This document shows positions 1 through 64,000 of a stretch of DNA of 64,000 nt, one piece after another. The stretch lies in contig NZ_CP036281.1 in the NCBI RefSeq assembly GCF_007750395.1, positions 4,301,001 to 4,365,000 on the forward strand. The letters run 5' to 3'. Numbering within the stretch: the stretch's first letter is position 1; each line of letters starts with the position of its first letter. The position numbers and the translations under genes were made by a program. This DNA comes from Polystyrenella longa (GTDB lineage: Bacteria; Planctomycetota; Planctomycetia; Planctomycetales; Planctomycetaceae). A model generated the notes under the pieces. That model saw only the letters and a list, made by a program, of their open reading frames with translations, was not told the origin of the DNA and ran no database searches.

Positions 1-3000
1 TGCCAGTTAAGAATATGGCAGTCGTTTCGGCAACGATTAACGACGAACCGGCGCTGCTCGGAAAAAGCGAAACAGGGCCTGTTCTGTTCTTGAAAGAAGA
101 AGGTGCACACTCCCTTAAAATCGAATACGCCGTTCCCATTCGTCCCGGTGGCAGCGACCAGGTGATGATCTTTTCATTGCCACCTGTGGCTTCGGGCCAA
201 ATGAAAATCATCCTACCCGCGGGAAAAAGGCTCCTTGCGAATACGCAAATGCTTTCTTCGACCACGACAGAAGAAGGCCAGCAGCAATACCTGTTTCCCA
301 TCGGGAATCAGTCCGACTGGACATTACGCGTAACCGAGAAAAATGAAGATGCTGAACAGGACCGTCTCTTTCTCGCCAGTTCTGTCTTCACCGTCTACGC
401 CAGAGCTGCCGAAATTTCCTGGACAGGCACAACACAACTGGAAGTCTACGGTCAGCCGTTAGATGTCGTGACTTGCTCCGTGCCGAGCCACCTTGAAGTG
501 ATGTCCGTCACCTCTACCGGTCTGGATTCGTGGGATCTTCAGGAAGATCCGCTTAATCCCAAACGAACCCAAATCAAATTAAGCTATCGACAGGGCATCA
601 CCGGAAAACGGGAAGTGACCATTCAAGGGGTCACGACCGCCGACACCGAAGGTCGTTGGTTATTTCCAAATCTCGTCGTCAACTCTGCTGATTCTCAATG
701 GGGAGAAATCACCCTCGGCTACACTGCCCCGTGGAAAGTCCGTGTTGAAACAATGGAAGGAGTTCGACGAAAAATCGGCGTTGGTCAAGCGGAGTCTCGC
801 CCGAGCCGATTCGATCGCGCACTTGACTTCGACGTCTGGCGCCCCGATTTTGAACTCCGTTTCATGAACGAGACAACGAAATCGAGTTACCATGCCGCAC
901 TTGCTTCTGTGCTCGCCATCGAAGAGCAGGGAGTCAGTTTTCAAAGTCAAATTACTTTGGAAGCAACGGGTACAGAACTATTCAATTTCGAATTCACTTT
1001 ACCAGCAAACTGGGAAATCGAATCGATCCAATCGGGCGATCAAGCTCTGGTTTGGAAAACTCTCATGTCTGAACCGGGTGAACAGCGAATTCAGGTACCA
1101 CTGAATACGGTCTTGCTTCCGGGAGGAACATCTAGTCTGCAAATCAAAGCGAATCTGGTCGACTGGATTCTGCAGGATGAATCGGTGATCACCTTACCAC
1201 AGATCGAGCTAGCCGAAGCCGATCTGGTCGAAGGGACTCTGGTCATTCAGGCAGAAGAGAGGTTCAACGTACAGCACCTCAATTCCTCAGCCCTCGAACC
1301 AATCATCTTCGGATTGCCTAATGAACGGTTAAGCTACCGTTTTCATGAAGGGGAATACGATGGAGAAATCAGTGTTGAATCTAAACCAGCACTCGTTGTC
1401 GCGCAGACCACCAGTCTGGCTCGGTTGGAGAAGAAAGAACTCATCGCTAATCACGAAGTCCTTCTCGACGTCTCACACGCTCCGATTTACAGCCTCATCA
1501 TTTCTGTCACGGAGTTGGAAGACAATAACCTGCAGTTCTCGCTGGCAGGTTCAAACATCCGGGTCACAGCCGAATTGCTGGGCGAAGATCAAGCAGCCGC
1601 ACAGGAAACCCCTGGAGAGCAAAGCCACACCTGGCGACTTGGTTTCAGCCAACCGCTGCAGGGCGAACATTTACTCACATTTGAAACACGTCGTCCCCGC
1701 AAGGTAGACGAGACGACCTTTAATCTGCCTGAAATTCGTTTCGACCATGTGGACCGTCAATATGGAACATTGCTGGTTGAAGCCGAACCCGAACAGCGCA
1801 TCGCTACCACTGCAATCAACTCAGTGAATCAACCTCTACCTGAACAATCACTGACAAACATCGCCCTGGTGAATTTGCAATTCACTTCGCGGCTGGTTCA
1901 CGCATACAGTTACGTACGTAAGGGCTACCGCTGGTCGATCTCGGAAGAACGATTCGACCGAAGTGGCCTCGCCGTCGCGTTCTGTGATGAAGCCAACATC
2001 ACAAGCCTGTTAACCAACACCGGTGAGTTTCAACATGAATTGAACTATAAGTTTCGCGCCGCCAATTCACAAAGTCTGCTCTTGCAATTCGCACATCAAA
2101 ATATCGAACTCTGGTCTGCTCTACTCAACGGCGAGCCCGTTCCCGTTCGTAAATCGGAACAAGGTTTTCATATTTCATTACCACTCGACAAGGCACCGGG
2201 GGAATCACAGTCTTTACGACTCCTTTACTCCCGTCCGCTGGCTGAATTAGCCTCTACTTCCCGCGTTGAGGAAACTCCCCCGATGATGTATGTGCTGGAC
2301 GGAGCAGGAGAAATCCAGGAGATGATCATGGTTTCTCAGCTCTGGACTTTGAATTATCCCAGTGAGAAATCATTAGTCGAAAGCGATGGTAGCTTTCATC
2401 CCGAAATATCGTTAGAGGACTGGCGAGGCCATTGGTTGAATAACGGACTGCAACAGATCAAATCAGACTTCTGGTGGCGTGGACTGATGTTGCTTGGATT
2501 CATGGTGGCGGTCAATGTTTTGCTTATCGTCACTCGCATGTTCATCACAAACTGGCGCGGAACACTTTTGTTGGGAAGCCTGTTAGCCGTGTTAGGCTTC
2601 ATGGTTATCCTGATGACAACCTTTGACGGCTGCGACTCGGGTGTTCGTTATTCCAGGAATTTGGATGATTTTACACAAGGATCCGAAAGCATCGATTGGA
2701 ATTCACCCAACAATCGAAACAAAGAAATTATGCACCTGAAAAATTTGGCTAAGGGAGAGGACGAAAACAAACGCCAACGTGCTCTCAAAAGACTAGGGGA
2801 AATGGATCTCGATCTTGACGAAATAGAAGATGCGTCAGTTAGACATGATTCTGAGATTTATGAAGCAGAAGACGTACTTATAGATTCAGATATAGAGCTT
2901 GCCATACAGGGCAGATCAAAAGATGATCCCTTTGGAGTGACACAAACGAATCAACCCGTCGCAAAAGAATCCAAACAGAAATCACGTCTCTCGGTCAGTA

Positions 3001-6000
3001 TGTCGCTACCTTCAACCCAGGGTATGAATCAAACACAGTTCGAATACTATGGAAGCGGCCAGGCAGGACTCAGCCTGGTCTTCCGCGATCAGCAACATGA
3101 CCAGGCGGTGACGTTCTGCCTGTTCGCCGCCGTCCTCCTTTTGTTCTGGGCATTTCACCGAGTCACATTGGCCACATTCGCGAAGTTTGTTCTTCTGGCG
3201 TTCTTCGTTCCACTGGCACTATTGTGGCTCGTTCCAGTCATCTGGTTTCCCTGGCTGGTAGGTACTATGTTAGGCGCAGTCGCCGCCTTATGCTTAAAAC
3301 TCGCTTCAATGTGCACCACTTGGTGCTTGGTCCATTGCTGCAGACCAGATTGGAAAAAGTCAGTCGCAACTGGGATGTTAATCGCTCTGGTCTGTAGCAG
3401 TAATGTAATGGCTCAGGAGCAGTCCGGCCCGAATCAATCCGCTCAACAGCAGGTCATCGCGCCCGATACTCAGCAACAGAGAAACGCTCAGCAACGGGCA
3501 AATATTCAACGACAGAAAGAGGTCCAACCGCAGTCCAGCGAGACGATTAAACCCACACCGCCTGTTAATCTACTGACTCGTCCCAATTCGTTTCTGTTTT
3601 TGTATGACAAAGATTACAAACAGACGAATACCGTGATTCTTCGTCCGGATCAACATCGCCGGTTATGGGAAGAGGCTTATCAGTCCGTTCCGGGACAGAA
3701 AGCAAAACTTCCTGAACCGATCGTCGCTTCGGCAGGTTACACAGCGGATCTCTCTCAGGTCGCCGACAACAAGACCTTCAGTTTGACAGGCCGGATTGTC
3801 GTCTTTGCGTTTAGTGATGAATCTGCCGAAGTCCAACTTCCTTTCAAAAACATGACACTCAATTCGGCAACCCTCAACGGAGAACCGGCCGAGCTGGAAT
3901 CGCGACTCAACAAGGAAGAACAGGAATACTGGCTGCACCTGCACGAGCCAGGTATGCAGATCGTCGAAGTCAATCTGCAGATCCCGGTTAAACAACAGGA
4001 ACAGTCAGGACAGTTTAAGGTGAACCTGCTTCCCGTCGCGTCGGGGCTAATGTCAGTAACATTACCGCAAAAAGATTTACAGGTTTCCGTTGGTGGAATA
4101 TTTCTGCCGTTCCGCGAACAGCAACAGGACGCGGCGGTACTTGTCGAACAACCCATCAGCACGGGCGGCGATCTTGAATTCAAATGGCAACCAAAAGCGA
4201 ACCGGGAGGACACCTCGTCTATCGTTCACGCCGAGTCGGTCGTTGATATTCATCTCACTGAGTCCGGAGCAAATATATCTCATCGAACGAACCTGCGTGT
4301 CCGTCGCGGCACGTTGAATCAGGTAACCTTCGCTCTACCGGAAGGGGTGAAGGTTCGTGAGATCACCGGAACCGATGTCGGTGGTTGGTCAATTCAGGAT
4401 CAAGAGGGAGCACAGCAACTTGAGGTCCTCTTCCGTCGAAGCGTGAACAATTCGACCGACCTGAATGTCGAACTGTATCAGCCCGTCACTCCTGGTGATG
4501 TGGAAGGAACGTTGACTCTCAACCGGCTCGGGATCCAAAATTTAAACCGGTCCACCGGGACGATTGCTGTTCATGCACCGCAACATCTTTCATTAAAAAC
4601 GAACCAACTGGAAAACCTGAATCAGATCAACCCGACTGATCTTCCTCACCATCACCAGAACAGCACCGGCCAGAAATTGGCTTTCCGGTACCATTCTGTG
4701 CCTTACGTTCTGAGCCTGTCCGTTTGGCAGAAGGAAACAACGACTGAAGTCGACGCAATGCACTCCGTCTTCATCGAACGTCAGACCATCCAGTACTCTA
4801 GTAAGTTTCACATTAAAATATCAGGAGAACCTTTGCTGCATCTGGAGTTTGAACTGCCTGAGAATTACCTGCCAATGGAAGTTCTCGCGAATCAACTCGA
4901 CGACTGGTACATCGAACGGGAAGAGGGAGTGCTACCCCAGTTGATCCTTGAGTTCACTGAACCTCAACAGGGAGGATTTGAAGTCGCCTTCTCCGGCAAG
5001 ATCCTCAAGGATATTAGCTCGCAGGAGATTTCGCTTTCTGTTCCGAGTGCAGTCGCTATGGATCGCCAACAGAGCGAAGTCGGCGTCTGGTTTTCCGAGT
5101 ACTACTCTCCTCGATTGAAAGAACAGGGAGATTGGAAAACGGAAGCGGTCAATCAACTTCACTCTTCAGTGAAGCAGCAGAGAAAGGAACCCCCTCGTTT
5201 CGCATTTCATTCTCCTCGCGGAATCACAAAACCGATTCAATTTGAAATCAAGCGAACACAGGCCCAGATGACCGCTAACGCTGTAACGGTGACGAACGTA
5301 TCCGACACCTCTCTGGCGTATACCCTCGCCTTGAAATGGTCCATCACGCACGGTGGGGCCGATCAGTTTGCGTTCACCGTTCCTGAATGGCTTCAGGGTA
5401 AACTGGAACTGAATGGTACTGGAATCCGCCAAGCTGTCGAGGAAGAAGCTGAAGAAGGGCGTGTCCGCTGGGTCATTGAGACCCAGAGATTGCATCAAAC
5501 CGAATACTTTCTCACCGCATTGGCCACATTGGAGCTGCCAGCAGAAGGGACCTTCCCCATTCCTATCGTGGAATTCGAAACAGCCCATAAACAACTGGGC
5601 GAAGTTCAGCATGTTCCCTTCGAGCTGTCGCAGAATGATTCGATTGTCGTCAATCAATCTCAGGCTCATGTAAAACAGACTTCCGGCGAGACCACGCCCA
5701 TCCAGAAGGAACAACTCCCCATTATCATCGACGGTCGATTTCTGGATCAGGCCGTGGCAATTCAGCGATTGAATCCATCGACAGAGCAGCCAGTCTGGGA
5801 GATCAACTGGTCAAAACAGTTCCAGAGTGCTCCCGCGCAAGTCTTGCTGGCAGATATCGTCACCACTCTGGCTCGCGATGGTTCTGTCCGCGGACAGGTG
5901 ACCTACACGATGCGAAACAATGCCCGACAGCATCTGGCGATTGAAGTTCCCGAATCCGTGAGGTTACTGTCGATTCTCGTTGGGGGAACACCCACTCGAG

Positions 6001-7631
6001 CCGTCGAAGGCAAAATCAACGGGGCGTCAGTTAAGTTGATCCCGCTTCCTAAACAGTCTGAATTCGGGCTCTCCTACCCGATCCAGGTCACTTTTGAATC
6101 GAATCAGATTACCCAGGGATTCTTACACGAATTCCAGTTCTTCTCTCGAAAGATCGACATTCCCGTACCGCTGGTTGTCGGGCTTTCACAGTCAGAAGAA
6201 TGGGGAATCCCCGTTCTGCATACTCAATGGTCTGTCTTCGCTCCTGAAAACTACGACATCAACTACGAGACAGGAGTCGACAAGACCAATCTCTCCGAAA
6301 GCATCGACTCGAACCGCGCCTATCAACTCGCCGTACTGGAAGAAGCCCGCCTGTACTTGAAATCGATCAAGCAATTTGGTTCTTCGGCTCCACGCAGTTC
6401 CCTTTCCGACGATCGTTTAGGGAAGGATCTGCATGAACTTCAGTCACGCATCCAAAATGCGAAGCAGGAACTGAACCTTGGTTACAAACTAAGTGGTAAA
6501 TTAAGTAGCGACGAGGAAATGCTTCGACAGAAGTTAGACTCTGATCTTGAAAACGTCCAACAGGAATTGCAAACCGAATTGAGTCAGGAAGAGGCGAGCC
6601 AGACAGAAGGGGTTGGGAAAGGATATATAATCAACCGGGACGTCTCACAAAGGAATTACCTTTATGAAATGAACGACAACCTGATTCTTGACAATGGAAT
6701 AAGTGGCGTAGAGCTCGACGGAGTGAATGAATCAGGAATGGGAATTGAGAAAGAATCGGATATCTTTATAGTTCATATCGATCCGACGATAAACCAAGAC
6801 TCACAAAACGGACAACGGCAGGAGGAGCAAAAAAAGGAACAAGAAATATCGAAATCATCGAGCGCACGCGGCACGCAGTCAGGCCGCAGTCTTTCCTCCG
6901 CACAGCAACTGGCGAGAAGCAACAGCTTAGGCAAAAAGTCCAAAGCGGACTCTTCTAAAGAGATTTCCGACTTTACTATCAAAGATAATCTGTCTAAATC
7001 AAACGACAAAGGCGCTGTAACCAACGAGGCAGATGGAACGCTTTATGGTCAATCTCCTTTTCCATCCTATGCCGCTCCGTCTTCTGATCGGAATAGGAAC
7101 GGTGTCGAAAACATACTCGACCTTCCATCTTTGGATTCATGGCCTTCTTCTGGAACGATCGCGGGGTTATCGCAGCCTGGCCAGTTCACGTCTGAGAGTG
7201 CTCCCAGCTCGGAATTGTTAGATGTTACCCTAGGAATCAAACCACCTTCGAGATTCTATTCTAAAAAACAGACGGCAACGCTCTCTCTACCAGTCAGTAT
7301 TCCCCGCCACGGACAGCGTCTCGATTTCATGAAGACCGGTGGTCGGCCCAAACTAATTCTCACCACCCGGTCTGAACGAATCTGGACGACATTGCTCGCC
7401 ATCTTACTTGCGGTGGTGGCTTTGTTGGCAGGAGCAATCTGTTACCGGTATTTCGTATCACGCAGAGAATTCACCACTGGCGGATTGTTGCTCCTCTACC
7501 TAATCGGAGTCGTTTGTCTTCTGTTAGGCACTTCTGAGCTAATGCTGCTGGGGCTTATTCTGCTTTTCCTGGGACTGCTCATCCATCTCGCTCGAAAATC
7601 ATTTCTCCGCTTTCAGCAGACTGTAAACTAG
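1..7631 (+). CDS. Giant beta-rich multi-pass membrane protein (5' end outside window)
   Basis: The reading frame is open to the first base, so the gene very probably starts upstream; the first in-window ATG is at 15. At least 2,538 residues are visible. Long beta-strand-rich extracytoplasmic stretches alternate with hydrophobic clusters at about residues 820-875, 1030-1130 and 2450-2530. At about 1121-1136 a hydrophobic stretch ends in NVMAQEQ, which looks like an internal signal peptide, so the protein may be two fused secreted/membrane proteins with the same plan. Acidic and Gln/Ser-rich linkers lie near 890-1010 and 2130-2400. No family with known function is recognised. It ends 89 bases before comM on the same strand. 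An envelope-anchored surface or scaffold role is inference only. Confidence 0.75.
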   Translation, partial: PVKNMAVVSATINDEPALLGKSETGPVLFLKEEGAHSLKIEYAVPIRPGGSDQVMIFSLPPVASGQMKIILPAGKRLLANTQMLSSTTTEEGQQQYLFPIGNQSDWTLRVTEKNEDAEQDRLFLASSVFTVYARAAEISWTGTTQLEVYGQPLDVVTCSVPSHLEVMSVTSTGLDSWDLQEDPLNPKRTQIKLSYRQGITGKREVTIQGVTTADTEGRWLFPNLVVNSADSQWGEITLGYTAPWKVRVETMEGVRRKIGVGQAESRPSRFDRALDFDVWRPDFELRFMNETTKSSYHAALASVLAIEEQGVSFQSQITLEATGTELFNFEFTLPANWEIESIQSGDQALVWKTLMSEPGEQRIQVPLNTVLLPGGTSSLQIKANLVDWILQDESVITLPQIELAEADLVEGTLVIQAEERFNVQHLNSSALEPIIFGLPNERLSYRFHEGEYDGEISVESKPALVVAQTTSLARLEKKELIANHEVLLDVSHAPIYSLIISVTELEDNNLQFSLAGSNIRVTAELLGEDQAAAQETPGEQSHTWRLGFSQPLQGEHLLTFETRRPRKVDETTFNLPEIRFDHVDRQYGTLLVEAEPEQRIATTAINSVNQPLPEQSLTNIALVNLQFTSRLVHAYSYVRKGYRWSISEERFDRSGLAVAFCDEANITSLLTNTGEFQHELNYKFRAANSQSLLLQFAHQNIELWSALLNGEPVPVRKSEQGFHISLPLDKAPGESQSLRLLYSRPLAELASTSRVEETPPMMYVLDGAGEIQEMIMVSQLWTLNYPSEKSLVESDGSFHPEISLEDWRGHWLNNGLQQIKSDFWWRGLMLLGFMVAVNVLLIVTRMFITNWRGTLLLGSLLAVLGFMVILMTTFDGCDSGVRYSRNLDDFTQGSESIDWNSPNNRNKEIMHLKNLAKGEDENKRQRALKRLGEMDLDLDEIEDASVRHDSEIYEAEDVLIDSDIELAIQGRSKDDPFGVTQTNQPVAKESKQKSRLSVSMSLPSTQGMNQTQFEYYGSGQAGLSLVFRDQQHDQAVTFCLFAAVLLLFWAFHRVTLATFAKFVLLAFFVPLALLWLVPVIWFPWLVGTMLGAVAALCLKLASMCTTWCLVHCCRPDWKKSVATGMLIALVCSSNVMAQEQSGPNQSAQQQVIAPDTQQQRNAQQRANIQRQKEVQPQSSETIKPTPPVNLLTRPNSFLFLYDKDYKQTNTVILRPDQHRRLWEEAYQSVPGQKAKLPEPIVASAGYTADLSQVADNKTFSLTGRIVVFAFSDESAEVQLPFKNMTLNSATLNGEPAELESRLNKEEQEYWLHLHEPGMQIVEVNLQIPVKQQEQSGQFKVNLLPVASGLMSVTLPQKDLQVSVGGIFLPFREQQQDAAVLVEQPISTGGDLEFKWQPKANREDTSSIVHAESVVDIHLTESGANISHRTNLRVRRGTLNQVTFALPEGVKVREITGTDVGGWSIQDQEGAQQLEVLFRRSVNNSTDLNVELYQPVTPGDVEGTLTLNRLGIQNLNRSTGTIAVHAPQHLSLKTNQLENLNQINPTDLPHHHQNSTGQKLAFRYHSVPYVLSLSVWQKETTTEVDAMHSVFIERQTIQYSSKFHIKISGEPLLHLEFELPENYLPMEVLANQLDDWYIEREEGVLPQLILEFTEPQQGGFEVAFSGKILKDISSQEISLSVPSAVAMDRQQSEVGVWFSEYYSPRLKEQGDWKTEAVNQLHSSVKQQRKEPPRFAFHSPRGITKPIQFEIKRTQAQMTANAVTVTNVSDTSLAYTLALKWSITHGGADQFAFTVPEWLQGKLELNGTGIRQAVEEEAEEGRVRWVIETQRLHQTEYFLTALATLELPAEGTFPIPIVEFETAHKQLGEVQHVPFELSQNDSIVVNQSQAHVKQTSGETTPIQKEQLPIIIDGRFLDQAVAIQRLNPSTEQPVWEINWSKQFQSAPAQVLLADIVTTLARDGSVRGQVTYTMRNNARQHLAIEVPESVRLLSILVGGTPTRAVEGKINGASVKLIPLPKQSEFGLSYPIQVTFESNQITQGFLHEFQFFSRKIDIPVPLVVGLSQSEEWGIPVLHTQWSVFAPENYDINYETGVDKTNLSESIDSNRAYQLAVLEEARLYLKSIKQFGSSAPRSSLSDDRLGKDLHELQSRIQNAKQELNLGYKLSGKLSSDEEMLRQKLDSDLENVQQELQTELSQEEASQTEGVGKGYIINRDVSQRNYLYEMNDNLILDNGISGVELDGVNESGMGIEKESDIFIVHIDPTINQDSQNGQRQEEQKKEQEISKSSSARGTQSGRSLSSAQQLARSNSLGKKSKADSSKEISDFTIKDNLSKSNDKGAVTNEADGTLYGQSPFPSYAAPSSDRNRNGVENILDLPSLDSWPSSGTIAGLSQPGQFTSESAPSSELLDVTLGIKPPSRFYSKKQTATLSLPVSIPRHGQRLDFMKTGGRPKLILTTRSERIWTTLLAILLAVVALLAGAICYRYFVSRREFTTGGLLLLYLIGVVCLLLGTSELMLLGLILLFLGLLIHLARKSFLRFQQTVN

Positions 7632-7720
7632 CTATGACTTGATTTTTGTACACGTTTCCCGCAGAATTTAGTGATCACTGGAACACACTGTTCATTCACT
7701 TTATTTCGGGGGAGAAATTC

Positions 7721-8380
7721 ATGCTGGCTAAATTTCACACATATTCTCTGTTTGGAATCGATGCCCTGCCGGTTGAGGTCGAAGTCGATATCTCCCCCGG
7801 GGCTCTTCCGAAAACAATCCTTGTTGGATTGGCCGAAGCGGCTGTTCGAGAAAGCACTCACCGCGTGGAGCGGGCTCTCGTGAACAGCGGTTACACCCGC
7901 CCCGTCGATCGCATCGTAATCAACCTCTCTCCGGCCGACCTTCCCAAGGAAGCTCCCTCTTTCGATTTGCCGATCGCTCTGGGACTCCTCGCCGCCAGTA
8001 GCCAGTTGCAACTGGAACGGTTAAACGAATATGCCTCCGTAGGCGAACTTGCTCTCGACGGCAGCCTTCGCCCAATCAAGGGGGCACTCTCAATCGCCCT
8101 GTCCGCCCGCGAACAGGGAAAGAAAGGTCTACTCGTTCCCGCCGCCAGCGCGAAAGAAGCGGCTGTCGTGGAAGGTCTCGATGTCATTCCAGTGGGGTCT
8201 CTCTCGGAGGCCGTAGGTTTTTACAGCGGGCAAATCGATATCGCCCCCATGGAGTTCAACTGGCAAACCGCCGTGGAACAGAATGGTTATCAACTCGACT
8301 ACGCCGACGTCAAAGGCCAAGAGATGGCCAAACGAGCCTTAACGGTCGCTGCTGCCGGATGCCATCATTTACTCCTGTGA
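7721..8380 (+). pseudogene. comM: comM (YifB) 5' fragment, interrupted by prophage
   Basis: Encodes the N-terminal Lon-S5-like domain of the ComM/YifB Mg-chelatase-like AAA+ ATPase (MLAKFHTYSLFGIDA start, NLSPADLPKE and FDLPIALGLLAAS motifs). In transformable bacteria ComM is a hexameric helicase that promotes branch migration during natural transformation. The start at 7721 follows a strong GGGGGAG ribosome binding site. The native frame runs to GCHH at 8370; two more codons and a TGA come from the prophage end. The Walker A half lies at 45565-46464. Joined across the CT crossover the halves give 511 codons plus stop, the usual length of the family. The fragment lacks the whole ATPase and should be inactive. 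Confidence 0.95.
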
Positions 8381-8398
8381 TTTCCTTTTATCCTGTCA
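8360..8398 (+). other. attL (serine integrase hybrid site)
   Basis: Left comM/prophage junction. The hexamer TCATTT (8365-8370) and the following NCT are shared with attR at 45573-45581. CT at 8372-8373 is the best candidate crossover dinucleotide because it is identical in both sites and lies at the centre of the dyad of the reconstructed attP. The phage-derived arm TTTCCTTTTATCCTGTCA occupies 8381-8398. Confidence 0.8.
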
Positions 8399-8498
8399 TG
8401 GGAAGATGATTTTTTTGGCTGGTTGCATGGTAAACCCTTCAGTTGTCAGTAAAATAACAGGATGGAATTTCAGCCCCCCTAACCAGAAGGAAAAGAAC

Positions 8499-8708
8499 AT
8501 GTTGCTTGAAACACCATACGGAGTATTAGTGAATCTGAGCCGTGTTGATGCCATTTCGGTCGAGAAGACAAACGTGGTGATTGCATTTATCGGCGGCGAA
8601 AAAATCCCCTTGTACAAGGGAACCGAAGCTGAATGCCGAGATTACTTCAACAATCTGATGGCACTTCTTCGTACCAAACAAACTCTCGGAGAAGTTCACA
8701 AAATTTAA
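8499..8708 (+). CDS. Small protein of unknown function at the left prophage end
   Basis: 69 residues starting MLLETPYGVLVNLSRVDA. The start at 8499 is preceded by AAGGAAAAG. The sequence alternates beta strands with a C-terminal helix, like a small all-beta domain, but no family is recognised. It uses CGT and CGA for arginine, more like the host than the phage structural genes, which suits a cargo gene or a control protein expressed from the integrated state. A strong intrinsic terminator follows 24 bases after the stop, so it is probably a one-gene transcription unit. A recombination directionality factor is a possible role because of position and size only. Confidence 0.6.
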   Translation: MLLETPYGVLVNLSRVDAISVEKTNVVIAFIGGEKIPLYKGTEAECRDYFNNLMALLRTKQTLGEVHKI

Positions 8709-8732
8709 GAGATATTGATTCAGCGGACCAAT

Positions 8733-8773
8733 AAAAGACTCCATCAGATTCAGTTCTGGTGGAGTCTTTTTTT
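8733..8773 (+). terminator. Intrinsic terminator after the 69-residue gene
   Basis: AAAAGACTCCA (8733-8743) pairs with TGGAGTC plus T run ending near 8773; seven Ts follow the stem. Confidence 0.85.
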
Positions 8774-8945
8774 GAGTGTTAACTCAGTGCAGTTGATTCA
8801 CAGATAGACTTTTTCAGGGCCTCACAAGCCATTTCTTATCACTCTTATTCCAAAATATTAACACATCAACTTCATTGATTATTTTTCTGCCATTTGAAGC
8901 ACAGTCTCAACATAGTCTACAGACACATTAGAAGTAATAAGACTT

Positions 8946-9650
8946 CTATTTCTCAGGCTTAATCGCTGCATTCGGTTGAGGGAGGTCTTCTTCAATTGTT
9001 TCAATCTTATCCCTTGGTACAACAATAACAAAATCATCCACAAATTTACCATACGCCAAAAAGATGAAAAGTATACTCGCTGAAAACATTATAAAGAATG
9101 AAGACAATATCAATCGTATTTTGAAATCACCCTTAGCAAGCATCATTAGTGGAAGTATCAGAGCATACTCTTTCATTTCTTTCTTCTTAATTGACAGTAA
9201 ATCCATATCTGTTTTTAAGTCAAATTTCACCAAGACCTCAAACATAGGATCGATCATCGGAGCCTGCATTTTGAGCGAGATGAAAGTCGCCCATAATGCA
9301 AAGATCACTGGGACTAACACAGTCCAGAAACTGATTTCATTATTGGAATACAAATGATATTCGAACACCAGAAGCGCTAGTGAGCTAGCATAGAACCATT
9401 GCCCCCTTTTTGTCAGATTATTCAAATCCTCAACATGCCGTTCGTACGACTCACTGAGGGCTCTTAATAGTTCATCCGCTAGTTCTCCATCCTCTTTCAA
9501 TGAATCAATAGCCTCTATTGTTGCTTTACGATATTCCTTATTTTTCTGTTTAGTCATCGGTTTCATCAGTTTGTAAAAACCGAAGACAGTACTATTCAGA
9601 ACTTCCCACGCCGATACCTCAAATTTCTCTTTTTCTGTGTCATCTGTCAT
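8946..9650 (-). CDS. Predicted membrane protein of unknown function
   Basis: 234 residues from MTDDTEKEKF; this start is chosen over an upstream in-frame ATG because AAGGA lies 7 bases before it. A helical charged N-terminal third (about residues 1-95) is followed by two adjacent membrane segments (about 105-150) and a third near 195-215, with a soluble C-terminal tail. No family recognised. It is the last gene of the leftward left-arm cluster, behind a terminator at 9692-9722, so it needs its own promoter or read-through. A phage membrane protein of this kind might act in superinfection exclusion or lysis, but nothing in the sequence decides this. Confidence 0.7.
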   Translation of the reverse strand: MTDDTEKEKFEVSAWEVLNSTVFGFYKLMKPMTKQKNKEYRKATIEAIDSLKEDGELADELLRALSESYERHVEDLNNLTKRGQWFYASSLALLVFEYHLYSNNEISFWTVLVPVIFALWATFISLKMQAPMIDPMFEVLVKFDLKTDMDLLSIKKKEMKEYALILPLMMLAKGDFKIRLILSSFFIMFSASILFIFLAYGKFVDDFVIVVPRDKIETIEEDLPQPNAAIKPEK

Positions 9651-9691
9651 TGTCAATTCCTTTTTCACTGTCGCAAGTTTCTTGAAACAGG

Positions 9692-9723
9692 AAAACCTCA
9701 CCAGCTCTCTGGTGAGGTTTTTT
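9692..9723. terminator. Bidirectional intrinsic terminator
   Basis: Perfect inverted repeat AAAACCTCACCA / TGGTGAGGTTTT with a 6-base loop, flanked by A and T runs. It ends the leftward cluster at 9738-10918. Confidence 0.9.
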
Positions 9724-9737
9724 ATTGCGTTGTGAAA

Positions 9738-10088
9738 TCATTTTCCCATTCTGGAAATTGCTTCCTGAATTTCATGATCTTCAATTTCCATTAAGAATTT
9801 GATTAGGCTGATGTTTACCTGTGCGACACCTTCACTTTCCCCAAAATGGTGTCTAATTGCTAGCAGGTTGTCAAAATATGGGAGACCTTTATCAATCTGG
9901 TCATCATATTTGTCTTTGATGTAGATTCTTGGCAAAGGTCGTTCATCATCTTCCCACCGCTCATCATCTTCCCAACTTAATACATCAGCAACTAAATCAT
10001 AATCATCATCATCAGTGTCCTCATTTTCACTGTCACTGTATTTGACAATGACAACCACCAGAGTCTCATTTTCCAATTCATCACTCAT
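9738..10088 (-). CDS. Small acidic protein, paralogue of the 10172-10504 product
   Basis: 116 residues from the second of two close ATGs, which has AAGGA at the better distance (8 bases). The N-terminal half is very acidic (runs of D and E; a repeated WEDDER motif). The C-terminal half shares the motif LPxIYIKDKYD and the following helical segment with the upstream neighbour. No known family. Two tandem paralogues in one operon suggest duplicated subunits or rapidly diversifying accessory proteins; the strong negative charge would suit DNA mimicry or binding to a basic partner, which is inference. Confidence 0.65.
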   Translation of the reverse strand: MSDELENETLVVVIVKYSDSENEDTDDDDYDLVADVLSWEDDERWEDDERPLPRIYIKDKYDDQIDKGLPYFDNLLAIRHHFGESEGVAQVNISLIKFLMEIEDHEIQEAISRMGK

Positions 10089-10171
10089 TGTCATTATCCT
10101 TTTCAGTCATTCATAATTTTCAGAGTTATGCGGACCTTTTGATCATCATATTTTAAATCTCAATAGTCTTC

Positions 10172-10504
10172 TTAATCACTTTCATCTACCATAAGGATAT
10201 TGTTCCGTTTGACTTGGTTCTTGATCCTTTCGACCTGTTCGTCACTCATATTAAAAAGTTTAATCCAGGCCTCAATTGGTGCCTGACAGAATCTGGCTCC
10301 AGTTCCATCTTTAGGAATGAGGAGCATAATATCTTCAACTTTTTCGACATATTGCAGATTCCTTCCATACTTTGAATCATACCTATCCTTGACATATACC
10401 AAAGGTAATAACTTATCATCACTGCCATCCATTCTGGGGATAGCCGTAATATTCAGATTCTTATCTCTGCCTAAGATAACTACCAATTGTGCATCATCGA
10501 ACAT
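10172..10504 (-). CDS. Small protein, paralogue of the 9738-10088 product
   Basis: 110 residues from MFDDAQLVV. As in its paralogue, an earlier ATG lies too close to the AAAAGGGA ribosome binding site, so the second start is preferred. It carries LLPLVYVKDRYD near residue 40 and a C-terminal helical stretch that aligns with the neighbour. It lies between that paralogue and the lysine-rich protein gene in a leftward operon. Function unknown. Confidence 0.65.
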   Translation of the reverse strand: MFDDAQLVVILGRDKNLNITAIPRMDGSDDKLLPLVYVKDRYDSKYGRNLQYVEKVEDIMLLIPKDGTGARFCQAPIEAWIKLFNMSDEQVERIKNQVKRNNILMVDESD

Positions 10505-10519
10505 TTCAGTCATTCCCTT

Positions 10520-10918
10520 TTAATTTTTCAACCATGCCTGCAAAGCCAGTTTTGCAGCTGCCTCATTTCCATCCAGTAGATTCAACATCCCCTCTACCTT
10601 TTCACCAATCAGTTCTACACACAATTTCTCAACCTGTGCAGAAGATGTATTTTTGGTGGTTGGTTTCTTTTTCATGACCTTTTTAGGACCAGATTTTTTC
10701 CCAGCTGCTTTATCAATCGATTTTTTTGCAGCAGAGACATACACACTTAGTTGCGTATCTGTGAGACCATGTTTTTTCATCAGATGTTCAACATCTTTTT
10801 TGCCCACATTGCTGTCAGGATATCCTGACTCAATCAGTGCTGTCCTGACTGCTGCGGATTTATTGGTTTTGGAATCCTTTTTCCATTTCTTCAATAGTTC
10901 ATCAGATATTTTGGTCAT
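10520..10918 (-). CDS. Lysine-rich small protein, possibly nucleic-acid binding
   Basis: 132 residues. An N-terminal helical domain (about 1-70, with a helix-turn-helix-like stretch around GKKDVEHLMKKHGLTDTQLS) is followed by a Lys/Pro-rich linker (about 70-95) and a helical tail. GGGAGAAA precedes the ATG. It is the first gene of the leftward left-arm operon and is divergent from the structural block starting at 11046, so the 127-base gap 10919-11045 should carry promoters for both directions. DNA binding is inferred from charge and helix content only. Confidence 0.65.
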   Translation of the reverse strand: MTKISDELLKKWKKDSKTNKSAAVRTALIESGYPDSNVGKKDVEHLMKKHGLTDTQLSVYVSAAKKSIDKAAGKKSGPKKVMKKKPTTKNTSSAQVEKLCVELIGEKVEGMLNLLDGNEAAAKLALQAWLKN

Positions 10919-11045
10919 TGCATTTTCTCCCTATCTTTAAGTGAAAAGATTCTGACAAGACACAGCATGAAAAACGTTAAATGAAAAATGAAGCCTGCCA
11001 ACATACATATCTGCATAAGAAATCGATTTTTTATGGAGAACATTT

Positions 11046-11432
11046 ATGGCTTTACTATTTAACAATACCGGGGAGTCACTTGCTTTGGCAATTATGGTCA
11101 ATAAGACAGCAGCTGCAAACCTGACTTACCACCTCTATTCCAATGACAAAACCCCATCTGAGACTGATGTTTTAACAGATTACACAGAGGCATCAGCTGC
11201 TGGATATTCAGCAATCACAACCACTGGAGCCAGTTGGGACACAACAAGTGTTTCTGGCAGTGCCAGTTATGCACAACAGACATTCACATTCACGACTGAT
11301 GAGACAGTCTATGGATATTTCGTCAAGAAAGGCACCACAATGCTATTTTCAGAACGATTCAGCGGGGCACCCTTCAGCATCCCCACATCTGGCGGCACAG
11401 TGGCTGTCACTCCAAAAATTACAGCAGACTGA
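11046..11432 (+). CDS. Putative small virion structural protein
   Basis: 128 residues, rich in Ser, Thr and Ala and predicted to be all beta (for example YSAITTTGASWDTTSVSG). This composition is typical of phage capsid decoration, fibre or tail-tip proteins. GGAG lies 7 bases before the ATG. It is followed by its own terminator (11454-11492) and then the large fibre gene. Assignment to the virion rests on composition and position. Confidence 0.55.
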   Translation: MALLFNNTGESLALAIMVNKTAAANLTYHLYSNDKTPSETDVLTDYTEASAAGYSAITTTGASWDTTSVSGSASYAQQTFTFTTDETVYGYFVKKGTTMLFSERFSGAPFSIPTSGGTVAVTPKITAD

Positions 11433-11453
11433 ATGATTAAACATTATATTCTA

Positions 11454-11492
11454 GAAAACGGTTTTCATCTTGTTGGTGATAGCCGTTTTTTT
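11454..11492 (+). terminator. Intrinsic terminator
   Basis: GAAAACGG (11454-11461) pairs with CCGTTTTT (from 11483), followed by a T run. The start-codon-proximal promoter motif of the next gene begins 12 bases later. Confidence 0.8.
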
Positions 11493-11504
11493 ATGTTTAG
11501 TCAT

Positions 11505-11520
11505 CACTAAATAAGGTATG
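11505..11520 (+). promoter_or_regulatory. TAAATA motif on the fibre gene start codon
   Basis: CACTAAATAAGGTATG, ending with the ATG at 11518. One of about a dozen such sites in the prophage; as a -10 box it would place the transcript start at the ATG. Confidence 0.5.
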
Positions 11521-14500
11521 ACTACCGATTATCTCAGACCGAACTCCAATGTGACATCTGTATTTACCGTATTTGATTATACCAACATAGATGACAATGT
11601 ACTGACTGGTGCAGCTGGTGATGGCTTATCTTGTACCATTGATAGAACAGACGACAACGAACAACAACAGTGGGGACTGACTGCCCCTGTTGAGAGTTTC
11701 ACAGAGGTCACATCCTGTACTGTTCATCTCAGATCCTACAATGATGATGATGGCGACACAGATGTTCTCCATGCTCGATTGTTACTTGGTGGTGTTTGGA
11801 CAGGATATCAAGATATTACAATGGGTGGAGGTTCATATACATGGACATCCTGTGAAATTACAGGGTCATGGTCTGGGTCAGATTTCACTTCTGCTCAAAT
11901 TGAATTAAAAACAGATTCAATTGCCAGCTCTGACAATTTCCAACTTGATGTTTTGTATGTTGAGTTAAACGGGACAGGTTCAGTTTCATATGATGAGACA
12001 GGTTCTGGTGGTTGTCTTTTGGCAGGATCGGCAATCGTCAAACCAGACATCATTGCAGAGACTCATTCCCCATCTGATTCAACCAATGACACCTCATCAG
12101 GGTCAGTGGCATGGACCAATGTTGGGAATATTTATTCTGCTGATGCTGCTGTTGCTAGTGTAGGTCCACTGTCATCCACTTCCAACATTCTGAAAGCCAC
12201 TGATTTTGGTTTTACACTGCCTGATATTCAATATTTGTCAGGTATCGAAATCAACATTACTCGATATGCGAATGATGACAATTGTGGTGGTGCAGGTCAC
12301 AGAGTCACTGACACCTTGGTTTCATTACTTGTTGATGGAACTGTCAGTGGAACAAACAATCAGGACAACTTCACTCCTGCCAATGCTTGTACCAGTTGGG
12401 ATGCAACCTCAATTACCCACACTTATGGTGGTCCTAATGAGATGTGGGGTTTAGATTTAGACTCCACCGACATTACAACTGCAAATTTTGGCTGTGCATT
12501 TCAGGTCAATGGTAACAGGGCAGATGAGACTGCATTTGTAGACCATGTAGAAATGACTGTCTACTACCAAAACTCAGTCCCTGAAATCTTTGACGAAATA
12601 GGGTCAGGGGGATGTGTTCTCTCAGGGGAAATGGTCTCTGACCTGACATGCAATGTGACTGGTGATGGTGGCTGTGTCTTATCAGGTGGAGGATTTGCAA
12701 CCACATGTCCTGACTCAATTGCCTGTGATAATTTCACAGGGACAGGCATCAACCTGACCGCACATTATCTGGATGCATTAAATGGATCTAATGATGAACA
12801 GTGGACCATCGTCAATGGCACATGGACCATTGATGCCAACAGATTGAAAAATGAGGATGAACAATCCCGATTGATTTATGTTGATGTGGGTCAATCCTCT
12901 TATTCAGCCACCATGACTTATGATGTACCTACAGGAACAGCCAACATGTTTCAGGGTTTCATCACCAGATATTCAAACAATACAAACTACATCAGAGCCA
13001 ACTACAATGCATTGTTAGAAGCTTTCCAGATTTGGACCATTCAAAGTGGCTCATTTAATCTTAGAGCCTCAACATCAGTCAGCCTCAGTGGAACAGAGAC
13101 ACTGTTTCTGGATGTGAATGGGAATTCAATCACCCTTAGTGATGGGTCAACTTCACTGACTTATGAAACCTCTTTCAACAATACAGCAACTGGACTGGGA
13201 ATCACAGTGGGTGTGGTCCCTGCCTCTGGAACCTACACACCCACTTATATTGATTCATTCAATGTGTCATCTATTTCGTTCAATGAAACAGGTTCTGGTG
13301 GAATCGTATTCTCAGGTCAATCAGCTCTATCTGCTGGATATGTTTTTGAATCTGATGGAGGCATTGTCTTTGGAGGTAATGCCCCCTCATTCAGAGGATT
13401 TGTTTTTATACCTACAGGTCAAATCACATTCTCAGGTGAGACACCTGTTGAATGGAGAGTTGCCAAAACAGGTTCTGGAAAGATTCAATTTTCTGGCATT
13501 ACACCTGTAACATCATCGCATCATGAGGCAACAGCCAGAGGGGGCATTGAATTTTATGACTGGGCAGGAGTGACGATTGGATTCAGTCATCTACCTACAG
13601 GACAAATCACATTCTCTGCTACTGCCAACCATGCATTTCAAGCGAGATACACAGGGCAGGATGGTATCAGATTTTCTGGCATCACACCTGTGACATTCAC
13701 CACCAGCCAATATGAATATGAGTCAGAAGGTGGAATCACTTTCAGTGGTGAAATTGAAATACATGATTGGTTTTCCTATCCAGATGGTGGCATCATTTTT
13801 GGTGGTAGAGCAGAGCCAGTCTCAACAGCTTACAGTTGGTTTGCAGATGGACAAATCACATTCTCAAATAGTGCCGATGTTCAAAGCAATATAGAGCAAA
13901 CAGCAACAGGCGGCATCACTTTTGGAGGTCAAGCCACAGCCAATGTTGTTTATCTAAATTACATTCCCACTGGTGGAATCACATTTTCAGATAGTGCCAG
14001 TGTGATTGTCAGTTATACCACTGACCCTGTTTCCATTTTCCACAATGGATACAAATTTAAACGATTGCTCAAATACAATTCAGCCTCAAATCAAACCAAC
14101 TTCCCACTATTGTTCACTGAAACATTGGGAACAGGTAAAATAACATCATCCAGTGCCTGTGATGTGATTTTTGAGACCTATGACCATACACAATTGAATC
14201 ATGAGATTGAATATTTTGATTCATCCACAGGTCAACTCTTTGCTCATTTCAAAACAACTCTGGAAAAAGGTGACAACTATTTCTGGATGTATTATGGAAA
14301 AGTCAAAGAAATCTGTGATGAGGAAAATGTTTCAGGCACATGGAGTCAATATGCCAATGTTTACCATCTGAATGAGGATGGTGATGGGACTGCCAGTGAA
14401 TATGTGGATGTCAAAGGAAGTCTAAACGGAACTGCTAGATCTCCCATATTCATTCCAGAGCAAATCACAGGCAAGATTCATAAGGGTCAAGACTTTTCGC

Positions 14501-16023
14501 CCATCTCCACCTACATCAAAACAGCAGATGATGAGATTGCAAATACAAATGATTGGTCTGTTTCCAGTTGGGTCAAGACACCCTCATTCATTGCTGGTAA
14601 ACAGGTCATCTGGTCTAGAAACAAAACAGACCTTGGAAATGATGAGGGGTGGTCAATTGAAATGGGTATCAATGGTTCTGGTTATCCAACAGCATCAGTC
14701 CAGATAGACAATGGTGATGAAACATGGTCAACCATCACAGCCACATCATCATCACAATTGACTGCATCAACTTGGTATCACTTAGCTTTGGTTTGGGACA
14801 GTGGATCCTCTATCAGAATTTATGTGAATGGAGTTGAAAAAGGTTCAACCAGTACAGTCAAAACCAATTTGGCTGATGGGTCTGCTGGTAATTACATTGG
14901 GAGAAGAGACACAGGGTCATATTTCAAAGGCATCATTGATGAGTTGCGAGTTTCCCAGACAGCATTCACAGCCAGTTGGTTGTTGAATGAATACAACTCA
15001 GGCAATCAAAGTCTGATTGTGGGACATGAATCAACCTCATTGAATTTCCATGCCATTGTGCCTCCCTATATCAACCTGTTCTTTGTTGGTACGGGTGGCA
15101 TTACTTTCAGTGGCACTGGTCAATCATTCTTCCCCTATTGGGCAACAGGGCAAATCGATTTTGGTGGAAATGCGTCAAACAGATTCTCAATTGGCAATCA
15201 GACTGGGAATGGTGGCATCACATTCAGTGGTAGTGCAGATAATGCAATGAATGTACCTGCCCAAATAGGATCAGGTGGCATCACTTTCAGTAATAGTGCA
15301 GATGTCACTGTGGCCAGAGAGGTCAACACCTCTGGAGGTCTGACCTTTACTGGCAGTGCAGACAATGCAATGACTGTACCTGCCCAAACAGCAACAGGTC
15401 AAATCAGTTTCAGTGGGACTGCCACTAATAGCTTTGCGACATCCAACCAGAATGGGTCAGGTGGCATTGCTTTCAGTGGGACAACAGATCATGCCTATCA
15501 AAGCAATGCATCAATTACAGGTGGAATCATCCTGTCTGGTGATGTCTCAGTGATTGTTTCCAGAGAGTTTCTGACAGATGGACAAATCACATTCAGCAAT
15601 TCAGCTGATGTGAGATTCATCAAGAACAACAATGGTTCTGGAGGAATTGAATTTGGAGGACAGGCAACAAACAGATTCAGTTCAAATCATGAACCAGATG
15701 GTCAAATCACATTCAGTAATTCTGCTGGTGTAGAAGTTCAGACCACCTATGAACCAAGTGGAGTTTTGATGTTCTCTGGGAATGCTCAATTGCTTTATCA
15801 CGATGCCAGAGGGGGCATCAATTTTGATGGAATTTCTTCAATTACGGTTAACAGATCATACATACCATTGGGTGGAATACGATTTGGCAAAGCTATCACA
15901 GATGTTGATGGTGAGATGACTGGTGAAATCATCTTTCCACCGACCTTAAGTGGAGAAATAGTATTCCCACCGACCTTAAGTGGAGAGATTTATTTAGAGC
16001 AGATTGCAACAGGGGAATTATGA
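11518..16023 (+). CDS. Large repeat-rich fibre/adhesin with DUF2341 and LamG-like domains
   Basis: 1,501 residues. The N-terminal third has two Ig/jelly-roll-like segments. From about residue 590 to 1460 more than 20 copies of a short beta-hairpin repeat of the form GxGGITFSGxA are spaced about 20-25 residues apart. They are interrupted by a DUF2341-like domain (about 840-960, MYYGK motif) and a concanavalin A-like LamG_3 domain (about 1000-1165). The C-terminus has two copies of a PPTLSGEI repeat encoded by a direct DNA repeat around 15936-15988. Such proteins bind carbohydrate or host surfaces, so it is the likely receptor-binding fibre. Unusually it lies upstream of the terminase. Its stop overlaps the next ATG. 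Confidence 0.75.
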   Translation: MTTDYLRPNSNVTSVFTVFDYTNIDDNVLTGAAGDGLSCTIDRTDDNEQQQWGLTAPVESFTEVTSCTVHLRSYNDDDGDTDVLHARLLLGGVWTGYQDITMGGGSYTWTSCEITGSWSGSDFTSAQIELKTDSIASSDNFQLDVLYVELNGTGSVSYDETGSGGCLLAGSAIVKPDIIAETHSPSDSTNDTSSGSVAWTNVGNIYSADAAVASVGPLSSTSNILKATDFGFTLPDIQYLSGIEINITRYANDDNCGGAGHRVTDTLVSLLVDGTVSGTNNQDNFTPANACTSWDATSITHTYGGPNEMWGLDLDSTDITTANFGCAFQVNGNRADETAFVDHVEMTVYYQNSVPEIFDEIGSGGCVLSGEMVSDLTCNVTGDGGCVLSGGGFATTCPDSIACDNFTGTGINLTAHYLDALNGSNDEQWTIVNGTWTIDANRLKNEDEQSRLIYVDVGQSSYSATMTYDVPTGTANMFQGFITRYSNNTNYIRANYNALLEAFQIWTIQSGSFNLRASTSVSLSGTETLFLDVNGNSITLSDGSTSLTYETSFNNTATGLGITVGVVPASGTYTPTYIDSFNVSSISFNETGSGGIVFSGQSALSAGYVFESDGGIVFGGNAPSFRGFVFIPTGQITFSGETPVEWRVAKTGSGKIQFSGITPVTSSHHEATARGGIEFYDWAGVTIGFSHLPTGQITFSATANHAFQARYTGQDGIRFSGITPVTFTTSQYEYESEGGITFSGEIEIHDWFSYPDGGIIFGGRAEPVSTAYSWFADGQITFSNSADVQSNIEQTATGGITFGGQATANVVYLNYIPTGGITFSDSASVIVSYTTDPVSIFHNGYKFKRLLKYNSASNQTNFPLLFTETLGTGKITSSSACDVIFETYDHTQLNHEIEYFDSSTGQLFAHFKTTLEKGDNYFWMYYGKVKEICDEENVSGTWSQYANVYHLNEDGDGTASEYVDVKGSLNGTARSPIFIPEQITGKIHKGQDFSPISTYIKTADDEIANTNDWSVSSWVKTPSFIAGKQVIWSRNKTDLGNDEGWSIEMGINGSGYPTASVQIDNGDETWSTITATSSSQLTASTWYHLALVWDSGSSIRIYVNGVEKGSTSTVKTNLADGSAGNYIGRRDTGSYFKGIIDELRVSQTAFTASWLLNEYNSGNQSLIVGHESTSLNFHAIVPPYINLFFVGTGGITFSGTGQSFFPYWATGQIDFGGNASNRFSIGNQTGNGGITFSGSADNAMNVPAQIGSGGITFSNSADVTVAREVNTSGGLTFTGSADNAMTVPAQTATGQISFSGTATNSFATSNQNGSGGIAFSGTTDHAYQSNASITGGIILSGDVSVIVSREFLTDGQITFSNSADVRFIKNNNGSGGIEFGGQATNRFSSNHEPDGQITFSNSAGVEVQTTYEPSGVLMFSGNAQLLYHDARGGINFDGISSITVNRSYIPLGGIRFGKAITDVDGEMTGEIIFPPTLSGEIVFPPTLSGEIYLEQIATGEL

Positions 16024-16364
16024 AAAAGAAAGATACAGATCCAGCAACATTAGAACAATTAATCAAGATACAGGCAGACACACTTAATGTGATTCTTTCC
16101 ACGATCAGAGAACGACATGAGATGGTGGAGCAATCTGTAGCAGACTTGATTGATGAGGGGAAGTTGGAACAGGTCATGCGAATTGTTGAGAAATCAACAT
16201 CCACTTTGGAGAAATTTCACAAGATGCATCAGCCAGTAGGAAGAGATGAGATTGCCGTTATCACCTACGAACAATCACCAGTCCAATTCCACAAAGCAAA
16301 AAGGATAGAAGAAAAGGAGAATGATGGCAACGAAACAGAGAACAAAGAAACCCAAACAGACTGA
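16020..16364 (+). CDS. Putative small terminase subunit or packaging accessory protein
   Basis: 114 residues, mostly helical and charged with a likely coiled coil at about residues 10-70. The ATG overlaps the stop of the fibre gene and its 3' end overlaps terL by 41 bases. Immediate position before TerL, size and helical content suit a small terminase, but no helix-turn-helix motif is evident, so the assignment is positional. Confidence 0.4.
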   Translation: MKKKDTDPATLEQLIKIQADTLNVILSTIRERHEMVEQSVADLIDEGKLEQVMRIVEKSTSTLEKFHKMHQPVGRDEIAVITYEQSPVQFHKAKRIEEKENDGNETENKETQTD

Positions 16365-17589
16365 ACAGCCAGACTTGGAATGGGGTCAACTTTATAGAAC
16401 TCCAGATGGTCAGCTCCATCAATATTTTCCATTACACAAATACCAAAGACAGGTGATGGAGAGTAAAAAAAGATTTGTAGTCGCATTGGCAGGAACTGGT
16501 GGAGGGAAATCGGCACTGACACCCATCTGGATTTTGCAAGAACTGAGAAAGAATCCAAAATCTGTCATCATTGTTGTCAGTCCAATTTTTCCGATGTTGA
16601 TTGCACTGCAACCTGGCATCGTCAAGATTCTGGAAGAGTCAGAGTTTAAAGGAACTTTCAATAAGTCAGACAGAATTTATGAATGTTCCACTGGTGGTTC
16701 TATCCATTTCAAATCAGCCTCAGATCCCAACACCATTCAGGGTCTGCACTGTGATGTGGCCATCATGGATGAGGCAGGCATGATGAAAAAAGAGGCATAT
16801 GATGTCATTAGACAGAGATGTAATAGGAAGAAAGGCCGAATATTAATCACCTCCACACCTTACCATTTCAACTGGCTTTTTCACGATGTCTATCAGGCAT
16901 GGAAAGCAGGTGATGAAGACATTGACGTGATTCAGTTCAACTCTCTTGAAAATCCAACTTATGACAAAGAGGCTTTTGAAAAGGAAAGAAAGCTGTTGCC
17001 TGAGTGGAAATTCAAAATGATGTATCTGGGAGAGTTTACCAAGCCTGCTGGAGTCATATTTGAAAACTTTGACAAATGCATTGTGGGTCAGATTCCACCG
17101 ATGAAAACGGAAAGACTTGTCTTTGTGGGTGGAATTGACTGGGGATTCAATGATGAGACTGCCTGCATGGGTGGATTTATCCACAAGAACATCTTGTATT
17201 TGTTTAATGAAATCTATGAGAAGAAGAAAACAGTTGATGACATCATGGCTTACAAGAATTTCAATGAGCAGACAATTTGGTTTTGTGATAATCAACGAAA
17301 AGACAGTATTTTGACACTGAAACGAAATGGATATCTGGCCAAGAAAACAAAGAAATACAATGGGTCCGTTTTGGATAATATTGCCAGACTGACAAGATTG
17401 ATTAATAGTGGGCGGATTCAGATATTAGGGGGAAGTTGTCCCAATCTTGAGAATGAAATGGCAAATTATGTTTGGAAAGAGGATGAAAAAGGGATAACAG
17501 ACCAACCCGTTGACAAAAACAATCATGCAATTGATGCACTGTGTTATTTGGTAGAGGGGGCAGAGAGATGTGGTCTTTTAGCTAGATAG
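16324..17589 (+). CDS. terL: Terminase large subunit
   Basis: 421 residues. ATPase: Walker A LAGTGGGKSA near residue 60, Walker B VAIMDEAG near 143, coupling motif ITSTP near 177. Nuclease (RNase H-like): IDWGFND near 275, and a C-terminal acidic motif NNHAIDALCYL near 400. TerL pumps phage DNA into proheads through the portal and cuts it. The second of two adjacent ATGs is preferred because AGGAG lies almost on the first. Length is normal for the family and all catalytic motifs are intact. Confidence 0.95.
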   Translation: MATKQRTKKPKQTEQPDLEWGQLYRTPDGQLHQYFPLHKYQRQVMESKKRFVVALAGTGGGKSALTPIWILQELRKNPKSVIIVVSPIFPMLIALQPGIVKILEESEFKGTFNKSDRIYECSTGGSIHFKSASDPNTIQGLHCDVAIMDEAGMMKKEAYDVIRQRCNRKKGRILITSTPYHFNWLFHDVYQAWKAGDEDIDVIQFNSLENPTYDKEAFEKERKLLPEWKFKMMYLGEFTKPAGVIFENFDKCIVGQIPPMKTERLVFVGGIDWGFNDETACMGGFIHKNILYLFNEIYEKKKTVDDIMAYKNFNEQTIWFCDNQRKDSILTLKRNGYLAKKTKKYNGSVLDNIARLTRLINSGRIQILGGSCPNLENEMANYVWKEDEKGITDQPVDKNNHAIDALCYLVEGAERCGLLAR

Positions 17590-17604
17590 AAATAAAGTCA
17601 GAAC

Positions 17605-17621
17605 CACTACATATAAGTATG
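17605..17621 (+). promoter_or_regulatory. TATAA motif on the start codon of the 17619 gene
   Basis: CACTACATATAAGTATG, ending with the ATG at 17619; there is no Shine-Dalgarno sequence in the gap after terL. Confidence 0.45.
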
Positions 17622-17831
17622 AATGAGAACATTTATGATCAAATAAGCAAGGGTTTAAAAGGAAAAGTCTTTGACCCTCAGAATGGTAAAACAAAAAGAG
17701 GCAGAAAGAAACAAGCCAAAATTGACACCTCTACTGTTTTGTCTGATGCACAATATCTAGAAAAGCTACAAGAGGACTACCTGTGGAATAATCCAGCCTG
17801 TTGGGAATACCTCTCAGGAGGTGAGTTCTAA
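17619..17831 (+). CDS. Small protein between terminase and portal
   Basis: 70 residues, basic in the middle (KTKRGRKKQAK) with a C-terminal helical part. Its stop codon overlaps the ATG of the portal gene, so translation is probably coupled. A packaging or scaffold accessory role is suggested by position only. No family recognised. Confidence 0.6.
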   Translation: MNENIYDQISKGLKGKVFDPQNGKTKRGRKKQAKIDTSTVLSDAQYLEKLQEDYLWNNPACWEYLSGGEF

Positions 17832-20158
17832 TGGCTATATTTTCAGATTATCCAAACAAACCAAATCCATTGGGAAGAAAGTTAAACCCAAATTCTCACA
17901 ATTTAGTCTCTGAGTATGAAGGTACAGCCAGAGTTTGTGCCGATCTCAATGCAACCACGATTGCAGGAACCACACTCAGACTTTATTTGACAGGTTCAAG
18001 AACAGACCTCAAAACAAAATGCCTGAATCCCTTTGATCAGTATTTACTTGTTCAGAAAATGAGACTTCATGCATCTGAACAGATTGAAGAAATTATCAGG
18101 CATCAGGTTCTCACCCTCATTTCCAATCCAAATGAAGATATGGATTGGCAAGAAGTAGCAGAATCAACACAATCATGTTTGGAGATTGTTGGGACTGCTT
18201 ATTGGTGGGTTCCTCTAAACAAATTGGGTGTTCCTCAATCTATCATTCCACTTTTACCTCAGATGTATCGTCCTGTTTATGAAGACAAAAGATTTGTGGG
18301 ACTGGCTGAATATGGTTCCACATCAATCAAATACAGAAGAGAGGAATTGATTGTTTTCAGAATGAACAATCTGAAAGGTGGTATTGAGGGACTGTCTCCA
18401 CTTCATTCAGTCTGGGAACAGGTCAGCATCGATTCCAAAATTGATGCCAGAATGGCAGACATGATCGATAACAATGCCAGACCAGATATTATCATTTCGC
18501 CCAAGTCTGAGGATTCAATTTGGACTGATGATGTTAAAGAAAGATATAAGCTGGAATTTAATCAGGAGTTCTCTGGCTCTGGAAGTGGCAAGAGTTGGTT
18601 TGCAGATGGTGACATTGATATCAACACACTCAATTTCTCACCAGTAGACACAGCCATATTTGAACATAAGAAGATTTCAAAGGAACTCATTTGCAATGCC
18701 TTTAATGTACCACCAGCATTACTTGGAGGGGGGCAATTCAATAGAGCCACATTGGATGCAGCCAAAGAACAACACGCAGTTTCAATGGAATATAGAGCCA
18801 GAAAATTTGCAGGAAGAATGACAAAGTTTCTGTTGCCAATGTTTGATGGTACAGAAAACATGTTCTTTGCTTTCGATGACATCAGTCCTGAAAACCGATT
18901 GGAAAAAGTCAACGAATTAAACACATTGAGAAATGCCCAGATCATCACCGGTAATGAGGCAAGATTTGAAATTGGTCTGGCTCCACACCCAGATGCAGAC
19001 ACATTACATCCAATTGTTCCGGGTTTAGATGTGGGCGGAACACCAACAGAAGAAGAAACAGTCACTGATGAATTGATTCCAGTGGAACAACCTGTAGAGG
19101 AAAAACCACAAGATCAGGCTATGAATGGTGCCCAGATTGGATCCATGGTGGACATCATTGCCAATGTGAGGGAGGGCATCATTCCAGTTGATTCAGCATT
19201 AGGAATTTTACAGGCTGCCTATCCTGCATTATCTGAACAGCAAATTGACTCCATCATCAATCCCTTAAGAGATTTACCGATCATACAGGAAGAAAAACCA
19301 GAATCAGAGCCTGAACCTGAACCAATTTCAGAACCTGAACCTGAACTACAATTAGAAGAAAAGAAAATACCTGACCACATCAGACAGGAAATGAAGGTCA
19401 AAGCCAAGACAAAGAATTTGAAAACTGGTTTAGTCCCGAATGGTGATGAACTCAAAGATATCTGTGTTGATTTTTACAACAGAAAAAGAATTGAAGTCAT
19501 TGGAGACCTGGATAAAGGAGACCTGGATAAAGGAATCACAAAGTCATTGCCGACCAAGTTTGTTCCTTTGGAATCATGGACTGATGACCTTTCAGAAAAA
19601 TGTAGGCCAGTTGTTGAATTCTATTATGAGAGTGAGGCAAAAAGTTTACTGGAAAGAATCGGGGCATCACCTGATGTATTCAGTGTGACCAACCCTGAAA
19701 CAGTAAAAGCAATCGATAAGATTGTTTATGCATTCTGTCAATCTACAGTCGAGTCAACCACTAAGAGTTTGAATGATGCACTGACACAGTTACGTGATGA
19801 ATTGAGTCAAGGTTTAGAAACTGGTGACTCTATTCAACTCATGACTAAAAAGGTCAATGACATTTTTGAAGGATTGACCAAGAATCATGCCCAGATGATA
19901 GCCAGAACAGAATCGGCAAGGGCACATCATATGGGATTCATTCAAGGTTGTAAGGATAGTGGTGTTGTCAGTGGACTGAAATGGTTGGCATCACCTGATG
20001 ATCCTGATGGTCGATGCAAAGAACTTGATGGAAAGGTGGTCAAACTTGATGGTTCATTCATTACAGGTCAAAGCAATAAACCAGAATACTCAAATATTCA
20101 AATGCCCCCACTTCATCCCAGATGCAAATGTCAGCTATTAGCTGTGATTGACGATTAG
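17831..20158 (+). CDS. Portal protein fused to a MuF-like head morphogenesis domain
   Basis: 775 residues. The first ~400 are an HK97-type portal (NATTIAGTTLRLY near residue 40, FNVPPALLGGGQFNRAT near 290), which forms the dodecameric DNA gate of the capsid. A Glu/Pro linker follows (about 490-515). The last ~150 residues match the phage Mu gpF/SPP1 gp7 minor head domain: ARTESARAHHMGFIQG, then a Cys/His motif with LHPRCKCQL at the end. These are usually two genes. A short in-frame duplication (GDLDKGDLDKG) is present near 560. GGAGGTGA precedes the ATG. A terminator follows the stop. Confidence 0.9.
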   Translation: MAIFSDYPNKPNPLGRKLNPNSHNLVSEYEGTARVCADLNATTIAGTTLRLYLTGSRTDLKTKCLNPFDQYLLVQKMRLHASEQIEEIIRHQVLTLISNPNEDMDWQEVAESTQSCLEIVGTAYWWVPLNKLGVPQSIIPLLPQMYRPVYEDKRFVGLAEYGSTSIKYRREELIVFRMNNLKGGIEGLSPLHSVWEQVSIDSKIDARMADMIDNNARPDIIISPKSEDSIWTDDVKERYKLEFNQEFSGSGSGKSWFADGDIDINTLNFSPVDTAIFEHKKISKELICNAFNVPPALLGGGQFNRATLDAAKEQHAVSMEYRARKFAGRMTKFLLPMFDGTENMFFAFDDISPENRLEKVNELNTLRNAQIITGNEARFEIGLAPHPDADTLHPIVPGLDVGGTPTEEETVTDELIPVEQPVEEKPQDQAMNGAQIGSMVDIIANVREGIIPVDSALGILQAAYPALSEQQIDSIINPLRDLPIIQEEKPESEPEPEPISEPEPELQLEEKKIPDHIRQEMKVKAKTKNLKTGLVPNGDELKDICVDFYNRKRIEVIGDLDKGDLDKGITKSLPTKFVPLESWTDDLSEKCRPVVEFYYESEAKSLLERIGASPDVFSVTNPETVKAIDKIVYAFCQSTVESTTKSLNDALTQLRDELSQGLETGDSIQLMTKKVNDIFEGLTKNHAQMIARTESARAHHMGFIQGCKDSGVVSGLKWLASPDDPDGRCKELDGKVVKLDGSFITGQSNKPEYSNIQMPPLHPRCKCQLLAVIDD

Positions 20159-20182
20159 ATTCAATGTGTTGCTCTTTGAGCG

Positions 20183-20223
20183 AAACACAGGCACTAGACT
20201 TGTAATGGTGTCTGTGTTTTTTT
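20183..20223 (+). terminator. Intrinsic terminator after portal-MuF
   Basis: AAACACAGGCAC pairs with GTGTCTGTGTTT (one wobble-type mismatch), followed by T7. Confidence 0.85.
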
Positions 20224-20233
20224 GTGTCTTCTT

Positions 20234-20250
20234 CACTAAATAACTGTATG
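20234..20250 (+). promoter_or_regulatory. TAAATA motif on the start codon of the 20248 gene
   Basis: CACTAAATAACTGTATG; lies 11 bases after the preceding terminator and ends in the ATG at 20248. Confidence 0.5.
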
Positions 20251-20610
20251 AAGAAACCCAAAATGACATGGTTTGGAGACGAATTCAAAAAGAAGGCTGA
20301 AGAAAGAGCCATTAAGAATCTGGAACGTGTTGGATATATGGCAACCAATGACATCAAAACGGGATTGTCACAAAGTAAGGCACCACCTCATTCTAAACCG
20401 GGCGATATTCCACACTTGCTCCATGGGGAATTGGCAAGGTCAATGACACATGAAGTGGATGAAAGAAAAAAGATTGTCAGAGTGGGGACCAATAAATTCT
20501 ATGGGAAGCTGTTGGAATTGGGATCATCCAAGATGAAAAAGAGACCATTTCTGAGACCAATCATCAGAAAGAATATTAGAAAATATAGAAACATTATGGA
20601 GAAGAAATAA
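20248..20610 (+). CDS. HK97 gp10-like head-tail/tail completion protein
   Basis: 120 residues from MKKPKMTWFG. The pattern of an N-terminal helix, PPHSKPGDIPHLLHGEL, then VGTNKFYGKLLELGSSKMKKRPFLRPII is that of the HK97 gp10 family (G-Y/F-x-x-x-LE-x-G followed by RPFLRP), which helps join tail and head. An earlier ATG at 20224 is rejected because it lies inside the terminator. The stop overlaps the protease ATG. Confidence 0.75.
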   Translation: MKKPKMTWFGDEFKKKAEERAIKNLERVGYMATNDIKTGLSQSKAPPHSKPGDIPHLLHGELARSMTHEVDERKKIVRVGTNKFYGKLLELGSSKMKKRPFLRPIIRKNIRKYRNIMEKK

Positions 20611-21245
20611 TGACCGAACAATTTACAAAGAACTTTGATGCCGATTTTGAAATCATTGAAGGATCCAGAGAAATCATCTCAGTGATCAGTACAAAGTCCA
20701 TTGACCAAGACAAAGATATCGTGTTTCCAAATGGCATGGTGGCGAAAAATGGTACACCGATATTGTTTAATCATGACAAAAGAAGTTTACCCATCGGTAA
20801 AGCATTATGGTTCAAGCAAAAAGGCAATCAAATACTTTCCAAATCATATATCACTGACAAAACACAAATGGCAAAAGATATCTTTGGATTGATTCAGGAT
20901 GGAATCATCACAGGTGTCAGTGTGGGGTTCAGAGCATTGGAAATGAATCGACCGACATCAGATGAAATCAGAAAGAATTCCAAACTTGCCGATGTCAGAT
21001 ACCTCATCAGAAAGTGGCAACTGGATGAATATTCTTATGTCACATTTCCCTGCAATACAGAGTGTGTGACCTTAGCTGTTTCAAAGGGATACAGTCCAGA
21101 AACAGTCATTGCCATCAATGGTGGTCAAATGCCTGAGATGAAAGATCTCATTAAAGATAATGTTTGGTGCTGGAATCAGACCATCATTGAGAAACAACAG
21201 GATGAACCTCAGATTGTCATGCCTAAGTTTTCAAAGAAATGGTGA
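20610..21245 (+). CDS. HK97-family prohead protease
   Basis: 211 residues. Herpesvirus-like fold serine protease of the U35/S78 type: histidine in LFNHD near residue 50, nucleophilic serine in GVSVGF near 107, and the ELSxVxxP-type motif seen here as EYSYVTFP near 146. It cleaves the capsid delta domain and itself during prohead maturation. The ATG overlaps the previous stop (TAATG). It lies directly before the capsid gene, as in HK97. A C-terminal extension of about 45 residues beyond the domain has no known role. Confidence 0.9.
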   Translation: MTEQFTKNFDADFEIIEGSREIISVISTKSIDQDKDIVFPNGMVAKNGTPILFNHDKRSLPIGKALWFKQKGNQILSKSYITDKTQMAKDIFGLIQDGIITGVSVGFRALEMNRPTSDEIRKNSKLADVRYLIRKWQLDEYSYVTFPCNTECVTLAVSKGYSPETVIAINGGQMPEMKDLIKDNVWCWNQTIIEKQQDEPQIVMPKFSKKW

Positions 21246-21251
21246 AAATAA

Positions 21252-21381
21252 TTTACCTCAACTCCACTAGATAAGTGTAGCTGACAGCCAAGTGGCAGAT
21301 GACTCAGGCGACATGTTCGACCTGTAGCAGCAAACACAGAGGTGGAGTCATGCAAGAAACAATTATTTCTTGTGAGGTAAA
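21252..21381 (+). promoter_or_regulatory. Structured leader of the major capsid gene with internal promoter motif
   Basis: TTTACCTCA (21252-21260) is complementary to TGAGGTAAA (21373-21381), which contains the capsid ribosome binding site. ACTCCAC (21261-21267) is complementary to GTGGAGT (21342-21348). ATGACTC (21299-21305) is complementary to GAGTCAT (21345-21351), so the last two pairings exclude each other. CACTAGATAAGTGTAG at 21265-21280 resembles the start-codon promoter motif. A transcript begun there would lack the left arm, leaving the ribosome site free. Confidence 0.5.
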
Positions 21382-21383
21382 AT

Positions 21384-22655
21384 ATGAAAACACAATTAAT
21401 CAAGATGCTCAAAACAGTTGGAGAGTACAACGAAAACGAGCAATATGAAATAGACACAGAGACTGCTGAAAAATGGTTGTCAGATAACATCTGTGAGAAA
21501 GTGGAAACACTTGATGACCGATTTGAAACTTTAAGCAAATCGATCAGTGATGCTGTTGATTCCAAAGTTGAAAAGGCAATGGAGAAAATCAACAAAGCAT
21601 TAAACGTTGAGATTGAGGCACCAGCCGTTCATGTGGACAAGTCTGAACAAAGATCTTTCACTTCATTCATGAAAGCAACTTTACACAATGACACTAATAC
21701 AATTCGAAATGATTTTGGTGAAAAAGCTCTATCTGGAACAGATGGTGGTTCAGGTGGATTTTTAATCCCTGAACAATACAGTGATCAGATTTTAGAGATT
21801 GCAAATGAAAGTTCATTCTGTCTGTCCAGAGTAAATTCTGTCAATATGACGGGTGACACTTACAGTCAGCCAGTCATCAAACAAAGTGGAACCACAAACT
21901 CATCTAATGGTGGGTCAAACTTCTATCAGGGCATTTATTTTGAATGGACTGAAGACGATCAAACCAAACCGGGATCCAAAGATTTTAGTTTGGATAAAAT
22001 CAAACTCGAAGCAAAAGAAAGTTCAGGACATACGGTTTTAGACAATTATCTGTATGACGATGCACCAGCCAACGTTGAAGAGAAACTAAAGCAGACTGTT
22101 GGAAAGGCTTATGCCCATCTGATTGACTCTGTGATAATCGGAGGAAATGGAATTGGGAAACCTCACGGATTCATTCCGTCCTCAGCAAGTAAGGGTGTAA
22201 CCAGAGCAACCGATGATAATAATGCCGACATCTGGACAGATGTGACAAGCATGATGGGAGCCTGTCATGATCCCAATGAAGATGCAATCTGGATCATCAA
22301 CAAGTCTGTTCAGGCTTCAATGCTCAGAATGGGCGATGAAGGCAATAACACCATTTGGGCGGCAAATGCTGCTACAACTGGTCCAACTTCTCTTTATGGC
22401 AGACCTGTTTTCTACACTGAGAAAAATCCAGCCAGTGGCTCCAAAGGGGATATCTGTTTGGCATCATTGTCTAATTACCTGTTTGGAATGCGAGGTGGAT
22501 TGAAGATTGCAAAATCTGAACACGTTTATTTTTTGAAGAATCAGAGTGCAATTAGATTTACTGCCAGAATGGATGGACGTCCAATGTTGGATTCGCCGAT
22601 CACCTTGAGTGACCAAGTCACTACTGTGTCACCTTTTGTTGTTAGAAATGCCTAA
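21384..22655 (+). CDS. HK97-fold major capsid protein
   Basis: 423 residues. The N-terminal ~110 residues are helical and charged (EKVETLDDRFETLSKSI...), typical of the delta scaffold domain removed by the protease. The mature part starts around SGTDGGSGGFLIPEQ and ends with a P-domain/A-domain pattern including GKPHGF, SLYGRPVFYTE and GDICLASLSNY, as in the HK97 gp5 family. Ribosome binding site GAGG, 7 bases upstream, may be regulated by the leader fold. It forms the icosahedral shell. Confidence 0.92.
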   Translation: MKTQLIKMLKTVGEYNENEQYEIDTETAEKWLSDNICEKVETLDDRFETLSKSISDAVDSKVEKAMEKINKALNVEIEAPAVHVDKSEQRSFTSFMKATLHNDTNTIRNDFGEKALSGTDGGSGGFLIPEQYSDQILEIANESSFCLSRVNSVNMTGDTYSQPVIKQSGTTNSSNGGSNFYQGIYFEWTEDDQTKPGSKDFSLDKIKLEAKESSGHTVLDNYLYDDAPANVEEKLKQTVGKAYAHLIDSVIIGGNGIGKPHGFIPSSASKGVTRATDDNNADIWTDVTSMMGACHDPNEDAIWIINKSVQASMLRMGDEGNNTIWAANAATTGPTSLYGRPVFYTEKNPASGSKGDICLASLSNYLFGMRGGLKIAKSEHVYFLKNQSAIRFTARMDGRPMLDSPITLSDQVTTVSPFVVRNA

Positions 22656-22669
22656 GGAGGGTTTTAAAT

Positions 22670-23089
22670 ATGAGTAGTTTATCATCTGAAAGAATTGCTG
22701 TTGTCGCAACTATAGATCCTCAGGGTCTCATTGATAACAGTAATGTAACATCAGACTATGTTGACATGAGTAAATTCCACAAAGCAATGTTTGTCGTTGC
22801 CTATTCTGATAATGACACCACTGTGGACGTCGACATATTAGAATCAGTTGACAGTGCTGGGACCAGTCCCACCACCGTAAAATCAGCGACTCAATCGAGT
22901 GCTGCTAATGGACAAATTGTGGTCAACGTATCTGACAGAGAATTGTCAAAAGGATATGTTGCATGCAAGGTCACAGTGGGTAATGGAGCCTCTGGTTCTT
23001 ATGTCACTGTGTTAGGACTTGGAGATTGTGCAAAACGAGAACCAGCCTCTGACAATGACCTGTCAACTGTTGTTGAAATCGTTTCCTAA
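22670..23089 (+). CDS. Putative head decoration or small structural protein
   Basis: 139 residues, beta-rich with a Cys pair far apart and no membrane segment. It starts 14 bases after the capsid stop behind a strong AAGGAGGG, so high expression with the capsid is likely, which favours a stoichiometric head protein. A terminator follows. No family assigned with certainty. Confidence 0.6.
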   Translation: MSSLSSERIAVVATIDPQGLIDNSNVTSDYVDMSKFHKAMFVVAYSDNDTTVDVDILESVDSAGTSPTTVKSATQSSAANGQIVVNVSDRELSKGYVACKVTVGNGASGSYVTVLGLGDCAKREPASDNDLSTVVEIVS

Positions 23090-23114
23090 CATCTAGATGT
23101 TAAGATATAAATCA

Positions 23115-23150
23115 AACCTTATCTCATTCATTCCGGGTGAGGTTTTTTTA
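23115..23150 (+). terminator. Intrinsic terminator after the capsid unit
   Basis: AAACCT pairs with AGGTTT around a 20-base loop and is followed by a T run; weaker than the other terminators. Confidence 0.6.
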
Positions 23151-23159
23151 TTGTAGCAA

Positions 23160-23176
23160 CACTAAATAATCATATG
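23160..23176 (+). promoter_or_regulatory. TAAATA motif on the start codon of the 23174 gene
   Basis: CACTAAATAATCATATG, ending with the ATG at 23174, again just after a terminator. Confidence 0.5.
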
Positions 23177-23578
23177 GATACCAAAACCAAAAACAATCAA
23201 CATGAGGTCACATTTGATATCAACAACATTCAAGAAGCTGAAACACAATTGCAACAAATGGTAAGCTTTCATCAGATGCATTTTGATAATGACTTCAAAC
23301 GAAAAGACTACATTACAATCATGCCCAGATTGCCAATTTTCATTCACAAAGACTTACTAGAAGATTGTCCAATTTCTTATGAGGAATTGATTGATACTGC
23401 AAAAGAGATAGTTGAGGAAGATTTCAGATTTCAGAGAGATGGATATTTTGACATCAGCTTTGATGAATACAACTGGGCATTCCATGTTGTGTTTTATCAT
23501 GACCATGTCTGTTTGATTCCTTATGTGGGAGATGAGAGGACTGAACTTGAAAAAATGGGAGACTATCGAGATGAGTGA
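23174..23578 (+). CDS. Phage protein of unknown function
   Basis: 134 residues, acidic, alpha/beta, with many Phe, Tyr and His residues (FHVVFYHDHVCLIPY). It begins the second structural transcription unit and overlaps the next gene by 8 bases (ATGAGTGA). No family recognised. Confidence 0.65.
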   Translation: MDTKTKNNQHEVTFDINNIQEAETQLQQMVSFHQMHFDNDFKRKDYITIMPRLPIFIHKDLLEDCPISYEELIDTAKEIVEEDFRFQRDGYFDISFDEYNWAFHVVFYHDHVCLIPYVGDERTELEKMGDYRDE

Positions 23579-23906
23579 TTTCCAAGAAATTGACCCTGAT
23601 ATTCCTGCTGACTTTCTCATCAGGAAACCAATTGAAAAGATCAGAACAAGATACATTTGGAAGTGTAGAACAAGCCTGCTTAAAGACAGACCTATTAAAT
23701 CTGAACTACGATTGGAAACACCAAGAGTTTTTGGATTGACCAATGATTATTTGATGGTCACTAACATGAGACAACGTGAAACTATTGACAAATTTCCAGA
23801 ACATTTAAAACAAAGACCCAAGGTCAAAGAGGAACAACAACCAGAACCTATTCCTCTTCATATCCTGAGGGACATGCACAGGACAGGGAGAATTCAGAAT
23901 GGATGA
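23571..23906 (+). CDS. Phage protein of unknown function
   Basis: 111 residues from MSDFQEIDPD; this start has GGGAG 9 bases upstream and overlaps the previous stop, while the earlier ATG at 23523 lies inside the neighbour. Basic and helical in the middle, with a proline-rich stretch near residue 90. Overlaps the next start by 8 bases. No family recognised. Confidence 0.65.
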   Translation: MSDFQEIDPDIPADFLIRKPIEKIRTRYIWKCRTSLLKDRPIKSELRLETPRVFGLTNDYLMVTNMRQRETIDKFPEHLKQRPKVKEEQQPEPIPLHILRDMHRTGRIQNG

Positions 23907-24201
23907 CATAATAGCAATCGGATCCAGTCAACCAGTGGTCTGGGAAACAATGAAAGATTCCAGTGGGGATTCTGTCACAACAGCCTCTGTCAGTGGAACA
24001 CTCAAAAATGGGGCAACCACACTGGACACATTCAGTCTGACACACACCTCAGCTGGAACTTATGTTGGTTATTTAGATGAGAATGTCACAGGCTCTTTGA
24101 CAGACTGTGAAGAGTACACCATAGAACTGACTGCCACTGTGGGTGCCTACACAGAATTCAGAAAACTAAACAGAATTGCAACCTACAGAGGTGAAGTCTA
24201 A
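23899..24201 (+). CDS. Small Ig-like/beta-sandwich virion protein
   Basis: 100 residues. The pattern VSGTLKNGATTLDTFSLTHTSAGTYVGYL...YTIELTATVG is typical of Ig-like or BppU-type beta-sandwich domains of phage structural proteins. Translationally coupled on both sides by short overlaps. Confidence 0.6.
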   Translation: MDDIIAIGSSQPVVWETMKDSSGDSVTTASVSGTLKNGATTLDTFSLTHTSAGTYVGYLDENVTGSLTDCEEYTIELTATVGAYTEFRKLNRIATYRGEV

Positions 24202-24995
24202 TGACACTATTAATTGACAAAAACAATCCATTATTGAACAAATTCAATGTAGGTTCTGCTGATGTGGGAACACTGACAGCCTGTATTAAATCAGCCTCAT
24301 CAGCGATTGAGAATTATTGTGGTAGAACCTTTTCAGCCATTGACCATGATGAATCAGTGACTCCAGGACAATATGGTCAAATCATTCTGGAACATTTTCC
24401 AGTGAATTATCTGACAGGTGTTTATGACTCGATTAATTCAAATGCCATTCTCATCAAATGCACTGCTACCACTTCATCCTATTCAGTCAGAGATGACTAT
24501 TTACATCTGACATCCACCACCAGTGGAGTGACAACCACAAACAGTCTGTCTTTCAGTGACTATCCATCATTGACCAGCCTTTCCAATGCAATCACTGAAT
24601 TAAATGGATGGACAGCCACAACCACTGTGGGAAATTATGCCTCTGATGATTTGGTCAAAGGTCAGTACAGCTTTGTCACATCAAGCAATACAGGAATATC
24701 ACTGTGGGAATTTTGTACTGGTGATATTGATGTGCATTTAGAGAGAGGAATCATTGGAACACACCACACAAATCGACCAATGAGAGTCAAATACAATGCA
24801 GGGTTTAGCTCTATTCCTGATGATTTGAAGTCTGTCACAGCCAATCTGGTTGGATTCATGCTGGATGAAAAGAATGGGGGAATCAAAAGCGAAAGATTGG
24901 GTGAATACAATTACACATTGGCAGATAATTCAATTGATCGCTTACCGATCATGGATAAACAGATTCTGAAATATTACAGAAACAGGAGAGTGTAA
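24201..24995 (+). CDS. Head-tail connector protein (adaptor-like)
   Basis: 264 residues. The start (CIKSASSAIENYCGRTF) and end (KSVTANLVGFMLDEKNGGIKSERLGEYNYTLA) fit the HK97 gp6/SPP1 gp15 adaptor family, which binds beneath the portal. The middle (about 60-185) is an inserted Ser/Thr-rich beta region, making it longer than usual adaptors of 100-200 residues. Ribosome site AGAGGTGA; overlaps both neighbours. Confidence 0.75.
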   Translation: MTLLIDKNNPLLNKFNVGSADVGTLTACIKSASSAIENYCGRTFSAIDHDESVTPGQYGQIILEHFPVNYLTGVYDSINSNAILIKCTATTSSYSVRDDYLHLTSTTSGVTTTNSLSFSDYPSLTSLSNAITELNGWTATTTVGNYASDDLVKGQYSFVTSSNTGISLWEFCTGDIDVHLERGIIGTHHTNRPMRVKYNAGFSSIPDDLKSVTANLVGFMLDEKNGGIKSERLGEYNYTLADNSIDRLPIMDKQILKYYRNRRV

Positions 24996-25327
24996 TGAGC
25001 CTACAGACATTAATGAAAGATAGTGTCAAAGTGTATTTGAATTCATATGCATTAGACGAAACCACAGGTTTTCCTGATGAAACAGCAACTCTGGTGGACA
25101 ATTCATTTCCATGCCATTTACAACCAGCATCTGAAAAGATGTTGACCTCCTATGGTCAACGTGAATTAGATGCAGATATGGTTTTGTTTCACACTGATCA
25201 GAACCTGACTTTCACCAGCAATCATGAAATTGAAACGAACAACACTAGATATGATGTAGTGAGTGTTAAAGACACTGTGAACCTAAACAAACTTTTTGTG
25301 ATATTCCTAAGGAGACAAATTGACTGA
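24995..25327 (+). CDS. Head closure protein
   Basis: 110 residues. Small beta-barrel pattern (CHLQPASEKMLTSYGQRELDADMVLFHTDQNLTF ... YDVVSVKDTVNLNKLFVIFLRR) matches the head-tail joining family of SPP1 gp16 and lambda FII type. Position after the adaptor and before the tail terminator agrees. Confidence 0.7.
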   Translation: MSLQTLMKDSVKVYLNSYALDETTGFPDETATLVDNSFPCHLQPASEKMLTSYGQRELDADMVLFHTDQNLTFTSNHEIETNNTRYDVVSVKDTVNLNKLFVIFLRRQID

Positions 25328-25526
25328 AGAAGAAAGAGCAAAGATTTTTCTGCAACTTAAAGAGGCAGAGACTGCAATACATCGAATAAGACAAGCAATC
25401 CTCAACCCACAGGTTATGGCAGAATTACCTGTTGATCGATATTTCAATAAAAGTAGAACATTGCCTCCTGTCTCAACTGGAGACATTGATGCAAAACGGA
25501 TTTTTCCACCTGAGGGGGCAGATTGA
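25320..25526 (+). CDS. Small phage protein with TTG start
   Basis: 68 residues. Starts at TTG behind a strong AAGGAG and overlaps the previous gene by 8 bases, so the unusual start is well supported. Helical N-terminal half (AKIFLQLKEAETAIHRIRQAIL). Overlaps the next gene's TTG start. Unknown function. Confidence 0.65.
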   Translation: MTEEERAKIFLQLKEAETAIHRIRQAILNPQVMAELPVDRYFNKSRTLPPVSTGDIDAKRIFPPEGAD

Positions 25527-25942
25527 GACTTTCAGGAGCCATCAGCGATCATTACACCAATCATGCTGACTGTTCTACACTGAGATCCAGTTTGGGAACA
25601 GGCAAGATGTTTGCCTATGATGCTCCATCATTAATCAACATGCCTTATGTTGTCGTGACTTTTGATGACATGATCGTGACTTCCAAAGGCAAAGACAACA
25701 CATGGGAAATCAGAAACCAATCTGTTTCATTTGATGTGTGGTCTAAGACAGACAATGTAGAAATCATCATGGACGATATTGAATCTGGCTTTAATGATTC
25801 AGTTTTGACCATCGATGAGGGCACCATGATGAGACCACCTCATTTGATTACAAGAGTTACCCAATATGAACAGGATACTAAGATCTTTCATGGCACTTTA
25901 GTTTTTGAATTTACGATTCAAAAAAGCATATCTGATGCATAA
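25523..25942 (+). CDS. Putative tail terminator/tail completion protein
   Basis: 139 residues with a TTG start behind GAGGGGG. Alpha/beta pattern (ISDHYTNHADCSTL ... NMPYVVVTFDD ... VSFDVWSKTDNVEIIMDDI ... HGTLVFEFTI) fits the tail terminator family (lambda gpU/SPP1 gp17 like), and its position directly before the tail tube gene agrees. Confidence 0.65.
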   Translation: MRLSGAISDHYTNHADCSTLRSSLGTGKMFAYDAPSLINMPYVVVTFDDMIVTSKGKDNTWEIRNQSVSFDVWSKTDNVEIIMDDIESGFNDSVLTIDEGTMMRPPHLITRVTQYEQDTKIFHGTLVFEFTIQKSISDA

Positions 25943-25951
25943 ATACACATG
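25938..25951 (+). promoter_or_regulatory. TAAATA motif upstream of the tail tube gene
   Basis: CATAAATACACATG; here the ATG is followed at once by TAA, and the real gene start is 28 bases downstream behind GAGG. So this copy would give a short-leader transcript. Confidence 0.4.
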
Positions 25952-25978
25952 TAAACAATTACATGAGGTATTTAATAT

Positions 25979-26374
25979 ATGACAACAAAATTATCAGGTC
26001 ATGGTGGTGACATCACGATTGGCGGTATCGCTTTAGAAGTTGAAGAATGGTCAGGCAATTATGAAGCTGTGGCGATTGAAACAACCAACCATGGTTCCGG
26101 TGGATTCTATGAGGAAATTTTAGGTCCAAAGAAATTTAGCGGATCCTTCACAGGCAAATACAATGCTGAATTGAATTCTGATGCCCCTTTGACGCTATGC
26201 AAACCAACTCAGGGTGTAGCCATTGTATTGAAATTGGGTGCAGCTGCTGTGGGTGGCCAGTTTTCATTCACAGGAAACCTAAACAATGTTGGGTTCACAT
26301 CTGCGGCACAGGGAGAAATTGGACTTACTGGTGATTTCGTTTCTGTGGGAACAGTTACAGAAACCAACCCGTAA
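25979..26374 (+). CDS. Major tail (tube) protein
   Basis: 131 residues, beta-rich. The opening GGDITIGGIALEVEEWSGNYEAVAIETTNHGSGGFYEE and the later FSGSFTGKYN pattern are those of small major tail proteins forming the siphovirus tube. It has its own promoter motif and terminator, which fits the high copy number needed. Confidence 0.75.
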   Translation: MTTKLSGHGGDITIGGIALEVEEWSGNYEAVAIETTNHGSGGFYEEILGPKKFSGSFTGKYNAELNSDAPLTLCKPTQGVAIVLKLGAAAVGGQFSFTGNLNNVGFTSAAQGEIGLTGDFVSVGTVTETNP

Positions 26375-26382
26375 TAATACAC

Positions 26383-26412
26383 ATGACTGCACATTTCATG
26401 CAGTCATTTTTT
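26383..26412 (+). terminator. Intrinsic terminator after the tail tube gene
   Basis: Perfect stem ATGACTGCA / TGCAGTCAT followed by T6. Confidence 0.85.
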
Positions 26413-26433
26413 ATACATTAAAGGACAACACAT

Positions 26434-26886
26434 ATGAGTTTCGTAGCATTTGGGAATGAATCATTTCCGTTTAGATTGAAAGATGGTAACACTTATGACT
26501 TTTCTGCATTGAGTTATGGCGATTGGTCAGAGGTGGAGAACTACATTCAATTCAAAGACTATCACACACTTGCAAAGACAGTGAGTGATCCTGTCATGTT
26601 GGGGAAAGTCTTGGACCGATGTCTGGATAAACAGGTTTCACCAAACAACCTGCAAGAGAGTTTGAACAACCTCAACACTCAACAGTTTGTCTTATGGATG
26701 TCTGTCAGAAAGAAACATCCTAATATGGACATTGATCAGTTTGGATGCTTGTTGGAATTGACCAAGACTGCTGAACTTTCAGAAAAGGTCATGTCTATAT
26801 CTGTTGACATGTCTGATGGTTCTAGCTCTGAGGCAAGTGGACCAACTAAAAAAAAGACTGGTACAAAGAAAGCCACAGGCAACTAG
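26434..26886 (+). CDS. Tail assembly chaperone, short form (gpG-like)
   Basis: 150 residues. Lies between the tail tube and tape measure genes, the invariant position of tail chaperones. Helical core and charged C-terminus (SGPTKKKTGTKKATGN). It contains the slippery run A AAA AAG at 26850-26856 just before its stop, see the frameshift product. Confidence 0.8.
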   Translation: MSFVAFGNESFPFRLKDGNTYDFSALSYGDWSEVENYIQFKDYHTLAKTVSDPVMLGKVLDRCLDKQVSPNNLQESLNNLNTQQFVLWMSVRKKHPNMDIDQFGCLLELTKTAELSEKVMSISVDMSDGSSSEASGPTKKKTGTKKATGN

Positions 26887-27047
26887 CAGTCATCATCTCT
26901 TTGACTGGTTGGACTAAAGGTGAAATCAGTCAATACAGTGTTAAACAAATCAATGCTCTCTACCCAGCATTGAAAGAATGTATCACAGGTGAAAAATCTT
27001 ACATGTCTCCTTCTGAAGCATTTACAAAAGCTGGTTTTAAATTTTGA
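26434..27047 (+). CDS. Tail assembly chaperone, -1 frameshift product (gpGT-like)
   Basis: join(26434..26856, 26856..27047). A run of eight A followed by GAC gives the canonical heptamer A AAA AAG. Slippage by -1 enters a frame open to TGA at 27045, adding about 63 residues (DWYKESHRQLAVIISL...SEAFTKAGFKF). The total is about 204 residues. The added frame has no start codon of its own that would explain it and reads as a compact helical domain. This reproduces the lambda G/GT arrangement, where the long form recruits the tape measure protein. Confidence 0.85.
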
Positions 27048-27051
27048 TTGA

Positions 27052-27071
27052 CACTCATAAATATATGTATG
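27052..27071 (+). promoter_or_regulatory. TAAATA motif on the tape measure start codon
   Basis: CACTCATAAATATATGTATG, ending with the ATG at 27069; no Shine-Dalgarno sequence is present. Confidence 0.45.
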
Positions 27072-28964
27072 AGTGCATTTAATCTAGGATCAGCAGTTTA
27101 TGAAATCGGGGCCAATCTAAACCCATTGGGCAAAGGCTTATCTGTTGGCAAAAAAATGATTGGCGGATTTGCCAAGGTGGCAGTGGCTGGAATTGCCGCA
27201 GCAGCTGTTGGGATGGGTGCTGCCTTGGCTGGTGGTATTAAGCTGACCCAACTTGGTTCTGACTTAGAAGAACTTGATTCTAAGTTTCAGACAGTGTTTG
27301 GTGACAGGACAGCTGATGTCAGAAAATGGGGCGATGCTTTAGCCTCATCTACTCAAAGATCCAGCATTCAAATCAGAGGCATGTTGTCAGGCTTTCAGGA
27401 TCTCTTTGCGCCTATGGGAATTGCTGATGATCAGGCAGAGCATATGTCAAAGACGATGTCTGCTTTGGCTATCGACCTGGGATCCTTCAACAACCGCTCG
27501 GATGATTCTGTCATGGAGGATTTGCAGGCGGCAATGACTGGATCAGGCGAAGTCATGAAAAAATATGGGGTTATACTTAGTGAATCCGCCGTAAAACAAG
27601 AACTGTTGAATCAGGGACTAGATCCAAAGAATGCCACAGAGGCACAAAAATCAATGGCTCGAATGAATATCATTTTAGCTGGAACAACAGCAGCCCAGGG
27701 AGATGCAGCTAGAACCAGTGATGGTGTGGCGAATAGCTGGAAAGGTTTGACCTCTCAAATCTTTGACATGGCATCCAACATGGGCAAAAGCCTATTACCT
27801 GCTGCAAAGTTGGTCATTGGTGTTTTCAAAGATTTGGCTGGATTTTTTGGAGGGGCAGAGTCTGGTTTTGCCACTTTTGGAGAAGGTTTAGCCAATAGTA
27901 TTGGCGGGGCAATCGATTACATCAAAGGAAAATGGGCAGAAAACAAAGAGACTGTTTCAGTCTATTTTACAACTGTAAAAAGTCTGGCACTGACTGTTTG
28001 GAATATCATCTCCACAGCGGGTGTGGAAGCATTTACAGCCATTGTTGATACCACCTTCACTCTCTACGACACATTCGCCCGCATTGTTAGAGCCACAGGT
28101 TTGTTTAGTTCAGGGGCATCTGATGCAGGCAGTACTGTGACCTCTGTGTTTGATGGAATCCGATCAGTAGTAGGAACTGTGTTTGAATACATTGTTGCTG
28201 GGATTAAAAACGTCATCTTTGCTTTTCAGAATTGGGATCTGGTGGTTGAGAAATTCAAAATACAAATCAGAAATCTGGGACCAAACATTGTAGGAGCATT
28301 GAAAACAGCAGGCAAAAATATTGTCAGCCTTGCAACATGGGTGAGTGACAACTGGAAAAACATATTCAAAACAATTGGATCCTATGTCACCTCTGTTTTC
28401 ACCAACCTGATTCACAATCTGAAACAAATGTGGCAGTCTCTAACAGCATGGATCAATGACGAAAATTTTGAGCCTGACTATAAGAGTCTGACTGATGGTT
28501 TTGAAAACACAGTCAGTAAAATGCCAGAATTTGAAGTGTTTACAGGAACTGATAAATTCAAACAGGAGATGGGCGAGGTCACCAAAGAATGGAAGAAAAG
28601 AAAGAAAGAGTTTGACCAAAAGTTTTCTATGGGTTTTGATTCTGGCAATACAGGTGACAACCCAGATGGGTCAGATAAAGATCCATTTAAAATGGAATTC
28701 AAAGGCTTTGACAAAGATGCACTGGCCAAAGCTGGTGGTGATGCTGGTGGAGAAGACGAAAAGAAAAAGAGTAAATCAGATGCAGGGTCAACCACATCAT
28801 TACAGGGTGCCTTTGATAAACTTCAACAGGCCGCATTGGGCAATGATCAGAGAGAAAAAGAAAACAATAAGAGCCTGAAAGATATTGCCAAAAATACAGA
28901 ACAACTAGCCAAGAAAACAACGAAACCAATGACTCAAAATAGTGCAGTCCCTGTGTTTCAATAA
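27069..28964 (+). CDS. Tail tape measure protein
   Basis: 631 residues from MSAFNLGSAVYEIG. A hydrophobic stretch (AKVAVAGIAAAAVGMGAALAGGIKL, about 35-65), then a TP901-type tape measure core (AAMTGSGEVMKKYGVILSE, SMARMNIILAGTTAAQGDAARTSDGVANSWKGL), another hydrophobic region near 370-400, and a charged Lys/Asp-rich C-terminus. Tape measure length sets tail length. By the usual rule of about 1.5 angstrom per residue a tail of roughly 95 nm is expected (inference). Confidence 0.88.
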   Translation: MSAFNLGSAVYEIGANLNPLGKGLSVGKKMIGGFAKVAVAGIAAAAVGMGAALAGGIKLTQLGSDLEELDSKFQTVFGDRTADVRKWGDALASSTQRSSIQIRGMLSGFQDLFAPMGIADDQAEHMSKTMSALAIDLGSFNNRSDDSVMEDLQAAMTGSGEVMKKYGVILSESAVKQELLNQGLDPKNATEAQKSMARMNIILAGTTAAQGDAARTSDGVANSWKGLTSQIFDMASNMGKSLLPAAKLVIGVFKDLAGFFGGAESGFATFGEGLANSIGGAIDYIKGKWAENKETVSVYFTTVKSLALTVWNIISTAGVEAFTAIVDTTFTLYDTFARIVRATGLFSSGASDAGSTVTSVFDGIRSVVGTVFEYIVAGIKNVIFAFQNWDLVVEKFKIQIRNLGPNIVGALKTAGKNIVSLATWVSDNWKNIFKTIGSYVTSVFTNLIHNLKQMWQSLTAWINDENFEPDYKSLTDGFENTVSKMPEFEVFTGTDKFKQEMGEVTKEWKKRKKEFDQKFSMGFDSGNTGDNPDGSDKDPFKMEFKGFDKDALAKAGGDAGGEDEKKKSKSDAGSTTSLQGAFDKLQQAALGNDQREKENNKSLKDIAKNTEQLAKKTTKPMTQNSAVPVFQ

Positions 28965-28972
28965 GGAGACTT

Positions 28973-29740
28973 ATGGCATCAGTAAATTTTGCATTCAATC
29001 TCACCAGAGAAAAATCGACAGCAACTGAGGTTTATACCACCAGTTTCAACACTGCTTTGTCTACTGCTTACCCACAATTTCTGGGAGGCATGACCTTTGT
29101 TGGTGGAGCCTTAAGATGGCAACAACCCGCTACACAACAACACACTGGATTGTGGTGTTCCAGTGTATCATTTGAACATGAAGCCTCGATAGCCAATTTA
29201 ACTGGTCAGGATGGGGAGGTATTCATGGTTGTTCAATATTCGTCTCCTGACATCGATGAAGATACACAGGCACAAACACCAGAGGATCGGGAAATTGCCA
29301 CGATCTCAGTGGATGTGGGTGGCTCCATGTTGCAACTGGGGAAAGGTTCCTACACATGGAGTGAAGGATCCAAAAATGGGGACAAACTCTCTGAGGATGA
29401 TCCTCATCCATTCAAACTGGTGGCACATAATGAAATCAGCTTGACTATCAAAAACAAAGAGACAGTAGATTGGACCTCTTTGACGGAATTTTATGGCAAG
29501 ATTAATGAGGAAGAGTTTGTCATTCCTTTGTTTGGAACTATTCCGGCGAATCGATGCCTATTTGAATCGGCATCAGGATCCAGAGAATACACATCACAGT
29601 CTTATGCTTATTGGCATGTTACTTATAAATTTTCTGTCAGAGGGGATGATTGGAACAAATTCTGGGATGGGGAGCAATATAGCTCTGTAAATCAGGATAC
29701 GTTCACTCCCATGTCGTTCACAGGACTGTTTACAACATGA
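28973..29740 (+). CDS. Putative distal tail protein
   Basis: 255 residues, beta-rich, starting behind AAGGAGACTT directly after the tape measure gene, where siphophages encode the distal tail protein or hub. Overlaps the next gene by 4 bases (ATGA). No motif settles the exact family. Confidence 0.55.
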   Translation: MASVNFAFNLTREKSTATEVYTTSFNTALSTAYPQFLGGMTFVGGALRWQQPATQQHTGLWCSSVSFEHEASIANLTGQDGEVFMVVQYSSPDIDEDTQAQTPEDREIATISVDVGGSMLQLGKGSYTWSEGSKNGDKLSEDDPHPFKLVAHNEISLTIKNKETVDWTSLTEFYGKINEEEFVIPLFGTIPANRCLFESASGSREYTSQSYAYWHVTYKFSVRGDDWNKFWDGEQYSSVNQDTFTPMSFTGLFTT

Positions 29741-30159
29741 GAAAGAAAATAAAGAAGGTCAGAAAAGGTGACCCAATCACAGCAGAATTGTTTAATCAAC
29801 TGGTTGATGAACTCAATCGAGTGGGAAACATCATGCCTGCTGGAGGTGTATCTGTAGTTCAAACGAGTTTTGGTGTGGGTATCTCTGCAAATCCAGGCAC
29901 TGGTGGTGTCAATCCCATCTACATCAAGAATGATGATGACATCTGGGAAATCGATACATGGAAAGAAGTCCAGATTTGGACTGGTGACCTTGGAGAGGAA
30001 GAGGAAGAAATAGACCCTGAAACAGAGGAACCTACAGACCCAATTGAAGTTTATAACAGATGGGGTGACCTTGCAGCTGATGCATGGGGCATGGTTTTTG
30101 AAGAAAAACAAGAGGATGGCTCAATCAAATACAGTCTGGTACAGGGGTCATGTGAATAA
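29737..30159 (+). CDS. Tail-tip region protein of unknown function
   Basis: 140 residues. Starts RKKIKKVRKGDPITAELFNQLVDELNRV, a pattern often found at the N-terminus of small phage baseplate/tail proteins, followed by a Gly-rich beta part and an acidic Glu/Asp run near residue 85-105. Coupled to both neighbours by overlaps. Confidence 0.6.
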   Translation: MRKKIKKVRKGDPITAELFNQLVDELNRVGNIMPAGGVSVVQTSFGVGISANPGTGGVNPIYIKNDDDIWEIDTWKEVQIWTGDLGEEEEEIDPETEEPTDPIEVYNRWGDLAADAWGMVFEEKQEDGSIKYSLVQGSCE

Positions 30160-31091
30160 TGGTTGGATCTTTTTATCCCTGCGATTGTTGTTTCAAAACT
30201 GCCATCTGTGATGGTCATAAAAATGACCGATCATTTTCCGATGGAAATTATTCCTCCTTTTTCACGATGAAACAGGGGGCAACACCAACTCACACCTACA
30301 CATCAGAACAATTCACCAGTGATGGAAACCTGAGAAATCCATGCAGAGAAATCACAGCCACACTTAATCATGTGGAGGGGACTGATTCCAGACTCTATGT
30401 TTTTCACATGTTCAACATGAATCCGTTAAATGTTTACGGAGAGGATATCTGGACACATGTCAGATTCATTGGTTTCTGTGCAGCTGGCAGAATCATTGAT
30501 TTTACTTCACCAGAAGATGTAGAGGACGATGTGCCTACTTTCTCTTTTGATGTGTGTGTTGATTACCTAGACAAAAAATGGATTTTCAGACGACGATTAG
30601 GAGACACATCATCAGAAAAAACATCTCCCACTTGGACAGGCAAAGAACAATGGGAAGTCAGATCCAATTCAGGGAATGACATGGAATCATTAAAACCAGA
30701 ACTGGCAGACTGGCAACAATCCAATCAACACAGCCTTTTTCCTGATGGCCCACCAGCCAACCATGTTGGATCTAGTTCATTCTTTGTGAACAGTTTCATG
30801 AGACGATACCAACCCATTGATGGAAACGATGTTGAGAATGAGTTTCTAGACTATTATCCAGTCATCGAAGCCAAAGCAAAATATGGTTGGTTTGTGGAAT
30901 TCAAAATTGATGAGGATATGCCCACAGGACAATACACCAGAACAATCAGAGTGGATGATGTTTGTATCCAGCCAGTGGAGATTGAAAACTTCCCAGCTAT
31001 GTTTGGTTCCTCTGTAGGGTCACTCAGATACATGAGAGCCAGTTATCCACCAGCCACATTTGAAACAGCCAACCCATCTGACTATTTGTAA
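30159..31091 (+). CDS. Tail-tip region protein with N-terminal Cys cluster
   Basis: 310 residues. An N-terminal cluster (YPCDCCFKTAICDG) could bind a metal; the rest is beta-rich and aromatic. Its ATG overlaps the previous stop. Likely a virion tail protein from its place in the operon; no family recognised. Confidence 0.6.
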   Translation: MVGSFYPCDCCFKTAICDGHKNDRSFSDGNYSSFFTMKQGATPTHTYTSEQFTSDGNLRNPCREITATLNHVEGTDSRLYVFHMFNMNPLNVYGEDIWTHVRFIGFCAAGRIIDFTSPEDVEDDVPTFSFDVCVDYLDKKWIFRRRLGDTSSEKTSPTWTGKEQWEVRSNSGNDMESLKPELADWQQSNQHSLFPDGPPANHVGSSSFFVNSFMRRYQPIDGNDVENEFLDYYPVIEAKAKYGWFVEFKIDEDMPTGQYTRTIRVDDVCIQPVEIENFPAMFGSSVGSLRYMRASYPPATFETANPSDYL

Positions 31092-31099
31092 GGAGATCC

Positions 31100-32212
31100 A
31101 TGTCAAAACAATACGTTGATATTTATGGCAATAAACTATTGACCTACATCAGAATGAATGATGGTCAGGGTGGTGAAGTTAATTTGAATCCCACCAAAGT
31201 TGAAAACAATCAGACATGGTTGTTGTACCAATACGACATGCTCACAGGGGGATGTGATTGGATCAGTGAAGCTAATGGAGATTGGAGAGCAGGAAATCCT
31301 GCCCAGACACTAGGTGGTCTTGGTGGACAGAACACATCACCCACACCTCTCTATACTGGTGCCTCTATTCTCAGTGGTGGGCATGATTCCAATATTTCCA
31401 ACCCATCACCCTATTATATCCATGTCTATTCAGCGGGATCTGGTGCCCATCAAGATTCATTCCCAACTGCAACCACTTTGGGAGGTGTTCAATTCACTGA
31501 CTTACAACTAAAACCATCCAGTATTGGTCCAGTCTTAGTTTCAGTCATTGCAGGCAAAGCGATTGTCAAAGTATCTGAAAATGGTTTAGGGCAAGCCTAT
31601 TACACAGGACCAAATACACAAAGATTTGGAGCATTCATTGACATCGTAGGTGGGAAACTCTGGTATTCGACCAACAACTATTTTGGAGGTGGTGGTGGAG
31701 GACTGGTCAGAACCATTTCCAACTACACATCAAACAATTGGGTGGACGATGGAATTGACTACAAATTATCTGATGCAAAAATCAACAACAAAGAGCCTTA
31801 TGGAGCCATCTACGATTACAGAGGACAATGTTGGTGGGCACAGTATCGCTTTGATGATGATCCAAGACTAGGACTGGCTAAACTGTCCATCGATTATCAG
31901 ATCCTAGACTACGACAGAACGAGTCATAACATCGAAAGAATGATGCCTGATGGAAATGGAAATCTGGCCTGCATCATGTCATCCATCAAATATCTGGTTG
32001 ATGGTGGACCAGTGAAACATGATGGTCCTTATGGGGATGGATTTGGAACCAATTACAGGTTTTCATGCATTTTCGATGGCTCTTTTGGTGACTTTTCTTA
32101 TGTGCCACCATTCACCATTCCTGTCTGTGCATTGGGAAATGAGGTCATCTCTATTTATCCATCAAATGTCCAGTCTTCTGTTTCTTCAATTGCTGTTCCA
32201 AATGTGTTTTGA
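31100..32212 (+). CDS. Last tail gene: beta-rich, possible propeller or spike
   Basis: 370 residues. AAGGAG precedes the ATG. Repeating strands with Trp/Tyr-Gly motifs (GGKLWYSTNNYF, YDYRGQCWWAQY, DGNGNLACIM) suggest a beta-propeller-like or spike domain that contacts the host. It ends the rightward structural block and overlaps the convergent sulfotransferase fusion gene by 62 bases. Confidence 0.6.
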   Translation: MSKQYVDIYGNKLLTYIRMNDGQGGEVNLNPTKVENNQTWLLYQYDMLTGGCDWISEANGDWRAGNPAQTLGGLGGQNTSPTPLYTGASILSGGHDSNISNPSPYYIHVYSAGSGAHQDSFPTATTLGGVQFTDLQLKPSSIGPVLVSVIAGKAIVKVSENGLGQAYYTGPNTQRFGAFIDIVGGKLWYSTNNYFGGGGGGLVRTISNYTSNNWVDDGIDYKLSDAKINNKEPYGAIYDYRGQCWWAQYRFDDDPRLGLAKLSIDYQILDYDRTSHNIERMMPDGNGNLACIMSSIKYLVDGGPVKHDGPYGDGFGTNYRFSCIFDGSFGDFSYVPPFTIPVCALGNEVISIYPSNVQSSVSSIAVPNVF

Positions 32213-34139
32213 TCGATGACCAATCATCCACAGAACCACATCGAATAATTGAAACTGAATCATACAGGTCACAATCCTCTCTCAATCCCCATCTCCATTC
32301 CCCTCTGTAAGGCAAACATAAATAGGTATCTTTACCCATTGAACCAGAAAGATGAGCCACAGCAGTATCACAGGTGACCACACATGAGACTGAATTAATC
32401 AAAGCAGCAGTGTCACCAAAGTTTTCAATTTTCGTTTTCTCGATTTCAGATCCTGAATAACCATATTGCAATGATATCCAAGGGACATCCATGGAGGTGA
32501 ACACAGATAAAGGAATTGACCTCTCTGCATCATGCTGATTGTCAGGATTGCCTTTCCAACACAAACCTATTTTTCCCACACCCTCATCATTCACCTCAGG
32601 ATAAGTCAAATAAGGTTGACCAGTCATTTCAATATCCAACACAGCAGGCAATGACAGCAGGGGAATGCAATAGTCATATTCAATCTCTAAGCCACTAGCC
32701 ATATCTCGCTTTGACACACATTCATAATCAGGGAACAGAGGAATCATGGAATCATCCATGTTCAAAATTAAATGGGCATCAGGATATTTATCCAACAATG
32801 GTTGAACAAAACGACAACCCATAAATCCATCCCCTGAACCCTGTTCAAAATAAATCAATACTCTCTTGCCATTCAAACATTCCTCTCCATTCCATATCTT
32901 TCCCAGATAGTTAATCGTTCTGGCTGTCCTCCTATCTGTTTGCAATCGATAGGAATACTCTCTACATCCCTCTTTCCATTTCCCCTGACACATCAAAACC
33001 CTACCCAAAAAATCATGAGATATAGGACTGTCTGTCAATTTGACTGCCTCTTTCAATAATCGTTCTGCCTTTCCATGGTCTCTCTCCCAAACAGCAACTC
33101 TGGCCATCAACTGAAAATAGACATCATCATTCTGAAACTCGTTCTCAATCACCTCCACTGCCTTTTCTACAGGCAATTTGCCCAACACTCTCATCAACAG
33201 ATTGATGTTCCTGTTGTTTCTTCTCAATTCTAAGGCTTTCAGAGCCATTCTAAGGGCCTGATGGTATTTCCCCTCAAGAATCATCAGGGAAGATAAAACA
33301 GAGGCTGTCAGCCAGTCATAGGGCGATTTACGGAACTCTTTTGACAATCTGGCCACATCTCTTTGTGTAAACCAAACTGCAAACAACTTTTCAATGGAAT
33401 AAAACTCATTGGAATTCGCCAATTCTGACCATTGAAACTTGGAATCATTGATTTTCCGATCATAAACAGCCTCTGAATCAACCTGAAATTCCAATGGAAA
33501 ACCTAACTGTTTTGACAGTTCTTTCATCTCTGAGTCAAAACAACTCATGAACTCAGGGTCACCCACAAACTGACTCCATCTCCCAGTCAATTTGCTCTTG
33601 TCCAATGACCAATCATCTTTCTCAGACGAGCCAAAACAAGAATGAGCCACATAAGATGGGGTTTCTGATATCAGATGGTCATAAATCAAATGCTTTGCCT
33701 GTGGAATGATCATCCCACCATTCAATACCTCTTTCATGTATTGTTTCTGCATGGCTATGACTCGTTCATTCACAAAACAACCATATTCATGATTGGTATC
33801 AGGAAATCGACGACACCTGACCAATCTTGATGCAAGCATGTTCTGTGGCGACCTGACCAAGACATAAACAGTTTCAGGTAATGTCATTTTGGCGGCAATA
33901 TTCAAATCAACATCCTCAAAACTGAACAAATTGAGGACTGGCAATGACGAGTCTTTGTCTTTGTCAAAGATGTAAGTTGATTTGGCTGGGATCTCAAATG
34001 AGCCATTAGGTTTCACTGTGCAATTATTGTGATGATGAACCACATTGGGCAATTCCTCAATAATCTTGAATATGAGGGCATGATTACCACTTCTACGTAG
34101 TCCAAATACAAATATGTCTCTCTCTAAATTATATTCCAT
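32151..34139 (-). CDS. Sulfotransferase-like / TPR / family 9-like glycosyltransferase fusion
   Basis: 662 residues. The first ~215 resemble P-loop sulfotransferases: FVFGLRRSGNHALIFK near residue 10 is the sulfate-donor-loop type motif, with VYVLVRSPQNMLASRLVR near 93 in place of the 3'-phosphate binding motif. A TPR-like helical repeat region covers about 255-420. The C-terminal ~230 residues match the TPR-linked GT9/OGT-like glycosyltransferases: KIGLCWKGNPDNQHD, WISLQYG, DTAALINSVSCVVTCDTAVAHLSGSMG. It has phage-like AGA codons and its own start-codon promoter motif. Likely role is decorating host surface sugars or a virion protein (inference). Donor and acceptor are unknown. Confidence 0.75.
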   Translation of the reverse strand: MEYNLERDIFVFGLRRSGNHALIFKIIEELPNVVHHHNNCTVKPNGSFEIPAKSTYIFDKDKDSSLPVLNLFSFEDVDLNIAAKMTLPETVYVLVRSPQNMLASRLVRCRRFPDTNHEYGCFVNERVIAMQKQYMKEVLNGGMIIPQAKHLIYDHLISETPSYVAHSCFGSSEKDDWSLDKSKLTGRWSQFVGDPEFMSCFDSEMKELSKQLGFPLEFQVDSEAVYDRKINDSKFQWSELANSNEFYSIEKLFAVWFTQRDVARLSKEFRKSPYDWLTASVLSSLMILEGKYHQALRMALKALELRRNNRNINLLMRVLGKLPVEKAVEVIENEFQNDDVYFQLMARVAVWERDHGKAERLLKEAVKLTDSPISHDFLGRVLMCQGKWKEGCREYSYRLQTDRRTARTINYLGKIWNGEECLNGKRVLIYFEQGSGDGFMGCRFVQPLLDKYPDAHLILNMDDSMIPLFPDYECVSKRDMASGLEIEYDYCIPLLSLPAVLDIEMTGQPYLTYPEVNDEGVGKIGLCWKGNPDNQHDAERSIPLSVFTSMDVPWISLQYGYSGSEIEKTKIENFGDTAALINSVSCVVTCDTAVAHLSGSMGKDTYLCLPYRGEWRWGLREDCDLYDSVSIIRCGSVDDWSSIKTHLEQQLKKQKTGHLMDK

Positions 34140-34152
34140 AACTTTATATAGT
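34137..34152 (-). promoter_or_regulatory. TATATAAA motif on the fusion gene start codon
   Basis: ACTATATAAAGTTATG on the minus strand, ending in the ATG. It faces the nearly identical motif of the divergent gene at 34212-34228; the intergenic space is only 86 bases. Confidence 0.5.
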
Positions 34153-34211
34153 AATTATTTTTAAAGTATTTCATAATTTCTCGTTTTTTTGGAATACTTT
34201 TGAAAATACGT

Positions 34212-34228
34212 CACTATATAAAAGTATG
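34212..34228 (+). promoter_or_regulatory. TATATAAA motif on the RHH gene start codon
   Basis: CACTATATAAAAGTATG, ending in the ATG at 34226. Confidence 0.5.
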
Positions 34229-34438
34229 AACAAACCCAAAAAGACATCTGAAAGAACGGGAATCACTAGATTAAGATACACATTCACTCTTAATCCAGTG
34301 GTCATGGAACAACTGAAAGAGTATTGCAAATACAACAATATTTCTTACTCGTATTTATTAGAAGATACGATCAAAAGTCAGTTAGAAGTTTTGAGAGGAA
34401 AGAAGCATAAGAAAAAGAAGAGGAAAAAGAATGATTGA
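34226..34438 (+). CDS. Ribbon-helix-helix-like small DNA-binding protein
   Basis: 70 residues. The strand ITRLRYTFTLNPVVMEQL followed by two helices (KEYCKYNNISYSYLLEDTIKSQL) fits a CopG/Arc-type ribbon-helix-helix; the tail is a run of lysines (KKHKKKKRKK). First gene of a three-gene operon with the RAMP-like protein and overlapping the second gene by 8 bases. It may autoregulate the operon or bind the repeat array downstream as DNA. Confidence 0.6.
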   Translation: MNKPKKTSERTGITRLRYTFTLNPVVMEQLKEYCKYNNISYSYLLEDTIKSQLEVLRGKKHKKKKRKKND

Positions 34439-35006
34439 CATGAAGTTCCTCATCAGAGACGAAAACAACAAGCCTTTTAATACTATTTTTTCCAAAATAC
34501 TCAATGCCACGTTCCAATCATCACATGGTCAATTAATCAAAAGGATTACAGTCAACTGTGATGAGGAATATTTTGACAGCAAGGCTGTGTACTTGGTCAG
34601 CTTTGCATCTTGTGACATGAGAAAAGAATTGTTTAATTTGCTTAATGAAAACAACACTGATTTCACCATCAGAGATGTCAGAATGAATGATGATGATTTG
34701 GATAGCACAGATTATTTTCAGCAAATGTTTGGATACTCTTTTGCGATTAGACAAGCATTTCTTCAAGGACTCAGCATTTCCCTTACCTGTCCTGTTCATT
34801 ATCGAATTGACTTCATTCGAGATGTCTTGTTGAGGGAATTAGAAAAGAAAGAAGGAACCCTGAGTTTTACAGAAACAGAGATTACATTCACCAGTCCGAC
34901 TGGTGAAGAGAACAGGATTGATTTTGAAATTGCACCTGTTGAAAGATATTGCCATCAGTTATCGGAAACTGATAACAATCACCTAATCATATTAATTCCA
35001 GAATAA
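34431..35006 (+). CDS. Unknown protein of the RAMP-like operon
   Basis: 191 residues, alpha/beta, starting behind AGAGGAAAAAGA. Alternating strands and helices (KRITVNCDEEYF, VYLVSFASCD, GLSISLTCPVHYRIDFIRDVLLREL) would suit a ferredoxin-like or RAMP-like fold, but no glycine-rich loop is present and the family is not recognised. Sixteen bases separate it from the RAMP-like gene, so they are co-transcribed. Confidence 0.6.
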   Translation: MIDMKFLIRDENNKPFNTIFSKILNATFQSSHGQLIKRITVNCDEEYFDSKAVYLVSFASCDMRKELFNLLNENNTDFTIRDVRMNDDDLDSTDYFQQMFGYSFAIRQAFLQGLSISLTCPVHYRIDFIRDVLLRELEKKEGTLSFTETEITFTSPTGEENRIDFEIAPVERYCHQLSETDNNHLIILIPE

Positions 35007-35021
35007 TAAAAAGAAGAAAAA

Positions 35022-35642
35022 ATGAGAACACCCATAAATGTAACCATCAAATTAGAAAGCTATATTGCAAAACCATTTTGGCCAGAAACATCAGATGTCA
35101 TCGACATTGAAAAGAAGTCAGGTTTAAATCGATGCAGGACAGAATCTACCAGAGAAACTGCTCTGAAAAGCTATCTAAAAAAAGAACACATGACTCTTGA
35201 AGACTATCAAGAATTGAAAATCAAAGCCAAAAGAGAATGGCATAGATTGGACAATGATAATAATGAATCACCAATCGTGATTCCCAGACACCACCTGGCA
35301 GGCTGCCTAGTTGAAACTGTTTCAACAACTCCTGCTGCTGTCAGAGGCAAATTCAAAACAAATTCATTCAGGCATCATGTCAGAATAACTGATTTTTTAA
35401 CTGAAAAGACCAAGGCAGATGGAGTCTTTGACAGATACGTCAAACTCGAAACATCAAACCAGAGAAATAGACAACGTGATTCATTTATTGAAAATGTTGT
35501 GGCGACTGGAACCATTCAGATTCTGGACCAAGTCAATGAAGAAAGCCTGAAACATTTATTTGCACATGCACTTAGTGAAACAGGCATTGGCTCATCCAGA
35601 AAAATGGGTTATGGGAGAGGTGAAATCCTTAGTTGGAATTAA
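35022..35642 (+). CDS. Cas7-like RAMP-superfamily protein
   Basis: 206 residues. It opens with a strand pattern (INVTIKLESYIAKPF), has IVIPRHHLAGCLVETV near residue 85 where Cas7-type proteins carry an IPGSSLKGALR-like motif, then VRITDFL, ENVVATGTIQIL and finally GIGSSRKMGYGRGEI. The last fits the RAMP glycine-rich loop GxGxxRxxGxGxxx. Cas7-type proteins bind RNA as the backbone of CRISPR effectors. No other cas gene is recognised nearby. Directly after its stop lies the 349-base hexamer-periodic array and then a terminator, so the array should be transcribed with it. Weakly similar structural folds cannot be excluded. Confidence 0.5.
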   Translation: MRTPINVTIKLESYIAKPFWPETSDVIDIEKKSGLNRCRTESTRETALKSYLKKEHMTLEDYQELKIKAKREWHRLDNDNNESPIVIPRHHLAGCLVETVSTTPAAVRGKFKTNSFRHHVRITDFLTEKTKADGVFDRYVKLETSNQRNRQRDSFIENVVATGTIQILDQVNEESLKHLFAHALSETGIGSSRKMGYGRGEILSWN

Positions 35643-35991
35643 ATCATTGATGTCACTGGCACTGACAGTCACTATGGCATTGACGCTGACAGACTCAAAG
35701 CTAATGACATTCACAATCACTATCCAATGACATTGACCTAGCTAATGCCATTCACAATCACACTGACAATGACGCTACCAAAGCTTTTGACAAAGCTTTT
35801 GACAATGACATTACCTATCACGATGACTATGACAGACCAAAGCTACTGACAATCACAGTGACGATGCCTATGACTATGACAGACCAAAGCTAAAAACGGT
35901 CTCAATGACCTTGACTTTGACAATGACAGACCAAAGCTGATGACAATCACTGTCACAATGACTATGACTATGACAATCACCTTGCCTATCT
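35643..35991 (+). repeat. Noncoding hexamer-periodic repeat array with AGCT-anchored units
   Basis: The whole stretch is built of degenerate hexamers of the form TGACNN or TCACNN. Seven AGCT anchors lie at 35699, 35740, 35782, 35794, 35841, 35888 and 35935, so units are 41, 42, 12, 47, 47 and 47 bases. The 15-mer TGACAGACCAAAGCT is exact at 35830, 35877 and 35924 and nearly exact at about 35687. No frame is open across it. It begins at the stop of the RAMP-like gene and ends at an intrinsic terminator, suggesting a repeat-containing RNA of the same transcript. Confidence 0.85.
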
Positions 35992-36016
35992 GAACCCCAT
36001 TTGGGGTTCTTTTTTA
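35992..36016 (+). terminator. Intrinsic terminator after the repeat array
   Basis: GAACCCC ATTT GGGGTTC stem-loop followed by T6. Confidence 0.92.
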
Positions 36017-36039
36017 AACTTAAACTGAAAGGATAAACT

Positions 36040-36231
36040 ATGAATAATGAATTAAATATGATGATTGCAACTATTCAGGACATGTATGTGCAAAACATCA
36101 TTTCCGATGAACTAAAAACAGACCTGTTTAACCAAGTCAAAAAGACTTTTGATGTTGATGGAAATGCCAAGAATACGGCGAACCAGATTCTAAGAATACA
36201 TTTTGAAACAGCCACTATAGGAGCAAGATGA
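36040..36231 (+). CDS. Small phage protein of unknown function
   Basis: 63 residues, helical, behind AAAGGA. Its stop overlaps the next ATG (ATGA). It has no recognised domain. The pair with 36228-36554 forms a small operon between the array terminator and the methyltransferase. Confidence 0.6.
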   Translation: MNNELNMMIATIQDMYVQNIISDELKTDLFNQVKKTFDVDGNAKNTANQILRIHFETATIGAR

Positions 36232-36554
36232 AACAAATGAACAAGAAGACAAATGATTTAGAACTAGAGGTTGTTTTTATCAACAGTAGAGGATTGCTGT
36301 CAGACTTTCATCTAGATAGTTACAACATAAAACAGGTTGAGGCATTTGAGGAAGAGATTCAATGGATCACTAGAGTAATTGAATTAGATTGCCTCTCTCA
36401 TTTGGCTGTTCTTACAGATCCTTTTGAAGAATGGCAGGACGAGAAAAAAGAATTGTTAAAGCAACTGAGGCAGGCGGGTATTCCTGACTTTCATTATGAT
36501 ATGGATATAGCTCTAGAGTTATTCTCTTTTTCTGATTTGAACATAAAACAATAG
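36228..36554 (+). CDS. Phage protein of unknown function
   Basis: 108 residues, acidic, with a strand-rich start (LELEVVFINSRGLLSDF) and helical remainder. Ribosome site AGGAGC at good distance. No family recognised. Confidence 0.6.
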   Translation: MKQMNKKTNDLELEVVFINSRGLLSDFHLDSYNIKQVEAFEEEIQWITRVIELDCLSHLAVLTDPFEEWQDEKKELLKQLRQAGIPDFHYDMDIALELFSFSDLNIKQ

Positions 36555-36580
36555 GAGGATAAATGAATAATCACAGCTTC

Positions 36581-36597
36581 CCCTAAATACCTGCATG
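36581..36597 (+). promoter_or_regulatory. TAAATA motif on the methyltransferase start codon
   Basis: CCCTAAATACCTGCATG, ending in the ATG at 36595; no Shine-Dalgarno sequence. Confidence 0.45.
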
Positions 36598-37380
36598 GGG
36601 AAACTTTCAAAACAACAAATCAAACATCAATCAGAACTATTAGATTCAATTCAAAACAATCCCAATGATGATCAGATTGAAACGTTTTACCACAACTTCA
36701 ACGAACAATTCATTGGCGACGTCACAAGAAATTCAGCCTATTTCACACCTCTTGATTTAGCCTATGACTTTGCTTTGATGTCTCCCACTTATGGTTATGT
36801 GATTGATGCCTGTGCTGGAATAGGTCATCTCTCCTTTGCCGCAAAAACAAGAGACTACTATCAAAACAACATCAAACAACTCATCTGCATCGAACTAAAC
36901 CACAAATACACCGAAATAGGAAAGAAACTATTACCAGAGGCTGACTGGTATACTGGCAGTATCTTTGATGAAGAATTACACAAAGAAATCATGTCAAATT
37001 ACAACATTCAGAAATATGACTGCCTTATCAGCAATCCACCATTTGGATCCTACTCAATGAAACCTGTTCCCAAAGAACAAAGAAAGTGGCTTAAATACAC
37101 AGGCAGTGAATTTGACATGGCAACTATCGAAATAGGACACAAACTGGCCAACAATGCCTCTTACATCCTGCCAACTCAATCCTGTACCTTCCAGGCATCA
37201 GGCCATAGCTACATCAAACAACACAAAGAAAACCGCAAATTCAATAAACTGAAAAAAGAAATCAATCAACCCAATTTAATCCAACATTGGACATCAATTG
37301 ACACAGCAGTCTATGAACAATTCAAAAATACCAGAGTAAGTGTTGAATGTTTGACTGTGGAAGTTGATGAATGGACATAA
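36595..37380 (+). CDS. DNA N6-adenine methyltransferase
   Basis: 261 residues. AdoMet motif VIDACAGIGHLSFA near residue 65, acidic turn CIELNH near 98, and catalytic NPPF near 143 (CLISNPPFGSYS), in the order typical of N6-adenine DNA methyltransferases. YFTPLDLAYDF before motif I is like the target-side motif X. No restriction endonuclease is adjacent, so it is an orphan enzyme, probably protecting phage DNA from host restriction or marking it. Recognition sequence unknown. Confidence 0.85.
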   Translation: MGKLSKQQIKHQSELLDSIQNNPNDDQIETFYHNFNEQFIGDVTRNSAYFTPLDLAYDFALMSPTYGYVIDACAGIGHLSFAAKTRDYYQNNIKQLICIELNHKYTEIGKKLLPEADWYTGSIFDEELHKEIMSNYNIQKYDCLISNPPFGSYSMKPVPKEQRKWLKYTGSEFDMATIEIGHKLANNASYILPTQSCTFQASGHSYIKQHKENRKFNKLKKEINQPNLIQHWTSIDTAVYEQFKNTRVSVECLTVEVDEWT

Positions 37381-37442
37381 GAGCAAGACAATGCTAAGGA
37401 ATAGTCACTCCCCGATCCCCATTCCCACTCATCGAGTAACAA

Positions 37443-38219
37443 ATGCCTGACCAGACAATTGAACTTATCACAATCATTATCGCTAGCTTGACCATACTGG
37501 CATCCTTCATATGGACAACGATCAGCCATAGACGCCTGATGGACAAGACTGACGCTTTAACTAAAAGATTTATTGAATCATGTCAGCAAAGACTAGATTT
37601 AGAGTACAACACTTTATCACTCAAATCATTGACTTTTCAAGCTGTCGGAAACATGTATTACATCCATTTACCATCGGACAAGAAAGCAACCCATTTTCCT
37701 GATGGAATAGTCAAAGTATCCATTTACAAGACTTACGATGGTTTCATGCAGATAAATGACACCATGGCAGCAATAAATTTATGTGCCATTGAATTTGGTT
37801 TCGAAGTAGTCGAGATCTTCCCAGCCGTTCATGGTTCTTGGTGGCAACGATTTCTTTGGAAAGCGAAGAATAGTGATGCTGTTGTGGATCGATTGAACAA
37901 AATGGAGCGAGCCATTGAAATGCAAGGCTTATTCCTGCCTCAATCACAAGCAGATAAGAATTTACTTGAGGGTGCTGCTGCATTTCGGAATTCACTCAAT
38001 AATGACGAGGGTATTGTTCTAGTTGGATCAGTGTTATTGTTGAGGCTAAGAACAGGGGGTGACTCTTTTCTCACCATTACTAAAAGCCTGACTCAGAAAC
38101 AGCTGATATTCTTAGAAAAGAACCCTATGCTTCTTGAGTCACCCAACAAGATTCTAGATGCATTAGGGGATGCAGAGAACGAAAGCGATGATGGTGGTGA
38201 TATAATTCACCGACTATAG
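37443..38219 (+). CDS. Membrane-anchored protein of unknown function
   Basis: 258 residues. A single N-terminal membrane segment (ELITIIIASLTILASFIWTTI, about 5-27) is followed by a cytoplasmic or periplasmic alpha/beta domain. The start has no clear ribosome site. No lytic or lysis motif seen. It lies convergent to the winged-helix/zinc-ribbon gene. Confidence 0.6.
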   Translation: MPDQTIELITIIIASLTILASFIWTTISHRRLMDKTDALTKRFIESCQQRLDLEYNTLSLKSLTFQAVGNMYYIHLPSDKKATHFPDGIVKVSIYKTYDGFMQINDTMAAINLCAIEFGFEVVEIFPAVHGSWWQRFLWKAKNSDAVVDRLNKMERAIEMQGLFLPQSQADKNLLEGAAAFRNSLNNDEGIVLVGSVLLLRLRTGGDSFLTITKSLTQKQLIFLEKNPMLLESPNKILDALGDAENESDDGGDIIHRL

Positions 38220-38232
38220 TCAATGAAATCAA

Positions 38233-38682
38233 TCAAGAATAATTACCAACATTTCTGTCAACTCTTGGTTCTGGTAAACCAAAGACATGACCACATTTCC
38301 CACACTGCTCCATGTTTAATGGAACCTTTTTATCTAAACATCCAGGACATTTCTTTTTGTATGAACTATAAACCTTTTTTGCTCCTACCCACTGAATAGT
38401 CACAAGATGACTGGTCAACACAATCATCGTATCTCTCTTGCCATTAACCATCTTCGATCTGGTCATGATCAATGACGATCTGCTCAAAACAGCCTTGGCA
38501 AAATCAACCTGGTTTTTCCACTTAGGCCTATGATTCAGAAGTCTCCTGTCTGAATCCGAAAACTGACTCCCAAGCCTCTTTTCACATGTCTTAAGAAATT
38601 CAGAATTCATCAACCAACCCCGATTCTTAACCAATTCAGACATCAACAGTTTCTTGAATGTCATAACACTTGTCACAGCCAT
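38233..38682 (-). CDS. Winged-helix (Mrr-N-like) protein with C-terminal zinc ribbon
   Basis: 149 residues. The N-terminal ~70 fit the winged-helix domain found at the N-terminus of Mrr-type proteins, including the characteristic PKWKNQVDFAKAVLSRSSLI. The C-terminus has CPGC (about 112-115) and CGKCGH (about 127-132), a four-Cys zinc ribbon. No nuclease domain is present. DNA binding, perhaps transcriptional control, is likely. AAGGAGG precedes the start. Confidence 0.65.
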   Translation of the reverse strand: MAVTSVMTFKKLLMSELVKNRGWLMNSEFLKTCEKRLGSQFSDSDRRLLNHRPKWKNQVDFAKAVLSRSSLIMTRSKMVNGKRDTMIVLTSHLVTIQWVGAKKVYSSYKKKCPGCLDKKVPLNMEQCGKCGHVFGLPEPRVDRNVGNYS

Positions 38683-38758
38683 TTCTTTCCTCCTTTTGCT
38701 TGAGTTTTAATACCTCCACAAAAGATGGTAGCCTAATTATCTAAACATTCTGAAACTT

Positions 38759-39112
38759 TCACTCAACAATCTTAAATCCATCATCACCACGTGCATTCTC
38801 CCAAAACTCTTTTTCTCTTCTGAGATAATCAGCCTGTGTTTCAAAATAATATCCCAACAAATCAGACTCTATCTCTCTCATCTGATCATGGAGATCCTCA
38901 GGTGTCTTTAACTTTGACTCATCGATAGAGACCAAAAATGGAGTCTGATCAGAATCCACAATCTTTGGCAATGCAGCCTCAACTAATTTAGTCAACACTG
39001 ACCTCCAATTCATGTTGTATTGCTTCCCATATTTCATCACCATTTCTACATATTTTGACCTTACAGTGATGCTCACTCTGGCTGTCTCTGGTTTACTTGA
39101 TTTATTGCTCAT
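38759..39112 (-). CDS. Ribbon-helix-helix-like regulator candidate
   Basis: 117 residues from MSNKSSKPE. ARVSITVRSKYVEMVMKYGKQYNMNWRSVLTKLVEAAL fits strand-helix-helix; the C-terminal half is charged and helical. The start is chosen because the TATATA motif ends in it. The gene borders the noncoding region 39113-39810, which holds palindromes suited as operators, so an immunity or copy-control regulator is possible. Confidence 0.55.
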   Translation of the reverse strand: MSNKSSKPETARVSITVRSKYVEMVMKYGKQYNMNWRSVLTKLVEAALPKIVDSDQTPFLVSIDESKLKTPEDLHDQMREIESDLLGYYFETQADYLRREKEFWENARGDDGFKIVE

Positions 39113-39126
39113 ATAGGTATATATGC
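39110..39126 (-). promoter_or_regulatory. TATATA motif on the start codon of the 39112 gene
   Basis: GCATATATACCTATATG on the minus strand, ending in the ATG at 39112-39110. Confidence 0.4.
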
Positions 39127-39327
39127 ATGCCAATAAGTGTTAGTGATACTAAAATGAGGGTCATTATGGTGTTTGTTGGGTGTACCTAAGACACTACTAC
39201 ATAAGGGTTTACGTCATTTCCACCGACCATTTCTCTAAAGATTAATAATAAAAATCGTCAAATCTTAATAATCTTAAGTGACTACCTGACAGGCTCTTAG
39301 GCCATCAATGAGCAGAGTAATACCTCC

Positions 39328-39343
39328 TGTGCATTAATGCACA
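39328..39343. promoter_or_regulatory. Perfect 16-base palindrome, operator candidate
   Basis: TGTGCATTAATGCACA is its own reverse complement. Confidence 0.55.
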
Positions 39344-39399
39344 AATTGTGTTGAATGACACTGAGAGTAATGACATGATCAGATGTTCATTCTGATTGA

Positions 39400-39426
39400 T
39401 GTCGGTTTATATAACATATACCGACA
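39400..39426. promoter_or_regulatory. 27-base dyad, operator candidate
   Basis: TGTCGGT and ACCGACA flank 13 AT-rich bases that continue the symmetry imperfectly. Confidence 0.5.
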
Positions 39427-39810
39427 ACTATATCCTAAGCCTTTAACCTACAATGACTTACACTCTACTGCCATTGATCATATCTTGCATTACGTCAAAT
39501 CATCATCAGTCAAATAAATAAAAGGCCACAGAATGACCTGTATCGAGTCATCTCGTTTCAGTGATGATTCTGTCCTGTTTCTGATTGATGCAATGTAGGG
39601 ACGATCTGATGCGAAATGACACAATAAGAGGTCAAATATCCCCCCCCTCTCATTTTATTGGGAATGTAGGTATTTAGAGGGTGTGTGTAGCAATCAGATA
39701 TTTTTTCATTTTCAGTGCCCATTAATAATTTTTTTGGCGATTTCTTAATAACGATTTTATTTAGACATTTGGCAGTCCTGTGAGACTGCTTTCTGACCTG
39801 ATAGACAAAA

Positions 39811-39851
39811 AAATGCCCGAGGTCATTTGTTACAAAAATGACCTCAGGCAA
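39811..39851 (-). terminator. Intrinsic terminator of the tyrosine recombinase gene
   Basis: On the minus strand TGCCTGAGGTCATTT pairs with AAATGACCTCGGGCA and is followed by T7. Confidence 0.85.
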
Positions 39852-39908
39852 ACATCACATTTCAACCAGTAATTCCAAGTTTATTTAGTGCCAGAAATTC
39901 CATTTTCC

Positions 39909-40652
39909 TCACACAAATTGTCTAATCTGATTCGATTGACTGACTTTTGAATAATATTTAAGAAGGATTGTCGGACTGTTTCCAACCATTGTTGCCAAAA
40001 CTGGCACAGGCACACCTGCCAATAATTTATTTGTGATGTATGTATGTCTCAAATCGTAGGCAACACAACTGAATGGCAATTGACTGAATGCTCTTTGCCA
40101 ACCTTTTTCGTTCCATTTTTTGCCAGTGATGAATTCTGAGTTCCAGTCGATTTGTTCCAGTGCAGATTTAGACAAGTAAACCATATCTGATTGACCTGTT
40201 CTTTTTTTGTTTTTGTGTTGTTTGAGGTAGACCAGATCTTTTTGAATGTCAGCAGTTTTGATTGAACAGATTTCAGAGGGTCTCCTGCCAGTAAACAGGA
40301 GTAGATTGAACAATCGGACAAAGTCTGAATCACAGTTCTCATTGACCCAATTGACCTGATTCTGAGAGATTAAGTTTTCTCTACGTTCACCAGCGGGTAT
40401 TTTCAGATTCTGGATGGGATTAATTCTGATCATCTTTTGATTGAATGCCCAGTTGAAACATTGTTTCAGGATGATGAAATAGAGTCTTTTGGTTGACTCA
40501 GACCATCTTTCTTGTTTTGCAAGTTTGAGGATGAGTTTTTCTGAGAGTCTGGAGGGTGGAACATGACCCAGTTCAGACTGTATTTTTCCCAATGGCTTTT
40601 TGTATTGGGGATTCTCTTTTGTGTATTTGTCGATGAGTGTTTTGATAAACAT
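39909..40652 (-). CDS. Tyrosine recombinase/integrase
   Basis: 247 residues. A SAM-like core-binding domain (about 1-85) precedes the catalytic domain: Arg in TGRRPSEI near 123, YDLRHTYIT near 205 (box II arginine with Tyr in place of the first His), VGNSPTILLKYYS near 230 with the nucleophilic Tyr. The usual second His/Trp is Asn here. The phage also has a serine integrase at its right end, so this enzyme is probably not the integrase that produced the comM junctions; dimer resolution or relic are options. AAAGG precedes the ATG. Confidence 0.85.
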   Translation of the reverse strand: MFIKTLIDKYTKENPQYKKPLGKIQSELGHVPPSRLSEKLILKLAKQERWSESTKRLYFIILKQCFNWAFNQKMIRINPIQNLKIPAGERRENLISQNQVNWVNENCDSDFVRLFNLLLFTGRRPSEICSIKTADIQKDLVYLKQHKNKKRTGQSDMVYLSKSALEQIDWNSEFITGKKWNEKGWQRAFSQLPFSCVAYDLRHTYITNKLLAGVPVPVLATMVGNSPTILLKYYSKVSQSNQIRQFV

Positions 40653-40718
40653 AGAGATGACCTTTCTTGATGTGTCCAGGTAACATTTCTATGTTGGTTT
40701 GTCAAATGTAAAATAAAA

Positions 40719-40753
40719 CGTATCACCTGCATTGATCAGATACAGGTGATACG
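40719..40753 (-). terminator. Intrinsic terminator of the 41494-40798 operon
   Basis: Perfect 11-base arms CGTATCACCTG / CAGGTGATACG around 13 bases; followed on the minus strand by TTTTATTTT. The long perfect arms could also be a protein-binding site. Confidence 0.75.
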
Positions 40754-40797
40754 CAAAGAAAGAGATCCATCTCCGGTCACATCCCTGTGCTATATCC

Positions 40798-41259
40798 CTA
40801 AACCATTTCTTTGATTAATCTTTTTTTGGATCTCGATGGGATAACGTATCCATCAAACTCTGGGGATCTTTTGTCAAAGCCTTTGAGTGCTGGATAGTGA
40901 CGAATATTCAGTTTACTCAACCAATGCCCTAACTTACGTTCAGTCGAGTATTTTGATACATGACACCAGCCTCTAGGTAGTGGTTTACGCAAGTCAATGG
41001 TGTCGTGATACGTCAAATGTCTGTAGATGCCTGAGTTCAGGTCTATAAACTTGTTGAATTTACAAAAACCAGTGGTCGATGTGCATGACCAGAGGCATGA
41101 TGCAACTGTGCCCCAATGATCAGAATGCCTGATTACTCCATCATTCTCATACCAATACTGTGAACCAGATTCTGAAACGTAGTCTGGTATTCTATTTGGT
41201 TTAATCACAGGCCTAAATACAGCCTGAGTCATGTAGTTGAATGTGTCACGATCCACCAT
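40798..41259 (-). CDS. Phage protein of unknown function
   Basis: 153 residues from MVDRDTFNYM behind GGGTGAGG. Rich in Trp, Tyr, His and Cys (SQYWYENDGVIRHSDHWGTVASCLWSC), with a basic C-terminus (SRSKKRLIKEMV). No family recognised. Second gene of a leftward operon. Confidence 0.6.
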   Translation of the reverse strand: MVDRDTFNYMTQAVFRPVIKPNRIPDYVSESGSQYWYENDGVIRHSDHWGTVASCLWSCTSTTGFCKFNKFIDLNSGIYRHLTYHDTIDLRKPLPRGWCHVSKYSTERKLGHWLSKLNIRHYPALKGFDKRSPEFDGYVIPSRSKKRLIKEMV

Positions 41260-41275
41260 TGTCCTCACCCTTTCT

Positions 41276-41494
41276 CTAGTTATTTTGTCCAATTCGTTCA
41301 ATCTTATAAATGTTATCCCATATATCCTGCTTGAATCCGGCAAGTTGTTCTATTTCCTCAGGAGGCAAGTAAATAGATTGTTCATATTCGGCCAGTTCGG
41401 TCATGATGGCTCTTAGACCTCTGGCACTTGGTTGTCTTTGGACTGCTTTAATCTTAACCATTATCGCATTCAATTCAGGACCATAATCATCCAT
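41276..41494 (-). CDS. Small helical phage protein
   Basis: 72 residues from MDDYGPELN, all helical. The start after an AGAGAGAG purine tract is preferred to a longer frame opening in a T/G-rich tract. Unknown function. Confidence 0.55.
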   Translation of the reverse strand: MDDYGPELNAIMVKIKAVQRQPSARGLRAIMTELAEYEQSIYLPPEEIEQLAGFKQDIWDNIYKIERIGQNN

Positions 41495-41820
41495 TGTTTG
41501 TTCTCTCTCTCTTCTGTTGTTTTGTGTTTTGTTGTGTTGTTTTGACTCGACAGAAGGATTATATCTTGAAAATGAAAAGAACAAAGAGATAAACCGAACG
41601 AGATAGTGTCAGGGGTGTGTGGTATATGTCTCGAAAACTTTTTGATTGATTTTAAGGCACAAAATATTCAATTATTTAAAATGATTATTCTGGAATATTT
41701 CCAAGATTATTTATGGAGACGTTTTTAGGTACAAAAAAGAGACCGACAATCAACAAGACTGCCAGTCTCTATCCAATTAATTACTATCGATAACTGTACT
41801 GTAGATGGATTTTGTCTGAC
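41495..41820. other. Noncoding gap with rep terminator and a 15-base direct repeat
   Basis: No gene seen. An AGAGAC / GTCTCT hairpin with a T6 tail on the minus strand (about 41733-41770) ends the replication gene. TTTTAGGTACAAAAA at 41723-41737 recurs exactly at 43527-43541, bracketing that gene. Confidence 0.6.
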
Positions 41821-43380
41821 TTAGGCTGCCAGAGCCATCATTTTGTGGGTAATTTCGTCGGAGTTCAGATGAAATATGGTGTTGGTTGAGGCATCTATTT
41901 TTGTAATGACTTGAGAATCAGGTAGGACAGGGGCATTTTTGACAAAGAGAGAGATGTTAGCTTTACACAATATACTACTACCTATTCCTTTCCCTTTTTG
42001 AGCCTGATCCTGTTGTTTCTTTTCTTCAAACTGTTGTTTCTGCTTTTCGTCACGTTGTTCGTCATTCAGAATCATTGAATAGACTTCATCAGTAATTTTC
42101 CACTTTGCAGCCTGACCCTGTTCTGTTCCACAATGCCAAACATAATTTTCATCAATCCAATTGATAAAAGATCTTCTAGACAATTCTTTGGTCATCACTG
42201 CAACTCTGTTTCTATTGTATTTTCTCGAAACATAATCATTGTCAAACATCCAGTTCCAAATCCATTCAATCCCAGCCACAGGACATGATTCATCTTTGTT
42301 TGGATTTTCGTAATAAAACTTGAGTATCTTGAGAAAACATTTCCAGTCTTCCAGAACTACATTTGCAGAACTGGTGGTTTTCATTGTTTCTTCAAACATT
42401 GATTCAGAGAAATAGTCAATTTGGTTGTTAATCAGGTCAAACTTTTTCTCATCCAGTCCGATGGATCCTGTTTTGCTTCGATTTTTAACACTTAAAATTT
42501 GGGCAGGCTCAATGAAATCGTCAATGACATCAGCCCAGTCAGACAAATACATGACATAATCGGTGTCATTTTCGTCCTCAGATTCTTTATCAGCCTCAAT
42601 TTGTTCTTGAATGGCCAAATAAACGTGTTTATGTCTGGGGCATTTAAACAAATCTCCCCCTTTAACACTCTCAGGATAGCCATTTCGACTGAATTTAATA
42701 TCTGTGCATGTGGCTTTTATCTCTACATCAGCAATATCACAGTCTTTTGCGAGGTATCGAAATACCTTTTCAGTCTTTTTGAGTATTTCGTTGATTGCTT
42801 TTGCATCACCAAAGGTTTGTCCTGTTTGCTGGTTTTTCTGATAAGTGTGATTTTTGAAAACAAGATAGCAGTGTCCAGCAGGTTGACTGGTTGATTCATC
42901 TTCATGAAAAAGTAGTTCCGGGAATTTGTCCCTTAAAATGTCATAAAATTCTTTGATACCTTCAACAGAGCCTGTCATGTTTGACTTTTTCTGTATGTCG
43001 ACATCACAACCAACAACTAGATATTCAGAACGACAATCATTTGTATAAAAGAGTGTTTCCTCATAAGCTGAATGTCGTCTCAGTTTGATTCCTGAGATTT
43101 TCATCACATTTTCAATTGGTTGGCTTAGATAGCTGTGTGCCATCTGTTTAGATAAAGAACTGGAACTACTTGTCAGTTTCTTTTTAGCGATGACTCTATT
43201 GATTATATTTTTGATTGCAGAATTTTTGGTAGAGAGTAGTTTTTTCTGACCATCCTCATATCCAATCAGTTGACCTGTTCTTATTCCACATATATTTGCG
43301 AAAAGTTGCGTAGATCTTTTGAATTCGTCTTTATTCTTTTGAATTCTTTTGTTATTGTTACTATCTAATGTTGGAAGCAT
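41821..43380 (-). CDS. Putative primase/replication initiator
   Basis: 519 residues. A hydrophobic-DxD motif (YLVVGCDVDIQ near 122), then a GHCYLVF motif near 168 (STSQPAGHCYLVF), are in the order of archaeo-eukaryotic primase motifs I and II; a third acidic motif is uncertain. The C-terminal part (about 340-440) looks like a winged helix (VAGIEWIWNWMFDNDYV ... WKITDEVYSMIL), followed by a Gln/Lys-rich linker. Location in the right-arm leftward cluster and flanking direct repeats fit a replication role. Family assignment is tentative. Confidence 0.45.
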   Translation of the reverse strand: MLPTLDSNNNKRIQKNKDEFKRSTQLFANICGIRTGQLIGYEDGQKKLLSTKNSAIKNIINRVIAKKKLTSSSSSLSKQMAHSYLSQPIENVMKISGIKLRRHSAYEETLFYTNDCRSEYLVVGCDVDIQKKSNMTGSVEGIKEFYDILRDKFPELLFHEDESTSQPAGHCYLVFKNHTYQKNQQTGQTFGDAKAINEILKKTEKVFRYLAKDCDIADVEIKATCTDIKFSRNGYPESVKGGDLFKCPRHKHVYLAIQEQIEADKESEDENDTDYVMYLSDWADVIDDFIEPAQILSVKNRSKTGSIGLDEKKFDLINNQIDYFSESMFEETMKTTSSANVVLEDWKCFLKILKFYYENPNKDESCPVAGIEWIWNWMFDNDYVSRKYNRNRVAVMTKELSRRSFINWIDENYVWHCGTEQGQAAKWKITDEVYSMILNDEQRDEKQKQQFEEKKQQDQAQKGKGIGSSILCKANISLFVKNAPVLPDSQVITKIDASTNTIFHLNSDEITHKMMALAA

Positions 43381-43392
43381 AGTCTTATATAG
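43378..43392 (-). promoter_or_regulatory. TATATAA motif on the replication gene start codon
   Basis: CTATATAAGACTATG on the minus strand, ending in the ATG, directly after an AAACCCCTT / AAGGGGTTT hairpin. Confidence 0.5.
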
Positions 43393-43733
43393 AAACCCCT
43401 TTTCATTTTTTAACGGATTTGTTAAGGGGTTTTTATATTATATTGAAAATATATGCAACACTTTATTATTGACAACACAAAGTGTATCACAATGACTACA
43501 CATTATGTGATGTTTATAGATTCAGATTTTAGGTACAAAAATTTGGTATTAGGATTATAGATAATGTTGGGTATCATTTTGAGCCTGTCATTTTCTTTAT
43601 CCTTTCAGAAATGGCAGGCTCTTGTTGCCCATAAAAAAAGCCCGACCTAACAGGTACAGGCATAGATATTACGCTAAATTATTGGCGACCATAATAAAAG
43701 AAACACTCAATCATTGTTTGATTGAGTGTTTTT
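43381..43733. other. Control region between replication and integrase genes
   Basis: No gene seen. It has the AAACCCCTT / AAGGGGTTT hairpin (about 43394-43430), inverted repeats ACACTTT / AAAGTGT (43458-43485) and ATCACA / TGTGAT (43486-43511), the direct repeat at 43527-43541, and a minus-strand terminator around 43633-43670 (ACCTGTTAGGT stem with T7). Candidate operators for lysis-lysogeny or replication control. Confidence 0.5.
43701..43731. terminator. Intrinsic terminator of the serine integrase gene
   Basis: Perfect 13-base stem AAACACTCAATCA / TGATTGAGTGTTT with T/A runs on both sides; works in both directions. Confidence 0.85.
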
Positions 43734-45500
43734 TCATTTCCAGTTTTTGCTGAATTGGTTGAAATATTGTGTGATATTGTTTCCTGTCTCTGCCACAGAT
43801 CGTGGATTTTTCAGGCTGTCCCATTCTTGTTGCAATCTAAGTTGGACATTCTCATCAGTCAGGTCAATGTTTAGATTCTTAGCCAAGGATCCCAAGAATC
43901 TATTTCGATGCACTGCAACCATCTGAAATTTTACAGCATCAGTGGTTTTGTAGTGGAGGGTGAGACAACATAAGCGATAATGACCACTGACTAGTGTCAA
44001 CATCTTCACATCTTCAATTAGTTCTGAGAACAGTGTTCTAAATTTATGTCTCACTTCAATGTCACCTGCCTTATCTTTATTTCTCATGTAGAAAATCAAT
44101 CTTTTAACATCTTCAACTGTGGGCAGGGATGCTGACATTTCCCCTTTCAGATCCTCTGTTTGTTGTTTGAGTATCCTGACCTCTTTTCTCAGTTTGACCA
44201 CTTTGGGAGTCAGTGTATCGATAAGGTCTATATCCTCTTCAACATTCAGTTTGGTCTGCATCTTTTCCATTAACAGTGTTTTCTTGCCTAGCATTGTTTC
44301 AGCTTCATCTAATCTATCTTGCAAATCAGATGGGATAGTCTGAGGTGAAATATCACTGATAGAAATGTCTTTCATTGTGTAGAGAATTCCCTCTTCCAAA
44401 TATTGGTACGGGAATGAGACATATTTTGAGTTTTTAATTTTATTGACTGCCCCTGATGACACCAGTTGTTTTCCAGATGACTTGGTTCCTTTGTTTACGA
44501 TTTGCATATTAGAGCCATCGATGGCACATCTTATCTTTCCCTGAAAGAGGTTGGTGATTCTGCCAGAGAGGTCACGTTTTCTGCCAGGAGTCTTTTTCAT
44601 TTTGACCAGACTTTGCAGCCTGTAGAAATCAGCCTCTTTGATTGCCGATGGATAATAGTTCTGAATTGCATCTCCGATGTTTTGTCTGTGTTCAACAGTT
44701 AGATATTTAGAGCCTTTTTGAAATTGCATTTCTCCGATCAGAGAACGATTGCTGACAATTTTGTTGATGGTTGATTTGGACCAGAATAGAGGACCTGATT
44801 TTTTCTTACTTCTATTGGTAATGATGACAGGCACATTTTCTTTGTTGAACATACTGGCAATTGTCACTGGTCCATGATTATCCAGATACAGGTGACAGAT
44901 TCTCCTGACAATGGAGACATGCTCATTTAATTCATAGGCTCTTTTTTCATCATTGTAGGTCAACCAAAATGGGCATCGATGTCTGACTCTGTTTCCATCC
45001 ATTGCCTTTTCACGTTTGTATTGCCAGACCTCTTTCAATCGGACAGATTTGACCTCTGATTCTTCATTGGATCTGCAAAGAGTCATCACCATGGACATCA
45101 GACACATGGGATCTCTGTTCAATGTTTCTTCATCGATGATTTGTTCAGAGGGTGAAACAGCAACAATTCTGATCCCAGAAGAAACGATACTCAACAGCAG
45201 TGATACAGCTGTCATCGGTTTTTGCCTGCTGATTCTGTCCAGTGATTCAACCACCAGTGCAGATCCATGTGGGATTTGACCTGACTCACAGAGTTTGATG
45301 AAAAGAGCGAGTGACCCACCTTCTTTGAGATTGTCACCACGATAGCCTGACAATCCTCTATCTGGTTTCAGAGTGGTATCCAAAACGTAATCATTCGCCT
45401 CACACCACCTCTTAGTCAGTTTCATTTGTCGATTGAGGCTATTCCCTTTTTCCTGTTCCAAGGTAGAGAATCTTGCATAACTGTAGGCCGTTTTGGACAT
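43734..45500 (-). CDS. Large serine recombinase (phage integrase)
   Basis: 588 residues. Resolvase-type catalytic domain with nucleophilic serine in YARFSTLEQ (about residue 12), DRGLSGYRG near 50 and ESLDRISRQ near 88. Recombinase domain about 170-270 (NKIVSNRSLIGEMQF), a reduced zinc-ribbon region near 310-340 in which only one Cys is evident, and a coiled coil about 390-455 (DRLDEAETMLGKKTLLMEKMQ...). This is the architecture of phiC31/A118-type integrases. The gene starts 80 bases from the crossover at attR, as usual for these enzymes, and should have produced the comM insertion. Confidence 0.93.
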   Translation of the reverse strand: MSKTAYSYARFSTLEQEKGNSLNRQMKLTKRWCEANDYVLDTTLKPDRGLSGYRGDNLKEGGSLALFIKLCESGQIPHGSALVVESLDRISRQKPMTAVSLLLSIVSSGIRIVAVSPSEQIIDEETLNRDPMCLMSMVMTLCRSNEESEVKSVRLKEVWQYKREKAMDGNRVRHRCPFWLTYNDEKRAYELNEHVSIVRRICHLYLDNHGPVTIASMFNKENVPVIITNRSKKKSGPLFWSKSTINKIVSNRSLIGEMQFQKGSKYLTVEHRQNIGDAIQNYYPSAIKEADFYRLQSLVKMKKTPGRKRDLSGRITNLFQGKIRCAIDGSNMQIVNKGTKSSGKQLVSSGAVNKIKNSKYVSFPYQYLEEGILYTMKDISISDISPQTIPSDLQDRLDEAETMLGKKTLLMEKMQTKLNVEEDIDLIDTLTPKVVKLRKEVRILKQQTEDLKGEMSASLPTVEDVKRLIFYMRNKDKAGDIEVRHKFRTLFSELIEDVKMLTLVSGHYRLCCLTLHYKTTDAVKFQMVAVHRNRFLGSLAKNLNIDLTDENVQLRLQQEWDSLKNPRSVAETGNNITQYFNQFSKNWK

Positions 45501-45517
45501 GGTAATGAATCTTTCAG

Positions 45518-45530
45518 ACTATAAATAAAG
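45518..45530 (+). promoter_or_regulatory. TATAAATA motif reading out of the prophage
   Basis: ACTATAAATAAAG on the plus strand, 35 bases before the comM 3' fragment. It could drive that fragment or be chance. Confidence 0.3.
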
Positions 45531-45553
45531 GGGTCTGAGAGTCATTATACCAG

Positions 45554-45600
45554 TGACAGGACAAATGGAAAGTCATTTGCTGATGATTGGCTCTCCCGGT
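45554..45600 (+). other. attR (serine integrase hybrid site)
   Basis: The phage arm TGACAGGACAAATGGAAA (45554-45571) is the imperfect reverse complement (16 of 18) of the left arm at 8381-8398. TCATTT (45573-45578) and CT (45580-45581) are shared with attL. To the right comM resumes in frame. Confidence 0.8.
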
Positions 45601-46464
45601 ACTGGCAAGACATTGCTCGCCTCACGAATCGGCACCATTCTGCCGGAGTTGCAATTAAAGGAAAGCCTGGAGACCACTCGAATCTATTCGGCCATGGGAC
45701 GGCTCAGCAATGGCGAATCGCTGATGATGCAGCGTCCCTTTCGCTCCCCCCATCATACCATCAGCGAAGCGGGGCTTGTCGGCGGCGGAAGCACTCCCGC
45801 CCCCGGAGAGATTTCGCTGGCACATCATGGATTACTTTTTCTGGATGAACTGCCTGAGTTCAACCGGCGCACGCTGGAAGTCCTTCGACAACCCCTCGAA
45901 GAAAACTGCGTCACGATCTCGCGAGCTATTGGATCTGTGACCTTTCCCGCCCGATTGATGCTTGTCGCGGCGATGAACCCGTGCCCCTGTGGGTATCGTG
46001 GGGATACACGCCGTCGGTGTAGTTGTAACCCGACTCAGATCGAAAGGTACGTCAGCCGTATCAGCGGCCCGCTTCTCGACCGCATCGATATCCACATCGA
46101 AGTCCCGCCTGTTCCTTTCCGGGAACTTTCCAATCAGGAGGACGGAACTAACAGCGAAACCATTCGTGAACAGGTTCTGGAAGCGCGTGAATTCCAGACA
46201 CATCGCTTCAAAGAAACTCCCGAGATGCTCAACGGAAAAATGGCGCCGCGCGAAATCAGGCGTCATTGCAAATTGAAACCGGAAGCGGAGTCACTGCTGA
46301 AACAAGCGGTCGAACATATGGGCCTTTCGGCCCGTGCTCACGACAAAATTCTCCGCATCAGCCGCACCATCGCTGATCTGGCCCGTGCGGACCAGATCGA
46401 ATCTCATCACTTATCAGAAGCCATCAACTACCGCACACTCGACCGGAATTACTGGGGAACGTAG
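45565..46464 (+). pseudogene. comM: comM (YifB) 3' fragment
   Basis: Carries the whole Mg-chelatase-type AAA+ part: Walker A GSPGTGKT, RPFRSPHHTISEAGLVGGG, Walker B GLLFLDELPEF, and the Cys-rich CPCGYRGD...CSC segment plus C-terminal helical domain. From 45579 on it is the natural continuation of the 5' fragment. An ATG at 45565 or GTG at 45553, both in phage DNA, could start a truncated ATPase, but the ribosome site is weak. Excision restores the gene. Confidence 0.93.
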
Positions 46465-46470
46465 CTCAGA

Positions 46471-47550
46471 CTATTTCTCCAACGACTCAAAGACCGCTTT
46501 CGCCAGTAGTGGGAAAACGACGGTCGCATCGGCATAAACCTCGGCGTAGCGGCCCCCTTCATTAGGAGGGACGAACTTGCCCCAGCTGACGCCTTCGGAA
46601 TAAGTGCATCCCGACAGACCGCCCCAGTGGACAGGTTCCGGACAGATGCGGACACCGTATTGAAAGCGAGGTGCCTTCAGGGCTGTCTCGGTGCGGTGGT
46701 TGGTAATGTCGACGAAGGGGCCAACCTGCTGTGCCCAGTTTCGCGGAACACCGCCTCCAATTGTCAAAATGCCGACCTTCTTCGCATCTTGAACAAACCG
46801 GGTGTATTGGAGTAAATCCTGGAACGGATTGAATGGAGGAGGAGCACTGAAGACCTCTTCGCTATTCAAGCTGTCGCGAGATTTTTCCTGTTGGGCTAGC
46901 TGATTGTTAATCGCCCACGTCGCCATATCGAGTCCGATCTCGCTATCCGTAAATGCGGGAATAAAGACAGGCACGTCTTTCTCGTAAGCACTCCGCAAAA
47001 TACCGGGGCCCACATTCAAGCGAGAGAGTTCTGCTCCCAAAGCTTTGCACAATTCCCCGGAAGACCAATACCCCGATTCAGGAGTGGTATTTTCCAGTAC
47101 GCGGGCCATCAACTGAGCGACTTCGTTCAGGTTCGATTCCATCTCGAGGGTATCGTAGATGCGGTTATACCCTTTCTCGAACAGATCTTCGTCTGAGTGG
47201 TCGGGGCTGTACCGATAGTGGGCCAGACCGATTGACTCGGTGAGGCCGTGAGCGATCAACGCTCCCGTAGCAATTACGGCGTCGACGATTCCTCGGTCGA
47301 TCAATTCACAAACGATGTATCCCTGTTTGGCAACCGTCATCGCACCGGAGATGGTCATCACGACTTTGCAATCCGGGTCTTTTGCCATCTGGAGCAGAAT
47401 GTCATAGGCATCGCCCAACTGTCGCCCACCGAAGGCAGTTTCCCGCATCGAAAGTAACAAGTCGGAAAAGGAATTCACTTTGCCAAGATCAAGACTCTTC
47501 AATGGCACTAAGCCGTCGTCTCGACCATCGTGAAGTGCGCGCATAGACAT
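46471..47550 (-). CDS. Deoxyhypusine synthase-like enzyme
   Basis: 359 residues. Matches the bacterial branch of the deoxyhypusine synthase family: VVMTISGAMTVAKQG for NAD binding, LIAHGLTES, PVFIPAFTDSEIG, and EGVSWGKF near the C-terminus, where SWGK holds the lysine that carries the aminobutyl group in the eukaryotic enzyme. Bacteria lack eIF5A, so homologues are thought to transfer the aminobutyl group to another acceptor such as putrescine (homospermidine-type chemistry). It lies downstream of the AdoMet decarboxylase gene on the same strand, so a polyamine role is likely. GGAG precedes the start. Confidence 0.85.
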   Translation of the reverse strand: MSMRALHDGRDDGLVPLKSLDLGKVNSFSDLLLSMRETAFGGRQLGDAYDILLQMAKDPDCKVVMTISGAMTVAKQGYIVCELIDRGIVDAVIATGALIAHGLTESIGLAHYRYSPDHSDEDLFEKGYNRIYDTLEMESNLNEVAQLMARVLENTTPESGYWSSGELCKALGAELSRLNVGPGILRSAYEKDVPVFIPAFTDSEIGLDMATWAINNQLAQQEKSRDSLNSEEVFSAPPPFNPFQDLLQYTRFVQDAKKVGILTIGGGVPRNWAQQVGPFVDITNHRTETALKAPRFQYGVRICPEPVHWGGLSGCTYSEGVSWGKFVPPNEGGRYAEVYADATVVFPLLAKAVFESLEK

Positions 47551-47706
47551 ACCAATACTCCGTTTTTCAAGAAAGTACTTTCCTGACGACGCACACGATT
47601 TCGAATAGCCTCAACTCGATTGAGGATAGATCCGTGTTTGCGCGTCGGGAATAATAATCAGGGCAGGGGACAGTTCGCTCGAAAGGTGTTCTGATATAGA
47701 ACAAGA

Positions 47707-47759
47707 ACAGTCCGTTGACCCACGCTTCGCGTAGGCAAAGCGTGTTTTCAACGGACTGT
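47707..47759. repeat. Long nested inverted repeat between the two polyamine genes
   Basis: Outer arms ACAGTCCGTTGA / TCAACGGACTGT are perfect; inner arms CACGCTT / AAGCGTG are nested. No T tail, so an intergenic repeat element or transcript stabiliser rather than a standard terminator. Confidence 0.7.
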
Positions 47760-47808
47760 CTAACCGTCAGATTATGATAAATCCGATCACCAAATCAAAG
47801 GGTGCGGA

Positions 47809-48207
47809 TTAAAAAGCGGCGGCAGCTGTTTCCTGCAGAAGCTCGGGAGAGTCTTCATTCAGCGGGAAACGGGGGAGTTCACGCACAGAGACGTCACCCA
47901 GATCAATTTCTTCCCGGATGCATTTGAGTACATCGCGAGGATCGGTGGATCCACAGGTGAATACGTCGAGAGCAATTAAGCCTAAGTCTGCATAGGTGTG
48001 AGCTGAGCAGTGGCTTTCGTCAAGGACGACCACCGCAGTAAAACCGGGTGGAGAATTGTGGCCAAAATGATATCTGACCTGAGAGATGACATTCGCACCT
48101 GCTTTGCGGGCGCCGGTCGCCATGGCCTCTAACATCCGCTGGTCGTTAAGACAGACTTCGCGGGGGACATTGTGACAGTCAATCAGTAAATGTGTACCTC
48201 TTTGCAA
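47809..48207 (-). CDS. speD: S-adenosylmethionine decarboxylase proenzyme
   Basis: 132 residues, the bacterial class 1b form. The self-cleavage site is in LDESHCSAHTYAD (Glu-Ser bond; the Ser becomes the pyruvoyl group). Product: decarboxylated AdoMet, the aminopropyl donor for spermidine. The start is TTG at 48207, 8 bases behind GGGAGGG. An ATG 5 bases before the TTG is out of frame and opens a 9-codon frame that ends inside speD. The deoxyhypusine synthase-like gene lies 258 bases downstream. Confidence 0.9.
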   Translation of the reverse strand: MQRGTHLLIDCHNVPREVCLNDQRMLEAMATGARKAGANVISQVRYHFGHNSPPGFTAVVVLDESHCSAHTYADLGLIALDVFTCGSTDPRDVLKCIREEIDLGDVSVRELPRFPLNEDSPELLQETAAAAF

Positions 48208-48227
48208 CTCATAAACCCTCCCAAGAC

Positions 48228-48249
48228 CCAGCGATTTGTGAATCGCTGG
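48228..48249 (-). promoter_or_regulatory. Hairpin in the speD leader
   Basis: CCAGCGATT / AATCGCTGG with a 4-base loop lies just before the speD ribosome binding site. Further stems occur upstream (GGGG...CCCC near 48317-48332 and GGACTTG / CAAGTCC near 48363-48381). No known riboswitch class was recognised. Confidence 0.5.
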
Positions 48250-48473
48250 TGATGATTAATGTGCCCGGAGTTCTTTGAATCTCGAAGTGAGGTTCGCCAA
48301 TCTGCAAGCGTCAAGGGGACAACAGCCCCTATTAAAATTGATGCGTCACTGTATGGTCGACTGGACTTGGTGAGCAAGTCCGGTTTTTGAAATTTCTAAT
48401 AGATTTAGAAACTTATTTTCGAAATTATAGGCAGCGCCGGGTGATAGAAATATTTTATTTCTTGCAATTTTCA

Positions 48474-49841
48474 TCAGATCAGGAGATCGCTCACGATATC
48501 ACCGTGCGGAACTAATCGGTGTGGTCGCCCTTCGACGTCGAAAACAGTACGGTCGTGGGCGATGCCAAGAGCATGGTAGAGCGTTGAAACAATCTGGCCG
48601 GGGGTCGTCGGATTGCTCGCCGGGAAGCCTCCCTGAGCATCGCTTGAACCATAGATAAGACCTGGTTTAAAACCGCCGCCCACCATCATCAGGCTGTAGC
48701 AGAAGTTCCAATGATCCCGTCCCGCGCCCGTGTTGATCTTCGGTGAGCGACCAAAGTCTCCCATCACCGCTACCAGTGTTCGGTCTAGTAATCCACGTTC
48801 TTGAAGGTCAGAAATCAATGAACTGCACGCGGCGTCAAACTGTGGTAACAGAGTCCCCTTCAGCGAGTTAAAGTTATTGCCATGGGTGTCCCAGGTCGCG
48901 TTGGCGTCTGGCGCCCAGCTTAAAGTTACCATCCTCGTTCCAGCTTCAATCAAGCGTCGTCCGAGTAACGCGCTTTGACCGTAGATATTGCGACCATAAG
49001 ATTCGCGAACGGGTGCTGATTCCAAATCGAGGTTAAAGGCATCTTGGGTCTGAGGAGAGCTCAGCAGGTCGATCGCCCGGGATTGAAGTGCTCCCATCTC
49101 GCGGGCAGCCACACGGCGAGCGACGCGACGATCAAGCTGATCGAATAGCTCCTTCCTCCGGTCAAGTCGCTGATGGGATACATCCGCGAGCAAGGTCAGT
49201 TCCGAGATTTTGAAGTCTGGATTGTTTGGATCGCGCAACACGAAAAAGGGATCATGCCCGTGGCCCATGAATCCGCCCCAGAAACCAGGTTGAGGAGGCC
49301 CCGTCGCTCCTTCTTTGGTGATGTAAGGGAGGTGGACATTCGCAATGATCGGTTTCTCCGGTGGCCGCAAATGAGAAAGGACCGATCCGGGAGTCGGGTT
49401 ATCACTAGGGAGTGCTCCCCCTCCCAACTCTCCCCGGTCATGCCCCGTCATCGCCGCGTAAACGGCGGCCGCATGAGCGTTGTTCACACCATGATGCATG
49501 GACCGAACGACCGTTGCCAAATGCATCTGGCGGGCCAGACGGGGCATATGTTCGCTTACCTGATAACCGGGCAGGGAGGTCGAAATTGGTTTGAATTCGC
49601 CGCGGATACCCTCGCTCTGGTTTGGTTTCATGTCCCACATATCGAGATGACTGGGACCTCCGTTCAGCATGAGCAGAATACAAGCGTCGGCACGGGGGGC
49701 AGGATCATGCACACCTTCCTCGGCCTGCAAAAGCTGAGGGAGAGACATGCCCAGTAAACCGAGCCCACCCACCTGCAACGTGTGTCGCCGACTGAGTGAA
49801 CACGATTGGGTCGTGCGGAAACTAAATTTACCGGCGGTCAT
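48474..49841 (-). CDS. DUF1501 family protein, Tat-exported
   Basis: 455 residues. Tat signal SRRHTLQVGGLGLLGM at about 18-33, then the DUF1501 core: LLMLNGGPSHLDMWDMKP, VVRSMHHGVNNAHAAA, VMGDFGRSPKIN, GRDHWNFCYS. The family is related to alkaline phosphatase/sulfatase folds and is greatly expanded in planctomycetes, usually next to DUF1549/DUF1553 genes; none is seen here. Substrate unknown. Confidence 0.9.
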   Translation of the reverse strand: MTAGKFSFRTTQSCSLSRRHTLQVGGLGLLGMSLPQLLQAEEGVHDPAPRADACILLMLNGGPSHLDMWDMKPNQSEGIRGEFKPISTSLPGYQVSEHMPRLARQMHLATVVRSMHHGVNNAHAAAVYAAMTGHDRGELGGGALPSDNPTPGSVLSHLRPPEKPIIANVHLPYITKEGATGPPQPGFWGGFMGHGHDPFFVLRDPNNPDFKISELTLLADVSHQRLDRRKELFDQLDRRVARRVAAREMGALQSRAIDLLSSPQTQDAFNLDLESAPVRESYGRNIYGQSALLGRRLIEAGTRMVTLSWAPDANATWDTHGNNFNSLKGTLLPQFDAACSSLISDLQERGLLDRTLVAVMGDFGRSPKINTGAGRDHWNFCYSLMMVGGGFKPGLIYGSSDAQGGFPASNPTTPGQIVSTLYHALGIAHDRTVFDVEGRPHRLVPHGDIVSDLLI

Positions 49842-50231
49842 GCGTATCCTCCTCCAGATACCTCGTTATTTCACATAAGGCATTATTGATGCAACCTCTT
49901 ATCCTGACGTGATTTTCATGATACAGCAAGTAAGAACTCAGACTTAAAGCTCGTTTTCAAACGGTTCCCTCCCTCGGGAGAAGTTTATTCATCTGACTCA
50001 CCGGTAAACTTCGAGGAGTGAACAAAACAGGTGTTTGTCGATTTCCCTGCTTTCTGTAGAATCCCCGCCGATTGGCAAGTCATGACTCCGTGTCATCTGC
50101 CATTCCCCTACTCTCACTTGCGAACACTTTGGAGTTGATTCCCTTGCTGAAGGGAGTCCCGACGGTTTCCCACAGGAAGTGCGGAAATCGACTGGCGACA
50201 ACCAGCTTCAGAATTAAAAAAGGAATCTTTC
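49842..50231. other. Divergent intergenic region
   Basis: 390 bases between the DUF1501 gene and the divergent methyltransferase gene. Must hold both promoters; no clear boxes or conserved RNA seen. Confidence 0.4.
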
Positions 50232-50969
50232 ATGACAGGGACGTCATGTCATACGGACCAGGAAACCACCTGGTCACATAAACGAACGGTTGAACGATTT
50301 AATCAGGAAGATGTCGCTCAGAAATACCCGGCGGAATTTAAAGGCACATTTCGCGACTGGTGTGAAAAGAATGCAATTCGCGATGCTGTCAGCGACCTGG
50401 ATCAAGGCAGTCGAGTTCTTGACTTGCCCTGTGGAACAGGACGACTTACCCGCCTGCTGACCAAATGTGGCTTTGATGTCACCGGGGCAGACAGCTCCCC
50501 CCACATGGTGACCCGTGCTCACGAGAACTGGAGAAAAACAGGCGGCGATGCAAAAGTGGCCCGGTTCGAAGTTCGCGATGCTCTCGATACCACCTACCCG
50601 GATGACTCGTTTGACGCCGTGGTTTGCAATCGATTATTCCATCACTTTAATGAGTCCGAAACCCGAGTGAAGGCGTTCCGAGAGTTGAAGCGAATCAGCA
50701 AACACCAGGTTATCGTCTCCTTCTTCAATAGCTTCGCACTCGATGCGTTGCGATTCCGCCTGAAGCACTTTCTTCGCGGCACGAAACCGCAGGACCGCAT
50801 TCCTATTCCCCTCAACGCGATCGTGGAAGATCTGGAAGAGGCTGGATTACGGATGGTTGCCAAGGTTCCCGTGATCTGGGGACTTTCTCCACTCTGGTAC
50901 ATCATCGCCGAACATGAAGAAGAGGCTGTTGTCATTCAGAAGCCTGGAACCAAGCGAAAAGCCGCCTAA
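50232..50969 (+). CDS. Class I SAM-dependent methyltransferase
   Basis: 245 residues. Motif I VLDLPCGTGRLTRLL near 65, acidic residue in VTGADSS near 86, motif SFDAVVCNRLFHHF near 120. The C-terminal part is helical and basic. Small-molecule or quinone-type methyltransferase; substrate unknown. A strong terminator follows. Confidence 0.85.
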   Translation: MTGTSCHTDQETTWSHKRTVERFNQEDVAQKYPAEFKGTFRDWCEKNAIRDAVSDLDQGSRVLDLPCGTGRLTRLLTKCGFDVTGADSSPHMVTRAHENWRKTGGDAKVARFEVRDALDTTYPDDSFDAVVCNRLFHHFNESETRVKAFRELKRISKHQVIVSFFNSFALDALRFRLKHFLRGTKPQDRIPIPLNAIVEDLEEAGLRMVAKVPVIWGLSPLWYIIAEHEEEAVVIQKPGTKRKAA

Positions 50970-51020
50970 CCAGCTTCCAAAACGAAGTTACAAAAGGCTT
51001 GAATTAGAACCCTTCCAATA

Positions 51021-51059
51021 AAACGACCCGTCGATTCTGTCGACGTGGTCGTTTTTTTT
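51021..51059 (+). terminator. Intrinsic terminator after the methyltransferase gene
   Basis: AAACGACC / GGTCGTTT outer stem with inner GTCGA / TCGAC-type pairing and T8 tail. Confidence 0.88.
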
Positions 51060-51224
51060 GGGCTCTGATTGGTTCGATTTAATAAGAATCCTCTTTTTTA
51101 TGAATTCTGTGTACGGAATAGCCGCTGGTCTGCCACTATTTATAGAGGGAGTGCCAAATGGATAGTGACTGAATGAGGACTCTTAGCTGTATTTCCACAA
51201 GAAAGCGGCTCTCAGGGAGTGTCT

Positions 51225-51327
51225 AGAACGCATCCCAGATAACCGTAGTGTGTTCTGGCGGCGTAGCCTGCTGTTTTTAATGGCTATTCGGGATCGATAG
51301 CCGTCACACTTATTCGGGACAGGATCT
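51225..51327 (+). repeat. Dispersed intergenic repeat, copy 1
   Basis: Shares long blocks with the reverse complement of 54926-55026: CCAGATAACCGTAG, GCGGCGTAG, GATAGCCGTCACACTTAT and ACAGGATC. No coding capacity. Confidence 0.8.
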
Positions 51328-51421
51328 AAGTGCGAGATATGGCTCTCTTCGCACTTTTTGTGACACGGACGGTGTGCATAAATACGAGACCACTTTAAAG
51401 CTGAATACCAAAGGCAGAATG

Positions 51422-53791
51422 ATGCGATTAACGCTGAGAACACTACTGGCTTATCTGGACGACGTTCTGGACGCTAACCATACTCGCGAAATCGGTAAGA
51501 AACTGCAGGAAAGCCCCTACGCTGCCAATCTGGTGGAACGGATAAAAAAAGTAACCCGTCAACGAAGGTTAATGGCCCCGGATGTCGAACCGGACGAGAA
51601 CCATTTGGATGCCAATAAGGTTGCGGAGTATCTGGACAATACCCTTTCGCCGGAAGAGATTACCGTAGTTGAAAAAGTCTGTCTGGAATCGGACGTACAA
51701 CTTGCGGAAGTGGCGGCCAGTCATCAGGTGTTAACACTAATTCTGGGCGAGCCGGTTGATATCTCTTCGGAGACACGCAACCGCATGTACAAAATCGTGC
51801 CGCATGCTCCTGCAAAAAAACCGGGGGCAGCTTCCGGGTCAGACCCAGCAATTGATCAACATTTCATGGAAGTTACGAAGTCGTCGGGAGAATTTCGGTT
51901 GCCTCCTATGCCACAAACGACTGCCGTCGGTAAGACGGTACAGGACAAGGAACCGTCCTTTAAAGAAGAACTCCCCGAGTACCTTCGTAATCAGTCGTCC
52001 TCGCGCAGCCGTATCCCGCTGATCGGTTTCTGTGTGACCCTACTTCTGTTCATCGGACTGCTCGCATACGACCAGGATTTTTGGGAATTCCTATTCAATT
52101 CTGACTCAGCAGAGGTCGAACAAACATTGGCATCGAACGAACCAGTCACTCCTGATTCTTCTGATGATGAGGCTGCTGGAAGTAACGACGCAATCTCGAA
52201 TGAGGAACCCCCGGCCGAATCTTCAGAGGATCCCAGCCTGGACGACCCTATGTCGACTCCCGCACTGGCGGATACAGAAAGCGAGCAAACAAACCCGGAT
52301 GAATCTGTATCGACCGAATTAAAAAGCGAGTCCAAAGCGGCTGACCCTACAACGCTGGCATCAAAGACGGAACCCACAACCGACTCTGAAACAGACGATA
52401 CTGTTGCTGCAGTGACTGTCGCTGAACAGCCACCAATAGATAGTGAAGGAAAGGAAGATCCAGCCGAAATAGCAGAACCCGCCATGGAAGAGCCGAATTC
52501 CGAACCGGGCGTTGAGCTAGCGACAGCGCCCATCCCACCGACCCCCGAATCGCTGAAGCCAGAAGAGCCCAAACCGACATCGAAACCGGCCATTCCTCCT
52601 GCGCGAGTGTTGTATTCGATGCAGGAAGGAATCGTCATTCAGTACCAGGGATCTAAAGAGGATTGGTACATCATGCCCCACCGCGCCGTGGTTCATCCCG
52701 AGGAACTCCTGGCTTCTCCACTTCCCTTTGACGCCACTTTTGATATCGAGCAGGGCGAAGTTCGCATCATTCTGAATGCGGGCACCCGGATTCAAAACCT
52801 ACCTCCCAGTGAAGTCGCACAAGCCGGTATCAAGATCGAGCGAGGACAAGTGATCGTTTCAGGTGGTTCTGCTCTGGAAGTAGCCGGCAAAGTGCCCTAT
52901 CCACTTGCCTTTGGAACGAGCGATGCCACCTGGCGAGTTGAATTAATGACTCCCGATACCCGATTCGGAATCGAAATCCTGCCGAAGCTTCCGTATGAAA
53001 TCACTCCCGAGATGGGTGCGACAAAAAATAACGGGATGCTTTTCGTACATCAAGGCAGTGTCCGCTTCGCCGATGGGGATGGTCATGTCCAGATGGTGAA
53101 TGCGAACCAGGCACTCTCGCTAAAAGCCGAAGACATTCGGAACAATGCACCGCCTGTTCCGATGGAAACTGCGGGGAACTCCGACCAAAAGACGATCGCT
53201 TTTCCTGATTGGTTGAATGAAGAATCGAAACGAGATTCGATGTCCGTTCGCAAAGCAAAACTGAGTTACGAAAAGCTCTTTTCCAATGACCAGTCTGTTA
53301 AACAGTCGATGTCTCCACAAATAATAAACAAGAACCCCATCGTCGCCTCCTGGGCCGTTGATAGCCTGGGACATGCGGGCGATATTCACAGCCTGGTCCA
53401 GGCGCTGACGACACCCGACCAACCATTGGAAGTGATCCAGATGGCGAAGAGACATCTGCGGGAATGGCTTGTTCAGGATCCTGTCGCGAATAACGAAGAG
53501 TTACAACTCGAACTCGAAGCAGCTCTATCACCAGAAGATATGGAGGTGGTGACTTTGCTCCTGTTTGGCATTAACGCCGATCAGGCGGATGACGCCGCGA
53601 TGTCTCAGCAGATCGTGGGTTGGATGGATCACTCATTGCTGGCCGTGAGGGACATGGCTTTTGAACTGGCGACGCATTACACTGATCGTCAATTACACTA
53701 TCGCCCGGACGCGTCGGAGAAAAACCGCCAGTCAATGATCCTTCGCTGGCAGGCCCATTTGGAAAAAAATGAGGGAAAACTCGCTCCCTGA
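51422..53791 (+). CDS. FecR-like single-span membrane protein
   Basis: 789 residues from MRLTLRTLLAYLDD, the second of two adjacent ATGs. The cytoplasmic N-terminal domain (about 1-125) resembles the planctomycete version of anti-sigma/zinc-finger-like adaptor domains without obvious Cys ligands. One membrane segment at about 195-217 (IPLIGFCVTLLLFIGLLAY), a long acidic Ser/Glu/Pro-rich linker (about 225-400), a FecR-like beta domain (about 400-600) and a helical C-terminus (about 640-789) with HEAT-like repeats. Envelope sensing or signalling is likely (inference). Confidence 0.75.
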   Translation: MRLTLRTLLAYLDDVLDANHTREIGKKLQESPYAANLVERIKKVTRQRRLMAPDVEPDENHLDANKVAEYLDNTLSPEEITVVEKVCLESDVQLAEVAASHQVLTLILGEPVDISSETRNRMYKIVPHAPAKKPGAASGSDPAIDQHFMEVTKSSGEFRLPPMPQTTAVGKTVQDKEPSFKEELPEYLRNQSSSRSRIPLIGFCVTLLLFIGLLAYDQDFWEFLFNSDSAEVEQTLASNEPVTPDSSDDEAAGSNDAISNEEPPAESSEDPSLDDPMSTPALADTESEQTNPDESVSTELKSESKAADPTTLASKTEPTTDSETDDTVAAVTVAEQPPIDSEGKEDPAEIAEPAMEEPNSEPGVELATAPIPPTPESLKPEEPKPTSKPAIPPARVLYSMQEGIVIQYQGSKEDWYIMPHRAVVHPEELLASPLPFDATFDIEQGEVRIILNAGTRIQNLPPSEVAQAGIKIERGQVIVSGGSALEVAGKVPYPLAFGTSDATWRVELMTPDTRFGIEILPKLPYEITPEMGATKNNGMLFVHQGSVRFADGDGHVQMVNANQALSLKAEDIRNNAPPVPMETAGNSDQKTIAFPDWLNEESKRDSMSVRKAKLSYEKLFSNDQSVKQSMSPQIINKNPIVASWAVDSLGHAGDIHSLVQALTTPDQPLEVIQMAKRHLREWLVQDPVANNEELQLELEAALSPEDMEVVTLLLFGINADQADDAAMSQQIVGWMDHSLLAVRDMAFELATHYTDRQLHYRPDASEKNRQSMILRWQAHLEKNEGKLAP

Positions 53792-53986
53792 ACCGACGAA
53801 TATTCATTCAACATCCCCTTCGGGACAGAACCTCTACTGAGTCTCGTTTGCGGCGTGCGTGAGCCTTTCAAAATAAGGTAGCCATGACAATGTAGTGAGA
53901 CTTAGAGTTTCGTCATATGTGTTCCTTGAGAATGTAGGACTTGGGCAGTCTTATCCTCAGCCCATTCAGCGACGACAATCACCATT

Positions 53987-54901
53987 ATGGATAATACGAA
54001 CTCTCTTCCGGACTCCTCCTCTTCTTCTTCTCCCGCATGGAGGGAGAAGTTCCGTCACCTGATGGGAATGATTCGGTTCAGCCATACCATTTTCGCCCTA
54101 CCATTCGCACTGTTGGCGGCGATTCTCGCCTGGCGGGAAGTCGGAGAATTTCGCCTGCTCGACTTACTGGGCATTTTGCTTTGCATGGTTTTCGCCCGCT
54201 CGGCGGCAATGGCATTTAATCGTCTGGTTGACCGAAAGCAAGATGCCAAGAATCCACGTACTGCTGGCCGTCATATCCCTGCAGGGCTGCTCTCGGTTAA
54301 GACAGTCTGGCTGTTTACGATTGTCTGCAGCGTTGGCTTTATCGCGTCGACGTTACTATTTCTTCCCAACGTCTGGCCGGTCGCCCTTTCCATACCTGTG
54401 CTGCTGTTTTTGCTCGGCTACTCCTTCACCAAACGTTTTACTTTTCTCTGCCACTACTGGCTGGCTGCCGGGTTGATGCTCTCCCCGATCGCGGCCTGGT
54501 TGGCGATCACAGGTAGCGTCAACTGGACTCCGGTCATGCTGGGGCTCTCAGTCTTTTTCTGGGTCGGCGGTTTTGACATTCTCTACGCCTGTCAGGACGC
54601 CGCCTTCGACCGCGACAGCGCGCTCAGTAGTATTCCCGCGTATTTCGGAATTACGACTGCACTGAGAATCGCCGCCGTCAGTCATTTCTGCATGATGCTG
54701 ACGTTGCTCGGATTCTGGCACTTCGCCGAGTTGGGCTATTTATTCCTCGGCGGGATTGTCGTCATCGCGATGCTTCTGCTTTACGAACATTTACTGGTGA
54801 AGCCAAACGACCTTTCCCGGGTGAACGTCGCCTTCTTCAACATCAACGCGATCATCTCGCTCGGATTGCTCATCCTCGCCGTGGTCGACGTCTATTTGTA
54901 A
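53987..54901 (+). CDS. UbiA-family prenyltransferase
   Basis: 304 residues, 8-9 membrane helices. First Asp-rich motif NRLVDRKQDAKNPRTAGRHIPAG (about 75-97) and second motif YACQDAAFDRDSALSSIPAYFG (about 200-221) bind the prenyl diphosphate. The family attaches polyprenyl chains to aromatic acceptors. The form fits the UbiA-like enzyme of menaquinone synthesis by the futalosine route that planctomycetes use, but the acceptor cannot be read from the sequence. Confidence 0.88.
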   Translation: MDNTNSLPDSSSSSSPAWREKFRHLMGMIRFSHTIFALPFALLAAILAWREVGEFRLLDLLGILLCMVFARSAAMAFNRLVDRKQDAKNPRTAGRHIPAGLLSVKTVWLFTIVCSVGFIASTLLFLPNVWPVALSIPVLLFLLGYSFTKRFTFLCHYWLAAGLMLSPIAAWLAITGSVNWTPVMLGLSVFFWVGGFDILYACQDAAFDRDSALSSIPAYFGITTALRIAAVSHFCMMLTLLGFWHFAELGYLFLGGIVVIAMLLLYEHLLVKPNDLSRVNVAFFNINAIISLGLLILAVVDVYL

Positions 54902-54925
54902 TCATCGCTCGGCTCAATTCAGTCT

Positions 54926-55026
54926 CAGGATCCTGTGCAGGATAAGTGTGACGGCTATCGGTCTCTAAAAGCCCTTAGAGCAGCAGACTACGCCGCTAGA
55001 ACACGCTACGGTTATCTGGATTGCGT
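54926..55026 (-). repeat. Dispersed intergenic repeat, copy 2 (inverted)
   Basis: Reverse complement of this stretch matches 51225-51327 over its length with scattered differences and one more diverged stretch in the middle. It contains CTCTAA / TTAGAG as a small hairpin. Lies in the gap between two converging genes. Confidence 0.8.
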
Positions 55027-55032
55027 TATAGC

Positions 55033-56616
55033 TCAGCGTCCCGGACCGTTATTGTAGGGTTGAACAGACGAGTTGTTCGCCGCTTCCTGACCTGTAGGCA
55101 AAGACTCTACATTGACGATCCGAGCCGAAGGCCGAGTCAGATCGATCATCAAAGGTTGTTGCGTCTGAGCGGAAGCGAGGTTCCCTGCCGCATCGCGGGC
55201 AGTGATGCGAATGTACAACTTGGGTGGCAAGTTGTCGTTCACATCCCACAAGTAACTTCCCTGATCAGCCTGCCATCCGCCAATCGGTTGCCAGGGACCT
55301 TGAGGAGTTGTTGCATAAGAAAGTGCTACTGGTTTTTCAGCGGGATTCTGATCCTCAAGTTGCCACCGAATCACGACCTGGTTCAATGCACCGCTGAAAC
55401 CCTGTTGTGGTGGTTGCATATGAATCACGGGCGCGGTCTGGTCGACCACAATGACGATTGGTGGCTTATTACCCGACTGAGGTGGATTCGCTGCAAGTCC
55501 GGCACCGCTGCGGGCTCTTAAGTCGAAACCGTATCGCCCATCTTTCGGTACCTGAACCGTGAATGGACTGACATGGTCAGGGTCTTCGCCGTAACGATAC
55601 CATTTCTGGCCATCGTTTTCTGTAATAAAGAATTCAACATGTCCGACTCCGGATGGACCCACTTCGTCGACTTTGTAGTTGACCTGAAAACGAAGAGAGT
55701 TGACGGTCCGCACAGCAGCCCCTGCAGAATTATTGTTTGCAGAGTTGGCGTTTGCAGGGCTCTCTCCATTAACTGAGGGAAACCCTTCTGCTGAGGGCGC
55801 AGGCATGACGGGGGCCGGTTGTGATTGGCTCACGAATTGTGGCTGAACGGGAGTCGGGGTCGTCTTGGGTATCGGATCGGCAAAGGATTTGCTGATCGAA
55901 ACGTTTTGACTGAATGGATTTGCTTCGGCGATCGGTTTTGTGAAGTCGGGAGGGGAGACCTCATCGCGGGTACCGAACTGTTGCCGATCGATATCTACCT
56001 GTGCAGTTGCGGAGCCAGAGTTTCCGGCTTCGTCGTTTACTTTTCCTCGAACGGCAACAACGCCTCCTTGACTGACTGACCAGGAGGTTTCGCCTTCGGG
56101 GCTGGGAAGAACGCTGACACGCTGCCAACCACCGGAATCGGCTTGCTGGTATTCGAGCGAAAGCGTTTCGGCATTCAGGTTCGAATCGTTTGCGACCCAG
56201 GATAGACTGACGCGACCCGGTTGCGGCTGAACCAAGTTGAGGTTCAACAGTGGCTCTTCAGTGTCGACGATCACTTTGAGTTCTGGAGTCGTATTCGCTT
56301 CTGAAGGAATGAGTTGCTGGCGGCGATTCAGTGTTTTTACCGAAAACCAGAATTCGCCATCGTGAGGTGCTTTGTAATCAAAGCGTCCCGTCTCCGGAGA
56401 GACGCTGAGCGACTTCTGCCAGGTTTGACCTTGGTCCTGAGAGACATGCAACTGAATCTCAACCGCTTCCATTCGCTGCATCTCTGCGGCGTCGTACTGA
56501 TACGGAATCTGAAACCGGTTCGACTTTGCAAACAAAGTCTCGCTCGCCTGAAGTGAGCCTCCGGCTACCAACCATAATGCACATAGACTGATCACGGGAC
56601 AGATGAGCTTTTGCAT
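55033..56616 (-). CDS. Secreted protein with Ig/fibronectin-like repeats
   Basis: 527 residues. Signal peptide LICPVISLCALWLVAGGSLQA (cleavage near 24). At least three beta-sandwich repeats with aligned patterns: VDTEEPLLNLNLVQPQPGRVSLSWVANDSN, a copy near 330-420 (GPSGVGHVEFFITENDGQKWYRYGED) and one near 410-500 (VDQTAPVIHMQPP...VIRWQLEDQNP). Low-complexity Pro/Ala/Asn linkers between. Periplasmic or surface function unknown. Confidence 0.75.
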   Translation of the reverse strand: MQKLICPVISLCALWLVAGGSLQASETLFAKSNRFQIPYQYDAAEMQRMEAVEIQLHVSQDQGQTWQKSLSVSPETGRFDYKAPHDGEFWFSVKTLNRRQQLIPSEANTTPELKVIVDTEEPLLNLNLVQPQPGRVSLSWVANDSNLNAETLSLEYQQADSGGWQRVSVLPSPEGETSWSVSQGGVVAVRGKVNDEAGNSGSATAQVDIDRQQFGTRDEVSPPDFTKPIAEANPFSQNVSISKSFADPIPKTTPTPVQPQFVSQSQPAPVMPAPSAEGFPSVNGESPANANSANNNSAGAAVRTVNSLRFQVNYKVDEVGPSGVGHVEFFITENDGQKWYRYGEDPDHVSPFTVQVPKDGRYGFDLRARSGAGLAANPPQSGNKPPIVIVVDQTAPVIHMQPPQQGFSGALNQVVIRWQLEDQNPAEKPVALSYATTPQGPWQPIGGWQADQGSYLWDVNDNLPPKLYIRITARDAAGNLASAQTQQPLMIDLTRPSARIVNVESLPTGQEAANNSSVQPYNNGPGR

Positions 56617-56976
56617 CGTGTTCCCCCCCTTTGGATGCCGCGATTAAAAATCGTGACTGTATAGCTTCGATCATGTGGACCAGCACTCGTTATCCCGACT
56701 CCCTTACATCGCCAGTAAAGGAGTCTTTCGCCTGGATTACGAGTAAGTCGATACCATATATCTGGTTAGGTGAATTCTCGTCCACGCAGGTCACTCTAAG
56801 ACCTACATACGCGCAGACGGGCGCAGCAATCACGATAGATTCTGCTACCGGTTCTATCGGTTATAGCAAGGAAGCCCCTTTAACCGATTTTTCGTCCTGA
56901 ATTCACTCGAAGCCGCTAACGTCCCTCGCGAATGCCCAAGAAACGCGATTAGATAATTCCGTCACCTCGCTTTTGC
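56617..56976. other. Intergenic region
   Basis: 360 bases between the secreted protein start and the PhyH gene end. Holds the promoter region of the former; a partial hairpin around 56838-56865. No gene supported. Confidence 0.4.
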
Positions 56977-57732
56977 TCATTTGTAACCGAGCTCATTGTG
57001 CTGCTGCTTGACCCTTTCCTGATAACGGGCAAAACGGGCCGCGTCTCGTTCACAACTGATTCCCTGAAACACTACTGCAAAAGAGCGTCGGTGACGACTG
57101 GTCGATTGATTGGCGTCTGCTCGATGTATCGTATCTCCGTGATGAATAGCCAGATCGCCCGGTTGCATTTCAATGGCGACTTCGCGAGCGAAATCTTTGT
57201 CCGTGTACTCTTCAATGCCTTGTGAAAAGCCAAGAACGGATGTCCGCAGATGGGGACGAATTGGTTCGAGGTGAGAGCCGGGAAGATATCGCAGGCACCC
57301 GTTTTCTTTGTCCACATCATCGAGGGCCAGCCACATGGTGCAAACCTTGGGAGGGACCAGGTTGAAGTAGTAATTGTCCTGATGCGGTGGAGTTGGGTGA
57401 TTCGTCGCGGGTGGTTTGTTGAACCACTGCGGCGCTTTGCTGGTTACATCTTCCCCTAACAGGTCCTTCGCCAAGTCAGTCCAGCGTTCCATGAGAGGAA
57501 TCGAAGCAAACCAGGGATCATTGTCGAGGTAGTTGATCTGCTTTAATGTCGTGGGGTCCTCTGTGTCGTGAAAAAAAGCTTGTCCCGGCTCCGCAGTCGG
57601 GATGACGTCTTTAATAAACCGGTCAAGCTCTCGCTTCAGCTGAGTGATTTCCTCGTCATTATAAAACTGGCGAATGACGACAAAACCCTCTGTTTCATAG
57701 GGGCTACGGTATTGTTCAAATTGGCTCATCAT
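56977..57732 (-). CDS. Phytanoyl-CoA dioxygenase (PhyH) family protein
   Basis: 251 residues. Fe(II)/2-oxoglutarate oxygenase: HxD in PHQDNYYF near 117-119, distal His in IHHGDTIHRAD near 200, 2OG-binding Arg in SRHRRSF near 215. MWLALDDVDKENGCLRYLPGSHL is typical of PhyH. Two adjacent ATGs; AGGTGG suits the second (57729). It follows the GntR gene with 51 bases between, so probably one operon under its control. Substrate unknown. Confidence 0.88.
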   Translation of the reverse strand: MMSQFEQYRSPYETEGFVVIRQFYNDEEITQLKRELDRFIKDVIPTAEPGQAFFHDTEDPTTLKQINYLDNDPWFASIPLMERWTDLAKDLLGEDVTSKAPQWFNKPPATNHPTPPHQDNYYFNLVPPKVCTMWLALDDVDKENGCLRYLPGSHLEPIRPHLRTSVLGFSQGIEEYTDKDFAREVAIEMQPGDLAIHHGDTIHRADANQSTSRHRRSFAVVFQGISCERDAARFARYQERVKQQHNELGYK

Positions 57733-57783
57733 TCATCCACCTGATTGAAAACGATTTAAAAGAACGAGAAAACATCACACAAA

Positions 57784-58506
57784 TCACTTAGTAGAAAAAT
57801 ACGTATCGAGTAGTTCATCCTGTTTTTGATCACGATCGAGCTCTCGGTAGTTGTTGATCGCATCGCGGATATGTTTGCGTAGAAATCTGACGGCTGCCTC
57901 ATAATCTTGCTTTCGAAGTTTGTCGAGAATATGGACGTGTTCGGAATGAAGACGTTCGAGAGACTCCGCTTCGAGCGAGACCCGGTTGGAACTCCAAATC
58001 TGTTCCAGGATCAATCGATCCTGCATCGTCTGTAGTGCGAGTTTGTTCCTGGCACCTCGTAAAATGAAAAGATGGAACCGGGCATCCGCCAGATAGAGTC
58101 GTTTCACAAACGAGGAAGTCTCGACTTCATCCAGCTGATTAACTGTCTGAGTCTCTTTAATCAGTAGGGCGATTTCGTCACAGGCACTTTGAATTGCTTC
58201 CAGATCGGCAGGTTTCAAAGCATAACGGGGCGAAGTAATCGCACTACATTCCAGCCATTCCCGCAGCTCGTATACTTCTTCGAGTTCCGCGAATGTTAGT
58301 TTTCGAACGAAGGTCCCTGAACCGGGAAACTGTTCGAGCAAGCCCTGTGTGACTAGCTGATTGATTGCCTCGCGAATGGGAGCACGGCTCAATTCGAGCT
58401 TTTTAGCGAAGGCGTATTCCGAGACACGATCTCCTTCACGGAAATCTCCTTGAAGAATCGCTTCTCGAATTGCCTCGTAAGCAGTTGAGCGGCAGGAATC
58501 ATCCAT
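57784..58506 (-). CDS. GntR family regulator (FadR/FCD type)
   Basis: 240 residues. N-terminal winged helix (AIREAILQGDFREGDRVSEYAFAKKLELSRAPIREAINQL, GSGTFVRKL) and all-helical FCD ligand domain with conserved Asp/His pattern (DARFHLFIL near 155, H in SEHVHIL and RKHI). Likely controls the PhyH gene downstream and itself, through the dyad at 58554-58575. Effector unknown, perhaps a carboxylic acid. Confidence 0.9.
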   Translation of the reverse strand: MDDSCRSTAYEAIREAILQGDFREGDRVSEYAFAKKLELSRAPIREAINQLVTQGLLEQFPGSGTFVRKLTFAELEEVYELREWLECSAITSPRYALKPADLEAIQSACDEIALLIKETQTVNQLDEVETSSFVKRLYLADARFHLFILRGARNKLALQTMQDRLILEQIWSSNRVSLEAESLERLHSEHVHILDKLRKQDYEAAVRFLRKHIRDAINNYRELDRDQKQDELLDTYFSTK

Positions 58507-58553
58507 AAATCACATCAATTTCATGATTATTACAGCATAGAATAGAGTCAAGC

Positions 58554-58575
58554 CGACACATGTCTCCATGTGTCG
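58554..58575. promoter_or_regulatory. Operator candidate for the GntR regulator
   Basis: Perfect 9-base arms CGACACATG / CATGTGTCG around TCTC. It lies just upstream of a TTGACT -35-like box on the minus strand (58544-58549). Confidence 0.6.
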
Positions 58576-58987
58576 ACATACTCAAGCTACTAGAATTTTC
58601 CTGTTTCTTCAAGTTGAAATTCTCTGTAAGCGAGATCTTCGTGCATTTTGTCCGGATTAGATTGCCTGGAACTTTAAAGCAGTGTCCTCCTGTGAATCAC
58701 AACACGTTAACTCCGGCTGTTTGTTTCCAGATTAACGAATATTTTGAATCTTCTGATCATCCGGAATTTCATTCGGTCAACTTAGGCCCCGTTACGAACC
58801 GAAAAGAAAGATAAGTCCAAATGCGGGAAAGGACACCTCTCGCGTTCCCGGAATGTGAAACACTTCTCTCAGTCAATCACCACTGATCGATGCCAAACAT
58901 TCCATATGAAGCAAATCGAGAGCTGAATGCCTTCGATTTGTCATCGGACTTCAATCAGGTTTTTTCTATTTCAAGCCAGGATGCACC
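58576..58987. other. Intergenic region
   Basis: About 410 bases. One 84-codon plus-strand frame (58560-58814) overlaps the operator and has no ribosome site, so it is not taken as a gene. Promoter of the next gene must lie near its right end. Confidence 0.4.
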
Positions 58988-59740
58988 GTGCTGATGAAAT
59001 CGCGATCAATCATGTTGTGGGGACTTTGTCTCACCTGTACCGGAATGAGCGTTACTGTGGTCACGGCTGCAGGACCGGAACTGGTTCGACCAGAAGACCG
59101 AGTCGAAACGATCACGACCTACCAACCGGAGACTGATCGAAACACTATTGAACAGGTCAATGTCGAGAAATCGCAACCTGCGGTTTCGGAGTCGTCTCGT
59201 GCCAATCGACCTAGCTTTCCCTTGTATGGTAAGCGTCAGAACAAACGGCAGCAAAATGCCGCTGCAATTGTACGAATGGCTTTCAAGCAGTCTGCCGGTG
59301 CCCCTATTCCACCGCCGGCCCCTCAATCACAATACAGCCCTCCAGCGGCTCATTTGCATCAACCTGCACCCGTTTATTCTCCAACGCCCTCTTATTCTCC
59401 TGTGCCCTACGACTACCCACCAAACAACGTCAATGTTTATCAAGCGGAAACGGCATACCCCATGATGGTAAGCCCATATGAAACAGGGGCCTGCGAATCA
59501 GGGCTATGTGAATCAGGGGTTTGTGATCATTGTGGCAAACGTGGCTGGTGTTCAGCACATCGAGAATACAGCCTCTGTCACGACTGCAGTTGCGACAACA
59601 ATATCTGTGTCGAGAATTTCAAGCGCCGCTGGCCCGGCAAAACATGTCTGGATCGCTGGTTCTGTGACCCTTGGTTGCGGGCCTACACTATCCAGCCAGC
59701 AGGCTGCTGCGAATCCAAAACCTGGTACAAATTCGAATAG
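58988..59740 (+). CDS. Secreted Cys-rich protein
   Basis: 250 residues with a GTG start behind AGGA. Signal peptide (SIMLWGLCLTCTGMSVTVVTAA, to about 27). A Pro/Tyr/Ser-rich middle (about 100-150) precedes a C-terminal part with some 16 cysteines (CESGLCESGVCDHCGKRGWC ... CHDCSCDN ... CCESKTW). Planctomycete-type secreted protein; disulfide-linked or metal-binding surface component is inference. Confidence 0.75.
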   Translation: MLMKSRSIMLWGLCLTCTGMSVTVVTAAGPELVRPEDRVETITTYQPETDRNTIEQVNVEKSQPAVSESSRANRPSFPLYGKRQNKRQQNAAAIVRMAFKQSAGAPIPPPAPQSQYSPPAAHLHQPAPVYSPTPSYSPVPYDYPPNNVNVYQAETAYPMMVSPYETGACESGLCESGVCDHCGKRGWCSAHREYSLCHDCSCDNNICVENFKRRWPGKTCLDRWFCDPWLRAYTIQPAGCCESKTWYKFE

Positions 59741-59792
59741 AGTCGACGGTACCAGAAGAGACTGCTAAATCAGAATCGACCATCGCCCGTAA

Positions 59793-60389
59793 TTACGGGC
59801 GATTCTTTTTCCAGCCGACTAAATTGGAGAACAGAGTTCGCAAGCGACCGGAATCGTCATTTTGAGGATATCCAGCTTGATCGAAGCGGTGAGACTGCTC
59901 ATTGCCGCTGACGGAGGTAGACCGTTGTTTTGCGGAAACTCGGGACCCGGGACGAGTTGTGATCGTATCTTCGTCCATGGAAAAGCGGGGAGTATCCGGA
60001 TCGAGCATTTCGGTTTCGTCGCGGTGATAGCGTTCTTCCGAGAAGGTATCATTACCTTTGCTGCCCAGGTGAGCCATTGCTGGCTGCCGGCTCAATTCAA
60101 AGTGAACCGTGAATTCCACGGGACCTACAGACACGCGCGATCCTGGATTTAGTTGAAAGTCTTCGCCCGTTTGAACGGACAATCCTTCGACCTGAGTTCC
60201 ATTGGAACTGGCCAGATCACGAACCCAAACGCCTCGATCAGTGACCAGCAGAAAACAATGTCTCCGGCTGACGTCATCGGATTCGATGCGTAAATCGCAA
60301 CTGTTGCTTCGTCCAATTAATGTATTTCGGGAGACTGCGAAGCGTTTACTGGGAGCTTCACCTCTCTCAACACGCAAAATGACTTTCAT
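59793..60389 (-). CDS. FHA domain protein
   Basis: 198 residues. FHA fold at about 20-95 with IGRSNSCDL, SRRHC and LASSNGTQV motifs, which bind phosphothreonine peptides. The C-terminal half is Arg/Ser/Asp-rich and disordered. It should read out Ser/Thr kinase signalling, which is abundant in planctomycetes. It faces the secreted Cys-rich gene end to end. Confidence 0.88.
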   Translation of the reverse strand: MKVILRVERGEAPSKRFAVSRNTLIGRSNSCDLRIESDDVSRRHCFLLVTDRGVWVRDLASSNGTQVEGLSVQTGEDFQLNPGSRVSVGPVEFTVHFELSRQPAMAHLGSKGNDTFSEERYHRDETEMLDPDTPRFSMDEDTITTRPGSRVSAKQRSTSVSGNEQSHRFDQAGYPQNDDSGRLRTLFSNLVGWKKNRP

Positions 60390-60701
60390 AGCGGCTTGGA
60401 GCCTCAGGGTGGGAAGACACGGCGGGAACTATGGAGGGAAGTTTTGGATGGAGTAAGAAACAAATTCATTGTTCCTTATATGTTTATACTAAACCTGTCT
60501 GAGTTTCAATTCAACTCAAAACCTCTGAAAAACAGCGACATCGGAATCGATTCCGGTAAATTTTTCTCACTCGCCACGACCTCAAAAGTCCCCTGAACCC
60601 TGATATTTTGCCTGGTTCTGCAACAACCAGAAAGTTGACCAGGCTGAAGAGAAGCTCTGCAATTGTTCGAATCTGGCCAAAAGTGGACCTAATTACGTAA
60701 A
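60390..60701. other. Intergenic region
   Basis: About 310 bases upstream of the FHA gene and downstream of clpX; no gene supported. Contains the FHA promoter region. Confidence 0.4.
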
Positions 60702-60734
60702 AAAAGCCTGTCGCTGATTCAGCGACAGGCTTTT
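60702..60734. terminator. Terminator of clpX
   Basis: Perfect stem AAAAGCCTGTCGCTG / CAGCGACAGGCTTTT with a 3-base loop. Confidence 0.92.
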
Positions 60735-60762
60735 GAAGGGTATTTGACAATCAGCAACCGGT

Positions 60763-62040
60763 TTAGGCGGCAGCGGAATCATCGAGAGGGAAGAGTTTAT
60801 CTTCACCACGAACGATCTCGGGAGTAATCACATAAGTGCGTCCCGAATCCTGGTCCGGCAGTTCGTACATCAGATCGAACATGGCCTGCTCGACAACAGC
60901 TCGCAGTCCGCGTGCTCCCGTGTCTTTTTGACGAGCGACTTTGGCAATTTCTCGCAGAGCATCGCTCGTGAATTCGAGTTCGGAACCTTCCATCTCGAAG
61001 AATTTCTGGTACTGACGAACCAGTGAGTTCTTCGGTTCGGTAAGAACCCGCATCAGATCGTCTTCGCTCAGTTTGGTCAGAGTACTGATCAGTGGCAAAC
61101 GACCGATGAGTTCTGGAATCAGGCCGTATTCCATGACGTCTTCAACCGTCACCTGAGACATCAGCTCTTCTTTCATCTTATCCTGTTTATCTTGAGAGCT
61201 GTTCCCAAAGCCGATTGATTTTTTACCCAATCGGTGAGCGACGATGTCTTCAATGCCGACGAACGTTCCGCCACAGATAAACAGGACGTTGGTAGTGTCG
61301 ACCTGAATATACTGCTGCTCGGGGTGTTTTCGTCCGCCCTGAGGAGGAACGTTGGCCACGGTACCTTCGAGCATTTTGAGCAGCGACTGCTGAACACCCT
61401 CACCGGAGACATCTCGTGTGATAGAGACGTTCTGGCTCGTTTTGCCGATCTTGTCGATCTCGTCGATGAACAAGATTCCGCGTTGTGCCGTTTCTACATC
61501 GAAGTCGGCATTGTGCAGCAGTTTGAGAAGCAGGTTCTCGACGTCTTCGCCCACATAGCCGGCTTCTGTCAACGTGGTGGCATCACCAATCGCAAACGGA
61601 ACCTGCAAGTAGCGGGCCAGCGTGCGAGCCATCAGCGTTTTACCAGAACCGGTTGGTCCAATGAACAGGACGTTCGATTTTTCAATCTCGACGTCTGAAT
61701 CATCTCCCGACAGCATCAACCGTTTGTAATGGTTGTGTACTGCCACCGCGAGCGTTTTCTTCGTCTGGTTCTGCCCGATCACAAACTGATCGAGATGAGC
61801 GACGATTTCCCGCGGAGTGGGGACCTTCGTAAATAGTTCCGATGAACTGCCTCTGCGTTTTCGTTCTTGATCAAGAATCGAATGACAGAGGTCAATACAT
61901 TCACCACATATATATACATCATCCGGGCCTTCAACGAGGGGTCCGACATCGCGATAGCTCTTACGACAGAAAGAGCAGTTCGCGTTTTTCTTACCAGAAG
62001 AACCTCGTTTACCGGTCGTGATATCTTTTCCAGGAGGCAT
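60763..62040 (-). CDS. clpX: ATP-dependent protease ATP-binding subunit ClpX
   Basis: 425 residues, full length. N-terminal C4 zinc domain (CSFC ... CGEC, about 22-50), Walker A GPTGSGKT near 128, pore loop GYVGEDVE near 165, Walker B ILFIDEID near 190, [11 protein letters not shown] near 225, sensor and C-terminal small domain with [11 protein letters not shown]. Unfolds tagged proteins and feeds them to ClpP. No clpP in the window. Confidence 0.98.
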
Positions 62041-62203
62041 GAGTTACCCTTCAACGTTGCCTATCGTCACAGGAATATATTGTCCGTACAACTCCCTGAT
62101 TGCCTCCTTGCAAATCCACGAACAGACGAAACTTCTTGTAAATCTTCAGGATACCTGAGGTCTTCATTTGATACGGTTGAATACGACCGTGCGAATGAAT
62201 AAC

Positions 62204-62551
62204 TCAGTCGCGAGCCTCCTGCTCATCTGAAGAAGTTTCGTCTGGGCAATCTTCTTTGATTGATTGTTTGCTGTTGTCAACCGGCTGCTGCAGGGACTCG
62301 TCGTCCTGCGAAATCAACCGGCTTTTGATGGATCGGTATTCTTCCTCTGTCAGCTCACCCCCACGGTGCAAATCCTGCATTTGTTTGAGTAATTGCCAGG
62401 GGTCTGCCTCATGATCCGTATCATCGCGCAATCGTGCCCTGATCTGAATAACCACCCAGATCAGGATGCCCACCGCAAGAATCAGACCCGCGTACAAGTA
62501 CCAGGATTCACTTATCATGTCTGGTAACGGGTTCTTGACACCAAATATCAT
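62204..62551 (-). CDS. SHOCT domain membrane protein
   Basis: 115 residues. One membrane helix (YLYAGLILAVGILIWVVIQI, about 17-37), then a SHOCT motif (LLKQMQDLHRGGELTEEEYRSIKSRLI, about 53-80) and an acidic tail. SHOCT domains are short oligomerisation modules. Ends 164 bases before the clpX start on the same strand. Confidence 0.8.
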   Translation of the reverse strand: MIFGVKNPLPDMISESWYLYAGLILAVGILIWVVIQIRARLRDDTDHEADPWQLLKQMQDLHRGGELTEEEYRSIKSRLISQDDESLQQPVDNSKQSIKEDCPDETSSDEQEARD

Positions 62552-63058
62552 TTCTAAATTCTTTCCGCCCGCCAGTCTTGGGATGCGAAGTTTTAAACCA
62601 GAAAATCATTATTAGTGCTTTGTCCTCCAACAGCAACCTTTTCTATTGCAGGAATCTCTTGCGGCTAGATGATCCGAAACAAAGTCAGTGTAACTGATTC
62701 GAAAGTCTTACCTTTACGGATTCTGGAGTATCGCACTTCGCGTGCCAGTCCGCTCGGTTTCGTCGTTTTAACCATTCTGGACGCGTTTCCAAGAGGAATT
62801 ACCTGTTTTTAGGCAATTGCTGTGTAAGTATTACACACATCTGCACGAGTTCAGTTGAACATCTGACATTACTTCGGAGGCAAAGTATTTCGGCAATGGC
62901 ATTAATTTCGCTACCAGACAGGTCTTCGCTCGTATGGCATGGATTGAACAAGCGATTGTTCCCCTCTAGAATAGTAGTCCGAAATAAAATTTCAGGTTTC
63001 ATGCTTTCTGAGCAATTATTGCTGCCCATCATCTCGTAACCGGACAGGTTTTCCCAGT
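62552..63058. other. Intergenic region
   Basis: About 500 bases between divergent genes; a 77-codon minus-strand frame (62799-63032) lacks a ribosome site and family resemblance. Nothing else recognised. Confidence 0.4.
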
Positions 63059-63541
63059 ATGGATTTTGATCATCGTCTGAAGCGCGCCATTGGTCGCGGT
63101 TTACACGCTAAGAACTCCCGAGAACAGGAAGCCCAGGAGAAACAGCTCAATGAAGAAGAGTTGCGCATCCTGCATTCGCAAGCACGGATTGAGCTGACTG
63201 AGCACATAGACGTATGTCTGAAGAAGCTCGTCGACCATTTCCCGGGCTTTCAATATAGCTCCGTCATCGACTCCGATGGTTGGGGTGCGAAGATTCGACG
63301 GGACGATCTGGAACTGGACAGCGGCAAAAGAAAACAGCAATACAGCCAGCTACAATTGTTGATCTCCTCGTTCAATAAAGCCCAGGTGATTGAGCTGAAC
63401 ATAAAAGGGACAGCCCGTAACAAAGAAGTCATCCACCGGCGACATTTCCAGCAACTTCAAGATCTCGACACCGAATCCTTCTCCGAACTGATCGATCTCT
63501 GGGTCCTTGAATATGCTGAAAAGTATTCGGCCGGCACTTAA
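63059..63541 (+). CDS. Protein of unknown function
   Basis: 160 residues, soluble, helical at both ends with a beta core (GWGAKIRRDDLELDSGKRKQQYSQLQLLISSF). Charged N-terminal coiled coil. No family recognised. 96 bases separate it from the aldolase gene on the same strand. Confidence 0.7.
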   Translation: MDFDHRLKRAIGRGLHAKNSREQEAQEKQLNEEELRILHSQARIELTEHIDVCLKKLVDHFPGFQYSSVIDSDGWGAKIRRDDLELDSGKRKQQYSQLQLLISSFNKAQVIELNIKGTARNKEVIHRRHFQQLQDLDTESFSELIDLWVLEYAEKYSAGT

Positions 63542-63637
63542 TCGCTCGGCGACTTCCGATTGCTTCTCTTAACTTCTTCATTCTCTAATACAGCTCTATC
63601 CTTCTTCACACACTCTCCGATTTAGAAATCCTCCTCC

Positions 63638-64000
63638 ATGAATTCGCACGCCGATCTGCAGCACGTCCTCGATTCCGGTCTCGTCGCCATTCTGCGGGCG
63701 CCCTCGGGAGACCAACTGGCTAAGGTCGCCGAAGCATTGTATGAAGGTGGTATCGATATTCTGGAAGTCACGTTCACCGTTCCGAACGCCTTGGAAATCA
63801 TCGAAGAAGTCTCCCGTCGCATGGGCGATAAAATCTTGCTGGGAGCCGGTTCTGTCCTCGATCCCGAAACAGCCCGCGCAGCGATTCTGGCGGGCGCCGA
63901 CTTTATCGTGTCACCCGTGGTGAATCTGGATGTCATCAGGTTGTGCAAACGTTACAGCAAATTGATCATGCCCGGTGCCTTTACACCGACTGAAATCCTC
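63638..64000 (+). CDS. eda: KDPG/KHG aldolase, 3' end outside window
   Basis: 121 residues visible from MNSHADLQHVLDSG. VAILRAP, LEVTFTVPNALEII and LLGAGSVLDPETARAAILAGADFIVSPVV are the Eda-family pattern (Arg of ILR and Glu of LEVT contact pyruvate). The Schiff-base lysine would lie beyond the window end. Splits 2-keto-3-deoxy-6-phosphogluconate to pyruvate and glyceraldehyde-3-phosphate in the Entner-Doudoroff or uronate pathways. The frame is open to base 64000. Confidence 0.9.
   Translation, partial: MNSHADLQHVLDSGLVAILRAPSGDQLAKVAEALYEGGIDILEVTFTVPNALEIIEEVSRRMGDKILLGAGSVLDPETARAAILAGADFIVSPVVNLDVIRLCKRYSKLIMPGAFTPTEIL

Follow-up and report, generated by a model that had tools for sequence, protein, structure and literature searches.

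A prophage of Polystyrenella longa, contained in the 64,000-nucleotide stretch of DNA analyzed here (the window), encodes a 662-residue protein in which a sulfotransferase-like (ST) domain, a TPR solenoid and a GT9-like glycosyltransferase (GT) domain follow one another in a single polypeptide. We tentatively favor the explanation that this fusion is a bifunctional enzyme for glycan decoration, located in the cytoplasm and serving a temperate planctomycete phage, and that its target is most likely one of the phage's own virion proteins. The sulfotransferase-TPR-GT9 architecture is uncommon yet not unique, and the kind to which it belongs, phage glycan-modifying enzymes, is already known, the fusion being a variant of these. 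In the literature searched, outside which most subscription journals fall, no phage sulfotransferase-TPR-glycosyltransferase fusion was recognized.

The gene and its prophage

The gene begins with an ATG, contains no internal stop codons (Table 1) and is matched at 100% by positions 4333154-4335139 of a 6.1-Mb single-contig assembly. The prophage around it has recognizable genes for terminase, portal, tape measure, head protease and major head protein, and its G+C content is ~0.40 against ~0.51 outside; the claim of the preliminary description that the gene is carried by a phage is thereby upheld. The prophage splits a gene for a comM/ChlI-type ATPase in two and has a large serine recombinase gene next to its right end; no exact repeats longer than 8 bp were found at its two ends. 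The orientation opposite to the tail operon, also claimed earlier, is confirmed: the gene runs against the tail and late genes and converges on the last tail-module ORF, the two sharing 62 bp at their 3' ends. No relatives of the product of this ORF were recognized (across 170 genomes of the order only the protein itself was matched), so that its identification as a fibre is one of position only; it is possibly a distal tail, fibre or tip protein. No sister prophage was close enough for presence and absence of the fusion gene to be compared, the portal being matched in two other genomes of the 170 at 24-26% identity.

Table 1. Features of the window discussed in the text (positions in the window; residues are those of the 662-residue protein)
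Feature	Position	Strand	Remarks
comM/ChlI-type ATPase gene, N-terminal half	7646..8380	+	left of insertion
Last tail-module ORF, 370 aa	31100..32212	+	after tape measure; possible fibre or tip protein
Sulfotransferase-TPR-GT9 gene	32151..34139	-	662 aa; stop codon included
GT9-type GT-B domain, residues ~420-662	32154..32882	-	predicted from model and structural match
DTAVAHL, putative donor-side motif, residues 591-597	32349..32369	-	
EQGSGD, first Rossmann loop, residues 432-437	32829..32846	-	
TPR-like helical solenoid, residues ~244-412	32904..33410	-	11 helices; predicted from model and weak Pfam TPR match
ST-like domain, residues ~1-222	33474..34139	-	predicted from AlphaFold2 model, fold match and family alignment
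RSPQNMLASR, putative 3'-phosphate-binding motif, residues 96-105	33825..33854	-	
RRSGNHA, putative 5'-phosphosulfate-loop motif, residues 15-21	34077..34097	-	
Divergent intergenic region, 86 bp	34140..34225		contains an imperfect dyad and, ahead of each start codon, ACTATATAAA
Arc-like (ribbon-helix-helix) repressor gene	34226..34438	+	phrog_3180, E 2.7e-7; divergent from fusion gene
DNA methyltransferase gene, prophage-encoded	36595..37380		
Large serine recombinase gene	43734..45500	-	adjoins right prophage end
comM/ChlI-type ATPase gene, C-terminal half	45553..46464	+	right of insertion

The promoter motif that the preliminary description had assigned to the gene did not withstand a sigma-70 scan of the 86-bp gap upstream, which returned no site, a result to be read with the caveat that planctomycete and phage promoters may deviate from that consensus. 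Both exact copies of ACTATATAAA in the whole window fall in this gap, and the dyad there is weak, its score being reached by 31 of 1000 shuffles; repeats of AATACTTT number six in the window, a count reached in 6 of 100 shuffles. No terminator-like sites were found between positions 31900 and 34500. The divergent Arc-like repressor gene suggests that the fusion gene has regulation of its own, and because the dyad is weak, control by this very repressor is only a guess.

Domain architecture

Searches of residues 1-250 against Pfam, PHROGs and NCBIfam returned nothing useful, no Pfam sulfotransferase model being matched, and the first lead to the family was one weak match in another planctomycete (39% over 38 aa, E 0.0028). 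When an AlphaFold2 model of the domain (71-row alignment; pLDDT 82.4, pTM 0.79) was compared with known structures, all 50 matches listed were sulfotransferases (Z 8.4-10.3), many of them PAP-bound, with 4gox as the best (Z 10.3, rmsd 3.9, 185 residues aligned). Foldseek places Teg14, Teg12 and StaL at the top (E 3e-4 to 5e-3, best 3.2e-4), with a low TM of ~0.33; its TM-scores are mostly low for both models described here. Judged by its model, the segment spanning residues ~1-222 is predicted to have the PAPS sulfotransferase fold. The likeness in fold to Teg12/Teg14, SULT, NDST, TPST and the olefin-synthase sulfotransferase extends across residues 1-217, whereas sequence identity to them is only 7-16%.

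By alignment and profile the N-terminal domain is provisionally assigned to a family, grouped in this analysis, that is typified by the motif RRSG[NH]HA. In the 70 other rows of the alignment R16, G18, H20 and A21 of the first motif are invariant and S17 is 99% conserved, while R96 and S104 of the second motif, which is modeled as a strand followed by a helix, are invariant and N100 is 99% conserved. The roles of these residues in PAPS binding are assumed from SULT structures, and the spacing of the RSG loop and the R...S motif is, we take it, the same in the fusion as in SULTs. Among the 22 columns that are at least 90% conserved in those rows, the window protein keeps 14, A103 among them, and has lost eight: W25 (K here) and W156 (L), both near-invariant among the relatives, D97 (S), the YR pair (deleted), a GxG and one Ser. 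The losses are mostly on what is presumed to be the acceptor side, where the domain is shortened, and residues 160-180 are modeled with low confidence; hence the domain, even if it binds PAPS, may have little or no activity.

Among 392 genomes of the phylum, a two-row profile of this family matches 5, including that of the window. When a 13-row alignment was used instead, relatives accounted for 129 of 163 pattern-matched stretches of genome contigs, of which the best 80, many of them from cyanobacteria and roseobacters, were retained, and for 19 of 61 stretches of viral contigs. The two earliest scans of viral contigs, with the window protein and with the two-row alignment, found no relative, and of 104 stretches recovered from these contigs by a DNA-motif scan for RRSGNHA nearly all were reading frames arising by chance, the phage protein L034 alone being retained; in the alignment L034 likewise lacks the YR pair. 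The members from cyanobacteria, roseobacters and other organisms are mostly single-domain proteins, and their acceptor-side residues differ from those of the window protein.

In the remainder of the protein Pfam TPR_2 (E 8e-4) and Glyco_transf_9 (E 0.054) both match below their curated cut-offs; the latter (PF01075) scores 13.2 bits against a cut-off of 22, and we therefore call the domain GT9-like rather than a member of the Pfam family. The motifs by which the TPR-GT9 family was delineated (EQGxGD, KxGxxWxGNP, DTxxxHL and WRW) are found in it. An AlphaFold2 model of this part (42 rows; pLDDT 89.7, pTM 0.89) consists of an eleven-helix solenoid followed by a GT-B domain. Ranks 1-8 in the structural comparison of the GT-B half are all GT9 enzymes or TibC, namely WaaC, WaaF, a Veillonella GT9 and TibC (Z 15.0-15.6, 220-238 residues, rmsd 3.0-3.2); the model also aligns to TPR domains, and the first Foldseek ranks go to the TPR-GT proteins SPINDLY and OGT. 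WaaC/WaaF and TibC share with the fusion the fold and the DTAxxHL and GD motifs, but their identity to it is only 8-14%, and WaaC and WaaF have neither a TPR nor an ST part. Counted over the whole TPR-GT part, 23 of the 26 columns at least 90% conserved in the 41 other rows are kept, and D591 and H596 are invariant in these rows. We assume the roles of the DTAxxHL and GD motif residues from GT9 enzymes, the Asp of EQGSGD presumably corresponding in position to the catalytic Asp of WaaC. Of 170 genomes of the order, 45 encode TPR-GT9 proteins, which are also present at 72 viral loci; the host has one further copy, 32% identical over residues 346-651.

The ST and TPR-GT parts were modeled separately, and the models carry no inter-domain arrangement. 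Together with the intact ORF and the homolog described below, the predicted folds substantiate the three-part fusion of 662 residues (ST, TPR and GT9/OGT-like) that had been proposed, and as the phosphosulfate- and sugar-donor motifs are both kept, the absence of donor pockets that would speak against that proposal is not what we see.

A second fusion and the affinities of the domains

ST, TPR and GT9-like parts recur, in this order, in a 754-residue protein encoded at positions 4923-7184 of locus L135, on the 527-kb viral contig IMGVR_UViG_3300005613_000001, which also has a terminase match above the Pfam cut-off. This protein, known from the sequence of an uncultured phage alone, is 27% identical to the window protein over 731 columns (E 1e-62) and its ST domain groups with that of the window protein (support 93/62, under the tool's star). 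It differs in its fuller ST domain, in its longer TPR part and in that no tail gene was recognized beside its gene. As a second protein shares the architecture, fusion by chance is unlikely, and with the intact frame it rules out a chance ORF or an assembly fusion. A scan of 320 loci gave 127 ORFs with an ST domain and 107 with a TPR-GT part, and the two were found together only in the window protein (3 rows) and the L135 protein (4 rows); these loci were retrieved by exact short patterns, by which rarer cases of fusion may be missed.

Related fusions were also observed. At locus L158 an ST domain lies downstream of methyltransferase, TPR and glycosyltransferase domains, and at L176 an ST domain is followed by a methyltransferase. 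By eye, the TPR-GT9 protein of cyanophage BUCT-ZZ01 has a methyltransferase-like tail and that of L320 a methyltransferase-like head.

The branch of the window protein is very long in the ST tree (2.66 changes per column) and reaches 2.2 in a quick GT tree, which tentatively places the protein among phage rows with a support of 89. In topology tests on 58 of the 73 GT rows, 15 mostly long-branched rows having been dropped, neither holding the window protein with the cellular rows (p-AU 0.28) nor holding it with the L135 protein (p-AU 0.24) was rejected. A full-length 77-row alignment, in which ST and GT rows were intermixed, was left out of the analysis. A recent gain from the host chromosome is unsupported, given the 32% identity of the host's TPR-GT9 copy and the tentative position of the window protein among phage GT rows.

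Gene neighborhoods

Each of the three distinct annotated phages examined has its TPR-GT9 gene close to virion genes (five records, of which one duplicates S-SRM01 and one is without annotation). In BUCT-ZZ01 a BNR-repeat gene directly precedes the gene and a tail fibre gene lies three positions before it; in ctDrO704 it is the third gene past the major capsid gene; and in S-SRM01 it is the fourth past a putative tail fibre gene, while a sulfotransferase of a different type (LPRSGST) is encoded on its own seven genes beyond it. In metagenomic and other phages the neighbors of TPR-GT9 genes are mixed and include primase, methyltransferase, endolysin, tail and head proteins (77 of 102 neighbors scanned). 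As for the ST domain, 3 of the 15 phage loci listed adjoin identified head or tail-fibre genes (L240, L242 and L244, the first two being close relatives); the other 12 have no identified head or tail neighbor in the part scanned, their neighbors being sugar genes, methyltransferases or unassigned. Genes for an epimerase and a phosphoheptose isomerase adjoin ST genes in other phages, and the cellular relatives L025, L028 and L029 adjoin glycosyltransferase-like genes (by eye). Phage protein L034 is encoded beside a TET-associated glycosyltransferase (TAGT; PF20691, E 2.9e-9), and a neighbor of another phage ST gene matches an HMC-glucosyltransferase family; as L241 overlaps L034, this neighbor may be the same protein. 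Taken together, the context in other phages leans toward virion proteins as targets, though glycan-gene neighbors also occur.

Functional implications

We propose that the TPR solenoid would bind the target protein, that the GT9-type domain would move a sugar from a nucleotide-sugar onto it, and that the N-terminal domain would move sulfate from PAPS onto the transferred sugar, with PAPS probably supplied by the host, whose genome encodes an APS kinase. The likeliest target would be a phage virion protein, in particular the putative distal tail or fibre protein encoded by the ORF that overlaps the 3' end of the fusion gene. Activity, sugar donor, target, reaction order and timing of expression are all points that we infer. 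The experimental precedent is FlmG of Caulobacter, whose TPR part binds flagellins for glycosylation by its GT-B part, the two parts both being required (PMC7591256). In layout FlmG resembles the fusion in joining a TPR part and then a GT-B domain in one cytoplasmic protein; it differs in being bacterial, in adding pseudaminic acid and, as there described, in having no sulfotransferase domain (PMC7591256). Given this precedent, the TPR-GT half is most naturally read as acting on a protein acceptor. A paper on aquatic phages refers to mycobacteriophages whose capsid and tail-tube subunits carry glycans (PMC12619734). An enzyme acting on a virion protein is a plausible if still provisional reading, favored by the predicted ST, TPR and GT9 folds, the second fusion, the host APS kinase, FlmG, the virion-gene neighbors and the related fusions. 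It is weakened by the shortening of the ST domain, by the orientation of the gene and its divergent repressor, by the 12 of 15 phage ST loci at which no head or tail neighbor was identified in the part scanned, by the mixed neighbors of other phage TPR-GT9 genes, and by the absence of any recognized relative of the last tail-module protein.

It is also possible, if a weaker prospect, that during lysogeny the enzyme adds a sulfated sugar to a polysaccharide or protein of the host surface, blocking other phages or altering that surface. The gene has a moron-like site at the end of the tail module, and its orientation opposite to the late genes and the divergent Arc-like repressor fit expression in lysogeny better than in virion assembly. 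The glycosyltransferase-like neighbors of the cellular relatives and the epimerase and phosphoheptose isomerase neighbors in other phages would also suit such a role, as would the glycan clusters of jumbo cyanophages, which according to a review of jumbo phages have been proposed to change the polysaccharide of the host and so prevent superinfection (PMC7824862). The 45 sulfatase matches in the host genome, which imply that sulfated glycans matter to the host, point the same way. Against this, the TPR-GT layout for which there is experimental precedent targets proteins, TPR-GT9 genes lie near fibre or capsid genes in the named phages, and no hydrophobic or secretion segment is evident by eye in the fusion protein, which would therefore need cytoplasmic or lipid-linked precursors as its substrate. 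Host surface polysaccharide and the phage fibre had both been put forward as targets in the preliminary description, and both are still candidates; on balance we consider the phage's own tail protein a more likely target than a host surface glycan.

The losses on the presumed acceptor side, the low model confidence at residues 160-180 and the very long ST branch would be expected if the N-terminal domain had decayed or served purely for binding, leaving only the TPR-GT9 part at work. We think this unlikely, as the frame is intact, R16, S17, G18, H20, A21, R96, N100 and S104 are kept even though D97 and W25 are lost, the YR pair is missing from L034 too, and the GT part is likewise divergent. 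Finally, the matches to TAGT and HMC-glucosyltransferase families beside phage ST genes and the DNA methyltransferase of the prophage itself could be taken to indicate that phage DNA, or another intracellular molecule of the host, is modified instead of a virion or surface component; this appears highly improbable, since TPR parts bind proteins and no base-hypermodification gene was recognized among the prophage ORFs scanned.

A paper on OM43 phages describes what phage sulfotransferases do as still unclear (PMC10580990). The fusion narrows this question to one enzyme and a few candidate targets, and if sulfoglycosylation of the tail fibre were true, it would give phage sulfotransferases a function. 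A broader and rather doubtful extension is that tailed phages place sulfated sugars on their own tail fibres by means of a single-protein sulfoglycosylation machine, such that the virion might copy or bind the sulfated-glycan surfaces of the host's habitat. The host sulfatases and APS kinase agree with the marine-type setting rich in sulfated glycans invoked in the preliminary description, which nevertheless stays circumstantial. To our knowledge the phages of planctomycetes have been little studied, and sulfated glycans on the virion or the cell surface would add a new layer to phage-host recognition in these bacteria.

Insertion site and gene content of the prophage

The prophage interrupts a gene for a comM/ChlI-type (Mg-chelatase family) ATPase, with the insertion point lying immediately 5' of the Walker A motif, and carries at its right end a gene for a large serine recombinase. 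Besides this recombinase, the prophage has a further integrase-like gene, of the tyrosine type. The fusion gene faces an Arc-like repressor gene, and ACTATATAAA precedes the start codons of both.

Features of the prophage and its flanks
Feature	Window position	Remark
2538-aa ORF	15-7631	adjoins insertion site; no Pfam match
comM/ChlI-type ATPase gene, halves	7646-8380; 45553-46464	
1501-aa phage ORF	11518-16023	upstream of terminase; no PHROG match
Arc-like repressor gene	34226-34438	divergent from fusion gene
Tyrosine-type integrase-like gene	39909-40652	phrog_1, E 9e-28
Deoxyhypusine synthase family gene	46471-47550	bacterial; PF01916, E 7e-76

Related domains at other loci

The 527-kb phage contig that encodes the 754-aa counterpart of the fusion protein contains at least two further sulfotransferase-like genes, at L135:1075-1737, assigned on motif alone, and L227:5941-6678. 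Another phage cluster (L034:170-2222) combines a TET-associated glycosyltransferase, a sulfotransferase-like protein with the RRSGNHA motif and an uncharacterised 229-aa protein. In a Deltaproteobacteria record, a 1589-aa open frame (L158:2020-6786) has a sulfotransferase domain of the RRSG type at its C-terminal end, fused to a methyltransferase, a TPR region and two regions of glycosyltransferase type. A methyltransferase-like domain is found in the TPR-GT9 protein of cyanophage BUCT-ZZ01 (L326:5818-7533), at its C-terminus, and the gene for this protein follows the tail fibre and BNR genes.

Follow-up and report, generated by a model that had tools for sequence, protein, structure and literature searches.

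Prophage and operon

The window analysed here is a 64-kb stretch that forms part of a 6.1-Mb bacterial chromosome and contains a comM/yifB-type gene in two halves (7646-8380 and 45553-46464). Terminase, portal, capsid, tail, integrase and serine recombinase genes stand between these halves, which places the array described below in a prophage. In other bacteria comM serves as an insertion site of mobile elements. The serine recombinase gene (43734-45500) lies at the right end of the prophage, and a second recombinase type is represented by a tyrosine-integrase-like ORF on the reverse strand (39909-40652). A 662-aa ORF, also on the reverse strand (32151-34139) and by appearance a sulfotransferase/TPR/glycosyltransferase-type fusion, is located between the tail genes and a forward-strand operon in which a ribbon-helix-helix (RHH) regulator is followed by a 191-aa protein, a 206-aa protein, the array and an intrinsic terminator. 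The features of the operon, with the evidence for each, are as follows.

34226-34438, forward strand: RHH (Arc-like) regulator, probably the first gene of the operon (PHROG 3180, E 2.7e-7)
34431-35006, forward strand: 191-aa protein, a probable operon mate; no relative found, and not kept beside other arrays
35022-35642, forward strand: 206-aa protein with a predicted Cas7/Csm3 fold (RAMP superfamily) and a C-terminal glycine-rich loop, GIGSSRKMGYGRGE (AlphaFold2, Foldseek/VIA-align, weak profile matches, 16 homologues)
35644-35991, forward strand: non-coding hexamer array, consensus T(G/C)ACNN, about 58 units, with one-base slips at AGCT-type blocks (autocorrelation, hexamer profile, stops)
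35795-35935, forward strand: local tandem duplication, three exact 47-nt AGCT-to-AGCT intervals (35794, 35841, 35888, 35935; TRF period 47)
35992-36015, forward strand: perfect intrinsic terminator, GAACCCCATTTGGGGTTC-TTTTTT, directly 3' of the array (sequence)

Given this order and the terminator that follows the array immediately, the simplest view of the array is as a 3' untranslated region of the operon. The 191-aa protein has no relative in phage records or IMG/VR.

Periodicity of the array

The sequence-only reading had described a 6-base rhythm with AGCT anchors and had predicted autocorrelation peaks at 6 and 47. Both were found when the autocorrelation of 35643-35991 was compared with that of 1000 dinucleotide shuffles: identity at lag 6 was 0.499 against 0.266 in the shuffles (z 9.8), and lags 12 and 47 gave z scores of 8.5 and 8.9. 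The seven AGCT anchors are all where they had been placed (1.1 would be expected), the final three intervals between them are exactly 47 bases, and TGACAGACCAAAGCT occurs in three unchanged copies that start at 35830, 35877 and 35924. Parsing the array gives 59 units, in keeping with the earlier count of about 58, but the claim that every unit is TGAC or TCAC was too strict, as 25 units are TGAC, 11 TCAC and 3 TGCC and the remainder are degenerate. The register slips by one base at each AGCT-type block, and the 47-base interval is therefore 8x6-1. The contrast drawn earlier with CRISPR arrays also stands: the hexamer register is continuous, variants of one hexamer fill the array, and there are no spacers. 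No Rfam family overlaps the array at E<=0.5.

A Cas7-like protein

The AlphaFold2 model of the 206-aa protein, built with 12 homologues, has a pLDDT of 90.6. Its best Foldseek matches in the PDB are Csm3 chains (E 6e-6), VIA-align superposes 142 residues with Z 13.3 and an rmsd of 3.6, and the best 50 VIA-align entries are all type III or VII CRISPR effectors. The model of a second member, L166, built with 16 homologues, agrees (pLDDT 90.9, Z 12.5). Identity to Csm3/Cas7 structures is 11-20%, and sequence profiles match the family below their curated cut-offs, with weak Cas6, Cmr6 and RAMP matches: the best is PADLOC Cas6 (E 0.0022), Pfam RAMPs reaches E 0.023 in 3 of 12 members, and NCBIfam cmr6 scores 13.3 bits against a cut-off of 51. 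A PDB sequence search with the protein returned nothing beyond weak Cmr6 tails. The stretch aligned to Cmr6 is the glycine-rich C-terminal loop known from RAMP proteins, G-x-G/S-x-x-R-K/R-M/L-G-x-G-R, which is present in nearly all of the 16 aligned members. Many of the invariant residues of the family are Arg or Lys (R117, R138, R148, R193, R199), and none is His. The RAMP-like label given to the protein earlier agrees with the Cas7/Csm3 fold predicted by these models, and we class the protein as a new branch of the Cas7/RAMP superfamily. Two more viral proteins in BFVD, A0A8S5R8I9 and A0A8S5R426, match the fold at E 1e-7, and one of them is annotated as a Cas-associated RAMP.

Association of gene and array

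Homologues were searched for with the protein only, so the arrays did not bias the search. Sixteen relatives were found, 15 of them at IMG/VR viral loci and one (L135) in a Planctomycetota bin. A period-6 stretch lies beside the gene, on its sense strand, at all 17 loci including the window; in every one of the relatives it lies within 46 nt of the gene, either 5' or 3' of it or on both sides. A leave-one-out profile, trained each time on the other loci, recovered 16 of the 17 arrays on the sense strand and within 46 nt of the start or stop codon. The seventeenth, the AT-rich array of the window, was recovered with a profile from the L149 array alone, for which 35650-35988 is the best match of the 64 kb on both strands (81.7 bits, with a runner-up of 22.8 bits), and a two-state profile scan of the 64 kb found a single array, on the forward strand. 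As L163/L164, L144/L146 and L155/L156 are related pairs, the loci represent about 14 independent cases. The repeat, its register and its sense-strand placement beside the gene recur in every member of the family.

Except within the related phage pairs, the loci have no neighbour gene in common, which makes this a two-part module rather than a CRISPR locus; no further cas gene was found among the neighbours. Protein searches of 50,697 phage records and 72,556 plasmids gave no homologue, and about 390 genomes of the phylum together with 397 genomes of the class of L135 yielded two loci that were already known and nothing more. Searching IMG/VR for TGACNN runs returned only dipeptide-coding, single-register repeats, none like the array of the window, and the degenerate pattern in 170 genomes of the family matched only near-perfect simple hexamer repeats apart from this array. 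Across whole contigs, degenerate matches lie on the strand of the gene with few exceptions (e.g. 138:0, 102:1, 59:1 and 40:0), and a backward-read control was near zero. At L135, a near-perfect palindrome, TACACGATCGTGTA (248-270), is found just upstream of array and gene and is likely an operator.

An iteron, partition or operator array bound in double-stranded form, for example by the RHH protein, would be made of short tandem intergenic repeats like those seen here, and RHH proteins such as omega do bind arrays of short repeats. Such an element is nevertheless highly improbable, as the orientation of the array follows the gene, a period of 6 bp is out of step with the helical repeat of DNA, and the arrays accompany a Cas7-fold gene, from a family of RNA binders. 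The replication iteron proposed in the sequence-only reading finds no link to replication genes at arrays that are always in sense and within 46 nt of the gene. The RHH protein (34226-34438), which had been put forward as a ligand, is unlikely to be one, because among the loci studied its gene occurs in the window only and is not conserved beside the arrays.

Hexamer consensus, constraint and folding

An EM model that allows slips, fitted separately to each of 20 arrays, gave one consensus in all of them, YGNCNN, over G+C contents from low to 70%. Information is high at positions 1, 2 and 4 and almost nil at 5 and 6; the version found in the window is T-(G/C)-A-C-N-N. Array lengths range from about 75 to 1240 nt. 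Register slips are common, with a preferred size within one phage: those of the +1 type (a 5-nt unit) make up 16/16 in L143 and 4/5 in the window. The 16 uniform slips of the 1.2-kb L143 array (5629-6863) are irregularly spaced and so are not accounted for by duplication of one slip-bearing block. In the L149 array, T-tracts recur every 73-81 nt (4673, 4746, 4827, 4903 and 4984) in a common context, GACGAYG-TNCTTTTT; these tracts and the AGCT blocks of the window may be separators of multi-hexamer blocks.

A protein-coding dipeptide repeat, intact or decayed, finds some support in those GC-rich arrays that have at least one open frame, and in the gene-adjacent array of L163/L164, which lies in an open frame that runs from an ATG to the start of the gene. 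A coding origin is hardly credible all the same: stops occur in all three forward frames in the window (5, 15 and 11), L143 and L149, the slips of register are many, the open frame varies by locus, and the free bases are hexamer positions 5 and 6 at every locus, whatever the frame. The decayed repeat protein of the sequence-only reading finds no support either, given the same stops and frame slips and constrained positions that ignore codon logic.

The sister phages L163 and L164 have flanks that are 95-98.6% identical and four corresponding arrays, whose length differences are at or close to multiples of six. Differences at positions 1 to 6 number 7/146, 2/146, 11/147, 2/146, 40/145 and 35/145, or 22/585 at positions 1-4 against 75/290 at positions 5-6; as the alignment of repeats may pair units that are not orthologous, these figures measure the tolerance of the grid more than they count mutations. 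Runs of gaps are multiples of 6 in 10 of 13 cases in the arrays, and multiples of 3 in 5 of 7 cases in the flanks. On this sequence comparison, hexamer positions 1-4 are under constraint.

The fast change of the free bases between the sister phages is also what might be seen if the two free bases of each hexamer, or whole stretches, paired with a target nucleic acid in the manner of a CRISPR guide, and Cas7 effectors pair their guides in 6-nt steps. A guide is very improbable here, however. With 4 of 6 bases constrained, little guide content is left; no discontinuous or contiguous match above chance was found within the 64-kb window, and there is no other Cas gene nearby.

In most arrays folding is no stronger than in shuffled sequences, and in many it is weaker, whereas 17 of the 18 complementary strands fold better. 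Weak folding of this kind is in keeping with an RNA that stays single-stranded and accessible to a protein. It fits poorly with a type III toxin-antitoxin-like pair, in which the Cas7-like protein would be an RNase and the repeat RNA its antitoxin. A repeat RNA does adjoin a small protein gene, the local 47-nt units are within the size range of ToxI-type repeats, and Csm3 proteins are capable of cutting RNA; ToxI repeats, however, are pseudoknots, whereas no structure is conserved among these arrays, most of which fold more weakly than shuffled sequences. The unit conserved in the family is 6 nt, the 47-nt unit being local to the phage of the window, and arrays stand 3' or 5' of the gene indifferently. 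With the family lacking an invariant His and the predicted fold being that of Csm3/Cas7 and not ToxN, we regard such a pair as improbable.

Comparison with known systems

Among known systems, the Cas7-like gene with its hexamer array resembles the Csm3/Cas7 backbone subunits of type III and VII CRISPR effectors in the full-length predicted fold, the glycine-rich C-terminal loop and the expected 6-nt step. It differs in that the protein is encoded by a phage on its own, with no other cas gene nearby, and in that the putative RNA partner carries a fixed periodic hexamer instead of a spacer. To our knowledge, class 1 CRISPR backbones are known solely within guide complexes. As in the RNA anti-CRISPRs (Racr; PMC10651486), a phage RNA is the putative carrier of a Cas7-type filament. 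Racr, however, mimics a CRISPR repeat and relies on the Cas7 of the host, whereas the Cas7-like protein of the present pair is a phage product and its RNA has no apparent likeness to a CRISPR repeat.

ToxIN/CptIN type III toxin-antitoxin systems also join a tandem-repeat RNA to one small protein gene, but with another protein fold and structured repeats of tens of nucleotides, where the present arrays have unstructured 6-nt units and lie on either side of the gene. Solitary or mini CRISPR arrays in viruses are similar in placing repetitive RNA-coding DNA by a Cas-like gene; the hexamer arrays have neither the repeat-spacer plan nor spacers nor a palindromic repeat. Omega/ParB-type arrays of RHH-bound heptads share the serial arrangement of short tandem units, while the hexamer arrays are always on the sense strand beside a Cas7-fold gene, and the RHH gene is not conserved. 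The open-access papers searched contain no description of a Cas7 that is solitary or phage-borne and accompanied by hexamer repeats. A recent review regards it as an enigma that viruses have taken up CRISPR RNA segments but apparently no Cas proteins as inhibitors (PMC11656645); in the phage family described here, a solitary protein of predicted Cas7 fold comes with a putative RNA of its own, and the period of that RNA is the same as the footprint of Cas7.

Proposed function

Three identities had been offered for the array in the sequence-only reading, and only the binding platform, taken as an RNA, is strongly favoured; the iteron and the decayed protein are not. The RAMP-like partner that it named for this RNA has a predicted Cas7/Csm3 fold, and its gene accompanies such an array at 17/17 loci. 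We propose that protein and array probably make up a phage ribonucleoprotein of two components, with subunits of the Cas7-like protein polymerising along a hexamer-periodic RNA of its own, one to each hexamer. The mRNA of the neighbouring gene would include the array as an untranslated part, and the Cas7/Csm3-fold protein would bind this part as RNA, each subunit reading Y1, G2 and C4 and ignoring the free bases 5 and 6. One subunit per hexamer would be the simplest explanation for an operon of a Cas7-fold protein that ends or begins with a period-6 RNA. The RNA binding, the 6-nt footprint and the filament are drawn by analogy from known Cas7 proteins, among which Cas7f takes up 6 nt per subunit and assembles into long filaments on an RNA of phage origin (PMC10651486). 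The range of array lengths does not point to an assembly of defined size.

Sequence matters little to RNA binding by the known Cas7 proteins, so reading of the hexamer would be a new property. If the proposal is true, Cas7 would read RNA sequence without guides, and the pair would offer a simple system for studying the growth of Cas7 filaments as well as a natural sequence-specific Cas7. The array would represent a new phage RNA element, one that searches could recognise by its hexamer grammar, and the mechanism would possibly be a new one of counter-defence or RNA control. More broadly, we lean towards an undescribed class of ribonucleoproteins, solitary, Cas7-like and hexamer-recognising, that would form long filaments on dedicated RNAs of up to 1.2 kb and so mark, protect or hide transcripts or disarm RNA-targeting immunity.

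As to its role, the protein may coat those transcripts of its phage that bear an array, among them the mRNA for the protein itself, and thereby protect or control them, a suggestion that we hold tentatively. Counter-defence is the next candidate role but a rather unlikely one. Here the Cas7-like filament on the RNA of the phage would be a decoy, sequestering subunits of a host CRISPR effector or of another RNA-targeting defence, and would differ from the coating of transcripts in role alone, the protein-RNA biochemistry being the same. RNA anti-CRISPRs act through an aberrant Cas7f filament (PMC10651486), Csm3 is the nearest fold, and the MAG of L135 has Cas1 and RAMP genes. The host genome of the window, however, has neither Cas1 nor any PF03787 RAMP protein, which for this phage weakens the case for a decoy against the CRISPR of its own host. 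The array has no apparent likeness to a CRISPR repeat and matches no Rfam family, and no anti-CRISPR neighbour was identified. In some phages, arrays also stand on the same strand elsewhere: G808 has them at 49.5, 54.9, 55.5 and 69.8 kb with the gene near 55.8 kb, and G805/G806 have four within 3 kb. This suggests that several transcripts carry the tag, an arrangement that a single decoy explains less well.
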